This document shows positions 1-48,906 of a stretch of DNA of 48,906 bases, piece after piece. The translations under genes and the position numbers were made by a program. The notes beneath the pieces are model-generated. The model saw nothing but the letters and a program-made list of their open reading frames with translations. It did no database searches and was not told where the DNA came from. The stretch is from Candidatus Saccharimonadota bacterium (GTDB lineage Bacteria > Patescibacteriota > Saccharimonadia > Saccharimonadales > UBA4665). Each line of letters opens with the position of its first letter. Positions within the stretch are counted from its first letter, which is position 1. The stretch is taken from positions 1 to 48,906 of the forward strand of contig DAHWID010000002.1 of the NCBI GenBank assembly GCA_027345405.1, written 5' to 3'.

Positions 1-141
1 GTCGTATTGACGCCTAAACTCGAGCCTACACCTTATCTCGAAAAAATTATGAAGGAAGCTCTAGCTGACTACCGGGATGGCAAGAATATTACAAGAACTA
101 CCAATAAAGCCGAACTTAAGAAGTACTTAGATACTTTATGA
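1..141 (+). CDS. Partial antitoxin-like protein (3' end only)
   Basis: The frame is open from base 1 and ends in TGA at 139-141. The visible 46 residues are charged and end in an amphipathic stretch (ADYRDGKNITRTTNKAELKKYLDTL region split by charged residues). The next gene starts in the overlap ATGA, so translation of the two is coupled. Position directly before a RelE/YafQ-type toxin gene and the short basic C-terminal tail suggest the antitoxin of a type II pair. The DNA-binding N-terminus lies outside the window, so the antitoxin family cannot be named. The role is inferred from context only. Confidence 0.6.
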   Translation, partial: VVLTPKLEPTPYLEKIMKEALADYRDGKNITRTTNKAELKKYLDTL

Positions 142-398
142 TTATCGATTTCCATAAGACCTTTCACAAACAGGCGGTAAACTTAAAGCCTGCACAAAAG
201 AATCGATTAAAAAAGGCTTTGGTATTGTTTGCGGAAGAGCCATATCATCCTGACTTATACAACCAACCACTGACAGGCGAATGGCAAGGATTTAGAAGTA
301 TTAGTTTTGGTGGAGACTGGCGAGCACACTATAAGATTATCGATGACGACACAGTTCTATTTGTAGCTGTCGGCACCCATAGTCAGCTGTATCAGTAA
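138..398 (+). CDS. RelE/YafQ-type toxin (mRNA interferase-like)
   Basis: An 86-residue basic protein with the layout of the RelE/ParE toxin fold: an N-terminal helix pair (FHKTFHKQAVNL, KKALVLFAEEP), then the typical strand region with L-G-x-W-x-G-F-R-S-I, GDWRAHY and a C-terminal V-G-T-H-S-Q-L-Y. The last motif, with its late His, is characteristic of the YafQ branch, whose members cut mRNA on the ribosome. The start ATG overlaps the stop of the upstream partial antitoxin gene (ATGA), the usual arrangement of a two-gene toxin-antitoxin operon. Length is normal for the family. Activity is inferred from family resemblance. A ParE-like gyrase inhibitor is the alternative. Confidence 0.8.
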   Translation: MIIDFHKTFHKQAVNLKPAQKNRLKKALVLFAEEPYHPDLYNQPLTGEWQGFRSISFGGDWRAHYKIIDDDTVLFVAVGTHSQLYQ

Positions 399-427
399 GT
401 TAAGATTCAGCCCAACTGGTCTTCATT

Positions 428-464
428 TTGTCTAGGGGTTGCGTTAAAGGCAACCCCTAGACAA
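428..464. terminator. Perfect 15-bp inverted repeat between convergent genes
   Basis: Arms 428-442 (TTGTCTAGGGGTTGC) and 450-464 are exact reverse complements with a 7-base loop. The hairpin lies after the toxin gene (+) and beyond the 3' end of the methyltransferase gene (-), where a two-way terminator would sit. A short T run precedes the left arm and no long T run follows the right arm, so it is not a textbook intrinsic terminator. The rest of 399-653 shows no gene I can support. Confidence 0.6.
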
Positions 465-653
465 TTGTGCAGGCTGATCATACTCGAAAGCAGAGCGTTC
501 CATGTTTGGCCAGCATGGGTCACCATAATAATGGTGCAGATAAGATTAAAAATAAATATTTATAGTGTTTAAGATCCTGATCAACTTGTCCATAGTCGTA
601 TTTATGTTAGGTCAAATTAATTCTGGTCACATATATACAGGCGTCATAAATTA

Positions 654-1289
654 TTACGGTTTAGTTATGATGGCGAGATTAGATTGGTGCTGGATGCGGA
701 CGTTTGAAGCTGTAAAGAAGTCATTAACTGCTCTTGTTGCACCCGGGAGGCTGCTACGGTTATAGTCATCAATAATTACCGCTCCGCCAGAGCTTAAACG
801 CGGCCAGATCATCTCCAAGCTATTATAGATTGAGTGATAAAAGTCTGAATCAACAAAAGCGAAGGCAATTTGGTTGGGTAAGTCTTTGTTTTTAAGTTCA
901 TTAAACCATGCCTTATGGATCAATGGAGATTTTAGATGAGCATGCTTAAAGTTACGGATTAACTGTCGCTTAGAAGCCTTAAGCTCGCCTGCTTTAAAAT
1001 CAGATCCGGCAACTGAAGCGTCCTCGATCGTCTTGTCTGGTAGGCCTTCGAATGAATCATAAACATGGAAACGTCTGATTGTGGTAGAAGCTTCTAGTAG
1101 CCTGGCTATAAATAATGAGGTAGTTCCTAGATAACAACCAAATTCGACAATATCGCCGGGGATGTGATGTTTTAGTGCTTGATCGAGCCGTTTCAGTATC
1201 AAGGTCAGACGCTCTTTATCCATCTGATCACTTATCAGCTGATGCCGTTCTATAATTTGACTGGTTGAGTTTGCGATATTTCCCGGCAA
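654..1289 (-). CDS. TylF/MycF-type class I SAM methyltransferase
   Basis: The 211-residue protein has the Rossmann SAM-binding motif I as VEFGCYLGTTS, followed by FHVYDSFEGLP, which is the hallmark of the TylF/macrocin O-methyltransferase family. Later it has FAFVDSDFYHSIYNSLEMIWPRLSSGGAVIIDDY, where the Asp residues bind metal in the family. Members methylate hydroxyls of sugars or polyketides. Here a surface sugar or glycolipid substrate is plausible but not shown. The start is TTG at 1287-1289 with a weak GAGG upstream, and no good ATG is present. It is the last gene of the minus-strand run after the response regulator (19-base gap). Family assignment is firm, substrate unknown. Confidence 0.8.
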   Translation of the reverse strand: MPGNIANSTSQIIERHQLISDQMDKERLTLILKRLDQALKHHIPGDIVEFGCYLGTTSLFIARLLEASTTIRRFHVYDSFEGLPDKTIEDASVAGSDFKAGELKASKRQLIRNFKHAHLKSPLIHKAWFNELKNKDLPNQIAFAFVDSDFYHSIYNSLEMIWPRLSSGGAVIIDDYNRSSLPGATRAVNDFFTASNVRIQHQSNLAIITKP

Positions 1290-1308
1290 AGGGGCGCCTC
1301 ACTTAGCT

Positions 1309-1740
1309 TTAGCGGATGTTATTTAAGAAATCAACAAGTTCTCTAGGGGTCATTTCGGCTTTAACGATGTAGCCGTCAGCCTGTTTTTCAATATCCTGCC
1401 TAACATCTTCGCGTTGTTCGAGGTTAGTTGTAATTATAATCTTGGCTTTCAGATGTGGGGTTTTGTTTGGATCGCGCAAGGTGCGCAAGATTTCTATCCC
1501 GGTCACATTCGGCAACATAAGATCAAGCAGGATGATATCATAGGCGTCGCTTTGGGCTAGCGTTAAGCCCCTGGCTCCGTCAACTTCAAGCGTCACATCA
1601 TAACCTGCCTTGCTTAATGCGCGGATATAAAGTTCACCAATAAAGCGCTCATCTTCGATACAGAGAACTTTTTTTGTTGGCTGGGAGCCGGCTGGTCTGA
1701 CAGTGTCCCCGGGTGTTATTTGTGTGGCGTCGTTATCCAT
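1309..1740 (-). CDS. Single-domain response regulator (CheY-like)
   Basis: A 143-residue receiver domain without an output domain. The acidic pair is in VLCIEDE, the phospho-acceptor is Asp73 in LLDLMLP, the conserved Thr is in IIITTN and the Lys is Lys127 in YIVKAE. The ORF track begins 30 residues earlier, but that part overlaps the kinase gene. ATG at 1740 has AGGAG six bases upstream and starts one base after the kinase stop, so I place the start there. It is the cognate regulator of the adjacent kinase. With no DNA-binding domain it must act through protein contact. The partner is not visible in the window. Confidence 0.9.
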   Translation of the reverse strand: MDNDATQITPGDTVRPAGSQPTKKVLCIEDERFIGELYIRALSKAGYDVTLEVDGARGLTLAQSDAYDIILLDLMLPNVTGIEILRTLRDPNKTPHLKAKIIITTNLEQREDVRQDIEKQADGYIVKAEMTPRELVDFLNNIR

Positions 1741-1741
1741 G

Positions 1742-3280
1742 TTATCTCCTATAAAGTGAGTGGTTTTTGATCCAGCCGTGTGCACCACGGGTGATTTCTT
1801 TATTATCACTGTTTTTATTGTCGGCGGCAAGACTGGCGTAAGGTTGGATCGAGAAACCGAATACGCTGCCCTCGCCTACCTTAGAACGAACCCAAATATT
1901 ACCTCCGTGGGCATTGACAATTGCTTTAGCTAAGTAGAGTCCTAATCCGGTCCCCCCAATTTGGCTACGGTTATGGTGGTCGCGGTAAAACTTAGTAAAC
2001 AGATTCGGCATAATGCTTGGACTAATACCTAGACCAAAGTCTTGGACAGTGGTTTCTACTAAACCTTCCTTGGATAAGTGAGCATCAACTTTGATCACCT
2101 TAGAGCTACCGCTGTATTTAATGGCATTGTCTAATAAGTTGTTAATTACTTCATATATGCTTAAGCGATCTACGCCGACGCTTGGTAGATTAGGTGCAAT
2201 GTTGGTTTCAATTGAGATGCCTCGAACCTTAGCGCGTAAGCTGATAGCATTGACCGCGTCAGCTACTATGTCTCCCCAATTTTCTTCATATAATGATAGC
2301 TGCAGCTGGTCGTTATCTACTCTAGCAACATTTAAGATATTATTGACAAATACTGATAGCTGCTGAGCCGTAGCATTCATTTTTTCGATAAACTGCGATA
2401 GATCATTGCGCCCAAGATCTTTTGTTTCGTCCTCAAGTGCCTCGATGTAACCTCTAAGCAGAGTTAGGGGTGTTCGCAGTTCATGTACACTTAGAGCAAC
2501 AAAACTAACGGCCTGATCATCCTGAGAGTATTGTTTGGTATGGTCAAACAATACCACCATAGTTTCGTAATGTTCCGGATTATCTTTGTTGTAATAAGCC
2601 GCAAGATCAAATAACAGTGTCGGGTGGTTATCCAGAACATTGAGGCGTACCCGCTCCCAACTCATTGTCGCAGTGGCACTGCTGGACTTCACTTGTTTTA
2701 GCCAATGTTCGAACGTATTTTCGCTTGGGAAAGACATATCTAAGACCATATAAAAATTCTTCCCAATCATGTCTGTCGTACTGATCCCGATATATTTACC
2801 AGCAGCAGCGTTAGCAAATATAATCGTTTCGGCAGGGTCTAACACGAATAGTGGTAGTGGTAAATTGTTTGCCACAAAGCTTGCATTTAATTCAGAACTT
2901 GGCTGCTTGGGAGCGTTGGCGACAGTTGCGGTAAGCTGCAGAACTTTTGCCGATAAATCAGCGACCAGTTCGCGACCAACTTTCAGCTGATCAATATTAG
3001 GGGGTGGCAGACCCCCTCCTGGTGTAATGTTAATTACTAGTTGCCATAGAGCTCTGAGCGGTGCGATTAAGTGATTGCTCAGGATTAGGGCAAAACTAAA
3101 GCTTAGAACCAGTGCGACACCTAAGAGTATTAGCGAATAAGCCAGATCATTTAAGTGAAGATAAGTTTTGAGTGTTATCCAACAAGCAATCAATATGACA
3201 TTAGCTGCGAGTAGCATCAGTATCAAGCTGGTTAAGTACTGCCGTTTGGTTCGATTTAAATAATTTGAACTACTCGCCAT
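1742..3280 (-). CDS. Membrane sensor histidine kinase with PAS domain
   Basis: A 512-residue kinase: two TM helices (about 17-38 and 45-67) with almost no outside loop, a linker, a PAS domain (about 135-250), HisKA with the phospho-acceptor His266 in SVHELRTPLT, and an HATPase domain with N box (NNLLDNAIKYS, 380-390), G1 (VQDFGLGI) and G2 (GGTGLGLYL). The near absence of an extracellular loop suggests it senses the membrane or a cytosolic cue through PAS. The stop is one base before the response regulator start, so the two form a unit. A TACAAT box lies 14 bases before ATG, giving a very short leader if used. Confidence 0.92.
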   Translation of the reverse strand: MASSSNYLNRTKRQYLTSLILMLLAANVILIACWITLKTYLHLNDLAYSLILLGVALVLSFSFALILSNHLIAPLRALWQLVINITPGGGLPPPNIDQLKVGRELVADLSAKVLQLTATVANAPKQPSSELNASFVANNLPLPLFVLDPAETIIFANAAAGKYIGISTTDMIGKNFYMVLDMSFPSENTFEHWLKQVKSSSATATMSWERVRLNVLDNHPTLLFDLAAYYNKDNPEHYETMVVLFDHTKQYSQDDQAVSFVALSVHELRTPLTLLRGYIEALEDETKDLGRNDLSQFIEKMNATAQQLSVFVNNILNVARVDNDQLQLSLYEENWGDIVADAVNAISLRAKVRGISIETNIAPNLPSVGVDRLSIYEVINNLLDNAIKYSGSSKVIKVDAHLSKEGLVETTVQDFGLGISPSIMPNLFTKFYRDHHNRSQIGGTGLGLYLAKAIVNAHGGNIWVRSKVGEGSVFGFSIQPYASLAADNKNSDNKEITRGAHGWIKNHSLYRR

Positions 3281-3309
3281 GGCTAGCTCACCCTATTGTA
3301 CTCATAGGC

Positions 3310-4593
3310 TTAATTATATGATGCCTCTTTGGCTGAAGCTAAGGCTGTAATCCAGACTTGTCCGGCATTAAGTTTCAGCGGTTGGCCGCTACTAGCTAAC
3401 GTAAATTCTAGCGGTGCATCGATGCTCGGCTTATTCCATTGCCCAATCGTGACAGATCCGTCTTGAAAGACTAAGGCTTCTCCGCTGCCGATGTCTTGAT
3501 ACACTGAATAATAAGCATCAGAACTATCGAGGCTTCCTTGGCTCCATGGTACAACCATTCCGATAACGACTTTAGGGCTTAACTGCTCATTAGTATTAGC
3601 ATCGATTTGCGGGGCGCCACCTTCGCTACGGTTATAGCTATCAGTCACTGGGTTATAGCTATAGTGTACGTTATAGGTGGAGTATGAAATATTGAAGTTA
3701 ATATTAGTAACATTAGGTTGTTTGACTGGTGCGTCGGTTTTGCGTGGCCAGCCGCTAAAGCTGCTAGTGGTCCAGCCAAGCGAGTTCTCAAGCTTAAGTA
3801 TGTTTTGCAAGTTGGTATAGAGGTTGTGCGGTGCCGGGCGACTGCTAATTCTGGTTGCATAATTGGAGTAATCTAATAGGTCGATGTTCCTAACGTTTTC
3901 CGTATTTATGTCATTAAGGGCTTGAGGGCTACCCCCGGCGTGAACATAAGGCGCGTTAAACCCTAGCTCCCAGTCGATAAAATAAGGTCGGGCCGAACGG
4001 ACTGGTCCGACGTAGGTTGGTAACTGGTCCTGGTAAAGTGCCATAAAGCGAGAAATTCCACCTTCCGTTAGAGCTTCAAAAACTACCCCAGCTTGGCTGA
4101 GCCCAGATTGTGGTCTGGCGGGAGGGGTGTTCTCAATCATAACTGCGGTGATTGGTCGATTATTAAGGCTTGGTGGTATCGGCAGTCCGGTTAGGGTTGA
4201 TGAGACCGTGTTAATCGTTTGGGGTTTAGCTTTGGGTTTTGTTACGGTTGGAATATTAACTGTCAACGGTTTGTGGCTATGCGCAAGATAGATGAGTCCG
4301 CCGCCAGCCGCAATAACTACCACCAATGCTACACCGGCAAGGATCCAGGTTTGTTTTTTGCTTAGCCGCCAGAATTTGTGCTTTTTGGTATTTATAAGCG
4401 CTAATCGTCCGAGCAGCGGTTCATGGGCGGGGTGGTTGCGGGTGCTAGGCTCTGCATCAACATCTGCTCTGCTAGCATTGTCGTCACTTGCAGCCACCTG
4501 GTCGGGAGTCCTGAAGTTGGTTTCAGGGTAGGCTCGGTCAGGTTTACGACCTACTGGTGACACTGCCGGATTTGACCGGATATCATCATGCAT
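3310..4593 (-). CDS. DUF3048 (YerB-like) single-TM extracytoplasmic protein
   Basis: The 427-residue protein has a polar cytosolic N-terminus, one TM helix near residues 85-107 (WILAGVALVVVIAAGGGLIYLA) and a large outside domain. The outside part carries the DUF3048 signature: PITAVMIENTPPARPQSGL, EGGISRFMALYQD, VGPVRSARPYF and HAGGSPQALNDI. B. subtilis YerB has this domain on a lipoprotein; its function is unknown. Here it is tethered by a TM helix instead of a lipobox. It sits 15 bases after gltX and 29 before the histidine kinase. A TAAACT box six bases before ATG could allow separate leaderless transcription. Confidence 0.88.
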   Translation of the reverse strand: MHDDIRSNPAVSPVGRKPDRAYPETNFRTPDQVAASDDNASRADVDAEPSTRNHPAHEPLLGRLALINTKKHKFWRLSKKQTWILAGVALVVVIAAGGGLIYLAHSHKPLTVNIPTVTKPKAKPQTINTVSSTLTGLPIPPSLNNRPITAVMIENTPPARPQSGLSQAGVVFEALTEGGISRFMALYQDQLPTYVGPVRSARPYFIDWELGFNAPYVHAGGSPQALNDINTENVRNIDLLDYSNYATRISSRPAPHNLYTNLQNILKLENSLGWTTSSFSGWPRKTDAPVKQPNVTNINFNISYSTYNVHYSYNPVTDSYNRSEGGAPQIDANTNEQLSPKVVIGMVVPWSQGSLDSSDAYYSVYQDIGSGEALVFQDGSVTIGQWNKPSIDAPLEFTLASSGQPLKLNAGQVWITALASAKEASYN

Positions 4594-4608
4594 AAGCTTA
4601 GTTTATCA

Positions 4609-6036
4609 TTAAAGAGACTCAATCTGCTGAGTAATCCGCCGAAGTACACGTTCCTTGCCGATCAACTCTAATGAGTCCGCCAGCTGTGGGCTCGCGACAG
4701 CTTGTGTTGTAGCAATTCTGATTAAGCTGAAAAGTACGGCCGGTGGTTGGTTAGTCAGTTGAAGTAGAGTGTTAAGCCTGAGGTTTAAGTCGCTGAGGCT
4801 AAAATCACTTGAGTCTAATTGCTCGAGAGTTTGCTTTAGTAAGCTTTTTAGTGTTTCGTGGTTCAGAGCTGACAGTTTGGCATTGTTATTAATCAGATCG
4901 GGGTCAATTGGCAGATCTACAAAAAAGTAAAGCGAGAGTGACGGTAGTTCGGCTAAGTATTTAAGTCGTTCTTGGATTAAGCTTAGGACGCGGCATCGAT
5001 AGTCGGCATCAAACTTGGCTGCTTCCGGTGGCCAAAACCTCTCTGCCCGAAGTTCGAGCTCTTCAATCGGCAGTTGTCGGATATGAGCTCCATTCATCCA
5101 GATTAGCCGTTTTTCGTCAAAGCGTGCGCCACTTTTGCCAACACGTTCTATGGAGAAAGTTTTTAATAGTTCTTCCCGGCTAAAAAGCTCTTTAGTAGTG
5201 CCGTCGTTCCAGCCGAGTGATGCCATGAAGTTAATCAAAGCATCGGGCAAGAAGCCTTCTTCTATATAATTGAGGATATCTTTAGCGCCGTCGCGTTTAG
5301 ATAGCTTTTTATTACCAGAAGGTCCGAGGACCGGTGGGGGCGTGGCAAAAGTCGGATGTTCAATATTGAGAGCCTCGTATAGGTTCAGGTAATTGGGCGT
5401 TGAGGCAATGAATTCTTGTCCGCGGATAACGTGACTAATCTGCATTTCATAGTCATCAACGATGTGCGCAAAATTATATGTCGGATAGCCATCGGATTTA
5501 ATTAGGACAAAATCATCAATTGCATCAGCTTTAGCTGATAGATCACCCATAATCATGTCATGCCAGGCATAATCCTTAGGTTCGCTTTTAAAGCGCAAGG
5601 GTAATTTAGCATAAACCCAGGCCGGCGGATGATCAGGACGATGATTGCGGTAGAGGAATGGTTGGTGGTTCTTGGCTGCTTGATCGTGATACTCAGCTAG
5701 TTGCTCCGGACTTAGCGGATCGGCATAAGCCCGCCCTAATTTAATGAGAGCCAAAGCCCAGTCGCGGTAGATGTCGAGCCGTTCACTTTGACGATATGGT
5801 CCGTAGGGGCCGCCTTTGTCGGGCCCTTCATCGTAGTCAAGCCCCAGTTCATTTAAGCAAGTAATAATGTGCTCGATACTTCCCTGCACTTCGCGACTCT
5901 TGTCGGTATCTTCAATGCGCAGTATAAACTGTCCCCCCTTCTGACGGGCCAACAGCCACGCAAATAGCGCAGTACGGATACTTCCGACATGAAGATAGCC
6001 AGTAGGGCTAGGCGCAAAACGGGTTCGTAAATTCAT
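4609..6036 (-). CDS. gltX: Glutamyl-tRNA synthetase
   Basis: A 475-residue class I aminoacyl-tRNA synthetase charging tRNA(Glu) (possibly also tRNA(Gln)) in the cytosol. The HIGH-type motif is at the N-terminus (FAPSPTGYLHVGS). RIEDTDKSR follows, and the KMSKS-type loop appears as KKLSKRDGA near residue 250. Length matches bacterial GluRS. The C-terminal anticodon-binding domain is complete. A TAATAT box six bases before the ATG and lack of a Shine-Dalgarno suggest a leaderless transcript. It heads the run gltX, DUF3048, kinase, regulator, methyltransferase. Whether it is discriminating cannot be told from the sequence alone. Confidence 0.97.
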   Translation of the reverse strand: MNLRTRFAPSPTGYLHVGSIRTALFAWLLARQKGGQFILRIEDTDKSREVQGSIEHIITCLNELGLDYDEGPDKGGPYGPYRQSERLDIYRDWALALIKLGRAYADPLSPEQLAEYHDQAAKNHQPFLYRNHRPDHPPAWVYAKLPLRFKSEPKDYAWHDMIMGDLSAKADAIDDFVLIKSDGYPTYNFAHIVDDYEMQISHVIRGQEFIASTPNYLNLYEALNIEHPTFATPPPVLGPSGNKKLSKRDGAKDILNYIEEGFLPDALINFMASLGWNDGTTKELFSREELLKTFSIERVGKSGARFDEKRLIWMNGAHIRQLPIEELELRAERFWPPEAAKFDADYRCRVLSLIQERLKYLAELPSLSLYFFVDLPIDPDLINNNAKLSALNHETLKSLLKQTLEQLDSSDFSLSDLNLRLNTLLQLTNQPPAVLFSLIRIATTQAVASPQLADSLELIGKERVLRRITQQIESL

Positions 6037-6081
6037 TAATCTATATTAAAGGTTAAATTGCCAAGATGGCCAAATGGATAC

Positions 6082-7071
6082 CTAAGAAGCCAGGGCTAGT
6101 TTAATTATTTGATTGGTGCTTAAACTGTTATTGCCGCTCAGCTGGTACCACACGCCTTTTTTGATCCAGGCAGCTTGGTCGTTGCCGAAGAGATAGATGG
6201 TGTTGTTATTAACGTCGATTTTATGGTAATTGCTGCCTTCAAGTGGAATAACCACGTTAGATACCAATGCTGCAGTATTCCAGCTGCTACTATGCTCAGT
6301 TAGTGTATAGCTGCGTGAGTCGACGTTACTCTTAAAATCGAATCGCACAACTCCGGGATCATATTCGATTGAAGCGAGAGAATAGCCAGATGGACGCTGG
6401 CTTGGTAGAACAGCCGCAAATCCGGCATGTACACTTGCTACTTTGACCATAACACCGGGCATATTGGCATAAATCGCGTAAGCTAGGACGACAAGCGCCA
6501 TGACACCGATCAGCCCAGCTGCTGCCAGGTGAGTGTGTTTACGACGCTTACCGTGGAGGGCTCTTAACTCCTTTTTAGTTAGTTTTGGTTGGGTATGGCT
6601 AGCAGCATTTTCCAGGGCTCTCTCTAACACTCCGGTTGGTGTTGGGGAAGCAATAGCTTGTGCTTGGAGAGTTGATGCTGTATTTGGCATAACTTGTGAC
6701 GTAGTTTGAGCGCTGCGGGTAAAGGCGCCAAAACGAGATATTTTTTGGCTTTTAGCAAAACTTTGTGCACGCCGCAGAAGTCGTTTATCAACATTGCCGA
6801 CATAAGTAGGAGTAGTTATTAGCGGTTTTTGATCCATGGTGTCGAGTGGTGCATAAGCTTGGCTGACCAGGCGAGCAGTCTTTTGCGGTTTAGTGACGGC
6901 GCTGCGCATTAGGGTGTGAGTTGGTTGGGGTTGTTTGCTGACGTGGTGAGGCTGCGAGTGCGTGCTAAAGGTCCGTTGACGCGGAGCTATAATGTCCATG
7001 CTTACTGGCATGGGCTTGCGTTCTTCATAGTCAAGTCCGTTTATTTTTATACTGGCGCGTGTTGGTTGCAC
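6082..7071 (-). CDS. Single-TM protein with DUF4367-like outside domain
   Basis: The 329-residue protein has a long basic, Gln/Thr/Pro-rich cytosolic region (1-185), one TM helix (LIGVMALVVLAYAIYANM) and an outside domain of about 115 residues. The C-terminal part (GNDQAAWIKKGVWYQLSG then a run ending in IIKLALAS) resembles DUF4367, a domain of membrane-linked regulators and sporulation proteins. The track start is GTG at 7071; ATG codons 18 or 22 codons later are possible. It lies 45 bases upstream of gltX and is divergent from the PEGA gene. The domain match is by eye, and the function is unknown. Confidence 0.65.
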   Translation of the reverse strand: MQPTRASIKINGLDYEERKPMPVSMDIIAPRQRTFSTHSQPHHVSKQPQPTHTLMRSAVTKPQKTARLVSQAYAPLDTMDQKPLITTPTYVGNVDKRLLRRAQSFAKSQKISRFGAFTRSAQTTSQVMPNTASTLQAQAIASPTPTGVLERALENAASHTQPKLTKKELRALHGKRRKHTHLAAAGLIGVMALVVLAYAIYANMPGVMVKVASVHAGFAAVLPSQRPSGYSLASIEYDPGVVRFDFKSNVDSRSYTLTEHSSSWNTAALVSNVVIPLEGSNYHKIDVNNNTIYLFGNDQAAWIKKGVWYQLSGNNSLSTNQIIKLALAS

Positions 7072-7248
7072 GTTTTTTTATTTCCCGTTTACCATCTAAT
7101 TTTAACATAACCGTCATCCCGGCTTTGGTCTATCTTAATCCTACTTGTGCTTGCTCGCAAGTCAACTTAGAATGAAAGATACTTTTATTGAAGAGTTTAG
7201 TTTTTTTAAGCTGCCCTCAATCATCAGCTGTTAAGGTGGTATAAGTAG

Positions 7249-8703
7249 ATGATGGAATATCTTGATCCGGTTAAACAAAAGAACTATCGCATTAGATTGT
7301 GGATAGGTTATGGTTTAGTTACGATCGGAATTGCCATCGGTAGCGTCATTTTATTGTGGGAAGCTTATGGATACAGCGTCAAAAATGGTCAGGTAGTTCA
7401 GGACGGCATGGTGTTTATCTCTAGTCAACCTAATCCTGCCTCAATTTATATTAATGGTGTGCTTAATTCGGCTAGCACTAATACGCGACTAACAATACCG
7501 GCCGGCGTTTATAAGTTTATGCTAACTGCACCTGGCTATCGGCCCTGGGTTCATAACATCCCTATATTGGGTGGTCAAGTCGTACATTATGACTATCCGC
7601 TACTGTTTCCAACAAAGTTAATTAGCACTAAAATTACCAGCTTTTCTACTGCTCCAGCTTTTGCTACACAAAGTCCATCCCAGCAGTATTTAGTGGTGGC
7701 TGATCCATCGAATTTTACGAGTTTTTATTTATACAATCTGACGGCTCCGACAACTCCGCCGGTTACTTTGACCCTGCCCGCGGGTCTAATTACGCCGGCG
7801 GTTACGTCACAGAGCTGGCAAGTGATCGGCTGGGCCGACGATAATTCACACCTGCTCCTAGAACATCTTTATGATGGAACAAGTGAATACATTGAGCTTG
7901 ATACGACTAATCCGGCTAACTCAATTAATATTAACAAGACCTTTAACGTTAACCCGACTAAAGTTACACTTATTAACCTTAAATACAATCAGTTTTATTT
8001 GTATGATGGCTCGACTCAAGTTTTATCGCAAGCCGTTATTGGCAGCCCAGTTACGCAAGTAGCCACTAATGTGCTAGCTTACGACAGTTATAGCAACAAT
8101 CAGTTACTCTATACGACAGCAGCAAATGCGCCTAATGGTCAGGTGAATGTTGACTTATACAGCTCAGGCAGCACTTACTTTGTACGCAACTTACCGATTG
8201 CCACCACATATTTACTAAATATGGCCGGTTATAACGGTAATAATTATGCTGTTTTAGGGGATAGTTCCAGTAACTTTGTTTACATCTATCAAAACCCGCT
8301 TTCCCAGGCGACGTCCGGAAGCAAGATCTTGCCGTTTCGGGCATTACAGATCAATGATCCGACCTATGATTCATTTGCACCGACAGCTCAGTTTATTTTA
8401 GTAGAGAATGGTTCAAGCTTTGCTCTATATGACATTTATAACGATGTGACATACCACTATACAATTTCTGCTCCGTTGCAGCCGCCCGAGGTGCACGTTC
8501 AGTGGATGGACGGTGATCGCTTGGATTATGTCAGCAATAATACGCTTACGGTAATCGATTATGACAATACTAATCAAGTCAAGCTGACCAGTGGCTTACC
8601 ACAGTATCTAACTTTCTTTGCTCCTAATTACCACAGTTACTTTTCGTTAATGCCGAAAGGTACGACAGTCGAGTTAAAGCAAACATCTTTATTGGCGTCT
8701 TAA
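7249..8703 (+). CDS. PEGA-domain surface protein with beta-propeller-like body
   Basis: The 484-residue protein has one N-terminal TM helix (residues 15-38) and a PEGA domain at about 55-120 (VFISSQPNPASIYINGV, then PAGVYKFMLTAPGY). The rest is Ser/Thr/Asn/Tyr-rich, with repeated short strand segments reminiscent of a beta-propeller (LYDGTSEYIELD, YLYDGSTQVLS, FALYDIYNDV). PEGA domains occur on many cell-surface proteins. AAGGTGG about ten bases before tandem ATGs supports a start at 7249 or 7252. The 3' end overlaps the convergent sortase gene by 15 bases. It is likely exposed on the cell surface; ligand unknown. Confidence 0.8.
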   Translation: MMEYLDPVKQKNYRIRLWIGYGLVTIGIAIGSVILLWEAYGYSVKNGQVVQDGMVFISSQPNPASIYINGVLNSASTNTRLTIPAGVYKFMLTAPGYRPWVHNIPILGGQVVHYDYPLLFPTKLISTKITSFSTAPAFATQSPSQQYLVVADPSNFTSFYLYNLTAPTTPPVTLTLPAGLITPAVTSQSWQVIGWADDNSHLLLEHLYDGTSEYIELDTTNPANSININKTFNVNPTKVTLINLKYNQFYLYDGSTQVLSQAVIGSPVTQVATNVLAYDSYSNNQLLYTTAANAPNGQVNVDLYSSGSTYFVRNLPIATTYLLNMAGYNGNNYAVLGDSSSNFVYIYQNPLSQATSGSKILPFRALQINDPTYDSFAPTAQFILVENGSSFALYDIYNDVTYHYTISAPLQPPEVHVQWMDGDRLDYVSNNTLTVIDYDNTNQVKLTSGLPQYLTFFAPNYHSYFSLMPKGTTVELKQTSLLAS

Positions 8704-9993
8704 GGAGGAAAATTCACGGCTATACCAGCGCCATATTAGATAAATGACGCCTAAAACGATCGCGCCTGTGACTATCTTTCCCCATATGGTTGAGATATAT
8801 CGCTGCCATAGCGTTGGACCATTGCTTGGAAGTTGTGTCACATTAGTAGATGCGGAAATAGTCGGAGTTGGCGCACTGTCTCCAGTTGGGCTGGGACTAA
8901 TCTGATCACCGACAACGACGAGGCGGTTAAGCGAAGTTCCTGGCGGGTCGCAGGTTATCAGTGTCGCTGTGGCGACGTGGCCAGCTAACGGATTTAATAC
9001 GCTGACGTCGTTCGGGCTGACAATCTTAGTTAAGAATACCTTATATGCATAAATCTTATCTGCATACGTTAGGTAAAATACGTCGCCTTTCACCAGATCA
9101 TGCAGCAGCACAAATGCAAACTTATACTTACCTGGATTTAAAATGTTATTGCTAGAGTGGCCAAAGAAAGCGGCATTGCCGGTTTCTCCGGGTAGAGATG
9201 TTGTTGGATAATGGATTACTCCTCCCTCTAGATCATTTTCAATAACATTTTCATTAGTAGTATGGACATTATAGTTGACGGGGATTTCAACATTAATTTT
9301 CGGAATAATAACTTCCGGAATGGTCGATGGAGCTACAGTCTGCGAGCTTAAAATTATAGGGGTAGCGGTATCTGTTCGGCTGGGTTGGATAAATGGCGCG
9401 ATGATTACTTCGTTAAAGAAACCGAAAAGCAGGATTATTATTACGAGTACTCCCATTGCTAATCCAAATAGAGCCGACTGTAGATGATGTTTCCAGGTTA
9501 AGCGCGGAGCTACAGTTGGGGTTTTTCGCCGAGCGGAAGTGCGTCGGGAGGAACGTGCAGTGTTGATGCCACGACGGTTAATGTGAGCCGAAATGTCTTG
9601 CGCTTTAATCGTTTGTGGAGTTTGGGTTGGAATAACAGTCGGAGCAGTGGGCGTGGTTGCAGCTTGGTTTAACGGGTTTTGATTGCTGGCATAAAATTCA
9701 TCCCAGACTTGCTTTTTCTGTTCTTGGTTTAGTTTCTGGTAGTAGTTATGCCATTCGGTTTGGATCTGAGCTAAACCCTTACCCGAATGCATTAGATCAT
9801 ACATGAATTGCTGGTGCTGACTAAGGTTGTTTGTGCTTTTTACTTCTTGTTCTTCGACTAAAGCGTCCGGTTCGTTAGCATAAAGCACATCAAGCTTGGC
9901 GCGTATAAAATTAGCTGATAGGTTCTGACTTGCGTCAATATCCCCGTCTTTTGGAGATTGGTTGTTGGACTGGTCAATATTGTCTTCTTGCAT
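8689..9993 (-). CDS. Sortase with N- and C-terminal membrane helices
   Basis: The 434-residue protein has a long cytosolic N-terminus, a TM helix (ALFGLAMGVLVIIILLFGFF), a sortase domain and a second TM helix near the C-terminus (IVTGAIVLGVIYLIW). The catalytic His is in AAFFGHSSNN, the Cys in TLITCDPPGT and the Arg in LNRLVVVG. Sortases cut LPxTG-like signals and join the protein to the cell wall or to pilins. A C-terminal TM helix is typical of class C pilin sortases, but the sequence does not clearly place the class. A candidate substrate is the protein at 37141. A hairpin GGGC-GAT-GCCC (10008-10018) lies in its leader. Confidence 0.92.
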   Translation of the reverse strand: MQEDNIDQSNNQSPKDGDIDASQNLSANFIRAKLDVLYANEPDALVEEQEVKSTNNLSQHQQFMYDLMHSGKGLAQIQTEWHNYYQKLNQEQKKQVWDEFYASNQNPLNQAATTPTAPTVIPTQTPQTIKAQDISAHINRRGINTARSSRRTSARRKTPTVAPRLTWKHHLQSALFGLAMGVLVIIILLFGFFNEVIIAPFIQPSRTDTATPIILSSQTVAPSTIPEVIIPKINVEIPVNYNVHTTNENVIENDLEGGVIHYPTTSLPGETGNAAFFGHSSNNILNPGKYKFAFVLLHDLVKGDVFYLTYADKIYAYKVFLTKIVSPNDVSVLNPLAGHVATATLITCDPPGTSLNRLVVVGDQISPSPTGDSAPTPTISASTNVTQLPSNGPTLWQRYISTIWGKIVTGAIVLGVIYLIWRWYSREFSSLRRQ

Positions 9994-10055
9994 AACTAAT
10001 CAATCAGGGGCGATGCCCTTAACTTCTTTAGTATAGTACAATTAAGGTGTCATTG

Positions 10056-10141
10056 GCCGGAATGGCGGAACTGGTATACGCGCACGACTCAAAATCGTGT
10101 TCCCTTCGGGAGTGAGGGTTCGATTCCCTCTTCCGGCACCA
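10056..10141 (+). tRNA. tRNA-Leu (anticodon CAA)
   Basis: An 86-base class II tRNA. The acceptor stem GCCGGAA pairs with TTCCGGC, the anticodon stem CACGA/TCGTG encloses the loop CTCAAAA (anticodon CAA, reading UUG), a long variable arm (TTCCCTTCGGGAG) follows, and the T arm has GGTTCGATTCC. The 3' CCA is encoded. The AT-rich island with transposase and Fic gene begins directly after it. Confidence 0.97.
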
Positions 10142-10190
10142 AGCACCATGTTTGTTGAATTAAATCTATGATTTTTAAGGCACTTATCCC

Positions 10191-10219
10191 TTGACAGTAG
10201 GTAATCAGGGGTGTATACT
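10191..10219 (+). promoter_or_regulatory. Near-consensus sigma-70 promoter of the transposase gene
   Basis: TTGACA at 10191-10196, a 17-base spacer, and TATACT at 10214-10219. The predicted transcript start falls on or next to the ATG at 10226, so the mRNA would be leaderless. Confidence 0.75.
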
Positions 10220-10225
10220 GTAAGT

Positions 10226-11089
10226 ATGAAATCAATGAGGTATACAATTAAAGACTTCCGAGCCGACTTTCCAGATGAGCAGGCTTGTTTAGCATGGCTT
10301 AAAGAATATCTCTATCCTGATGGTATTTACTGTAAAATCTGTAAAAAGGTAACTCCTCATCATGCTATGAGAACTAGGAAGTCATACTCTTGTGAAACTT
10401 GTGGTCATCATGTTCACCCTACAGCAGGTACTATCTTTGAACACTCATCTACACCATTAACTCTATGGTTCTATGCTATTTATCTTATGTCTAGTACTAG
10501 AGCAGGAATATCTGCTAAACAGCTTGAGAGAGAACTAGGAGTAACTTATAAGACAGCATGGCGCATGTTCCACCAGATACGCTCAATGATGGGTGATGAT
10601 GACGGTAATTTAACTGGTGAGGTTGAAATTGATGAAATGTATCTACATGCAGACCCTCGTAAACGCTCAAGCGTTAAACCCCACGAAAGCCAAGTTGTTT
10701 TTGGTATGGTTGAGCGCAAAGGAAGGGATAAGGTTTTACATGCTAAGAGTAGTGGCGCTAGAGTATTAGTTCCTGAGATTGAAAAGTCAGTCGACAATTC
10801 TGCTGTTGTCTATACCGACACTTACGGCTCTTACCGTCTGCTCACTAAAAGAGGTTACTCACATCAGACCGTGAACCACAGTGAGCAACAGTACGTTGTC
10901 GGTAGATTGCATACTCAAAACGTAGAGAACTTATGGTCAAACATGAAACGTGGTATTAAGGGGGTGTACAGACATGTTGACCCTAAGTATGTACAAGCCT
11001 ATGCAGATGAATATGCATTTAGGTATAGCCACCGCAATGACTTTCAGCCAATGTTTTGGGCGTTATTGGACAGGGTTAATAAATTATAG
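10226..11089 (+). CDS. IS1595/ISXO2-type transposase
   Basis: This is a complete DDE-type transposase of the ISXO2 family. It has an N-terminal zinc ribbon (YCKICKK and SCETCGHH, two CxxC pairs), a helix-turn-helix segment (SAKQLERELGVTYKTAWRMFHQIR) and a catalytic core with EIDEMY, VYTDTYGSY and HTQNVENLWSNMKRG. The track start is GTG at 10211, but that codon overlaps the promoter -10 box, so I take ATG at 10226 (287 residues). An 8-base inverted pair GTGTATAC/GTATACAC (10211-10218 and 11107-11114) brackets the gene. Longer terminal repeats were not seen, so the element may be degenerate or the true ends lie elsewhere. Codon use is more AT-rich than in the flanking genes. Confidence 0.92.
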   Translation: MKSMRYTIKDFRADFPDEQACLAWLKEYLYPDGIYCKICKKVTPHHAMRTRKSYSCETCGHHVHPTAGTIFEHSSTPLTLWFYAIYLMSSTRAGISAKQLERELGVTYKTAWRMFHQIRSMMGDDDGNLTGEVEIDEMYLHADPRKRSSVKPHESQVVFGMVERKGRDKVLHAKSSGARVLVPEIEKSVDNSAVVYTDTYGSYRLLTKRGYSHQTVNHSEQQYVVGRLHTQNVENLWSNMKRGIKGVYRHVDPKYVQAYADEYAFRYSHRNDFQPMFWALLDRVNKL

Positions 11090-11135
11090 CTATACACATT
11101 TTTGTCGTATACACGTGATGGATAGTTGCTTGTTT

Positions 11136-11168
11136 TCACATACAAATAATGCTAATATTTGTATGTGA
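11136..11168. promoter_or_regulatory. Operator-like 13-bp palindrome over the fic promoter and start
   Basis: Arms 11136-11148 (TCACATACAAATA) and 11156-11168 are exact reverse complements with a 7-base spacer. A possible promoter (TTGTTT at 11130, 17-base spacer, TAATAT at 11153-11158) lies inside, and its predicted start is the GTG at 11165, which is itself in the right arm. A protein bound here would block transcription. The Fic protein's own C-terminal winged-helix-like part is the natural candidate (inference). Confidence 0.6.
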
Positions 11169-12277
11169 CAAATTTTGACCCTAATATTCCGTATAACGAC
11201 TTGGCACTTCTGCCCCCTAAGCAGGAGTTCTATAATTTAGCTACTTATAAAAAAGTTGTTAAGGCTACAGACGAATTATCTAAACTTAATGGGTTGCTAC
11301 TGTCTACGTGGGATAACGTAACGGCAACCATGAATATGTTTAACCCTTTCTTTGCGCCTGAGGCAGAAGCTAGTTCAAAGGTTGAAAATATCGTAACTAC
11401 TACAGAGGAAATTTTATTAGCGGGAGTATTAGATGAATCACAACAAAGTCCTGCACAAAAAGAAGGTAGGGCATACGTAAATGCACTTGCCAAAGGTGCA
11501 TCAATTATAGAGTCAAAGAAGCCCCTAACTACAAACTCATTTTTAGATATTCAAGATAAACTTGCCGTAAAAGCTAAAGGCATTAGAAAAACTCCCGGAA
11601 CACAACTTAAGGATGATAGAACGGGAAAAGTATTCTACACACCCCCAGAGGGTGAGAGCAGAATTAGAGATCTATTACAGAATCTTGAAAACTTTATAAA
11701 TATTCCGAATGATGAAATTGACCCTCTTATTAATATGGCACTGATGCACTACCAATTTGAAGCCATTCACCCTTTTTACGATGGTAACGGTAGGACTGGG
11801 AGAATATTAATGCCTTTGTACCTGGAATTATCACATAAGACTAGATATCCTTTCCTATTCATTAGTGGATATATTCTTAAGCACAAACCTGAATACTATT
11901 CAAAGCTACGTAATGTCACTGAAAAGGGAGAATGGTTACAATGGGTAGACTTCATTCTGGAAGGCGCAACAGCCACCGCAAAAAGGATGTCGGATACTCT
12001 TATTCAGATTAAAGAACAAAAAGACCAAGCCAGTAGCTTACTTGGCGAAAATATAGGGACTAGGCACAATGATTTGGTCCAGTTTGTTTTTAACGAGCCC
12101 ATCTTTAATCGGTTGCAGTTGGCCGATTCTTTGGGTATTCATAACCACACGTCTACTAAATATGCAGAGTATTTAGTAGAAACAAAAATAGTTACAAAAC
12201 AAAAATTTCATAAGCAGTGGGTATATATAAACGTTGGGCTAGTAAGACTTTTACAAAAATATGCGCAATGGGACTGA
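11165..12277 (+). CDS. Class II Fic adenylyltransferase with C-terminal wHTH-like domain
   Basis: The 370-residue protein has the Fic core motif HPFYDGNGRTGR (about residues 202-213), which transfers AMP (or another nucleotide part) from a nucleotide to a target hydroxyl. An N-terminal S-x-x-x-E-N motif (SSKVEN, about residues 70-75) matches the autoinhibitory helix of class II Fic proteins. The C-terminus (LADSLGIHNHTSTKYAEYLVETKI) looks like a winged helix, common in this class. The start is GTG at 11165, since the track's TTG lies in the -10 region. It is located in the island behind tRNA-Leu. The target protein is unknown. Confidence 0.93.
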   Translation: MTNFDPNIPYNDLALLPPKQEFYNLATYKKVVKATDELSKLNGLLLSTWDNVTATMNMFNPFFAPEAEASSKVENIVTTTEEILLAGVLDESQQSPAQKEGRAYVNALAKGASIIESKKPLTTNSFLDIQDKLAVKAKGIRKTPGTQLKDDRTGKVFYTPPEGESRIRDLLQNLENFINIPNDEIDPLINMALMHYQFEAIHPFYDGNGRTGRILMPLYLELSHKTRYPFLFISGYILKHKPEYYSKLRNVTEKGEWLQWVDFILEGATATAKRMSDTLIQIKEQKDQASSLLGENIGTRHNDLVQFVFNEPIFNRLQLADSLGIHNHTSTKYAEYLVETKIVTKQKFHKQWVYINVGLVRLLQKYAQWD

Positions 12278-12279
12278 CC

Positions 12280-12369
12280 TTAAGTTTTCTTTTTCCGACT
12301 GACTTTTTTCAACACCTTTAAAAACTCTTGTTTAGTAAGGTTATTAGCAGGATTATCTTTCTTTGTCAT
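12280..12369 (-). CDS. 29-residue basic ORF after the TM protein
   Basis: This ORF is too short for the track. It reads MTKKDNPANNLTKQEF then LKVLKKVSRKKKT and ends in TAA at 12280. A TACAAT box (12376-12381) lies exactly six bases before its ATG, the same layout as other leaderless genes here. It starts 14 bases after the stop of the 110-residue membrane protein on the same strand and ends against the fic stop (convergent). Composition suggests a helical basic peptide. No family recognised. It could be the second gene of a small unit with the membrane protein. Confidence 0.45.
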   Translation of the reverse strand: MTKKDNPANNLTKQEFLKVLKKVSRKKKT

Positions 12370-12383
12370 AACTATATTGTAAC

Positions 12384-12716
12384 TTACTTTTTCTGAACTA
12401 CTACATGAGATGAGGTGGGTATGTTAATTTGAACTGATTTGTTATCGGCCATAGTAATCACTAGAGTTACAATAGATATAATCAAGGCTAAAAAAGACAC
12501 TATAAACATACGATGAGTTACTTTGACTTGAGCCTGATAAGCACTATGCTGAAGATCAAGATTAGCCTTTACAGTAGCATATTCGTTATTATCACGCCTT
12601 TGCCGGTCTTGGTCATCCACGGTAGGAAACCCCACACTGTGCCAGTCTATATTCGGCTTGTCGACTAGAGGTGCAGTAAAAATGGATTTTAAAACTTCCG
12701 AGAGTTTCTTGACCAT
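12384..12716 (-). CDS. Small single-TM protein of unknown function
   Basis: The 110-residue protein has a polar N-terminal half (1-65), one TM helix (about 69-92, RMFIVSFLALIISIVTLVITMA) and a short outside tail ending VVVQKK. No family recognised. It is convergent with fic and lies inside the AT-rich region between tRNA-Leu and its partial 3' repeat at 12875, so it looks like part of the accessory island. A toxin/immunity-like partner role for such a protein would be speculation. Confidence 0.6.
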   Translation of the reverse strand: MVKKLSEVLKSIFTAPLVDKPNIDWHSVGFPTVDDQDRQRRDNNEYATVKANLDLQHSAYQAQVKVTHRMFIVSFLALIISIVTLVITMADNKSVQINIPTSSHVVVQKK

Positions 12717-12772
12717 AGACAGAATATATCATAAGCTACCTACCTTCGTGGTATAAGTGCCATTTTTAATCA

Positions 12773-12801
12773 TTGACGAACTAAACATAAGCGGTTAATC
12801 T
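12773..12801 (+). promoter_or_regulatory. Promoter for the 2H-like gene
   Basis: TTGACG at 12773-12778, 17-base spacer, TAATCT at 12796-12801. The predicted start near 12808 leaves a leader of about 110 bases before GTG 12917. That leader holds an imperfect hairpin (ACCTTCCGG near 12873 with CCGGCAAGGT near 12897). The left arm also carries the copy of the tRNA-Leu 3' end. Confidence 0.5.
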
Positions 12802-12916
12802 AAGCCTAGATGGTTTACACTAAAACTAAAAGCCGATACACAATCTGGGGGTGAAATTAGGTGGCGTACTTAACCTTCCGGCATCAGCGAAACGGCACCG
12901 GCAAGGTTGAAAAGCC

Positions 12917-13657
12917 GTGAAAGAGGTCAGCAATTACCTTTCGCGCGGAGAACAAGAACAAATCGGTTTTGAGCGCGGGGTAATAGCGGTACGGCGGAAG
13001 GTATCCCAAGAAAGTTATACGGTCTTCGGTGATATATTCGCTAAGCTTAGTTCTAAGCTTGGGTCTGCCGAGAGGTTTTTTAATAAGCAAAAGCTAGGGG
13101 TGTCAATCGTTAGATTATCTCAGCTGAGTTCGGATATATTGCTAAGAGGTCGGCCCACCGATTCAATTACCGAGCGTATACAGACGGCGGCTAAGCCTTT
13201 AGAAGTCGGTTTGGGTCGGCTAGCGCTATATGGTAAAAAGTATAATAACCATTTCAATCAAAAAACCCTGATACGTGCAAATTTGGTGGTTGAATTGCTA
13301 GATGATGGCACACTCGAAGATGAATTCCGGCATTATGAGAAAGAGTATGCTAACGACGGAATGTACTTACGGAATCGTCCTGAAGAAACTGGATATAGTC
13401 CGCACTGTAGTATTGCTGTGATTAGCGCAAACCTTGGTCGCTTTGATGATCAATATTCACTAAATCGTTTAAGCCGAGCAGCTAAACTCGGACATTTCGG
13501 TCAGTTGAGCATTAAACTTAACCCGGTTAGAAGTTATGATCAAGCTACAGCACCATTAGTCAGTACATATAGGCCGCTTGATTCAGCCTCAAACGTCTTA
13601 GTGGGTTGCTGCAACCGCCAGACTGAAGCAGCGACTCCTGCGGCAGCTAGGGTGTAA
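12917..13657 (+). CDS. Divergent 2H-phosphoesterase-like protein
   Basis: The 246-residue protein starts at GTG. No family is certain. Its middle part follows the pattern of the 2'-5' RNA ligase (2H) fold: a strand-rich segment, LALYGKK, then ANLVVELL, a helix region, and GYSPHCSIAVI, where P-H-x-S matches the second HxT/S motif. The first catalytic His is not seen; the matching place reads GVSIV. The nearby gene at 37533 shows the same order with both motifs intact. Weakly supported. The last 39 residues are antisense to the convergent NAXD-like gene. Confidence 0.5.
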   Translation: MKEVSNYLSRGEQEQIGFERGVIAVRRKVSQESYTVFGDIFAKLSSKLGSAERFFNKQKLGVSIVRLSQLSSDILLRGRPTDSITERIQTAAKPLEVGLGRLALYGKKYNNHFNQKTLIRANLVVELLDDGTLEDEFRHYEKEYANDGMYLRNRPEETGYSPHCSIAVISANLGRFDDQYSLNRLSRAAKLGHFGQLSIKLNPVRSYDQATAPLVSTYRPLDSASNVLVGCCNRQTEAATPAAARV

Positions 13658-14340
13658 TCTTCTTTACTGGTAGCAGATACTTTACCTCCATAAGCTACAA
13701 AGAACAGATTTTCATGTTCAGTAATTACCGACCAAGGGTAGCCTAGAGTCAGTGCATGCAATAGTTCGGCCATTTGATAAATGGTCATCTGCGAACGGGC
13801 GGCCATCGGGAAACGTATGTTAAGCAGCAGTTTTTGTAATTGATTAAAATCTAGTATCAAGCACAGGCGGTCATTGTCTAAAATCAGACTTGGACTATCG
13901 TAAATGATCGATATGGCATCGCCGGCAAGACTCAGTAAAGACGTATTTTTTTCTAGGTAGTGTTCCATTAGTATCGCGGTCTCGCTGCTTTTACCAAGAT
14001 CGCCCGGGAATAGCACGCCGTCAGCCCAAGCCGCTAGCTCCACTAGGATGGAGAGTGAACTTCTGGCTAAGCCGCCGCTTTTAGTGCTCGGAGCGAATTC
14101 ACTTTCTGGTAGCAGATAGCTGACAGTGCGCTTAAGCACATCCGGCAATAAGACCCTTATACTGCCAATGCCGGTTTTACTGGCATCAGCATAAGCCCGA
14201 GAGACAGTGTAAAAACCATGACCGCTGCCGCCTATAATCGCCAACTTTCCAGCAGTCGACTGTTGTTCGGGCTGGCTCCAAATCACATCAGAAAATAGAG
14301 GTTTGCCCGCTGTCTGTTGGTGAAAGTAAGTATTGTCCAT
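13540..14340 (-). CDS. Ribokinase-fold protein resembling NAD(P)HX dehydratase (YjeF C-terminal domain)
   Basis: The 266-residue protein begins with GKLAIIGGSGHGFYTVSRAYADASKTGIGSIRV (split here for reading as GKLAIIGGSGHG and RAYADASKTGIGS). It resembles the start of the YjeF_C/NAXD domain, as do DGVLFPGDLGKSSET (family: G-P-G-L-G) and SLILDNDRL. NAXD repairs hydrated NAD(P)H using ADP or ATP. Several conserved positions are changed (GDLG for GPGLG), so activity is doubtful. The start ATG lies 53 bases inside the HAD gene, and the 3' end overlaps the 2H-like gene by 118 bases. Family by eye only. Confidence 0.55.
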   Translation of the reverse strand: MDNTYFHQQTAGKPLFSDVIWSQPEQQSTAGKLAIIGGSGHGFYTVSRAYADASKTGIGSIRVLLPDVLKRTVSYLLPESEFAPSTKSGGLARSSLSILVELAAWADGVLFPGDLGKSSETAILMEHYLEKNTSLLSLAGDAISIIYDSPSLILDNDRLCLILDFNQLQKLLLNIRFPMAARSQMTIYQMAELLHALTLGYPWSVITEHENLFFVAYGGKVSATSKEDYTLAAAGVAASVWRLQQPTKTFEAESSGLYVLTNGAVA

Positions 14341-15037
14341 GACTATATTTTAATTGGTAAACTACGTTTTTGCGCTCGACAACAATATCCCATCCGTGTT
14401 TATTGGCATGTTCAAAGAGTTTCTTAGCCGGATTAAAGGCAATCGGACGCTCAACCATCTCAAGCATTCCGATATCTATGGCCGTATCGCCTATGCCGAC
14501 ACTTCCCTTTTCGACTGCTCCATGGCGTTTGATGAGCGCTGCAAGTTGGCGTTGTTTGCCAGATTTAAGTAGTAGCTGAGTTTTACCGCTCAAACGGCCT
14601 TCTTTAATTAAGTATCGGCTGCCGCTAAAATCATCAAAGTTATAGTAGCTGGCAACCTGACCGACCAGCTCGGACGGTGAAGTGGAAATTGCAAACGTCA
14701 GATAACCTTGTTCCTGCAAGCGGTTTAATGTATCCCTGGTATAGACATAAACTTGGTCCTGGTAGCGTTCTACTACGGCAGTGCAAATATTTGCAAAAGT
14801 TTCATACTCTAAACCGGTTAAAGCGCGGCGAATGAGTCGGATCAAGACATCCTCATAGTCACTAAAAGAATTGGGCGAATGGCGTTTCTTCCAGCTCATT
14901 CGCATGGTTACAATGCTTTGATAGTCGTCCTTGCTGATTATGCCGAATTTAACCAGTGCATCTGCCATCGCATGGTATAGCTGCCACCGAATCAATGTGC
15001 CGTCGATATCAAAAACGGCAAACGGACGGGCACTCAT
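14288..15037 (-). CDS. HAD-superfamily phosphatase (SerB-like, HAD-IB)
   Basis: The 249-residue protein has all four HAD motifs: I FDIDGTLI (nucleophile Asp), II AISTSP, III a Lys in GKTQLLLKSGK, and IV GIGDTAIDIGML. A helical cap between motifs I and II (about residues 17-95) fits subclass IB, which includes phosphoserine phosphatase and small-metabolite phosphatases. The substrate is unknown. Its ATG abuts the stop of the exonuclease III gene with no gap, and its 3' end overlaps the NAXD-like gene by 53 bases, so xthA-HAD-NAXD-like is one operon. Confidence 0.88.
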   Translation of the reverse strand: MSARPFAVFDIDGTLIRWQLYHAMADALVKFGIISKDDYQSIVTMRMSWKKRHSPNSFSDYEDVLIRLIRRALTGLEYETFANICTAVVERYQDQVYVYTRDTLNRLQEQGYLTFAISTSPSELVGQVASYYNFDDFSGSRYLIKEGRLSGKTQLLLKSGKQRQLAALIKRHGAVEKGSVGIGDTAIDIGMLEMVERPIAFNPAKKLFEHANKHGWDIVVERKNVVYQLKYSHGQYLLSPTDSGQTSIF

Positions 15038-15838
15038 TTAAAAATCCAGGGTTAGACTGATCGGGCAATGGTCGGAACCAAGCACTGAAGGATGAATATC
15101 GGCTGCGACGACGTGTGACTGAAGCGATCTTGAGATCAAAAAATAATCTATGCGCCAGCCGACGTTGCGTGCCCGAGCATTGGCAAAGTGGCTCCACCAG
15201 GTATAGAAGCCGTTTCCCCGGTGAAACAAACGGAATGCATCGATAAATCCGGCGTCGATAATTGCACTAAGCCCGGCTCTTTCCTCTTGCGTAAAACCCT
15301 TTTTGCCCTGGTTGGGCTTAGGATTAGCCAAATCATCCTCAGTGTGTGCGACGTTCAGGTCTCCGCAGACTATAACCGGTTTATGTTTTTCAAGCTGAAG
15401 TAAATAGTCTAAAAAAGCCGGATCCCAATGCTTGAAACGTAGCTCGAGGCGGCTGAGGTCGTCCTTAGCATTTGGAGTGTAGACACTCACTAGGTAGTAG
15501 TTATCATATTCAGCGGTGATAATCCTTCCCTCTTGGTTGGGATTACCATATAGATCCCCCCTTAAGTCATGGGCTTGGATAATTTCTTTTGGCAGACCAA
15601 GACTAACTTTTAACGGATGTAATTTAGTCAAAATGGCAACTCCGGAGTAGCCTGCTTTATCTGCAGGATACCAAAAAGTTTCAAAGCCGTTTTTCGGAAG
15701 TGAGATTTGTTCCGGCTGGGCTTTGATTTCTTGTAGCCCTAACACATCCGGGTGATGTTGTCTTAAAAAGTCTGCCCAGGCACCTTTGTTGATCACTGCC
15801 CGGATACCGTTAACATTCCATGAGTAAAATTTCACCAT
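15038..15838 (-). CDS. xthA: Exodeoxyribonuclease III (AP endonuclease)
   Basis: A 266-residue Mg-dependent endonuclease/exonuclease/phosphatase fold enzyme that cuts DNA at abasic sites in base excision repair. Motifs: FYSWNVNGIRA (metal Asn), LGLQEIKA (metal Glu), GDLNVAHTEDDL, GWRIDYFLIS and the C-terminal GSDHCPI (catalytic Asp-His). Length and order match ExoIII. A TATACT box lies upstream of ATG with a leader of about five bases. It is first in the xthA-HAD-NAXD-like run and divergent from pyrH. Confidence 0.97.
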   Translation of the reverse strand: MVKFYSWNVNGIRAVINKGAWADFLRQHHPDVLGLQEIKAQPEQISLPKNGFETFWYPADKAGYSGVAILTKLHPLKVSLGLPKEIIQAHDLRGDLYGNPNQEGRIITAEYDNYYLVSVYTPNAKDDLSRLELRFKHWDPAFLDYLLQLEKHKPVIVCGDLNVAHTEDDLANPKPNQGKKGFTQEERAGLSAIIDAGFIDAFRLFHRGNGFYTWWSHFANARARNVGWRIDYFLISRSLQSHVVAADIHPSVLGSDHCPISLTLDF

Positions 15839-15895
15839 AATTTTAAGCCAAGTATAGCCAGCACTACATCAATTTGCTAGACTCACATATGGAAT

Positions 15896-16606
15896 ATGCC
15901 ATATAAAAGGATCCTGCTAAAGATTTCAGGGGAGCAACTTGCCGGCCGCTACGAAGGTGGCATTGATGCCGAATTGGGCTCTTGGTTAGCAGATGAAATC
16001 AAAACTGTTCAGGATTCGGACATTGAAGTGGTCATTATGGTGGGCGGCGGTAACTTTGCCCGCGGCGCACAATTGGCTGGACATGGAATCAAGCGAGTAA
16101 CAGCTGACCAGATCGGCATGTTGGGGACAATGATGAACGCCCTTGCGCTTAACGATATATTTGAGTACCGCGGTTTACAATCTCGTTGCTTGAGCAATAT
16201 ATTTGCCGAACAAGTAGCTGAACCATTTGTACACCGTTTGGCAGAAAAGCATTTGGCCCAGAAGCGAGTGGTAATAGTGGCCGGCGGAATCGGACGGCCT
16301 TATTTAACAACTGACACGGCGGCGGTCAGTTTAGCGCTCGAGTTGTCTTGTGACGTAGTGCTCAAAGCCACAAAGGTTGACGGAGTTTTCGACCAGGATC
16401 CAGCAATTAATCCCAAGGCTGTTAAATTGCCGCATGTTAGTGGAGACGAAGCAGTCCGGAATCCGTCCATCAGAGTTATGGATAAGGCGGCTTTAGGGCT
16501 TGCCCTTGAGCATCATCTTCCGATTATTGTGTTTGACGCGCTTAGTTCCGGCAGCATTCTTGCGGCGGCCACCGGCCGGCATAGCGGTACCCTGATTAGT
16601 TCCTAA
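15896..16606 (+). CDS. pyrH: UMP kinase
   Basis: A 236-residue amino acid kinase fold enzyme that phosphorylates UMP to UDP. The N-terminus RILLKISGEQLAG, VVIMVGGGNFARGAQL, DQIGMLGTMMNALAL, VIVAGGIGRPYLTTDTAA and KATKVDGVFDQDP are signatures of bacterial PyrH. Length is normal. It is a lone plus-strand gene here: frr, its usual neighbour, is not in the window. The 3' end overlaps the convergent SQD1-like ORF by 114 bases. Confidence 0.97.
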   Translation: MPYKRILLKISGEQLAGRYEGGIDAELGSWLADEIKTVQDSDIEVVIMVGGGNFARGAQLAGHGIKRVTADQIGMLGTMMNALALNDIFEYRGLQSRCLSNIFAEQVAEPFVHRLAEKHLAQKRVVIVAGGIGRPYLTTDTAAVSLALELSCDVVLKATKVDGVFDQDPAINPKAVKLPHVSGDEAVRNPSIRVMDKAALGLALEHHLPIIVFDALSSGSILAAATGRHSGTLISS

Positions 16607-17767
16607 GGTCCGCCAAAGCGACTTGGCCGGAATCTTTGATTTATCTACACGGTCGATATATTTGCGGGCAATCTCTTCAACTTCGCTCAGCAGGCCGTCA
16701 CTTAATGTCGTTGGCTTCAGGCCAAGAGCTTTGAATTGGTCATTTTTCACTTTGAGATCATTGGCATCGGCTTCAAGCCTGGGGTTTGGATAGTGCATAA
16801 TCTCGGCGCCGGTTTTTTCCGCAACTAACTTAGCCAGGTCGATAACTTTGTACACTTCAGTTACTTGGTTAAAGATGGTTGGCCTTTCCCCTTTTTGCGG
16901 CGGGTTTAGGAGAGCGAGTTCAATGCAGCGTACAGTGTCGCGAAGATGGATGAAGGCTCGGGTTTGACCACCACTGCCATGGACTGTGAGCGGATAGGAC
17001 ATAGCTGCCTGCATCAAAAAGCGATTGAGTACCGTGCCGTAATCTCCATCGTAATCAAAACGGTTAATTAGTCGTTCATCCAGTTCCGTTTCTGGGGTTT
17101 GAGTTCCCCAAACAATTCCCTGATGTAAATCGGTTATGCGGATTTGGTCATTCTTAGCATAGAAAGCGAACATTAGTTGATCAATTGTTTTACTCATGTG
17201 ATAGACCGATCCGGGGTTAGCAGGATGTAATATTTCGCGGTCAATTTCGCCTTCAGGAGTTTCGACCTTGACCTTTATGTATCCTTCGGGGATTGGTGCG
17301 TTGCCGAGCCAGCCATAACCGTATACTCCCATTGTGCCAAGGTGTACAACGTGTGCATCGATACCGGCCTCAACTAACGCGCATAGCAGATTATGAGTGG
17401 CGTTGACATTATTATTAACCGTGTAACGCTTAGTCGATGGAGTTTTCATGGAATACGGTGCCGAACGCTGTTCAGCAAAATGAACGATGGCGTCAGGTTT
17501 TTGCTTGACTAGCAGCTGCACCAATTTGTCATAGTCGTTCGCCAAATCTAGAAACGAAAAACCGATTTTATTACCGGTCAATTGCTCCCATACCTTAATC
17601 CTGGTCGATAGTGGCTGAATCGGGGTGAGCGAGCTTAATTCAAGTAGGATATCGATTTGTCGATGACTAAAGTTATCAACAATTGTGATGTCATGGCCCG
17701 AACGTGATAAGTGTAATGCAGTCGGCCAGCCGCAGAATCCATCTCCACCTAGAATCATAATCTTCAT
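16493..17767 (-). CDS. SQD1-like NAD-dependent epimerase (UDP-sulfoquinovose synthase family)
   Basis: The 424-residue extended short-chain dehydrogenase has a glycine-rich NAD motif GGDGFCGWPTALHLS, HFAEQRSAPYSM, HLGTMGVYG with the catalytic Thr, YHMSK with the Tyr-xxx-Lys pair, and DLHQGIVWG. This set is specific to the SQD1/Agl3 family, which makes UDP-sulfoquinovose from UDP-glucose and sulfite. Related members may act on other UDP-sugars. The RBS AAAGGA and ATG at 17767 fit well. The last 38 residues are antisense to pyrH, are basic and look like read-through beyond the domain. Confidence 0.88.
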   Translation of the reverse strand: MKIMILGGDGFCGWPTALHLSRSGHDITIVDNFSHRQIDILLELSSLTPIQPLSTRIKVWEQLTGNKIGFSFLDLANDYDKLVQLLVKQKPDAIVHFAEQRSAPYSMKTPSTKRYTVNNNVNATHNLLCALVEAGIDAHVVHLGTMGVYGYGWLGNAPIPEGYIKVKVETPEGEIDREILHPANPGSVYHMSKTIDQLMFAFYAKNDQIRITDLHQGIVWGTQTPETELDERLINRFDYDGDYGTVLNRFLMQAAMSYPLTVHGSGGQTRAFIHLRDTVRCIELALLNPPQKGERPTIFNQVTEVYKVIDLAKLVAEKTGAEIMHYPNPRLEADANDLKVKNDQFKALGLKPTTLSDGLLSEVEEIARKYIDRVDKSKIPAKSLWRTLGTNQGTAMPAGGRRKNAAGTKRVKHNNRKMMLKGKP

Positions 17768-17925
17768 ATATTTTTCCTTTCTATAGTCACTAAAAACTGC
17801 TCGCCCTACCGGCTTATTATACTTTAGTCTAATAGCTGAAGTATAACTTAAGTCGTTAGCCGAACAGATAATCTATCACTAAGTCAAGCTAAAACCGTAA
17901 ACCCATGCTTAATTTATTTTTTATG

Positions 17926-20277
17926 TCATCCAAGGTCTTTGGCATCTAAGGTTAGATGGTCGCCGGGTACTACCTGACCATCCAATATCTTAGTTGCGAT
18001 GACGTTTTCGACCGACTCTTGAATGGCTCTTCTCATCGGACGGGCGCCAAGAGTTTTATCGTAACCTTTCTCAACAATTTTAGCTATTGCCGCATCAGTT
18101 AAGCTAACGCTAACTTTCTGTTCAGCTAAGACATTATTTACCTCGTTGAGCATCAATTCAACCACCTGATGCAGTTCGTTTTGATTTAACGGTCTAAATA
18201 CCACAATTTCATCGAAACGGTTTAGCAGTTCGGGTTTGAACGGCCCTTTTTGCATAAGCTGTTCGATTAAAAGTGGCTGCAAGTTTTCGGCCGTGTCCCC
18301 ACTTTCGATTCGTTCTCTAATTAATGTTGAGCCGGCGTTAGAGGTAGCAATAATAATACAATCTTTGAACGATACTTTACGACCGCTGGTATCGGTCAAA
18401 TTGCCTTCATCTAGTAACTGAAGCAACAGATTTAAGATGTTAGCGTGGGACTTTTCAATTTCATCCAGTAGAACGACTGAAGCTGGTTTCTGACGAACGG
18501 CTAAAATTAAGCTTTTGCTTTCATTTTGGCCGTCACTTAATAGTCGCTTAACGTCATCGGGGCTTTGGTATTCACTCATATCCAGCCTGATGATATTTTC
18601 TTCGCTGCCAAAATAGGTAGTCGCTAAGGCCTTAGCCAGTTCGGTTTTCCCTACCCCAGTCGGGCCGAGGAACAAAAAACTGCCAATCGGGCGCTTAGGA
18701 CTAGCGACTCCGGCCCGAGCCCGTCTAATGGCATTGGCTACGACGCTGACAGCCTGATTTTGATTGATCATGCGCTCATGGATACGTGCTTCAAGATTTA
18801 AGAGCGTATCGGTTTCACTAGCTCCGGCCGATGAAACTTTCACCCCATAAGCAACCTCGACGGCCTGCTGTATGGCATAAGCGTCAACCACCCCGCTACT
18901 TGCTTGTGCTAAAGCCTGAGTGAGTAGTTTAATTGCCTTTCCGGGATAGGCCAAGTCATGTTCATAGCGTCCGCTTAAACGGTAAGCTTCTTTTAACGCC
19001 GGCAGAGTAATGAGTACTTTATTGGCATGTTCCAGGCCTAAAGCGGTGTCTTCCAGGATATGGATAATGTCAGTTTCGTTTGGTTCATTCAAGTTAATGG
19101 GGGCGAGAAGGTTAAATAAAGAAGGCTTAGTAGCTTTAAACGTTTGGTAATCATGAGGCGTCATGGCCAGGATAATTGGTAAAGCACGGGATTGCACGAC
19201 CGGTAGTAAAATCTGGCTGATATCAAAAGTACCAATACCTTCACTAAAAAAACGTTTGGCATCATCAAGAAATAAAATTATATGGCCAGCAGCGGCTGCT
19301 TCATGCAGCAGTTGGTTAACGATTTGCTCAATATAGCCCGCTCGATTAGCATTTGCGACCACGATAGATGGGTCAATCTCAAATATTTGATGGTAGTTGC
19401 GGCTATTGCTGGCCAGCAGACTTTGAGCAAGCGCATAGACGTGGCTGGTTTTTCCAATACCGTCTTCACCGATTAGGGCAATGGCCAAAGAGCCGCTAGC
19501 GAAGGCCTGCTTGATTGAATTGACTCCGGACGAATTGGTTAACCAACTAAAATAACCGCCCTTTTCGACTTCCTGGCTGATATTGTAGCCAAAGCGGTAG
19601 AGCAAATTAGTAAAGCCAAAGCTCCAGTCTCGGCCGATGCCACCATTAAACGATTGTCTTTGTTCGGTTAAGTTTAAATTGCGGCTTAGCCAGAATAAAA
19701 CCTCTGCAATATCCGACTTCTGCAGTTTATTACGGCGAAGCTGCTGCTCGAGCGTTAACGAAGTCATCATTAAAGCAGCTCCGATATGCATAACTTCAAT
19801 GGATGCCCGTCCGGTGCTGTCCGCCAGTCTTTCAGCTTCCTGCCAGATCAGCTCCGGCTTAATGGCGTCGGCCGCTATTGCATGACCAATATCCTCAGAT
19901 GGCAAAAATAAGTGATTAGTTATAAAAGCTAGTTGCCAGTGTGTTTTGAGCCTTGACCAGATAGCTTCAGCAGTTAGTTCTGTTTTAGAATCCAAGCTAG
20001 TTAAAACCGTGGCGTCTAAACGTTCATTAAAGCCCAATCCTTCTGGAGATAATACTGCCAGATCCCTTTTATACCAAAGAGCAAGTACCAGGCAGGCGAC
20101 AGCGACGGCTACTAGAAGATAGGCTAGGCGCAAATGATTAGCATAGGCTAGTAGGCCAACTGCCATAAACAGTAAGACCACTAACGTGATCATAAGCTTA
20201 TAGCCTGTCGAGCCGATTGTTTTAGCCAAACGTGCCTTTTTGGCTCTTAACGAATTTAAGGCAAGTGTTCCGTTCAT
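17926..20277 (-). CDS. Membrane-anchored double-AAA Clp ATPase
   Basis: The 783-residue protein has two N-terminal TM helices (about 27-48 and 50-68), a Clp_N-like helical region (about 85-215), AAA1 (GEDGIGKT, Walker B FLDDAKRF) and AAA2 (GPTGVGKTELAKAL, VVLLDEIEKSH, sensor region NLTDTSGRKVSF). It ends with the ClpB/C D2-small domain (GARPMRRAIQESVENVIATKIL). The ClpB coiled-coil middle domain is absent, so it is ClpA/C-like, but fixed to the membrane. AAA1 Walker B has Asp-Asp in place of Asp-Glu. It is coupled (ATGA) to the upstream small membrane protein. No clpP is in the window. Confidence 0.92.
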   Translation of the reverse strand: MNGTLALNSLRAKKARLAKTIGSTGYKLMITLVVLLFMAVGLLAYANHLRLAYLLVAVAVACLVLALWYKRDLAVLSPEGLGFNERLDATVLTSLDSKTELTAEAIWSRLKTHWQLAFITNHLFLPSEDIGHAIAADAIKPELIWQEAERLADSTGRASIEVMHIGAALMMTSLTLEQQLRRNKLQKSDIAEVLFWLSRNLNLTEQRQSFNGGIGRDWSFGFTNLLYRFGYNISQEVEKGGYFSWLTNSSGVNSIKQAFASGSLAIALIGEDGIGKTSHVYALAQSLLASNSRNYHQIFEIDPSIVVANANRAGYIEQIVNQLLHEAAAAGHIILFLDDAKRFFSEGIGTFDISQILLPVVQSRALPIILAMTPHDYQTFKATKPSLFNLLAPINLNEPNETDIIHILEDTALGLEHANKVLITLPALKEAYRLSGRYEHDLAYPGKAIKLLTQALAQASSGVVDAYAIQQAVEVAYGVKVSSAGASETDTLLNLEARIHERMINQNQAVSVVANAIRRARAGVASPKRPIGSFLFLGPTGVGKTELAKALATTYFGSEENIIRLDMSEYQSPDDVKRLLSDGQNESKSLILAVRQKPASVVLLDEIEKSHANILNLLLQLLDEGNLTDTSGRKVSFKDCIIIATSNAGSTLIRERIESGDTAENLQPLLIEQLMQKGPFKPELLNRFDEIVVFRPLNQNELHQVVELMLNEVNNVLAEQKVSVSLTDAAIAKIVEKGYDKTLGARPMRRAIQESVENVIATKILDGQVVPGDHLTLDAKDLG

Positions 20278-20642
20278 CCGATGATCCCTTTAACTAAAGC
20301 TACGATAACTACAGCCGGCAATAACGGCCAAACTATTATTACTAGCAAGCTAATAAGTGCGACTCCGCTCATACAAATTAAAGCAACAACAAGTGTTACC
20401 AAACGGACTACTAAACCGACTAAGCGGCTGACCATATTATCTATGAATGATCTAAAACGAGTGTCGAGGCTTTGCCCCGGCGGGGTTATTATTCTCCGCC
20501 ACGGCGCAAATAGGGTTCTTAGGATGATCGATAGTGAGAACATCTGAGTTGTTTTATCCAGTCGCCTTCTCAGATCAGTAATGGTTTTGGACCAACCGGT
20601 TCCATACCACCATCTAAAAAATTCAAGCATAAGCATAGCCAT
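20274..20642 (-). CDS. Small membrane protein coupled to the Clp ATPase
   Basis: The 122-residue protein has a polar N-terminal half rich in Trp and Arg (FRWWYGTGW, LFAPWRRI) and about two TM helices at the C-terminus (LVGLVVRLVTLVVALICMSGVALISLLVIIVWPLLPAVVIVALV region). No family recognised. Its stop overlaps the Clp start by four bases (ATGA), so both are made together, and it may recruit substrates or hold the ATPase in the membrane (inference). A TACAGT box eight bases before ATG again suggests a leaderless start. Confidence 0.75.
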   Translation of the reverse strand: MAMLMLEFFRWWYGTGWSKTITDLRRRLDKTTQMFSLSIILRTLFAPWRRIITPPGQSLDTRFRSFIDNMVSRLVGLVVRLVTLVVALICMSGVALISLLVIIVWPLLPAVVIVALVKGIIG

Positions 20643-20719
20643 AATTGTACACTGTAATTTCTTGCAAAATGAGAGGCTAGTTAATTAACCGCCGGCAGAC
20701 TTACTTAGACTTATCTTTC

Positions 20720-20808
20720 TGGCGGAGGGAGAGGGATTCGAACCCTCGAGAGCAAATGCCCTACACGCTTTCCAAGCGTGCGCCATAGGCCAACTAGGCG
20801 ACCCCTCC
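20720..20808 (-). tRNA. tRNA-Ser (anticodon GGA)
   Basis: An 89-base class II tRNA read on the minus strand. The acceptor GGAGGGG pairs with the 3' CCCTCC stretch. The anticodon stem ACGCT/AGCGT encloses TTGGAAA (anticodon GGA), a long variable arm follows, and the T arm is GGGTTCGAATCCC. The 3' end GCCA is encoded. Confidence 0.96.
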
Positions 20809-20903
20809 GTTGCTTAAGCTAATTATACAAGAAATCGTTTAGACTAAATTACTACAATAAAGTTTGCCTAAATGCAAACGTCGGACGTAAACTATTTATC
20901 AAG

Positions 20904-21791
20904 ATGCCATTAATTAAGCTAGAAGACGTCAGTAAATTGTACGGCTTCGGGGATGCTACAACCCTAGCTCTCGACGAGGCTAACCTTTCTATTGAAAAAG
21001 GCGAGTTCGTGGCGATCATGGGTCCTAGCGGCTGCGGTAAGAGCACTCTGCTTAATGTTATGGGTTTGCTCGATCGTCCGACTCATGGAACATATAAGCT
21101 GCAGAACCGGTTGGTTGACCGACTCAGCCAAAACCGAGCCGCCAGATTGCGCCGTGATACTATCGGTTTTATTTTCCAGTCTTATAACCTACTACCGCGC
21201 CTGACGGTGCTCGAAAATGTAGCTTTGCCTCTGACATATAAAGGCATTGGCGTTACGAGACGATTAAAAGCCGCCAGTGCGATGCTCGAGCGGGTTGGCA
21301 TGCAGAACCGTGAATACTTTTATCCATATCAGCTCTCTGGCGGACAAATACAATGTGCGGCCATTGCCCGTGCGTTAGTTAACGAACCGTCAATTATTAT
21401 TGCCGATGAGCCAACCGGTAATTTAGATAGTGCTGGTAGCCGTCTGATCATGGAGCTGCTTAGTGAGGTGCACAAAATGGGTAATACGGTTATCTTTGTG
21501 ACGCATAACCCGGAGTTAACCCGCTATGCCACCAGAGTTGTCTACATGCATGACGGGATGATTATCCAAGATGAAAGTACGAGTGTCGGTCAGGTAGCTA
21601 AAACTGCGAAAGCCCGTCTGTATTCACGCCCCAAGAAGTCGGTCGAGGATGACCTAGCTGGTGTCTCACTACTAATGAAGACGGTGCCCGACAAAGAAAG
21701 CAGCGAACCATTACCACACCGTAAAAAAAAGACGCCAGCGAAACGTCGGCCAAATACTAAAGCTAAAGCTAAAAGGAGGTCGGACGCATGA
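20904..21791 (+). CDS. MacB/LolD-type ABC transporter ATPase
   Basis: The 295-residue ATP-binding subunit has Walker A GPSGCGKST, a Q loop in IFQSYNLLPRLTVLENV, Walker B IIIADEPTGNLDS and H-loop FVTHNPE. The signature reads LSGGQIQCAAIARAL; the usual Arg after the Gln is Cys here. The last 65 residues form a basic Lys/Arg tail not typical of the family. The stop overlaps the permease start (ATGA), and AAAGGAGGT inside its 3' end is the permease ribosome site. With the FtsX-like permease it forms a MacB-type exporter or envelope-lipoprotein system. Confidence 0.93.
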   Translation: MPLIKLEDVSKLYGFGDATTLALDEANLSIEKGEFVAIMGPSGCGKSTLLNVMGLLDRPTHGTYKLQNRLVDRLSQNRAARLRRDTIGFIFQSYNLLPRLTVLENVALPLTYKGIGVTRRLKAASAMLERVGMQNREYFYPYQLSGGQIQCAAIARALVNEPSIIIADEPTGNLDSAGSRLIMELLSEVHKMGNTVIFVTHNPELTRYATRVVYMHDGMIIQDESTSVGQVAKTAKARLYSRPKKSVEDDLAGVSLLMKTVPDKESSEPLPHRKKKTPAKRRPNTKAKAKRRSDA

Positions 21792-22999
21792 GCTGGCGTA
21801 GTGGCCACATTCATACGGCGATAGTGTCGATGCGGGTTAACCGCTGGCGCAGCCTTCTTACTATGTTTGGTATCATTGTCGGCGTTGCTAGTGTGATTGT
21901 GATCATTGGCATCACGCAAGGTGTTAAGAACGAAATAACTAACCAGGTTAACGCTTACTCGAAAGACGTCATAACCATAACATCAACTGCTGGCAACAGC
22001 TCCAGTTTTGGAGTTAATCAGGTGGCGGCTGTTTCAGTTCTCACGAATCAGGACGTGCTTTCCGTGAGTAAGATCAAAGGCGTGATAGCCAGTGTGCCGC
22101 TCGAATTTTTGTCCGGTATTGCTAAAGGAGATAAATCCTACCCTTCTGGCTTAGTGATTGCAACAACTCCTGAGCTGCCGGAAGTGATCAATCAGCCATT
22201 GGTGCTTGGGGCTTTCTTTAGCCAAAACGACCCGAATCCATTTGCGGCTGTACTTGGATATAAGGCTTCGCTTGGGCTATTTAATCAGAATGTACCGCCG
22301 CTTGGGTATGGCTTTACTTGGCATAACCAGCAGTTCATTGTAAGCGGAGTCTTAAATCGCTTTAAGGCAACTCCATTTTCTAATAACACACTGTATAATG
22401 ATGCCATTTTTATTCCGACGACAGCAATGAAGCAACTTTCACTTAATAGTAGTGGTATTTACCAGATACTTGCTAGGGTTAAATATGCTAAAGACCTGCC
22501 GCTTATAGCTAAAAAAATTGAAGCTGTTTTGCTAGCAAATCATGGTGGCCAAAAGAATTTTTCAGTACTACTACCTTCTCAAGTGGCGCAAAGCAGTACC
22601 AGCGTATTAAATCTACTGGCGGCTTTAACGATCGGGATTGCGGCCATTGCCCTATTTGTTGGTGGGGTTGGCATAATGAACGTTATGTTAGTATCAGTTA
22701 CCGAGCGGATGCATGAAATAGGTATTCGTAAAGCTATTGGTGCCAGTAATCGGCAGATTATGTCACAGTTTTTAATTGAGGCCGCAACTGTTAGCGTGGC
22801 GGGCGGACTGATCGGAATTGTTCTGGCCTTAGCAGTTGATTTCGGTTTGAAATTAGCTACCAGTCTCAGTCCGAGCATCAGCTGGAAAGTTATTGCGCTT
22901 GGGGCGGTTGTCTCTATGGCAATTGGTATTGTTTTTGGATTGGTTCCGGCGCTAAGAGCTGCCGGAAAAGAGCCAATTGAAGCATTACGTGATGAGTAA
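21788..22999 (+). CDS. MacB/FtsX-type ABC transporter permease
   Basis: The 403-residue permease has four TM helices: one near the N-terminus (TMFGIIVGVASVIVIIGIT), then a large outside MacB_PCD domain (about 45-270), then three at the C-terminus with the FtsX core (GIAAIALFVGGVGIMNVMLVSVTER, then EIGIRKAIGA). MacB-type machines use outside movements to push peptides, antibiotics or lipoproteins. It is coupled to the ATPase gene by a four-base overlap and a strong internal ribosome site. No membrane-fusion partner gene is near, consistent with a single-membrane cell. Confidence 0.94.
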   Translation: MSWRSGHIHTAIVSMRVNRWRSLLTMFGIIVGVASVIVIIGITQGVKNEITNQVNAYSKDVITITSTAGNSSSFGVNQVAAVSVLTNQDVLSVSKIKGVIASVPLEFLSGIAKGDKSYPSGLVIATTPELPEVINQPLVLGAFFSQNDPNPFAAVLGYKASLGLFNQNVPPLGYGFTWHNQQFIVSGVLNRFKATPFSNNTLYNDAIFIPTTAMKQLSLNSSGIYQILARVKYAKDLPLIAKKIEAVLLANHGGQKNFSVLLPSQVAQSSTSVLNLLAALTIGIAAIALFVGGVGIMNVMLVSVTERMHEIGIRKAIGASNRQIMSQFLIEAATVSVAGGLIGIVLALAVDFGLKLATSLSPSISWKVIALGAVVSMAIGIVFGLVPALRAAGKEPIEALRDE

Positions 23000-23004
23000 A
23001 CCGG

Positions 23005-24171
23005 TTAGCCAGCACAAGTACCGGTACTAACCGGCGCCGAATTAGACGGAGTATCATGGATAATTCTAACGATTGGAGTGGTTACAAGCGCGTAGCCTAC
23101 ACCGTTATATTGAGTCGACTGAGCGAATACTATACCAACTACAGTGCCGTTCTTAGTAATTAAGGGTCCGCCTGAGTTTCCGGGAATAATGTCGGCTGCA
23201 ACCTCGTAGATTTGGCGGTTAGTCGAGCCCCGATCGTAAATGTTGCTTCCGGTCGCCTCGAATTCGTCCAGTATTTCAGCCATTTCCTCTTTAAAGTTAC
23301 CACCTCCTGGATAACCAAGTACTGCTGCTGGCGTAGAATTATTAACCATACTTGAAGTGACGGTTAAGGGCGACCCGTTTAGTCCATGCGTTCGGATTAA
23401 CGCAAAGTCTAAATTGGGGTTGAAATAAATGACCTGACCCGGGTGGCTACCGCTGCTGCTTTCGATATATGGTTGGGCAATCCCCGCTACCACATGCGCA
23501 TTGGTGGCAACAATATCTGGAGCGACAATAAAACCAGAACCCTCAACGATGCCCCCGCACCCAGACCCGACCAATTTAACGACCGATGGACGGTCTTTGC
23601 TTAGTGCTGCTGTAAATTCGGATGCCGGCGGCAGGTTGATCTTAGCTGGCGGGCTGGGCTCGATGCCATTAAATGCTCTAGGGAATCCGTTAGGATCGAC
23701 TAAGTGTCCTAGGTCGGCAATAACATTAGGAGCAGCCGGTAAATGACGGTCTAAAGCGGCAACAATTCGGCTTGAGCGCAGCTCGTTCTGAAGTGATAAA
23801 TAAGGTAAGCCGCGCAAGAGGGCGGCTCCCAGCCAAACTCCTACCAATACCGAAACAACTGAAATTAAAGAGCCAAACAGATTATCGTAACGGCTCAGTT
23901 TGGCAAGAATCACTTTGCCGCGAAGATAAATGCCGACATATTCACCGATAACCAACAATAGAAATGCACAACCGAGAGTGGTTACCAGAGTTACGATTAA
24001 ACGACTGGTAGGGGTATGAACTAACTCGACTGTGTATGGTTCGATTGCTGCTCCGATCAGCAAACCGCCAAAGAAACCAATGGTTGAAAATGCTTGCTGA
24101 ACAAAACCGATTTCCCGCCCTCGAATCACGGCACTAATTAAGAGCACAATGATGATAATATCTATAATCAT
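23005..24171 (-). CDS. MarP-like membrane serine protease (CvpA + trypsin)
   Basis: The 388-residue protein has four TM helices of the CvpA/colicin V type (first 130 residues) followed by a chymotrypsin-like domain. The catalytic triad is visible: His in VATNAHVVAG, Asp in NLDFALI, Ser in IIPGNSGGPLI. This layout matches MarP of Mycobacterium, a periplasmic protease needed for acid and oxidative stress resistance. A Cys near GSGCGGIVEGSG and the C-terminal Cys may form a disulfide. It is the last gene of the zwf operon with a one-base overlap (TAATG) and convergent with the MacB permease. Confidence 0.88.
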   Translation of the reverse strand: MIIDIIIIVLLISAVIRGREIGFVQQAFSTIGFFGGLLIGAAIEPYTVELVHTPTSRLIVTLVTTLGCAFLLLVIGEYVGIYLRGKVILAKLSRYDNLFGSLISVVSVLVGVWLGAALLRGLPYLSLQNELRSSRIVAALDRHLPAAPNVIADLGHLVDPNGFPRAFNGIEPSPPAKINLPPASEFTAALSKDRPSVVKLVGSGCGGIVEGSGFIVAPDIVATNAHVVAGIAQPYIESSSGSHPGQVIYFNPNLDFALIRTHGLNGSPLTVTSSMVNNSTPAAVLGYPGGGNFKEEMAEILDEFEATGSNIYDRGSTNRQIYEVAADIIPGNSGGPLITKNGTVVGIVFAQSTQYNGVGYALVTTPIVRIIHDTPSNSAPVSTGTCAG

Positions 24172-25595
24172 TACTTTAATAGTTTAGTCGATAGAAAATG
24201 CGCCAGATGAGATATATCTGGACCCTGGCTGCCGTTATCATACAACTTGAGATCTGATGCACCGGTCTGCCACGCGTCTAAAATTGGTTGCAGTAAATGC
24301 CAAGACGACAAGACTTCATCTTTGGTGGCAAACAGCATCTTATCTCCTCGAATGGCATCAACTAGTACACGCTCGTAGGCATCATGCTGGTGTTCGCCAA
24401 AGTCTGTACTATAACTAAAATTCATTTTAACCTTACGTAAGTTATGGGCAAAACCCGGCTGTTCAATTATTAGGTCTATATCTATTCCTTCATTGGGCTG
24501 AATCCTAAAACTTAAAATGTTAGGATCGTCACCTCCAAAATATACCTGTATAACTGTTACTTTTTCGTCCAGTGCCTTGCCGGTAGTTAGCTGAAAGACA
24601 GTTCCTTTCCAGCGCGGGTCGCGTGAAGCTAAAACTAATGAAACAAAAGTTTCGCGTTGGCTATGCGGATTATTGACTTCACTTTTATAACTGGCATATT
24701 GGCCACGGACTGCTTGTCTGACGATACCGTCGCGTGGGTTGGGTGGGATTAGGTTGGAGATAAAAGCATGTTTGGCGGCATGTACTTCAGCGCTGGTCAG
24801 TTCTTTTGGCATTTCCATAGCAGTAAGTGAAAGTAATTGTAGCAAGTGGCTTTGGACAAGATCACGCATCGCCCCGACCTGTTCGTAAAAAGCTACCCGG
24901 TTTTCAATACCGATTTGCTCTTTGGCGATAACGTGGATTAGACGTATATGCTGGCTGTCCCACTGGCTCGAGAAGACCGGGTTATGGCGTCGGAATTTTA
25001 AAATGTTTTGGGCTGTTTCCTTGGCAAGATAGTGGTCAATTCGGAATATCTGCTCTTCACTAAACACTCGTTCGGTATTTGCTATTAGCTCCTCAGCGGT
25101 TTTAACATCAAACCCGAAAGGTTTTTCGACTAGTAGCCTAACGCTGGCTTTAGTATGGGCACAGCTTTGATTCAACCTGTGACTGCCTAAACGGTCGACG
25201 ATTTGGTCATATACCTGAGGCGGTATGGATAAATAGTAAAGCCGGTCAAGGCAGACGCCCGCCGCATCTTCAGTTTCCTGTAAATAATTCTTGAGTGCTT
25301 CATAGTGCTCGTCGTTTAATGGGTCAAGCTTAAACATTGACAGCCATGAGCCCAGTTTGTTCAGGACTGATTCATCACAAACACTACCCTGTTCAGTTAC
25401 GCAAAGACTGATGGTGTCGATGATCTCTTCTTTAGCTACATCGCGCCGGCTGATTCCGACAATCTTAGTTCCGTCCGGCAGCAGGTTGTCATGGCACAGA
25501 TGATAAAGTGCCGGTAGTACCTTACGCTTGGCCAGATCTCCCGTGATCCCGAATATGACTAATATTACCGGTGTGAGCTGCGGAGCATCTTCCAT
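24171..25595 (-). CDS. zwf: Glucose-6-phosphate dehydrogenase
   Basis: A 474-residue enzyme of the first oxidative pentose phosphate step, glucose-6-phosphate to 6-phosphogluconolactone with NAD(P)H. It has the Rossmann motif VIFGITGDLAKRKVLPAL, RLLVEKPFG, the active-site RIDHYLAKE, and the C-terminal RWKGTVFQLTTGKAL segment. Length fits. It lies five bases after gnd and overlaps the MarP-like gene by one base, in the order pgl-gnd-zwf-protease. No clear ribosome site precedes its ATG, so translation likely depends on coupling. Confidence 0.97.
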   Translation of the reverse strand: MEDAPQLTPVILVIFGITGDLAKRKVLPALYHLCHDNLLPDGTKIVGISRRDVAKEEIIDTISLCVTEQGSVCDESVLNKLGSWLSMFKLDPLNDEHYEALKNYLQETEDAAGVCLDRLYYLSIPPQVYDQIVDRLGSHRLNQSCAHTKASVRLLVEKPFGFDVKTAEELIANTERVFSEEQIFRIDHYLAKETAQNILKFRRHNPVFSSQWDSQHIRLIHVIAKEQIGIENRVAFYEQVGAMRDLVQSHLLQLLSLTAMEMPKELTSAEVHAAKHAFISNLIPPNPRDGIVRQAVRGQYASYKSEVNNPHSQRETFVSLVLASRDPRWKGTVFQLTTGKALDEKVTVIQVYFGGDDPNILSFRIQPNEGIDIDLIIEQPGFAHNLRKVKMNFSYSTDFGEHQHDAYERVLVDAIRGDKMLFATKDEVLSSWHLLQPILDAWQTGASDLKLYDNGSQGPDISHLAHFLSTKLLK

Positions 25596-25600
25596 GAAGG

Positions 25601-26512
25601 TTAATCGTCCTTGTTTAAGGCATGTCCACCAAAACGGTTACGCATGGCTGCTAATAGTTTCGTTGCAAAGCTGACTTGACCTTTTTGAGAGTCTAAACGG
25701 ACATCCATAGCTGCTGAAATTGCCGGCATCGGCAGTCCAATTTGTCGCGCTACTTCAAGCGTCCAGCGTGCCTCGCCATTCTCAGCGACGTAACCATCAA
25801 CTCCAGTTAATTCGGGGTTCTCTTTTAGCGCATCGCGGGACAGTTCATTTAACCATGAGGTTATAACGCTATGGTGTTGCCACACTTCACCCGCCGCTGC
25901 CAAATCTAATCCTTTATAGGGGCCTTCCTTTAGCATGTGGTAACCTTCAGCCAGGCTTTCCATCATGCCGTATTCGATGGCATTATGGACCATTTTGACA
26001 AAGTGTCCGCTACCGCTTTCACCAAAGTAGGCATAGGCTCCATCCGGTTTAGCAAGAGTGGCTAAAGCGGGTTCAATAAGTTCAAACGCCGAGCGCTCGT
26101 CAGCTCCGGCCATCATTGAAAAACCATTGGCGTATCCCCAAACACCTCCGCTTACCCCGACATCAACCAGTCTGATACCTTGCTCTTTCAGTCGTTCATT
26201 GAGCTGTTTGGTCAGACGGAAGTCAGAGTTGCCGCCGTCAATTATGATGCTGGTTTTTGGCAACAGCTGGGTCCACTCATCAACTTGTTCGTCGACAACT
26301 GTTGCCGGCAGCATAATCCAGACAATCGCAGGATCAGTACCAAATGCCGTGATTGCATCTGTCTTAGTATTCGCTCGGATTGCCCCGAAGGCTACCGCCT
26401 CGTCAATCTTATCTATGGATCGGTTGTGAACGATGACTTCATGATGATCGTCGTTTAGCTTATGGGCGATTTGCATTCCCATGCGCCCTAACCCGTGAAT
26501 TATAATTTTCAT
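25601..26512 (-). CDS. gnd: 6-phosphogluconate dehydrogenase, short form
   Basis: The 303-residue decarboxylating dehydrogenase makes ribulose-5-phosphate. The N-terminal NAD(P) motif is HGLGRMGMQIAHKL. The 6PG-binding parts are IIDGGNSDF, VGVSGGVWGY and GHFVKMVHNAIEYGMMESLAEGY with the catalytic Lys. At about 300 residues it is the short (GndA/YqeC-like) form, lacking the extra C-terminal domain of the 470-residue enzyme; many short forms prefer NAD. AGGAGAAAG upstream gives a good ribosome site. It overlaps pgl by one base. Confidence 0.95.
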   Translation of the reverse strand: MKIIIHGLGRMGMQIAHKLNDDHHEVIVHNRSIDKIDEAVAFGAIRANTKTDAITAFGTDPAIVWIMLPATVVDEQVDEWTQLLPKTSIIIDGGNSDFRLTKQLNERLKEQGIRLVDVGVSGGVWGYANGFSMMAGADERSAFELIEPALATLAKPDGAYAYFGESGSGHFVKMVHNAIEYGMMESLAEGYHMLKEGPYKGLDLAAAGEVWQHHSVITSWLNELSRDALKENPELTGVDGYVAENGEARWTLEVARQIGLPMPAISAAMDVRLDSQKGQVSFATKLLAAMRNRFGGHALNKDD

Positions 26513-27189
26513 TAGTTTCTTTCTCCTATTTGATCGTTATATATAAATGATTCTTCGATTTGTTTTATGATTTGGGCAGGTTGGTCGCTTAGGGGTAGAT
26601 CTTGGCTGATTAGACGCTCTAACTGCGGCAGCTTACTAGCACCCATAGCTATTAAGAAACCGCAGTTTAATTGTCTTATGCCGTTAAAAGTCATTGTAAT
26701 CCTGGTATATGGTTGGCTAGCATAACTAGTAACGATTTCCGGTAACTCTCTAGCGGCCGGACTTTGCGGTAGAATTCCGGCAATGTGACCATCTTCACCC
26801 ATGCCGAATTGGCCAATAGCAGTATTGACATTATCTATAGCTGTTTTAAGCTCCTCGCTATAGTCTGCAGTTACCGAGTCAAGATCGGCTGAACCATCTG
26901 CTTTCAGGGGTTCAATAATCTGGGCGTGTTTAGGGTCAAAGCCGGAATTTTTTAGTTTAGCCCAGTTTGATTCAGGATGATTATACGGTCCATAACGTTC
27001 ATCAGTTAAAGCGATGGTTAGATTAGCGCTTAAATCGCTGTCTAAAGCTTGCATGACGCTTACAGATATTGGAATATTACTGCCTCCACTAACTAGCCAT
27101 AATGTCGGTCCGATGGACAAGGAACTCTTGAGCTTACTAACCAATGGTCCGATAGCGAGCTCGGGCACGCCGATTTTATATACTTGCAT
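26512..27189 (-). CDS. pgl: 6-phosphogluconolactonase
   Basis: A 225-residue NagB-fold enzyme that hydrolyses 6-phosphogluconolactone. Key stretches are WLVSGGSNIPI, ALTDERYGPYNHPESNW and GMGEDGHIAGILP with the catalytic His. It is the first gene of the operon pgl-gnd-zwf-protease. A TATAGT box (27200-27205 on the minus strand) sits ten bases before ATG, giving a leader of about four bases and no Shine-Dalgarno. With zwf and gnd it completes the oxidative branch and would supply NAD(P)H and pentose phosphates. Confidence 0.95.
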   Translation of the reverse strand: MQVYKIGVPELAIGPLVSKLKSSLSIGPTLWLVSGGSNIPISVSVMQALDSDLSANLTIALTDERYGPYNHPESNWAKLKNSGFDPKHAQIIEPLKADGSADLDSVTADYSEELKTAIDNVNTAIGQFGMGEDGHIAGILPQSPAARELPEIVTSYASQPYTRITMTFNGIRQLNCGFLIAMGASKLPQLERLISQDLPLSDQPAQIIKQIEESFIYNDQIGERN

Positions 27190-27240
27190 ACTTATCTATA
27201 CTATAACGCGAGCTGGCTATGTTTAAACTAAAAGTTCAAC

Positions 27241-27280
27241 TTAAAAGGACCTTGTTATATTTTAAACAAAGTCCTTTTAA
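27241..27280 (-). terminator. Hairpin terminator after the RRM gene
   Basis: Arms 27241-27256 and 27265-27280 pair over 16 positions with one mismatch (core TTAAAAGGAC/GTCCTTTTAA), with an 8-base loop. It lies between the RRM stop and the pgl start, and on the minus strand the 3' arm ends in CCTTTTAA. It would separate the RRM transcript from the pentose phosphate operon. Confidence 0.7.
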
Positions 27281-27294
27281 TGATGATATTAGCT

Positions 27295-27555
27295 TTAACC
27301 GCGTGGTGCTTGCGGCCTGGCTTCGCTGACTGAAACCGGACGTCCATTCAGCTCTTGACCGTTGAGCTTGTCGATTGCAGCCTTAGCTTCTTCATCGTTG
27401 CTCATTTCGACAAAACCGAAGCCCTTGCTGCGGTTGGTGTCGCGGTCAACGATCACTTTGGCCGATACTACTGTACCAACTCCGGAGAAAAAATTCGCCA
27501 GGTCGTCATCAGTTGCTGACCAAGCCAGTGATCCGACAAATAGTTTATTTGCCAT
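27295..27555 (-). CDS. RRM-type RNA-binding protein
   Basis: The 86-residue protein is a single RNA recognition motif. RNP2 is KLFVGSL at the N-terminus and RNP1 is KGFGFVEM in the middle, with the usual beta-alpha-beta order and the ending NGRPVSVSEARP. Short bacterial and cyanobacterial RRM proteins bind single-stranded RNA and are often cold-induced. The Gly-rich tail seen in cyanobacterial members is almost absent (only APRG). The leader hairpin at 27567-27591 could control translation. Single-gene transcript, closed by the terminator at 27241-27280. Confidence 0.95.
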   Translation of the reverse strand: MANKLFVGSLAWSATDDDLANFFSGVGTVVSAKVIVDRDTNRSKGFGFVEMSNDEEAKAAIDKLNGQELNGRPVSVSEARPQAPRG

Positions 27556-27566
27556 AACTTAACTTA

Positions 27567-27591
27567 TTACCTCTTTCTTCGTCTGAGGTAA
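27567..27591 (-). promoter_or_regulatory. Leader hairpin pairing the GAGGT ribosome site of the RRM gene
   Basis: TTACCTC and GAGGTAA (7 bp, exact) enclose an 11-base loop in the mRNA leader. The GAGGT in the 3' arm is the only Shine-Dalgarno-like sequence, 13 bases before ATG, so the stem would hide it. A TATTAT box just upstream on the minus strand would place the hairpin at the 5' end of the mRNA. Confidence 0.4.
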
Positions 27592-27749
27592 GTCATAATA
27601 CTTAGCTGCACCTCAAGTAACCCGAATCATTAATGTTAACTTTACTAGAATGTCTCTTAGATAAAACAAGATTTACTAGCAGCTTCATCTAGCGTGGGAT
27701 AATCTTTGCATAAAGCGGAGCTAAAAGCAAGCGCTTTTGCTTAAGACGG

Positions 27750-27778
27750 TTGACATACACTGGTTAAGATTGTATTAT
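27750..27778 (+). promoter_or_regulatory. Strong promoter before the 42-aa ORF
   Basis: TTGACA at 27750-27755, 17-base spacer, TATTAT at 27773-27778 (TATAAT overlaps at 27776-27781). The predicted start is at about 27785, one base before the ATG of the small ORF, so the transcript is leaderless. Between here and the RRM gene (27592-27749) I see only a short AAAAGC/GCTTTT hairpin near 27723-27738. Confidence 0.7.
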
Positions 27779-27785
27779 AATAACT

Positions 27786-27914
27786 ATGGTACTACATCAA
27801 ATTGATAGTATTGAGATGGCTTGGGTAATGGCTATAGCCGAAGATCCTTATCGGACCGTAGCTAAGTGGATTCTTGAACACGAACCACCTGAGCGAACTA
27901 TTTGGCGGAACTAG
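27786..27914 (+). CDS. 42-residue leaderless ORF overlapping the next gene
   Basis: This ORF is not in the track. It reads MVLHQIDSIEMAWVMAIAED then PYRTVAKWILEHEPPERTIW and ends at TAG 27912-27914. A near-consensus promoter puts the transcript start on its ATG. The ORF at 27902, in another frame, has no start before its TTG in the last 13 bases of this ORF, and its frame is only open from 27893. So either the two are coupled, or one gene is split by a frameshift here. No family recognised. Confidence 0.55.
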   Translation: MVLHQIDSIEMAWVMAIAEDPYRTVAKWILEHEPPERTIWRN

Positions 27915-28462
27915 AGATAAAAGTAGGAGAAGCTGAGGCTAATGAAGCTGGCCGGGTATGCTTAAACAGACAGAGCAAAATTTTAGCTGGGCATGAGGAA
28001 AAATATGAGCCGCGCAAAGGCTATGAGTATCCTGAGTTTGTAAGAATAGAGAAGATAGATTTAATTGATTTTGCAGCCACATTATATCCAACTAGACCGG
28101 AAAAGGTTAGAAATATTAAAGCCGGCAGAGCTTGGGAAGGACTAGCGCGGGTTTACTATGGTTTTGTGGCGGATCCTAATGCCATGAAAGGTAATCAGCA
28201 GCCGCCAAGATTGCCGCGGCTGCCCTTGACATTCTTGTATCCACCTAAGAAACCGACTGATGATGCTTGGGGTCTGGACTTTAAAAGTCTCGATCAGTTT
28301 ATAAAACTATACGATGAAGTCAGGGAGGCAAACCCGGAGTTAACGCCAAACGCGATTCTAGGTTTTGATTTCGCCAACGAACGCATCGAATTCTTAAGAC
28401 AGTTTGTAAAGTATAAAAAGCAGCAGCTGGAAGCAAATGTTAACCGACGTCCAACCGGATAA
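27902..28462 (+). CDS. Conserved-looking protein of unknown function
   Basis: The 186-residue soluble protein starts at TTG, overlapping the 42-residue ORF by 13 bases. It has no TM helix or signal peptide. A Pro-rich strip (QQPPRLPRLPLTFLYPPKKP) sits in the middle between two helical parts. The C-terminal helix (FANERIEFLRQFVKYKKQQLEA) is charged. No family recognised. The lack of a ribosome site for TTG fits coupling to the upstream ORF, or a frameshift joining both. The 3' end overlaps the convergent LmbE gene by 23 bases. Confidence 0.6.
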   Translation: MAELEIKVGEAEANEAGRVCLNRQSKILAGHEEKYEPRKGYEYPEFVRIEKIDLIDFAATLYPTRPEKVRNIKAGRAWEGLARVYYGFVADPNAMKGNQQPPRLPRLPLTFLYPPKKPTDDAWGLDFKSLDQFIKLYDEVREANPELTPNAILGFDFANERIEFLRQFVKYKKQQLEANVNRRPTG

Positions 28463-29162
28463 ACCCTTCAGCGTATTTGCACCCGGCCTTTTTACCGTTT
28501 AACTCGGCAAAGTGAGTGAAGCGTTCTCTTACGGCCGCAAAGTCTTTGATTTGACTGGCATGACACTTTAGCACTTGCCATTTAAGCTCCAGTGTATTGC
28601 TGACGTCTTCATAATAATTTTGATAGTCAAAGTTATTTAACAGCACAGTTTTGGTTTTATGAGGCATCAGACCTTCGCTTAAGAGTTCTGGGAATGTTAA
28701 ATGATCTCTAGCCAGCGGAAATATTGCATCAAGTGTAGCTAGGCCGGCAGCTCGGTGGTCAGGATGATTGATGTATCCTCTGCTGCGTGAATAAACTAAG
28801 GTCGGGTCATTAGTAATGACAATGTCAGGTTTACGTAAGCGAATTTCGCGGACGATATCCCGTTTTAGTTCAATTGAAACTTCTAAGGCGGAATCCGGGT
28901 AATTCAGAAAGGTCACACTTCTCCCCCTTATGGCGAGCAACGCGGCTCGCTGTTCCTCGCGGCGGAGTTTAATTAATTCTTCAGGCGCGATTTGGTGGTC
29001 ATCGCTTCCTTTGCTGCCGTCAGTCAGGATAAGGTAGTAAACTTCCGCTCCAGCCTGTGCGTATTTGGCAAGAGTCGCAGAAGCACCGAAGTCTAAGTCA
29101 TCTGGATGGGCAGCGACACCTAAAACTACTTTTGGTGTGAGTGAATTGCTTTGAAAGTCCAT
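28440..29162 (-). CDS. LmbE/PIG-L family zinc deacetylase
   Basis: The 240-residue protein carries the zinc site AAHPDDLDFGAS near the N-terminus and the second motif HPDHRAAG in the middle. The family removes acetyl groups from N-acetylglucosamine-type sugars, as in mycothiol, bacillithiol and GPI synthesis. The Asp-Asp after His-Pro and the downstream His are both present, so it should be active. The substrate cannot be told from sequence. It is convergent with the 186-residue protein gene and divergent from the GH25-like gene. Confidence 0.92.
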   Translation of the reverse strand: MDFQSNSLTPKVVLGVAAHPDDLDFGASATLAKYAQAGAEVYYLILTDGSKGSDDHQIAPEELIKLRREEQRAALLAIRGRSVTFLNYPDSALEVSIELKRDIVREIRLRKPDIVITNDPTLVYSRSRGYINHPDHRAAGLATLDAIFPLARDHLTFPELLSEGLMPHKTKTVLLNNFDYQNYYEDVSNTLELKWQVLKCHASQIKDFAAVRERFTHFAELNGKKAGCKYAEGFIRLDVG

Positions 29163-29254
29163 GTCAGCTTAATTCCTAAATTTTACAAGAAGTACTTTTA
29201 AATATCTAACTAGCCTGGGGTTTTGAATACCGACCCGTTATACTAACGCTAGCT

Positions 29255-30058
29255 ATGAGATTTAGCTTGAAACGGCTCCGTCTTAATGCGTGGCAGCTTT
29301 TATCCTTACTAATTATACCGGTTTTGGCGACAATTAGTTTCGGTATTTACTCTAGCACAAAGCCGATTAATGCAACTATTGATCTGTCGTGGCCAAATTG
29401 TTCTGATATCCCTAATCGGTTTTTCAAAAGTGCGGTGATTGGCGTGACCGGCGGCCTAGACTTTCATTCGAACCCTTGCGCTGGTAATGAAATGTCGGTT
29501 GTGAGTACTTATAATATCTATAGTAATACCGGCGATCCGGGATTCCCGCGAATTAAGCAGTTAGGTAAAAAACCGCTTGCGTGCCATGGCTTAGAACTGG
29601 TTTGTTATTCGTTTAACTATGGTTATACTGCCGGCCGCTATGCCAGACTGCAGGCGCAATATGCCGGTTTGCATGCTAGCATGTGGTGGCTGGATGTTGA
29701 GTCAATTAACAGTTGGACCAATTCAATTGCTGCTAACCGGGCAGATATTGAGGGAATGGCACTTGGTATAATCGGTTCCGGTCACAACCTGCTTACTATG
29801 GCCATTGGTATTTATAGCGCTGTTAACCAATGGCAGGCGATTGTCGGCAACTGGCGTCCGGGCTTCCCAATATGGCTTGGTACTGGTGATTTGAGCTTAA
29901 AAGTGGCAAAGTCAGCTTGCGTAACGCCGAGCATAACCGGTGGACCGATTGTATTGACGCAGTATACTGTCGCAAACTTAGACTATGATTATGTCTGCCA
30001 TAACACGTCTTTACGGCCCTTACGGCTGGGCTTTGTTAAGAATGGTCTACTTTATTAG
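29255..30058 (+). CDS. Secreted GH25-like glycosidase-fold protein
   Basis: The 267-residue protein has an N-terminal membrane/signal helix (LLSLLIIPVLATISFGIY). The body has landmarks of the GH25 lysozyme or related DUF1906 barrel: an early Asp (TIDLSWPNC), VIGVTGGLDFHSNPC, the DxE pair in WWLDVES, and a late LTQYT with LDYDYVC. It has several Cys, consistent with disulfides outside the cell and with the VKOR gene in this window. GH25 enzymes cut peptidoglycan between MurNAc and GlcNAc. A TATACT box 10 bases before ATG gives a leader of about four bases. Substrate inferred. Confidence 0.65.
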   Translation: MRFSLKRLRLNAWQLLSLLIIPVLATISFGIYSSTKPINATIDLSWPNCSDIPNRFFKSAVIGVTGGLDFHSNPCAGNEMSVVSTYNIYSNTGDPGFPRIKQLGKKPLACHGLELVCYSFNYGYTAGRYARLQAQYAGLHASMWWLDVESINSWTNSIAANRADIEGMALGIIGSGHNLLTMAIGIYSAVNQWQAIVGNWRPGFPIWLGTGDLSLKVAKSACVTPSITGGPIVLTQYTVANLDYDYVCHNTSLRPLRLGFVKNGLLY

Positions 30059-30077
30059 GACTTAATCGCGGACTGGC

Positions 30078-31310
30078 TTAATGACTGCGCTGCCCGAACG
30101 CGACACGCTCAATGATGACGTCGTTCATATTGGCCATCAAGGCCGGCACGAGCGTAAATTCACCATAGCGGTTATTAATATTATCGGCTGCGGTGGCTAG
30201 CGCATGGCTGTCGCCTGATTGATCGAATAGTCCTAGCTGGTGTACTTTGGCTGGCGTTAGATTATAGACTGTAACGCCAATATTGGTAGCCGGGGCATTA
30301 ATCTCTAGTGCCTGTAGTTGGTAGTTGGCGGCCCGGAAGATATCTTGAGTGGAATAAAGCGGTACTTTAGTTTGTGTGCGCCGGGAGAAATAGGTGCGGT
30401 CGGTGAAGCCTAACCAGAGGTGTACGCCATGCGCCTGGAAACCATCCCGCCGCAGCCGGCGACCGGCTTTTTCGCACAGCTTCATTAACAGTTTCGCTAG
30501 CTCATTTTTATCCATAGTTTTTTGTCCGATAGCATATTGCTGGCCGAAGCTTTTGCGGTTAAATGTAACGGCATCGATTTCATGTCCTCTCAACCGAAGG
30601 TACCAATAGAACCCGTTAATTGAGTGAAAGGCCTGGTTTTTAAGAGTTGTAAGCGGAGCGTCGAGGAATTCAATTGGCGTATAAATACCAGCCAGATTTA
30701 AGCGGGCGGCGTAACGTCGGTTGATTCCGGGTAGGTCAATTAGGTTTAGCTTTTTATAAGTCGCTCTGAGGTTGCTAGCACTGATCACATCGAGGCCGTC
30801 TGGTTTGTGCAGACCGGCGGCCAGCTTGGCTAAGAAACGGTTGGGGCCGAGGCCGATATTAATTGTGACATATGCTCCTAATGAACGCTTTACTTCGGCT
30901 TTGATCTGGTAGCCAATGTCTTCTAGGGCGATGTTTTTGCGTTCGGCCGGAGAGCCATTAAAGTCAATCACGAATTCGTCCACACTCTTTGGCGTAATGT
31001 CACTAGTGTAGTTTAGTAGTACTTTACGGAAGCGGTTATGAGCATCAAAGTACTTGTCTGGATCGGGAGTTAGTATGGTGATGCCCGGGCACAACAATTT
31101 GGCATCACGTACGCTTGTGCCGGTAGTAACTCCCCTAGCTTTGGCATCATAACTGGCTGCTAAAATGATGCCTCTAGGAGTGTCGTAGGCGGCTACCCCT
31201 ACCGGACGGTTACGCAGCAATGGGTTAGCCTGTTGTTCGATTGTGGCAAAACAGGAGTTTAAGTCCACGTGCATTATTAACGGCCGGTTGTAGTTAAGAC
31301 CGATATCCAT
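30078..31310 (-). CDS. Y-family DNA polymerase (DinB/ImuB-like)
   Basis: The 410-residue translesion polymerase has the palm start MHVDLNSCFATIEQQ (metal Asp), RGIILAASYDAKARGV, the second acidic motif SVDEFVIDF, and the thumb helix-hairpin-helix LPGINRRYAARLNLAGI. The catalytic acids are intact, unlike ImuB. No C-terminal clamp-binding motif is obvious; LGLFD near the end (VHQLGLFDQS) matches the beta-clamp consensus QLxLF. It is 18 bases after the small ORF at 31329, forming a two-gene repair unit. Role in damage tolerance inferred from family. Confidence 0.94.
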   Translation of the reverse strand: MDIGLNYNRPLIMHVDLNSCFATIEQQANPLLRNRPVGVAAYDTPRGIILAASYDAKARGVTTGTSVRDAKLLCPGITILTPDPDKYFDAHNRFRKVLLNYTSDITPKSVDEFVIDFNGSPAERKNIALEDIGYQIKAEVKRSLGAYVTINIGLGPNRFLAKLAAGLHKPDGLDVISASNLRATYKKLNLIDLPGINRRYAARLNLAGIYTPIEFLDAPLTTLKNQAFHSINGFYWYLRLRGHEIDAVTFNRKSFGQQYAIGQKTMDKNELAKLLMKLCEKAGRRLRRDGFQAHGVHLWLGFTDRTYFSRRTQTKVPLYSTQDIFRAANYQLQALEINAPATNIGVTVYNLTPAKVHQLGLFDQSGDSHALATAADNINNRYGEFTLVPALMANMNDVIIERVAFGQRSH

Positions 31311-31328
31311 CTTTAGTCTTGCTTTTTT

Positions 31329-31595
31329 TCAGGCCGTCTGCCCGTCGCTTACCGCGTCTAGTTTCCAGTGCAGATTGGCGGTATTAAGGTCCAGCCTAAA
31401 CCACAGTGCCCGGTTTTCATCAACCAGTTCGAAGATGTGATGTAAGGTGGTGCCTTGTTTGATTTGATGATGATAGCCAATTTCTCCAACCCGATAATCC
31501 CGGCTGCGCCACCTAATGATGTGCGGTAGTGCTTGACGGCTCTTGGCGCTGAATATTAGAACTACACTAACCTCTTCCCCTATATGCTCACGCAT
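31329..31595 (-). CDS. Small protein before the Y-family polymerase
   Basis: The 88-residue protein has an all-beta look: VSVVLIFSA, HIIRWRSRDYRVGEIGYHH, LHHIFELVDENRALWFRLDL and HWKLDAV. The pattern (I-R-W-R-x-R-x-Y-x-V then W-F-R-L) resembles small proteins of the DUF6504 kind found next to ImuB/Y-family polymerases in Actinobacteria; this is a by-eye match. AGGAG nine bases before ATG is a strong ribosome site. It is cotranscribed with the polymerase and so may be an accessory factor. Confidence 0.6.
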   Translation of the reverse strand: MREHIGEEVSVVLIFSAKSRQALPHIIRWRSRDYRVGEIGYHHQIKQGTTLHHIFELVDENRALWFRLDLNTANLHWKLDAVSDGQTA

Positions 31596-31985
31596 GGCTC
31601 GTTCTCCTATCCTAATAAAATTAATAAAAGTAGCAATAACTTAAGACCCTTTTAAAAAAAACGTTGTTTCGCCCGCCCTAAAATATGGGTCTTTAATCGG
31701 GTTCGGGCCTAGGAGAGTGAGCCGGCTACCGGCCGGTGATCACTTAGTATGATTAATGCAATCTAATAAAGGTTCAAGCAGGGACGATTTATTTTTAAAA
31801 AGTATGCTTGCCTATACATTATTATATACCCATAAATAGGCATAAGAGTGTAGAGTTTGAAGCTTTTTGGCTTAAAGAATGAGCTTTAGAAGGAGTTTTA
31901 GTTTAATCATACTTGCGCTTTAGCTAATTTTTGGTCCCAAGGTATCCTTAAGCTTGTTTTAACCTATAATATTTAAGATTAAGTT
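31596..31985. other. 390-base divergent intergenic region with hairpins
   Basis: No ORF is supported. Visible structures are AAGACCC (31643-31649) with GGGTCTT (31687-31693), extended by TTTTA/TAAAA, and GCCGG-CTA-CCGGC (31721-31733), flanked by GTGA/TCAC. An AAGGAG at about 31888 is not followed by a usable frame. The right part carries TATAAT at 31965-31970, nine-base leader, for the HtrA-like gene. A small RNA or a leader element on either strand is possible. No known riboswitch was recognised. Confidence 0.4.
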
Positions 31986-32798
31986 ATGTCAATAAAGAAG
32001 TACTTAAGACAGTTTATAATTGTAGTCCTGGTTCTAGCGATAGGAGTCGGAGGCGGTGTTCTTGGTGCGCTTTGGTATCAGTCGAGACATCCTTATGGCG
32101 GCACGACGATTGAATCTTTAGGTTCCAGCCCAAAGATCGTTGAAGTGGCGAGTAATAGCGGATTGACGATTCCGGAAATTGCCAATGAATATGCTAACGC
32201 CGTGGTGGCTATTACGACCACCAGCACCACCTACAGCTTCTTTGGCGGGCCCATAACATCCGAAGGCGAAGGCACTGGCATGATTTTAACGTCAAACGGC
32301 TACATCCTAACTAATAACCATGTAGTTCCGCAAGGTTCGCAAGATGTCAGCGTGACTTTAGCCAACCAAAAAACTTACACCGGATCAATTGTAGCCAATG
32401 ATCCGACCGCGGATCTGGCTCTCATTAAGATCAATGCGTCGGGGCTAGATACGGTTAAGTTAGGTAACTCAAGTGACGTACAAGTTGGTGATGGAGTGGT
32501 TGCTATAGGTAATGCCCTAGGTCAGTTTCAAAATACGGTCACTCAAGGGATAATTAGCGCTGAGAATCGTTCTATTACGGCGAGCGAACCAAATGGCAAT
32601 AGTGAATCCTTAAGCGGCTTACTGCAAACCGATGCTGCGATTAACCCTGGAAACTCTGGCGGACCGCTAATTTTAACCTCAGACGGTGAAGTGATTGGTA
32701 TCAATACCGCGACTTCAAGCACCGGTCAAGATTTGGGCTTTGCAATACCCATTGATACCGCTAAGAGTTTCATTCAACCGTATGTCGGCAGCATTTAG
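31986..32798 (+). CDS. HtrA/DegP-like serine protease without PDZ domain
   Basis: The 270-residue protein is anchored by an N-terminal TM helix (IIVVLVLAIGVGGGVLGALWY). The protease domain has a full triad: His in GYILTNNHVV, Asp in TADLALIKI, Ser in NPGNSGGPLI, followed by GFAIPID. It stops at FIQPYVGSI, exactly where HtrA proteins continue into a PDZ domain, so it is a minimal membrane-tied protease. A clean stop and no PDZ remnant in the next 100 bases suggest this is native. It would act outside the membrane on misfolded proteins. It overlaps the convergent gene by four bases. Confidence 0.93.
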   Translation: MSIKKYLRQFIIVVLVLAIGVGGGVLGALWYQSRHPYGGTTIESLGSSPKIVEVASNSGLTIPEIANEYANAVVAITTTSTTYSFFGGPITSEGEGTGMILTSNGYILTNNHVVPQGSQDVSVTLANQKTYTGSIVANDPTADLALIKINASGLDTVKLGNSSDVQVGDGVVAIGNALGQFQNTVTQGIISAENRSITASEPNGNSESLSGLLQTDAAINPGNSGGPLILTSDGEVIGINTATSSTGQDLGFAIPIDTAKSFIQPYVGSI

Positions 32799-33262
32799 GC
32801 TTCTTCGCTGTTGCCACCAAACACTAGTCCGGTCAGTCTCTTGACCAGATTAACGAAAGCGTTCTGACCGAAACCAAACAGAAAAGCGACGACATCATAG
32901 AGTACCGTATTACGGTCAAAGTGATTGTTGATCGTTGCAGCGTTGATTATTAGCACCACCAGCAGATAGCTGATCAATCCGTAAACTGCGCCTAGTGCCC
33001 CGCTGAACATGTGCCATACATTTAAGGCACTGGTCCACTCCTGGCGCGACACTACGCGGTACAGACTAACTAGCAACCCGCCAAGCATACCAAACCACAG
33101 TATCGCTAGTGGCATGTTGCCGAACGGGTACAAAATATAGTGAGGTAAGTTGCTCGCGTAGGCACTTCTAAAGATCGGCAATGCGATCAGTAATACGATA
33201 TACACGAACGGCCATATTAATACCGCCCAATTAAACTTTGAGTTATTTGTTGGTGTAGCCAT
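32795..33262 (-). CDS. Four-TM protein of unknown function
   Basis: The 155-residue protein has four likely TM helices (about 12-30, 50-70, 88-112, 122-140) and short polar ends. No family recognised. AGAGGG five bases before ATG is a good ribosome site, and a TTGACA/17/TAATAA promoter precedes it. The gene is alone on its transcript. The C-terminal end VFGGNSEEA is acidic and cytosolic if the helix count is right. Confidence 0.75.
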   Translation of the reverse strand: MATPTNNSKFNWAVLIWPFVYIVLLIALPIFRSAYASNLPHYILYPFGNMPLAILWFGMLGGLLVSLYRVVSRQEWTSALNVWHMFSGALGAVYGLISYLLVVLIINAATINNHFDRNTVLYDVVAFLFGFGQNAFVNLVKRLTGLVFGGNSEEA

Positions 33263-33298
33263 GATTACCCTCTTCTCCCACCGTTTATATATTTGCCA

Positions 33299-33327
33299 TT
33301 ATTAATTCGAAATGTCCTAAGTGTCAA
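33299..33327 (-). promoter_or_regulatory. Promoter of the four-TM protein gene
   Basis: On the minus strand TTGACA (33322-33327), a 17-base spacer and TAATAA (33299-33304). The start near 33292 gives a 30-base leader with a clear ribosome site, unlike the leaderless genes in this window. The remaining region to 33483 holds no gene I can support. Confidence 0.65.
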
Positions 33328-33483
33328 TGGCCTAGCGATTCAGCGGCTCATCTGTTAAACGTAGTAATTAGTGCTACATAACACCTTAATTATGGCTATT
33401 ACATTTTGTTAGCTGGCTATAGCCTAGATTTTTTTATTGTAACGGTCAATTATTTTTTGTGGGTAAATAAGTCAGGCCTTAGC

Positions 33484-33909
33484 TTACGCTCGCGGCTTCT
33501 TCTTTTCCGGAAATACCCAGTATTTGTACCAGAACCAGCTCCATATCGTGAAGAAGCCGGCAGATAATACGAAGCCGATATATGGCGTTATGCCGACACT
33601 TTTAAGACCCCATATAATAAGATAGTCAAGTACAAAGCCGAAACTCTCGATTGCGATATAGCGGGCAGCATGTTCCATTTCGGACAAATGCTTTCTGTCT
33701 GAAAAGGCCCAGAACCGCTGAGCTAAATAATTTGTGCTCCAGCCGATGGCATCGGCTAAGACTTTAGCTGGGAACCAGCCCCAATGAAATACGCTGTAGC
33801 CAATCGCAAATATGCCGTATCCGATGAAAAAGTATAAGCCACCACCGAGCCAGTACTTTATGAAACGCGCGAGCTCCTTGTGTCGACGTAGGTTGGCTAC
33901 CGGATTCAT
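33484..33909 (-). CDS. GtrA-family membrane protein
   Basis: The 141-residue protein has four TM helices with the GtrA pattern: FIKYWLGGGLYFFIGYGIFAI, a second helix ending at NYLAQRFWAFSDR (the conserved F-x-N/Q-R-F-W-x-F element), and the ending WFWYKYWVFPEKKK. GtrA proteins are thought to flip lipid-linked sugars, serving surface polysaccharide or teichoic acid decoration. The start overlaps the stop of the small gene upstream by four bases (ATGA). Family sure, substrate unknown. Confidence 0.9.
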   Translation of the reverse strand: MNPVANLRRHKELARFIKYWLGGGLYFFIGYGIFAIGYSVFHWGWFPAKVLADAIGWSTNYLAQRFWAFSDRKHLSEMEHAARYIAIESFGFVLDYLIIWGLKSVGITPYIGFVLSAGFFTIWSWFWYKYWVFPEKKKPRA

Positions 33910-34163
33910 TTATCTTGCTTTTGGCGCTTCTTGTGTCGTTCGAGGTTGGATTGCATCTCTTTTAAAAAGTTTTCATAGGCTACAAGATTCGGAAAGCTGA
34001 CCGAGGCAACGACGTCGGCTTGTGGCCGACCATCAACCATCGGACGCATTTGAATAAAGTTGATTACCGCCATACCGTCAATTGCGTCATTAAGTAGTGT
34101 GATTTGAGCATCATGCGTAACCGTTGCAACGGTATAGGTTAAGTCTAGATCTTGCGGGTTCAT
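33906..34163 (-). CDS. Small soluble protein coupled to GtrA
   Basis: The 85-residue protein has a strand-rich N-terminal part (LTYTVATVTHDAQITLL, then ADVVASVSF) and a charged C-terminal helix (MQSNLERHKKRQKQDK). No TM helix. No family recognised. Its TGA overlaps the GtrA start, so the two are translated together; a regulator or partner of the flippase is a guess from position only. Confidence 0.65.
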   Translation of the reverse strand: MNPQDLDLTYTVATVTHDAQITLLNDAIDGMAVINFIQMRPMVDGRPQADVVASVSFPNLVAYENFLKEMQSNLERHKKRQKQDK

Positions 34164-34261
34164 GTAATAGCTATTATACCTTTTTAAGTTATTAAGTAAG
34201 TTTATGCCTAAAGTTAGCTATAAAACAATTGTAGCAGCCATTGCTTTACCGCTAAAGCAAC

Positions 34262-34931
34262 CTATTTCAAAAAACGATCAGGATAGTCGGTAATTATACC
34301 GGACAAGCCATATTTACTTAGTCGATTTGCAATCTTCGGTTTGTTTACGGTAAAGGCATAGACGTGTTGCCCGCCGCGTGATGCAAGTTTGAGATAGCCG
34401 CTCCACAAAAAACGGTAATTAAGGCAGATATACTCGGCTTGAAGTTTTCGTTGGCGATAACCAGCCCTTACTCCTGACCAAGATTCGTTTACGACGACAC
34501 AGATTTGTGGCAGAGCTGCTTTTAATTGTTTTAAGATGGGGTAAGAGAAGGAGGAAAATAGAAAATCTACAGGTGATTCCCATCTATCTAGCTGCTTTGA
34601 TACTAACTTTATAATACTTGGGAAGTTTGACGCTACTTTTAATTTCCATACACAGTCTCATTTTGTGCGCCGTTGCCGCAATAGCTTGCTCGAGTGTAGC
34701 CAGATCGTCCTTATACTGTTTCAGGCGAGCATAGTTTGTTTTGGCTATAACTAGCCACGGCTCGTGATTAATTTTTAATTTCCGGTTATGGAAAAGTATT
34801 GGCACGCCATCTTTCGTGACGCGCACATCGACTTCGACAATTGAAACTTTATATTCTATGGCCTTCTCAATCGCCAATATAGTATTTTCTGGCGCCAGGC
34901 CTTTGGCTCCTCGATGTCCAATAATTTGCAT
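34262..34931 (-). pseudogene. Glycerophosphodiester phosphodiesterase, frameshifted
   Basis: The first half reads as a GDPD: IIGHRGAKGLAPENT (catalytic His and Arg), VEVDVRVTKDGVPILFHN and the metal Glu in MEIK. The track ORF then ends early. The missing half is found in the next frame: IIKLVSKQLDRW, then SPVDFLFSSFSYPILKQL, VYAFTVNKPKIANRLSKYG and GIITDYPDRF, which is the normal GDPD end. The switch lies at about 34615-34620, and the total of 670 bases is one base over a whole number of codons. ATG at 34931 with AAAGGA upstream is the likely start. Authentic inactivation, recoding or a sequence error are all possible. Confidence 0.88.
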
Positions 34932-35024
34932 TGGATTCCTTTCTAGCTTTTTATAGCCAGTATTCTGGCACATTTATTAAATTATATATCTTAGACGCAC
35001 TAAGACCGCCGATGCTAGTCACAT

Positions 35025-35033
35025 TGATATAAT
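35025..35033 (+). promoter_or_regulatory. Extended -10 promoter TGATATAAT
   Basis: TGATATAAT at 35025-35033 is an exact extended -10 element with no recognisable -35 box 17 bases upstream. The predicted start lies about three bases before ATG 35043, so the mRNA is essentially leaderless. Confidence 0.6.
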
Positions 35034-35042
35034 GACTATAAT

Positions 35043-35372
35043 ATGCGGGCAAATTATTTGGATAGTTTCATTAGAGATATTTTTAGCATTAGTCCGCGCT
35101 ATATTGACATATTTGGTAATTATTTACCTGGCATGGCTGGCACATCAATTGCTACACAGGGTGCCATAACTTCACAAACTGATGTGATCCGTGCTTTGCG
35201 TCATGATGTTTCCTCTTTAGTGAAGCTTAAAGCATCCGCGAACTCGCAAAAAGTAATTGCCTGTTCAAAGAATATCGAAGGTAGACTGTTATTGCTACAA
35301 ACATTGGGTGTGATCAGTGATAAGCGTTGCACTAAATTGATTGATGAACTTAATAGGGTTACATACCTCTAA
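35043..35372 (+). CDS. Small helical protein upstream of the sigma factor
   Basis: The 109-residue protein has a hydrophobic N-terminal part (FIRDIFSISPRYIDIFGNYLPGM) and a mostly helical rest with Ala, Lys and Ser (LRHDVSSLVKLKASA, RLLLLQTLGVISDK). No clear TM helix. No family recognised. It ends 10 bases before the hairpin that covers the sigma-factor start. If both are on one transcript, the hairpin separates them as an attenuator. A regulator of the sigma factor is possible from position, but nothing in the sequence shows it. Confidence 0.6.
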   Translation: MRANYLDSFIRDIFSISPRYIDIFGNYLPGMAGTSIATQGAITSQTDVIRALRHDVSSLVKLKASANSQKVIACSKNIEGRLLLLQTLGVISDKRCTKLIDELNRVTYL

Positions 35373-35382
35373 AATTTATTTC

Positions 35383-35425
35383 TACTTGAGTTAATTGAAA
35401 AAATACTTTTCAATTAACTCAAGTA
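35383..35425 (+). promoter_or_regulatory. Perfect 19-bp inverted repeat ending on the sigma-factor start codon
   Basis: Arms 35383-35401 and 35407-35425 are exact reverse complements with a 5-base spacer. The last base of the right arm is the A of ATG 35425, so in RNA the stem would run up to the start codon. The stem is AU-rich and no Shine-Dalgarno is visible. As DNA it covers a possible weak promoter (TTGAGT at 35386, 17 bases, TTCAAT at 35409). RNA switch, operator or attenuator are the options. Confidence 0.75.
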
Positions 35426-36633
35426 TGACCAACATGGAACTGCCGCCAGCTGAAGCTACGGGTGAACTAATTAGTAATGACAATCAAGAGCAGTTTAGGG
35501 ACACTCTAGATCGGATTGTCGGGCTCTACTCTAGGGATCCAGAGGTACTTGAAGATGTAGAACGAGCCAAATCTAAACCACGTGAACCGGGTAACGCCGA
35601 GGATCTACTGCAGGAATTTCTTAAAGACATCGGCCAGTACAGCATTCCTAGCGAACAAGAGCAGAAGACTTTAGCCTACACCATACGTAATGGGGTCGAA
35701 GCTCAAAGGCAGTTGGATCAAGATGCTTCTCGCGTGGAGTTAATACGAGCTGTTAAAGCCGCAGTTAGTGCTAGACAAATGATGATCTTACGTAATGCTA
35801 AACTGGTTGTTTCCTGGGCAAACAAGATTTATGTTAGCAATGACAATTACTCAAAGCTGGATCGAATCGAAGAAGGTATGATTGGTTTAGCTCATGCGGT
35901 AGCGCTGTTTGATCCGGATCGGGGATATAAATTTAGCACATATGCCTCTTGGTGGATTCGTCAAGCTATTCAAAGAGGTCGACCGATTCACGAGCTGGTT
36001 AACTTACCGTCGCATGAAATGGATAGGCTCGTCAATCTAGAAGCAGTCAGAGAAGAGCTAGAGCGAACACTAAAAAGGAAACCGACAGAAGAGGAACTTA
36101 TAACCAAGTACAACTCTCTGTATTCAAACGGCAAGCAGTCTAAAGGTATGGAAAGACCCGAGTTCACAATGTTAACCAATCTGGCTGGGAGCCCGGTGTC
36201 ACTCAATACCCGGGCCGACTTTAAAGACGGAGAGGGCGAAGAGCTCGGGGATAGCATTATCGATAAAACTAAATTGCCGCCATTTTCAGACGAAATTGAA
36301 AAGTTTGAGTGGAAAGATGAATTAAGTGATTTGCTGGTCCGAGCAAACTTAAGTGCGTTTGAGCGGCTTATAATTTCATTGCGCTTTGGTTTGCTCTTGA
36401 TAAAACCAGACGAGTCTTTGGCTGTAGTCCCTGATGAATACTTGGATTTGTCGGGGCGTAGTTTTAAGCAGCCAGACTACGATGAGATAATTGCTGCAAT
36501 CGCTGATTCTCAGAGTGGAATCGTTTCTATTGCCAAATGCGCGCAGTTGATTGGCATTAGACCTCACAATATCTCACTGATTGTTGAACGAGTTATTAAG
36601 AAAATTCGAGCTTACAACTCCTTGGCTGCTTAG
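35425..36633 (+). CDS. Divergent sigma-70 family RNA polymerase sigma factor
   Basis: The 402-residue protein has region 1.2 (DLLQEFLKDIGQYSIPSEQEQ), a well-kept region 2 (RNAKLVVSWANKIYV, FDPDRGYKFSTYASWWIRQAI) that binds core enzyme and the -10 box, and region 3 (LPSHEMDRLVNLEAVREEL). Region 4 is odd: a long insertion (LLIKPDESLAVVPDEYLDLSG), then a helix-turn-helix SIAKCAQLIGIRPHNISLIVERVIKKIRAY that departs from the RpoD consensus for -35 contact. The track starts at TTG 35395 inside the hairpin; ATG 35425 is preferred. It is probably not the main vegetative factor. Confidence 0.88.
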   Translation: MTNMELPPAEATGELISNDNQEQFRDTLDRIVGLYSRDPEVLEDVERAKSKPREPGNAEDLLQEFLKDIGQYSIPSEQEQKTLAYTIRNGVEAQRQLDQDASRVELIRAVKAAVSARQMMILRNAKLVVSWANKIYVSNDNYSKLDRIEEGMIGLAHAVALFDPDRGYKFSTYASWWIRQAIQRGRPIHELVNLPSHEMDRLVNLEAVREELERTLKRKPTEEELITKYNSLYSNGKQSKGMERPEFTMLTNLAGSPVSLNTRADFKDGEGEELGDSIIDKTKLPPFSDEIEKFEWKDELSDLLVRANLSAFERLIISLRFGLLLIKPDESLAVVPDEYLDLSGRSFKQPDYDEIIAAIADSQSGIVSIAKCAQLIGIRPHNISLIVERVIKKIRAYNSLAA

Positions 36634-36703
36634 ATATATCACTGGCAATAACTGCCAGGACTTAAGTCTAAAGCTGCGCCTTAAATTGCGGTACTTAACA
36701 GAT

Positions 36704-36733
36704 TTGATCAGTACTTTTTAAATTACTGATCAA
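36704..36733. terminator. Inverted repeat between the sigma gene and the 41-aa ORF
   Basis: TTGATCAGTA (36704-36713) and TACTGATCAA (36724-36733) are exact complements with a 10-base AT-rich loop. It covers the stop codon of the minus-strand small ORF and lies about 70 bases past the sigma-factor stop. A two-way terminator is plausible, though no T run follows. Confidence 0.45.
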
Positions 36734-36848
36734 GAAATTCGATCAGCGCCTTCTTGACTATAACTTTAGAGAAATATGCCTGCCCTAGAGGAAAGCACAT
36801 CAAGTAATACCAGAACTTTTCAGCTTTTGTTAATTTATGTTTGGCCAC
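36723..36848 (-). CDS. 41-residue ORF missed by the track
   Basis: The start is GTG at 36846-36848, with AGAGGAGA ending five bases upstream, a strong ribosome site. The frame reads VAKHKLTKAEKFWYYLMC, then FPLGQAYFSKVIVKKALIEF, and ends with TAA. Composition is typical of a real short protein: basic N-terminus, an aromatic amphipathic middle, a Lys-rich helix. No family known to me. Small proteins with this look are common in CPR genomes. The rest of 36849-37140 shows no ORF that I support. Confidence 0.65.
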   Translation of the reverse strand: MAKHKLTKAEKFWYYLMCFPLGQAYFSKVIVKKALIEFLDQ

Positions 36849-37140
36849 ATTGCTCTCCTCTTAAGTTAGATGTGGTTCAATTGTAGCACCTAAGAGTCAA
36901 GGGCTAATCTTTAGAGGTGTAAATGCAAGTTCGCAGGTTGCAAACGGTCGATATAGTCGGATTTGAAAATGAACTAGTTTAATCTGGCACTATTTTGACT
37001 GTTTGGCTTGAATTTAGGTTTGATCATCCATAGAACCATTTGTTGTACCTTCAATTTTAGACTATTTCTGTAAGAAACTGGACAGTCTATTAAAAAGATA
37101 ATACTGTAATTTAGTAGGACAAATAGGAAGATCTGCTTAT

Positions 37141-37536
37141 ATGAGTGATGTGATGGTCGACGACAACGGGGATGAACCGAGGCGCTGGGCTCCGAGCCGT
37201 GTTGCTTCGGCTGCTATCTTAGTTGTCCTAGTGCTTGGGGGTCTGGCTTACGGCATATACAGTCTAGTCAATACGTCGAGTACTACTACCACTCGTCCAC
37301 ATGCAGTTGAACCGGCTTTGAAGCCGAAGCAGAATTCTGCTCCGGCCAAGCCGGCAACCACCCCTAGTGCGACAACAACCCCGACTGCTCCATCTAGCAG
37401 CACTACAGCACCTCAAAGTAACAGTCTGACTAACACTGGCCCGGGAGACGCGGCTTTATACGGTTTTATCGCAGCAACTATCATCGGCACCTTAAGTCAT
37501 TATGGCTGGCGACGGTTTAAGCGTAATCAATCCTAG
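37141..37536 (+). CDS. Probable sortase-anchored surface protein
   Basis: The 131-residue protein has an N-terminal TM/signal helix (AAILVVLVLGGLAYGIYSLV), a Thr/Pro/Ser-rich stalk (about 50-92) and a C-terminal sorting-signal layout. The last part is LTNTGPG, then a hydrophobic stretch (AALYGFIAATIIGTL) and a basic tail (WRRFKRNQS). LTNTG differs from LPxTG at the Pro but keeps Leu, Thr and Gly at the right places. The sortase at 8689 is the natural partner. A GGAAG sits about ten bases before ATG. The 3' end overlaps the convergent 2H gene by four bases. Confidence 0.75.
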   Translation: MSDVMVDDNGDEPRRWAPSRVASAAILVVLVLGGLAYGIYSLVNTSSTTTTRPHAVEPALKPKQNSAPAKPATTPSATTTPTAPSSSTTAPQSNSLTNTGPGDAALYGFIAATIIGTLSHYGWRRFKRNQS

Positions 37537-37997
37537 GTTTTGGCAAAGTTTAGCTTTTGGACAATTTGGCGTTCGTTGCTGTCAGCTAGTTTAGCTACGA
37601 TTTGCATCTGTCGGCAGGTAATCTCTTTACGTGATGGACCTCGAGCGCCACGATTTGTAACGTGCGGTCGAAAATCTCTCGATCTGTGATTATCTTTTAA
37701 TAATTGGCCGCCGCTTTCGCGAATTATACTAAGAAGTTTTTGATGAAGGTTAGATAGTTCTTGGGAGGGCACAATTAAGGTTACTTTAACTCGGTGCGGC
37801 CCAAAGTATGCCGTATCCCCTGTCACTAGCCTGATAGATGAGAAACTAGCGACTAACTCGTCAAGCCGGGTAATGAATTCGGATAAGCTATTCCCTCCTA
37901 TCTCAAACCAAGGCACGATTGTCAGATGGAGTGGCCATATACTAAAACGTTGCTGGGGACTAACTCTTTCCAGCATGAGACAAGCCAGCAAAGTCAT
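37533..37997 (-). CDS. 2'-5' RNA ligase-like 2H phosphoesterase
   Basis: The protein has both catalytic motifs of the 2H fold: PLHLTIVPWF near the N-terminus and RPHVTNRG near the C-terminus. Between them lies TAYFGPHRVKVTLIV, typical of the LigT/ThpR group. Family enzymes open 2',3'-cyclic phosphates or join 2'-5' RNA ends. The track start is TTG at 38033, but the 12 extra residues are Cys-rich and unlike the family. ATG at 37997 is more likely (154 residues). The downstream end overlaps the sortase-substrate gene by four bases. Confidence 0.85.
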   Translation of the reverse strand: MTLLACLMLERVSPQQRFSIWPLHLTIVPWFEIGGNSLSEFITRLDELVASFSSIRLVTGDTAYFGPHRVKVTLIVPSQELSNLHQKLLSIIRESGGQLLKDNHRSRDFRPHVTNRGARGPSRKEITCRQMQIVAKLADSNERQIVQKLNFAKT

Positions 37998-38127
37998 GAC
38001 ACATCCACACTGTTGTCGGCACAGAGTTGACAATTAGCACTCATCAAATATCCTCATATATCTGCAACCTATGCTAAGTTAACTTGCGGTAAGGCTCTGT
38101 TAGTATTATTACTTGGCTTAAGCTAGT

Positions 38128-38211
38128 TTAGATGCCCTCAAGCATACGCTTAATCGCCGATTTAACATCACAAAACTTTGTCTCTAATAGTGTCGATCGA
38201 TTTTCACTCAT
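38128..38211 (-). CDS. Possible 27-residue ORF (perhaps a remnant)
   Basis: The frame reads MSENRSTLLETKFC then DVKSAIKRMLEGI and stops at TAA 38128. The frame stays open upstream to about 38276 with coding-like residues (CYGEKVDRGYKKSYSPKAM) but has no start codon there, so the start at ATG 38211 may be internal to a decayed gene. No ribosome site is clear. Low confidence. The rest of 38034-38307 shows nothing else. Confidence 0.3.
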   Translation of the reverse strand: MSENRSTLLETKFCDVKSAIKRMLEGI

Positions 38212-38307
38212 AGCTTTAGGCGAGTAACTTTTTTTATAGCCGCGGTCTACCTTTTCGCCATAACATGAGGTTCTCTATTTTTAATTTGTGCGTGAGGGGG
38301 GTTAGGC

Positions 38308-38670
38308 ATGGGTTACCAGGAAATAATTAAGAAAGTACAAATATACTCTGGCTTAAGTGACGGCGAAAGTAAGGATGCGCTCGATTGCTTAGTTGAGACA
38401 CTTGCCGTTCGTCTCGATGAAGCCGAGAGAAAGCAATTTGCCACTAATTTGCCGGAGGAGCTGGGTGACATGGCGCTTGCAGTTTATCCTAGTGACGAGA
38501 ATAGCAAGCCTGACATTTTAGTTCAGTTTATGCAGCTAGAGCAAGTTGGTCCAACTCGGGCGCGCAAGGACTTTTTATCTGCCTGGCAAGCGCTTAAGGA
38601 TAGTGTAAATTCCAATGAGATAAAACGCTTAAGACAACAGTTGCCGCGGCTCAACCACTTGCTACGCTAA
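38308..38670 (+). CDS. DUF2267 protein
   Basis: The 120-residue helical protein matches the DUF2267 pattern: an opening helix YQEIIKKVQIYSGL, then A-L-x-x-x-L-E-T-L-A-x-R-L, then QFATNLPEELGDM (family: L-A-A-Q-L-P-x-x-L). Function of the family is unknown, though members are often near stress genes. GAGGGG with a nine-base gap before ATG is a good ribosome site. The stop overlaps the convergent MFS gene by nine bases. Confidence 0.82.
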   Translation: MGYQEIIKKVQIYSGLSDGESKDALDCLVETLAVRLDEAERKQFATNLPEELGDMALAVYPSDENSKPDILVQFMQLEQVGPTRARKDFLSAWQALKDSVNSNEIKRLRQQLPRLNHLLR

Positions 38671-40359
38671 AGTTTCTTGGTGGATGTATTTAGCTCCTCT
38701 TAACCATGAAGCGTAAGCTGCCACTAAACAGGCGCCTACAGCAAACAGTAAAACAACGACCAAGCCATGCTTAAAGGGAGCTGCAATTAGGTGAGGAAAA
38801 TACTCTTTGGAAGTTAGCTTGGCGGCCGCGGATGGCTTAAGTTTGCTTAAAACATTTGTACCGAGCAGAGTTTTAAGCGGATTATAACCCAAGAAGGCAG
38901 CAAACAGATAGCTGATTGCCGGCAAATGCGCTAAATGTGTTGCTAGAACCCCAGAAACTCCATTTGCCGTTAGGCCGTGGTAAATGCTACCTGGGACGGT
39001 TGCAGTCAATCCAACAATCATGAGCGTAAAAAAGATACCAATTGAGAGCGGCATTCCTACGTTCATGAATGTTGCTCGCATACCCGAAGCTACTCCTCGA
39101 AATGCTGCCGGCACCGAATTCATAATCCCGGCAGTATTAGGTGATGAAAACATGCCAAAGGCCAAGCCGTTAAGTAACAAAATTAAAGCAAAAAGATAAT
39201 AGGGAAAGTCGACTGGAAGCATCATCATCAGCGCAAAGCTGCCCGCTGCTAAGATCATTCCGCCTGTCGCAAACGGTCGCGCACCAAATTTATCGGACAA
39301 ATATCCAGAGAGTGGTCCGGCTATCAAGAAACCAGCGGTTGTCGGCAACATGTAAATACCGGCCCAGAGCGGAGTCTGCGTAAAGGCGTAACCGTGTAGC
39401 GGTAACCAGATGCCCTGCAGCCACATAATTAGCATAAACTGCAAACCCCCTCGACCCATGGCTGCCAGCAGTCCAGCCATGTTTCCTGCCGTAAAAGCTC
39501 GAATTTTAAATAGGCTTAAATTAAACATTGGCTGAGCAACCTTGCGTTCAATGAAAGCAAAACAAATTAGTAGCGCCACGCCCGCCACCATTAGCCAGAT
39601 TACCAAAGGGTTACCCCAGCCCATGGCAGAGTTGCCATAAGGTTTAATGGCGTAAGTAATTCCAACCAGCAACATTGATAACCCGGCAGCAAAAGATAAA
39701 TTGCCTATCCAGTCAATTTTTGCCGGGTGAAATATATCAATTTCTTTGAGCGCGACATAGGACCAGATGATCCCTAAAACGCCGATCGGCACATTGAACC
39801 AAAAGACATAGCGCCAGGAGAATTGAGCCAGAAACCCTCCTACTAATATCCCAATAAATGAGCCGGCAAGCGCGGCAATCTGGTTAATGCCAAGTGCCAT
39901 TCCCCGTTGGTTCTCTGGAAAGGCATCGGTTAAAATAGCAGCTGAGTTAGCCATTAATAGCGCTCCGCCTACCGCCTGTACCATACGGAAGATGATTAGC
40001 TCGATGGCCCCACTACTGCCCTGGCTCCAGGTCAATCCAGCTAGCAGCGCACCGACGCTAAAGATGACAAAACCTAAGTTATACATTTTGACCCGGCCGT
40101 ACATATCTCCTAGGCGACCGAGTGAAACAACTAGTACCGCAGTGACTAACATATAGCCCAGCAGTATCCACAGCAAGTAACTAAAACTTGAGGCGCTGAG
40201 TGGGTTGATTTTAATGCCGCGAAAGATGACCGGCAGCGCGATAATTAAGCTAGTGGCGTTCAAAGATGCCATTAAGATGCCAAGTGTAGTATTGGACAAT
40301 GCAATCCACTTATAGTGGGGACTAGTTCGATTACTGTGAGCAAGGATTTTGTTAAGCAT
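38662..40359 (-). CDS. MFS drug exporter, DHA2 (14-TM) type
   Basis: The 565-residue protein has about 14 TM helices. Family marks include LGRLGDMYGRVKMYNLGFVIFSVGALLAGL (motif A region), MVQAVGGALLMANSAAILTDAFP (motif C region) and a WRYVFWFNVPIGVLG segment, all typical of EmrB/QacA-type proton antiporters. These export drugs or toxic lipophilic compounds. The substrate is unknown. The gene is followed by nothing on its strand, so it is monocistronic. The N-terminus ILAHSNRTSPHYKWIAL is cytosolic. Confidence 0.93.
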   Translation of the reverse strand: MLNKILAHSNRTSPHYKWIALSNTTLGILMASLNATSLIIALPVIFRGIKINPLSASSFSYLLWILLGYMLVTAVLVVSLGRLGDMYGRVKMYNLGFVIFSVGALLAGLTWSQGSSGAIELIIFRMVQAVGGALLMANSAAILTDAFPENQRGMALGINQIAALAGSFIGILVGGFLAQFSWRYVFWFNVPIGVLGIIWSYVALKEIDIFHPAKIDWIGNLSFAAGLSMLLVGITYAIKPYGNSAMGWGNPLVIWLMVAGVALLICFAFIERKVAQPMFNLSLFKIRAFTAGNMAGLLAAMGRGGLQFMLIMWLQGIWLPLHGYAFTQTPLWAGIYMLPTTAGFLIAGPLSGYLSDKFGARPFATGGMILAAGSFALMMMLPVDFPYYLFALILLLNGLAFGMFSSPNTAGIMNSVPAAFRGVASGMRATFMNVGMPLSIGIFFTLMIVGLTATVPGSIYHGLTANGVSGVLATHLAHLPAISYLFAAFLGYNPLKTLLGTNVLSKLKPSAAAKLTSKEYFPHLIAAPFKHGLVVVLLFAVGACLVAAYASWLRGAKYIHQETLA

Positions 40360-40429
40360 TTTTTAGTATCTCACTCCAAGCCCTGCTAGCAATATTATCC
40401 TAATTGAGCTTGGTTTTATCCGACTGGTT

Positions 40430-40702
40430 CTATTTTAGCACCAAGTTTGATGGAATTGTGCTGTTGCTCGACGACAGCTGTTTATCCAGGTTTTGTAGGC
40501 TGCTGTTAACTTTATTTAAGTTAGTGTTGATTTTATCTACCTGCGCGTTAAATTGATTAACCTTTTTATTTAGTGTTTGACTAGCACTAGAGAGTTTTGT
40601 GCCTCCATAGATAAACAACGTCAGTATTCCTGCCAGTAAAATAGTGATCAACCCGAGGCAGATTGCAATGTATATCTTAAAGCCTTTGCCGCTTTTGCCC
40701 AT
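40430..40702 (-). CDS. Small TM protein with outside coiled coil
   Basis: The 90-residue protein has a basic N-terminus (MGKSGKGFK), one TM helix (IYIAICLGLITILLAGILTLFIYGG) and a heptad-like segment rich in Asn, Leu and Lys (VNQFNAQVDKINTNLNKV, then NSSLQNLDKQL). The coiled coil lies outside the membrane by charge rule. No family recognised. It stands alone between MFS and the 197-residue gene. Confidence 0.7.
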   Translation of the reverse strand: MGKSGKGFKIYIAICLGLITILLAGILTLFIYGGTKLSSASQTLNKKVNQFNAQVDKINTNLNKVNSSLQNLDKQLSSSNSTIPSNLVLK

Positions 40703-40754
40703 GCTTAAATAACTATTATGGTTTAGTCGGTGTATCTAGACAAGTTTTAAATAA

Positions 40755-41348
40755 TTATTTGGAGACTGCCGGCTGCTCTAATGAACCAAGTTTTCGAGTA
40801 ATGCTGTTATCTATACCTAGGCGTATAAGTTCATCGGATATGGCTTTAGCATGCAGCAAATTGTAAGCATTATTCGGGTCAGAAGCTTGCCGTTTTAGGT
40901 AGCTTGTCAGGGATGAAAAGACAATACTGGTGGCATAGTCGCCAAACCGATCGTCGATATCGTCTTTTTTGAGAGTTCGGAGTAAGTTTGCGAAACTTTT
41001 GCCATCTTTTATGCGCAAACCTAAGGTTTCATAAATCTCAGTTTCATTGCCACTATTAATTGTTATCCTAGATACTCCCGGATCAATCTCTAGTCCGACT
41101 CGACTTAAAACATCCGATTTGGTAAGTGCCTCTTTTCTTGCTCTGACATCGGCAATATTAGTCGAATCAACCCGCTCAGGTTGCGGGCCGTCGTCAACTA
41201 ATACTCCTTGAGCACGTAAAACTGCGTCGAGACAGCCATAGCGCCTATTAAAGTCTTCAATTTCCCGCATCACGCCAACTAATGTACTGTAGTCGTTTCT
41301 AGGTGTCATAACTGGCGCCTGATCCACGGGATAAGCTTCAACACTCAT
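40755..41348 (-). CDS. Soluble protein of unknown function
   Basis: The 197-residue protein has no TM helix or signal. The N-terminal 60 residues are polar. A middle part has strands (VSRITINSGNETEIYETLGLRI) and the C-terminal half is helical (FGDYATSIVFSSLTSYLKR, HAKAISDELIRLGID). No family recognised. It follows the iron-permease-like gene by 32 bases on the same strand and may share its transcript. Confidence 0.65.
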   Translation of the reverse strand: MSVEAYPVDQAPVMTPRNDYSTLVGVMREIEDFNRRYGCLDAVLRAQGVLVDDGPQPERVDSTNIADVRARKEALTKSDVLSRVGLEIDPGVSRITINSGNETEIYETLGLRIKDGKSFANLLRTLKKDDIDDRFGDYATSIVFSSLTSYLKRQASDPNNAYNLLHAKAISDELIRLGIDNSITRKLGSLEQPAVSK

Positions 41349-41380
41349 TAATTACAGAATAAAATAAACTAACAAAATAG

Positions 41381-41854
41381 TCAAGTAGATCCTCTAATAA
41401 TATGGTCGAGTATGTTTTCAGCTTGTTTGTAGAAGCTAGGGCGTTTGGCTTTGGCTTCTTTGATGGTGTGATGCAATTTGTGTAAGATCTCTGGTCTTTC
41501 CAGATCGGTTAGTAATTTCTGAAATTCCTTATCCAGTTCTTCGAGCTCCTCATCGGTCATCTCTTCCAAACCGATAAACGAATCGCGGGCGCGCCGATCA
41601 GCGGCAATCAGTTCGTTCAGTTTTAGCTGAATAGCTTTACTATCACGGTACTGGCTACTTTGCAACGTGAAGACCATTAGAAAAATAATGACATCCGTGA
41701 TTGTTGAAATAGCTATCATCCAGGTATTAGAAAAATGAAAATATGGCCCAGTAATTAACCAGACTATAACACCGAATGCTGCTAACAAGAATGCTACAGG
41801 CGAACCGGTTGAACGCGATAACCATTGCGAGAAATTGTGAATGACGCTTTTCAT
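41381..41854 (-). CDS. Low-affinity iron permease family protein
   Basis: The 157-residue protein has two TM helices (VAFLLAAFGVIVWLITG and MIAISTITDVIIFLMVFTLQ) followed by SQYRDSKAIQLKLNELIAA and an acidic helix (EMTDEELEELDKEFQKLL). This order is that of bacterial short forms of the FET4-like iron permease family (PF04120). Transport activity of the short forms is not established. An extended -10 (TGATATAAT, minus strand, 41876-41884) gives a leader of about 15 bases. Divergent from bcp. Confidence 0.85.
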   Translation of the reverse strand: MKSVIHNFSQWLSRSTGSPVAFLLAAFGVIVWLITGPYFHFSNTWMIAISTITDVIIFLMVFTLQSSQYRDSKAIQLKLNELIAADRRARDSFIGLEEMTDEELEELDKEFQKLLTDLERPEILHKLHHTIKEAKAKRPSFYKQAENILDHIIRGST

Positions 41855-41901
41855 TTGTTTTTTAACTTTGCTTTTATTATATCAGGGATCTAAAAAGCGT
41901 C

Positions 41902-41907
41902 TATAAT
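41902..41907 (+). promoter_or_regulatory. TATAAT box of bcp, seven bases before ATG
   Basis: An exact TATAAT at 41902-41907 followed by seven bases and ATG 41915. The expected transcript start is on the start codon, so the mRNA would be leaderless. No -35 box is clear. Confidence 0.6.
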
Positions 41908-41914
41908 GTAGTAT

Positions 41915-42379
41915 ATGAAACCAGCACCCAACTTTAAGCTTCAAGATCAAGATGGTAATTGGCACAGCCTAGAAGATTATCACGGAAAATATTTAGTGCT
42001 TTACTTTTACCCTAAAGATGACACGCCCGGCTGCACGAAAGAAGCTTGTGCATTTCGTGACGGGCGCGATGACATTAAAGATCTAGGTAATGTAGAGGTT
42101 GTCGGAGTTAGCAAGGATTCGGTTGCTTCCCACAAAAAATTTGCCGATAAGTATCACCTTAATTTTACGCTACTGTCTGATCCGGATCATAAAGTTATCG
42201 AAGCTTACGGTTCGTGGCAACCGAATAAATTTATGGGCAGATCATTTATGGGTACTCATCGGGATACTTTCATTATTTCACCGGAAGGTAAAATATTAAA
42301 AGAGTATCGAGGGGTTAGCCCGAACGATCATGCAACTGAGATAATTACTGAGCTCGGACGGCAAATGCACGTTCAATAG
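41915..42379 (+). CDS. bcp: Thiol peroxidase, Bcp/PrxQ type
   Basis: The 154-residue peroxiredoxin reduces peroxides with electrons from thioredoxin. The peroxidatic Cys40 is in DDTPGCTKEAC, with the resolving Cys45 five residues later, as in alpha-helix-type PrxQ/Bcp. The Thr and the Arg of the active site (THRDTFII) are present. Length is normal. Divergent from the iron-permease-like gene, an arrangement that could link iron and peroxide handling (inference). The 3' end overlaps the convergent gene by 35 bases. Confidence 0.96.
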   Translation: MKPAPNFKLQDQDGNWHSLEDYHGKYLVLYFYPKDDTPGCTKEACAFRDGRDDIKDLGNVEVVGVSKDSVASHKKFADKYHLNFTLLSDPDHKVIEAYGSWQPNKFMGRSFMGTHRDTFIISPEGKILKEYRGVSPNDHATEIITELGRQMHVQ

Positions 42380-42767
42380 GTACTACGTTGCCTAAGCCCG
42401 TCGCTTCTGTGACGCATTGAGGGTAGCTCTGCTTAGCCGCATACACTAAAAGTTCATCTAGTGGAGGCTTAATTGGCGCTAGGATTAATGCGCCAACCAT
42501 TTTTATCTGGTCATAATACTTTCTAACGTTTTCTATCTGAGCTAGGGCGGTTAGAGCCGCTTCGTTATAAGAAAGAGCTCCTACTCCAAAAAGTGTCAAT
42601 AAATCATTGTCCCTTTCATGAATTTGCACCCAGTCCTTAGGAAAATCTTCACGGCATAACCCATCGTATATACCAAGCATAACTTGGTCGTGTTCCTGCG
42701 CGTTGTCAGTAACTACTAAAAGATGTACGCCAGCCAACCAAAGTGATTTTTCGCCTATCTCATGCAC
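42345..42767 (-). CDS. Protein of unknown function, 140 residues
   Basis: The soluble protein has a strand-helix-strand start (KSLWLAGVHLLVVTDNAQEHDQVMLGIYDGL), then IHERDNDLLTLFGVG and a C-terminal helix-rich part with PIKPPLDELLVYAAKQ. No signal or TM helix. No family recognised. The last 11 residues are antisense to bcp. Composition is ordinary and the frame has a normal ATG, so it is likely real. The following gap to 42971 shows nothing. Confidence 0.6.
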   Translation of the reverse strand: MHEIGEKSLWLAGVHLLVVTDNAQEHDQVMLGIYDGLCREDFPKDWVQIHERDNDLLTLFGVGALSYNEAALTALAQIENVRKYYDQIKMVGALILAPIKPPLDELLVYAAKQSYPQCVTEATGLGNVVPIERAFAVRAQ

Positions 42768-42971
42768 AGTGCCATAGTATATAATTTAGGACAGAAAGTG
42801 CAAGTCTCATTTTATTTTAAATTTCACACTTTATTTGGTTTGATAGTTGGTAAGTTTCACCTGAGTGAATGACTGCCTAGCAGTTTTTGATGAGTTATCC
42901 TGGTTTTATGATCAGCAATAAGTTTTAGTTAGTAAATCAACCCTACCGTGATATTTGATTGAAGCTCGAAG

Positions 42972-43571
42972 CTAAAGATGCTTTCCGTAGTAATACCAGA
43001 AGTGATGCAATATAAAAGCAATCATTAAGACAAACCAAAATAGCAGAATGTCTAAATGATGCTTTCTGATCCAGCGGTAGGTTCGAGTGGACTTAAACTT
43101 AGTTAAAATTATTCCATTATCTATGTTATATAAGGTGCTGTACCAAAACAAAGTAGTGGTAACGACGTCGACCGTCAAACAGAATGGGCAGAGTGCATGG
43201 ATTTCGAACATGCTTTTAAACAGCAGATAATAGGCTGAAATAATTCCCACACTCACGAAAGTTTGCAGGGTTGCAAAAAACCAGCGTTTATATTTGGCGC
43301 CGGCAATCATTCCTACGCCAGCTGCCAGAACTGCTCCAAACGCCGCAATGCCATAAAATGGGTATGGCAACCCGAAAATCGAGTCGCCCTTAAATGTGAT
43401 GACGTCGCCGCAGCTTATAATCGGGTTTAAATTGCACGATGGTATGTAGTTAGGGTTTTGAGCGATCGCCAGCGTGTCATGGCTTAAAATTAAGGAAGCG
43501 GTTAGCCCGATAGCTCCTCCAATAATAAGTAGCCATGGGTAAACATTAAATAATGTTAGTTTAAGTTTCAC
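42972..43571 (-). CDS. Vitamin K epoxide reductase (VKOR) family protein
   Basis: The 199-residue protein has about five TM helices. The active-site CPFC is at the start of the fourth helix (HALCPFCLTVD) and the loop cysteine pair is in SCNLNPIISCGD, matching bacterial VKOR. VKOR reoxidises DsbA-like partners using quinone, driving disulfide formation outside the membrane. No fused thioredoxin domain is present. The start is GTG, exactly seven bases after TATAAT (43579-43584 on the minus strand), so the mRNA is likely leaderless. Confidence 0.94.
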   Translation of the reverse strand: MKLKLTLFNVYPWLLIIGGAIGLTASLILSHDTLAIAQNPNYIPSCNLNPIISCGDVITFKGDSIFGLPYPFYGIAAFGAVLAAGVGMIAGAKYKRWFFATLQTFVSVGIISAYYLLFKSMFEIHALCPFCLTVDVVTTTLFWYSTLYNIDNGIILTKFKSTRTYRWIRKHHLDILLFWFVLMIAFILHHFWYYYGKHL

Positions 43572-43578
43572 GCATGTA

Positions 43579-43584
43579 ATTATA
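43579..43584 (-). promoter_or_regulatory. TATAAT box of the VKOR gene, seven bases before GTG
   Basis: An exact TATAAT on the minus strand with a seven-base gap to the GTG start at 43571. It places the transcript start on the start codon. No clear -35 box is present. Confidence 0.6.
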
Positions 43585-43643
43585 GCGATTCAGCTTAATT
43601 CTACCTATATGGGATATAATTAAGCAGTAGCGTTAATAGTGGT

Positions 43644-44702
43644 ATGGTGAAGTTAAAAATAAACATTCGAAATTTGCAAATTGTTTTAGGTTTCCTGTGG
43701 TTGCTTGATGGAATATTCCAGCTGCAGCCTAAGATGTTTACGAGTGCCTTTGCTCATAACGTGATTGCGCCAGCCGCTCAAGGACAGCCGGGTTTTGTCT
43801 ACACCCTGATGCATTTTGCGGTGCATCTTGTATTGCTCCAACCGGCAGTCTTTGATGTATTATTTGCCTTAATTCAACTGAGTCTCGGCGCCCTGATTAT
43901 ATATAAAAAGACTGCTAAATTTGGGTTGATGGCATCTGCGATTTGGGCGTTTGTAGTTTGGAGTCTTGGTGAAGGATTTGGTGGTATTTTTAGTGGTCAT
44001 ACGTTGCTGCTGATTGGTGCTCCCGGTGCTGCCCTGCTTTACTTGCTGCTGGCACTTGCCCTATTGCCCAAAAAAGACCGCAGCAATGCTTCGCCGAGGT
44101 ACTGGTTAGTCTTTGTATGGATGGCTATTTGGATGGGGGGAGGTATCTACCAGTTGCTACCGGGGCAAAATAACGTTGGCAATCTCGGTTCAATAATCAG
44201 CAGTAACAGTGTTGGGGCTCCTAATTGGCTAGCAGCGCTAGATACGCATGTCGGCAAGTGGATTACTGGTCTCGGGCACTACTCTGTTGCTAGTCATCCA
44301 GTGACGGTGCAAATGGCTGGCATGAGCATGAGCGCGCCGGTTTCGGCTGGATCATCACACCCAGGCTACTTGTTAATTTTGGGGCTGGCTTTAGTGCAAC
44401 TACTAATTGGTTTTGGGGTGTTGTTCCCTGGCAGGTGGCGCAGGGTAACGATCTTAGGAGGATCGGTCCTAGCGCTGGCGTTTTGGGTATTTGGGCAAAA
44501 TCTGGGTGGTTTTTATTCCGCTACGATGACTGATCCAAACAGCGGACCGTTATTGATGCTGCTCGGCTTAACTATACTTGGAATCTCCGGCTTGGATGTC
44601 CAGCTGTCACAGTTAGGCAAACGGATTGGCGCCTTACTGCTTGGAGGCAATGATGATCTCAAACAACTTGTAGTAGAACCAATGGAGTCTCAGGACGTCT
44701 GA
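43644..44702 (+). CDS. Multi-TM protein with internal duplication (DoxX-like)
   Basis: The 352-residue protein has eight or nine TM helices in two related halves: LGFLWLLDGIFQLQP matches WMAIWMGGGIYQLLPGQ, and FVVWSLGEGFGGIFSGHT matches FWVFGQNLGGFYSATMTD. The halves fit a duplicated four-helix unit of the DoxX type. An outside loop is rich in Met, Ser and His (VQMAGMSMSAPVSAGSSH), which could bind copper, but this is only composition. No firm family. TATAAT lies about 25 bases upstream. Confidence 0.65.
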   Translation: MVKLKINIRNLQIVLGFLWLLDGIFQLQPKMFTSAFAHNVIAPAAQGQPGFVYTLMHFAVHLVLLQPAVFDVLFALIQLSLGALIIYKKTAKFGLMASAIWAFVVWSLGEGFGGIFSGHTLLLIGAPGAALLYLLLALALLPKKDRSNASPRYWLVFVWMAIWMGGGIYQLLPGQNNVGNLGSIISSNSVGAPNWLAALDTHVGKWITGLGHYSVASHPVTVQMAGMSMSAPVSAGSSHPGYLLILGLALVQLLIGFGVLFPGRWRRVTILGGSVLALAFWVFGQNLGGFYSATMTDPNSGPLLMLLGLTILGISGLDVQLSQLGKRIGALLLGGNDDLKQLVVEPMESQDV

Positions 44703-44770
44703 GAGGTATAATCGCTTTGGTTAAGTAAACTTAATTTAAGGTTTAAAGCTATTTGGCATAATATGGCGGC

Positions 44771-45448
44771 ATGCATAAGCGATATATTCTAATTGCGGCA
44801 CTGTTATGGGCGGCATCTGTGCAGTACTTTGTTGTTCAGATAAGCATAGCTGTTGCATCCCGACACTATAACTTTATATCTGACGCCATAAGTGACCTCG
44901 GCAACACTGGCTGCGGACGATTTGACGGACATTATGTTTGCTCGGCTTACCCCTGGCTTATGAATGATTCATTGATAGCTTTAGGTGCTAGCGTACTAGC
45001 CGGCGCGCTGCTGTTTCTTGCCTTTTACCGGCCATACCGGTTACGCACCCGGCTGGGTTTTGTATTAATGGGGGTAGCATCAATTGGCATCATTATGGTT
45101 GGGCTATTCCCGGAAAACCTGGCGCCAACGATCCATAACGCTGGAGCAGATCTTGGTTTTTTGGCCGGCTTAATGTCTATAGTGATAATTGGTATCGGCT
45201 TAAAAGTAACTAAATGGCTGCACTATTATACGATTGCTGCGGCTTTAATAGCGGCTACAGGATTAATCTTGATTACCACACATAATGAAGATTGGGTAGC
45301 ATCCGGAGCAGCCGAACGTGCGGTAGCAAGTAGCGAGATTATCTGGCTGATATTGTTTGGGGTCTATATTGCATTTCGTTTGTTACGTCGTCCGACCCTC
45401 GAGTTACCTCTCGAACGTAAGGATGAACCGAATATTTTTCAGATATAA
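44771..45448 (+). CDS. DUF998 membrane protein
   Basis: The 225-residue protein has six TM helices and the DUF998 marks: NFISDAISDLGNTGC after helix 1, LFPEN with IHNAGADLGFLAG in the middle, and a late ASSEIIWLILFGVY. The family function is unknown. An extended -10 (TGGCATAAT, 44754-44762) sits eight bases before ATG, so a leaderless transcript is likely. It follows the DoxX-like gene by 68 bases. Confidence 0.85.
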   Translation: MHKRYILIAALLWAASVQYFVVQISIAVASRHYNFISDAISDLGNTGCGRFDGHYVCSAYPWLMNDSLIALGASVLAGALLFLAFYRPYRLRTRLGFVLMGVASIGIIMVGLFPENLAPTIHNAGADLGFLAGLMSIVIIGIGLKVTKWLHYYTIAAALIAATGLILITTHNEDWVASGAAERAVASSEIIWLILFGVYIAFRLLRRPTLELPLERKDEPNIFQI

Positions 45449-45463
45449 ACCTGGTGATTTAAG

Positions 45464-46588
45464 CTATTCCCAGCGAAATACGCGGAAAGCTACGGCGTAG
45501 ATAATAACTAACCAAACTCCCATCACTGCTAGCTGCGGTCCTAAATCAAGCAGGCTTTTGCCTTGAGTTAGTATCATTCTGGCTCCGTCAATGACGGGCG
45601 TGAGTGGCATGTAGTTTGTGATTGATTGCAGCCACTGGGGCATAAGATAGCGCGGAAAAAATACCCCGGTTAAAAACATCATTGGGAACACGATGATGTT
45701 TCCTAATGGCGCTACCTGACGTTCATTTTTAGCCCATCCTCCAAGGGCCAATCCAATGCCAAGGATTAAGATAATGCCTAGAATTAGATATAGCGCCAGG
45801 GTTGCCAGATCACCGACAATTTTTAGATGGTACAGTTCAACTGCAACTACCATCATCAGACCGAGAGACATTAGACCGGTTACTGCTTGCCCAAGCATGT
45901 TTGACATAAAGAATTGCCAGACCCGTAGAGGTGTAGTGTGTAGCCGGCGCAAGACACCCATTTTCTTGAGTTCAGGGAACACGCTCATCGGTCCAAAGAT
46001 ACCAGTGCCTAGTATTGCAAAACCAAGTAAGCCAGTAAAGGTATAGTCAAATGAAGTCAGGCTGTGGGCATCAGACTGCTTAGTAATGACTTTTAATGTT
46101 TGGCCGGATTTAGTGAAGTGACTGGTAATAGCGCTAAACTGTGACTGCATGATTGAAGCTAAAGCTTGAGCCTCTTGTTGGTTGCTGCCAGAGTAACGCA
46201 GTATGGCATTGCCGGTCGGTAAGCCGTTTATAATTTGGCCAAAGCCCTTGGGTAACTCGATTATAACGTCAATTTCACCTCGGCTTAAACTGCTGTCAGC
46301 TTGAGCTAAGGTACTAACACCAGATTGAATGTTAAATGTCTTATCCTTTCGCAGGTTGGTTGAATATAGCTGGGCCAATGGTGTGCGTGAATCATTAATT
46401 AGTGCAACACGGAAGTTTAAGCTGCCGGTGTTACTTAAGCTACCGAACACGAACAGAAAAATAAGAGGAAATAAAAAGGTAAAAAACAAGGCTACTCGGT
46501 CGCGGAAAAGTCGCCTTAAATTTACAACAAAGAAGACCCAAACTGTATAGAGTTTAATTTGCCATGAGTCGGATCTATGTTTACTCAT
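45464..46588 (-). CDS. ABC-2 type exporter permease
   Basis: The 374-residue permease has one N-terminal TM helix (VALFFTFLFPLIFLFVFG), a large outside domain (about 50-180, FRVALINDS, ILRYSG) and five C-terminal TM helices with FPMMFLTGVFFPRYLMPQW, a hallmark of ABC2_membrane_3 and daunorubicin-type exporters. Its start overlaps the ATPase stop (ATGA). The pair probably exports a lipid-like or antibiotic compound. It is convergent with the DUF998 gene. Confidence 0.93.
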   Translation of the reverse strand: MSKHRSDSWQIKLYTVWVFFVVNLRRLFRDRVALFFTFLFPLIFLFVFGSLSNTGSLNFRVALINDSRTPLAQLYSTNLRKDKTFNIQSGVSTLAQADSSLSRGEIDVIIELPKGFGQIINGLPTGNAILRYSGSNQQEAQALASIMQSQFSAITSHFTKSGQTLKVITKQSDAHSLTSFDYTFTGLLGFAILGTGIFGPMSVFPELKKMGVLRRLHTTPLRVWQFFMSNMLGQAVTGLMSLGLMMVVAVELYHLKIVGDLATLALYLILGIILILGIGLALGGWAKNERQVAPLGNIIVFPMMFLTGVFFPRYLMPQWLQSITNYMPLTPVIDGARMILTQGKSLLDLGPQLAVMGVWLVIIYAVAFRVFRWE

Positions 46589-47349
46589 GCTTCGCTCTTG
46601 AACTTCTTTCCCGTCAGGTCGATATAGACGTCCTCTAAGTTAGCCTTATTTTCGATTGGCGGTTTCGAAAAACCACGTTTTAGTAAAGCCTCGATTAATT
46701 TATTCGGTGTATCAAGGGCAATGATTCTGCCGCTGTCCATAATTGCTACCCGGTCGCACAGAATCTGCGCTTCTTCCATGTAATGGGTGGTCAAAATAAC
46801 ACTAATGCCACGGGCCTTAACTTCAGTAATGAGGTTCCATAAATTCCTTCTGGCTTGCGGGTCAAGCCCGGTTGTCGGTTCATCAAGAAAAAAGACTTTT
46901 GGGTTATGTACTAGAGCAGTGACAATCGAGAAACGTTGCTTTTGCCCGCCAGACAACTGTTCAACAAAAGCATTGGCTTTCTCGCCCAAGCCCACTTCAT
47001 TTAGAAATGTTCTTGGGTTTACTCTTTCGCCGTAAGCTGCAGCAAACATCTGGATTATTTCAGTTAGTTTGGTTCGATCTTGAAACCCGGGTGATTGCGG
47101 CTGAACTCCAATCAGTGAACGGATTTTGTATGGGTTAGTGGCAACATCAATATTGGTAATTGTGGCACTGCCATGATCAATCTCACGCAGAGTCTCGATC
47201 ATTTCAAGGGTAGTTGTTTTGCCGGCTCCGTTTGGTCCAAGTATCCCAAACACTTCACCCTTATATACACTAAAACTGATAGCATCTACGGCTTTGATTC
47301 CGTTATAGCTCTTAGAGAGATCTTTAACCTTTACAATAATTTCAGGCAT
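46585..47349 (-). CDS. ABC exporter ATPase (daunorubicin/NodI type)
   Basis: The 254-residue ATPase has Walker A GPNGAGKTT, Q loop (VQPQSPG), signature LSGGQKQR, Walker B FFLDEPTTGLDP and H loop (LTTHYMEEAQ). The MEEA after the H loop and the C-terminal extension (ANLEDVYIDLTGK) mark the drug exporter group (DrrA/CcmA/NodI). It is coupled to the ABC-2 permease gene by a four-base overlap. Substrate unknown. Confidence 0.95.
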   Translation of the reverse strand: MPEIIVKVKDLSKSYNGIKAVDAISFSVYKGEVFGILGPNGAGKTTTLEMIETLREIDHGSATITNIDVATNPYKIRSLIGVQPQSPGFQDRTKLTEIIQMFAAAYGERVNPRTFLNEVGLGEKANAFVEQLSGGQKQRFSIVTALVHNPKVFFLDEPTTGLDPQARRNLWNLITEVKARGISVILTTHYMEEAQILCDRVAIMDSGRIIALDTPNKLIEALLKRGFSKPPIENKANLEDVYIDLTGKKFKSEA

Positions 47350-47500
47350 TAATTAAAACAAGGGTTTATTAGCTTGGTTCATCATACCACATGTATTTGA
47401 CATTATGTCTTGTGGTCATTTGCGGTTTTTTGCACGAATTAACGCTTTTGTTTAAACTGTTTAAATTTTATATGATCTTTGTAGTTTTTGATTTTGTCTT

Positions 47501-48895
47501 ATGAATTCACACATTACGCCGGATGATTTTTATAGTGATTGCCCGCCAGAGAGAATTATAGGTATTGAGTGCGAATATAACTTACAACAAGGGATATCTA
47601 GTCCTGGAGTATTAATACCCATAAGTAGCTATATGACGCCAGAGGCTATTGCTAGAGCCGGGCTAAGCATTTTTGGCAAAAGTAAATTTTTGGATAATGG
47701 CGGTGGAATTTATGCCGATATCGGAGATCATTTAGAGTATGACACGCCCGAATGTCTTGGGCCTCAAGAGGCAGCTGCCGCCGATATGGCTGGCACAGTA
47801 ATTATTAGAAGGATTGTTGAAGCTTCTGAGTTACCACATAATGGTTTATTCCGGCTTACCGGCAGCAATACAGAAGCTAATGATATCGTTTATACAAGTG
47901 GTTATCACGAAAATTACTTATTTCCTCGATCGGCAGCCGATTCTTATTTAATCGATGATCTTCTGCCTGCTTATGCGGCATCCTGCATTTGGGGTCTATC
48001 CGGAATGGTAGGGGCGAGTTATGTTTTTTCACAAAAGATCTGGGGGATTGCCGGTAAGCCAATTAGCCGGTTTATTGATGAGCGACGCACAGGTCATCAA
48101 AAGCCAATGTTTATAATTCCGCCAATTGAATCGGATCATGACACCATTGGTCATCATGCATGGGCCCGTGTTGAACGACGTTATGCGGATGCCGGGTTGT
48201 CACCAGAAGTGCGCTTTATGCAGCTTGCTACAATGTCGTTAGTTTTAAGGATGATAGAGCACGCAGATAAGATAGGCCCCAAGCGTCTAGAGCAGATAAG
48301 TTTAAAGAATCCTGTTAAGGCGGCGCATATTTTTGCAGCTAATTTGGCGCTTAATAAAACAGTGTTAACTAAAGATGACGAAAGAGTTACGGCTCAAGAC
48401 ATTCAGAAAAAGTTCATTGAAATGGCAAAAGACTTAAATTGCAAGATTAAACTTCCGGACGATGAGGTGCGGGCGATTTATCTGTGGGAGAACATTATCG
48501 ATGGATTTGGTAGCAGCCAGCCAGACCAAGTTGAATATGGTGATTTAGTCAAAATGCTTGATGTTGCAGCCCGGCACGTGGTGCTAGCACGCAAACTAGG
48601 ACCCGGCTCTATTACTAATATAAATCCGCAAGCTGTGGCGCTCAATCTTATATGGGACAGGCTGTTGCCTGTTGGCGGTGCTCAAATATGGTGGAAAAAA
48701 TTTCCATCAGAATCTGTCCCGCCAAAACTTATTGATGAAATGCTTAATGGCACCAGGTTACCAAAGACACGTGCCGCGATTCGCATACACCAGCTTAAAC
48801 ACAATTCTGACAACATTGCCTGGCTCAATTGGGCGAGCATTCGCTATAAAAATAACACAACCACAGTCTTAGATGATTTTTATGCTACCAGCTAG
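47501..48895 (+). CDS. PafA/Dop family enzyme (Pup ligase or deamidase homologue)
   Basis: The 464-residue protein matches the Pup ligase/Dop fold in order: RIIGIECEYNLQ (Glu of the ATP site), FLDNGGGIYADIGDHLEYDTPEC with the Asp that is catalytic in PafA and Dop, FRLTGSNTEAN, GYHENYLFPR, FIDERRTG and MQLATMSLVLRMIEH. The Dop-specific insertion before the catalytic strand is absent, which favours PafA-like topology, but the usual INTRDEPHAD element is changed to SRFIDERRTGH. PafA joins Pup to Lys of target proteins; Dop removes it. AGGAG right after the stop (48896-48900) shows that another gene follows. Confidence 0.9.
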   Translation: MNSHITPDDFYSDCPPERIIGIECEYNLQQGISSPGVLIPISSYMTPEAIARAGLSIFGKSKFLDNGGGIYADIGDHLEYDTPECLGPQEAAAADMAGTVIIRRIVEASELPHNGLFRLTGSNTEANDIVYTSGYHENYLFPRSAADSYLIDDLLPAYAASCIWGLSGMVGASYVFSQKIWGIAGKPISRFIDERRTGHQKPMFIIPPIESDHDTIGHHAWARVERRYADAGLSPEVRFMQLATMSLVLRMIEHADKIGPKRLEQISLKNPVKAAHIFAANLALNKTVLTKDDERVTAQDIQKKFIEMAKDLNCKIKLPDDEVRAIYLWENIIDGFGSSQPDQVEYGDLVKMLDVAARHVVLARKLGPGSITNINPQAVALNLIWDRLLPVGGAQIWWKKFPSESVPPKLIDEMLNGTRLPKTRAAIRIHQLKHNSDNIAWLNWASIRYKNNTTTVLDDFYATS

Positions 48896-48906
48896 AGGAG
48901 ATCGAG

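Follow-up and report, generated by a model that had tools for sequence, protein, structure and literature searches.

The start codon of an accessory sigma-70-type factor in the 48,906-nt stretch of DNA analyzed here (“the window”) is overlapped by a perfect 19-bp hairpin at positions 35383–35425, and this hairpin is real and probably regulatory. It is tentatively read, with a little less than even confidence, as a cis-acting RNA element that occludes the sigma AUG on a bicistronic mRNA, such that the sigma level would stay low until translation is coupled or the stem is cleaved. The evidence is confined to a single locus, seen in two species, and mechanisms of this class are familiar.

The hairpin lies on the + strand and comprises a left arm (35383–35401, TACTTGAGTTAATTGAAAA), a 5-nt loop (35402–35406, AATAC), and a right arm (35407–35425, TTTTCAATTAACTCAAGTA). 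When the arms were paired directly, all 19 of 19 positions were complementary, and the last base of the right arm, A35425, was the A of ATG 35425; an inverted repeat with exactly these arms, spacer, and end point had been described in an earlier note on this DNA. It exceeds in length every other perfect hairpin in the window and in ca. 331 kb of sampled sequence (261 kb from the same genome and 70 kb from a relative). For perfect arms of at least 19 nt with loops of 0–12 nt, the base composition gives an expectation of ca. 4e-5 occurrences per genome; with A+T set at 70%, the figure is still just 5e-4. The 19-bp repeat is far beyond chance. The fold z-score was -5.1 in context and -9.3 for the hairpin alone. 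A search of the 619-kb genome (35 contigs) for a second copy returned none, the nearest other sites having 3 mismatches in 17 bases. The genome appears to be a reduced one and may be that of a candidate-phyla-radiation bacterium. A repeat family or the end of a mobile element was ruled out, as there was no other copy in the genome or in viral contigs.

The ORF downstream of the hairpin (35425–36633, + strand; 402 aa from ATG 35425) was confirmed to encode a sigma factor, as the earlier note had stated. It matched Pfam Sigma70_r2 (E = 3.7e-14), and its closest solved relatives in the PDB were SigA/HrdB/RpoD, with SigA/RpoD matches down to 8e-24. Region 2 is clear and, with the RNA-polymerase-binding core, places the protein in the Sigma-70 family; regions 1.2 and 3 are weak. 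The matches end near residue 325, and the C-terminus looks by eye like a diverged region 4. The AlphaFold model was of low confidence (pLDDT 64). A separate sigma factor, presumably the housekeeping one, is encoded on another contig (C31) of the same genome. A close ortholog of the accessory factor was carried by two of the 19 genomes of the genus, this one included, so the description “global regulator” in the earlier note was too strong. Its start could be the in-frame ATG at 35434–35436 (+ strand), which lies 8 nt past the hairpin and is conserved in the relative described below, rather than ATG 35425; if translation began there, the exact overlap of hairpin and start would be coincidental. 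A coding explanation for the repeat, namely an N-terminal extension of the sigma factor from TTG 35395, was discarded: the frame is broken in the relative by a 1-nt deletion.

Upstream of the hairpin, which fills most of a 52-nt gap, is a 109-aa ORF (35043–35372) co-directional with the sigma gene (both +); its stop codon is located 10 nt before the left arm. No family match was found for this ORF among Pfam, NCBIfam, and PHROG profiles. Its AlphaFold model is mainly helical (pLDDT 78), and a fold search with that model gave no significant match. An anti-sigma role for the ORF was considered and found no backing in these profile and fold searches. The ORF belongs to a family of uncharacterized small helical proteins (with members at L121, L160, and L122) that share a conserved FGNxLPGMAGTS motif and adjoin different genes in different genomes.

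A TATAAT (35028–35033, + strand) is found 9 nt before the first ATG of the 109-aa ORF and is conserved in the relative; it is a probable -10 element for a leaderless or short-leader transcript that would span both genes. Start signals were sampled in the window and in loci L161–L172 of the same genome (G000). A Shine-Dalgarno-like motif preceded only 12–14% of the sampled genes, and TATAAT was enriched 12–16 nt before starts; on these patterns, leaderless or short-leader transcripts appear to be common in this genome. The sigma gene indeed has no Shine-Dalgarno, as noted earlier, yet this is uninformative because most genes of the genome are without one.

The folding of the RNA was modeled at several temperatures. 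The same structure was obtained over 4–65° C, with energies of -21.9 kcal/mol at 37° C and -10.4 kcal/mol at 65° C. In the model, the A of the AUG was ca. 93% paired at 37° C, the U was unpaired, and the G was partly paired; pairing of the A was 97% at 10° C and still 89% at 60° C. The start codon is thus held in a stable predicted stem, as is characteristic of start-codon-occluding hairpins. An occluding stem is physically sound. Two proposals of the earlier note fared differently. A temperature switch is not supported, and an RNA thermometer was rejected, the stem being fully formed at 65° C in the model; stress-gene RNA thermometers likewise have paired bases where translation starts, but they melt in a narrow range near the growth temperature. 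A ligand switch, or riboswitch, was also rejected: the element consists of a stem-loop alone and shows no sign of an aptamer domain, and an Rfam scan of the whole window returned only two tRNAs and no match at the hairpin. An intrinsic terminator was rejected as well. The stem is AT-rich, the next bases (TGACCAACAT) include no U-run, and the site was absent from a terminator scan. Start-codon occlusion by an RNA hairpin remains the best reading.

Further orthologous loci were sought in 19 genomes of the genus, 93 of the family, 60 relatives, genome contigs, and viral contigs, and only one, L039 (JAJYZG010000003.1), was recovered. The same genes are found there in the same order, the sigma factor (4001–5215 of L039) being 72% identical and the 109-aa ORF 87%. 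The intervening gap is 50 nt, and a hairpin (TACTTGAGTTATTTGAAGA AATAC ATTTCAATTAGCT-AAGTA) occupies the same place. Its left arm retains 17 of 19 bases and its loop is identical; the right arm differs by two substitutions and one deletion. The L039 hairpin carries two G-U wobbles, two mismatches, and one bulge, and its energy at 37° C is -9.5 kcal/mol (z = -3.1) vs. -21.9 kcal/mol in the window. The earlier note held that a relative with the protein but not the palindrome would count against its proposals; L039 retains the protein together with a hairpin that is weakened but not lost.

Over the 43 nt of the hairpin there are five differences from L039 (12%), compared to 56 of 162 at four-fold sites (35%); the binomial P of 6e-4 is nominal, as sites were treated as independent and the region was picked because of the hairpin. 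In the 10 nt just before the hairpin, five of 10 positions differ. Because the 43 nt changed less than synonymous sites, the hairpin sequence is probably constrained. Pairing was considered separately. No compensatory pairs were found between the two sequences, contrary to the stem changes that had been predicted. When the window hairpin was randomly mutated with four substitutions and one deletion, the energy was at or below that of L039 in 60–65% of trials. Pairing in L039 is thus no better than after equal changes placed at random, and the comparison gives no evidence of compensatory evolution or of selection on pairing.

This last result bears on the idea that the repeat is a mutational by-product, i.e. 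an imperfect repeat perfected by template switching in replication and devoid of any pairing function. Quasipalindrome correction is a known mutation type (PMC7202029, PMC3820800), and the corresponding repeat of the relative is imperfect, its pairing no better than that of random decay. However, a single correction event does not account for the five differences: arm positions 6, 9, and 19 would have to be corrected from the left arm, but positions 12 and 18 from the right arm. In addition, the hairpin sequence is more conserved than synonymous sites. This origin is considered very unlikely.

The main rival to occlusion in RNA is a DNA operator, in which a dimeric regulator, possibly an autoregulator, would bind the palindrome over an internal sigma promoter and the transcript would start in or just after the right arm. 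Perfect dyads by start codons are typical of operators, the genome has at least one operator-type dyad that is CIRCE-like, and a short-leader transcript would suit this genome. Consensus scanning for promoters listed no site at the hairpin. A matrix with values typical of E. coli sigma-70, not derived from this organism, gave TTGAAA-18-TCAAGT (35395–35424, + strand) as the best promoter-like site in the hairpin; it is weak, with 0.5% of window positions scoring as high. This site is not conserved in L039. There, another promoter-like sequence, TTTACT-17-TACATT, overlaps the hairpin with a score that only the top 0.1% of window positions reach, but a site of that quality would be expected by chance in ca. 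1 of 20 such 54-nt stretches. Its counterpart in the window scores far lower, and the two species do not share their best -10 candidates. The indel inside one arm in L039, the lack of a second site copy for a shared regulator, and the close spacing and common direction of the genes also speak against an operator. CIRCE palindromic operators resemble the present repeat in being perfect inverted repeats beside a gene. The repeat here differs from them in its unique sequence, longer arms, start-codon overlap, and want of a good promoter in the window species. On balance, an operator is judged unlikely. The CIRCE-like site is an inverted repeat, TTTAGCACTC-N9-GAGTGCTAAA, on contig C29 of the same genome (L166:12182–12210), which we take to be a CIRCE-type motif; its sequence suggests that heat-shock genes of this lineage are controlled by HrcA.

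The occluding-hairpin reading draws on several of the same observations. The 52-nt gap between co-directional ORFs, and the gene order and hairpin position shared with L039, argue for it, as do the improbability of the repeat by chance, the predicted pairing of the A of the AUG, the constraint on the hairpin sequence, the encoded RNase III, and the weakness of the window's promoter-like sites at the hairpin. In RNA, the L039 indel would be only a bulge, but in DNA it would displace half of a half-site. Each of the two transitions in L039 produces a G-U pair on the + strand, as a + strand RNA would tolerate; with a chance probability of ca. 1 in 4, this is a weak hint of RNA.

The following mechanism is envisioned. 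The 109-aa ORF and the sigma gene would be read as one transcript from a promoter before 35043. The RNA of the gap would fold into the 19-bp hairpin, with the A of the sigma AUG as its 3′ foot, and the stem, in a genome with little use of Shine-Dalgarno pairing, would block fresh ribosomes at the sigma start and keep the sigma level low. Release could occur by either of two routes: ribosomes might arrive from the 109-aa ORF, which stops 10 nt before the hairpin, or the stem might be opened or cut in response to some signal, e.g. by RNase III, a gene for which is present in the genome. Speculatively, the folded stem would bring the AUG within ca. 11 nt of the upstream stop and might help ribosomes restart. 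A strict form of this scheme, in which the structure alone exerts control and the sigma factor is made only by ribosomes that hop the stem, its AUG having been brought beside the preceding stop, or from messages with a cut stem, is thought improbable.

Both elements of the proposed occlusion mechanism have precedents: hairpins over downstream start codons are established in coupled operons (PMC12548453), and RNase III-mediated release is established for blocked mRNAs (PMC3386247). In the RNA-unfolding model of coupled operons (PMC12548453), as here, two co-directional genes lie close together and the start of the second is masked by a stable structure; low independent initiation is expected. 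The present case differs in that the upstream stop precedes the hairpin, so that a translating ribosome would not traverse the stem, and in that there is no Shine-Dalgarno and coupling is only proposed. A ribosome at the stop of the 109-aa ORF would touch only the foot of the hairpin, which argues against the RNA reading, and coupling is reported to be lower when a structure directly follows the stop codon (PMC12548453). The RNase III-activated leader of Staphylococcus aureus cspA (PMC3386247) likewise has a long hairpin near the start codon that hampers ribosome binding, and a message with a short leader or none could result from its cleavage, as is proposed here; it differs in having its own long leader and a Shine-Dalgarno, the present stem being intercistronic and only 19 bp.

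Alternatively, the hairpin could be an intercistronic processing or 3′-end element, a stability or cleavage site that ends the message of the 109-aa ORF, with its overlap of the ATG being incidental. Its location 10 nt after a stop codon, the presence of other long window hairpins just after stops (27241–27280 and 428–464), and the encoded RNase III fit such a role. This possibility is nonetheless regarded as quite unlikely: neither strand has a U-run after the stem, as a usual intrinsic terminator would, the site was absent from the terminator scan, and homologs of the 109-aa ORF in two other genomes (G008 and G105) have no obvious matching hairpin, as judged by eye, after the stop.

The control of rare accessory sigma factors in small-genome, regulator-poor bacteria is little known. 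A start-codon hairpin, if the occlusion reading is true, would be a simple protein-free gate, and the locus is well suited to testing how ribosomes initiate within operons when no Shine-Dalgarno assists them.

Two other features of the window were recorded. On the minus strand at 36721–36847 is a likely unlisted small gene of ca. 40 codons. Its start is preceded by a clear AGGAG, its DNA shows good conservation in L039, and the 3′ end of the gene is located inside a hairpin (36704–36733). A second start-codon palindrome (11133–11171; 16 pairs with one mismatch, loop of 7) overlaps the start codon, either TTG 11159 or GTG 11165, of a Fic-family gene downstream of an IS1595-type transposase gene; the one relative recovered (48%) is too distant for a comparison of the palindrome.
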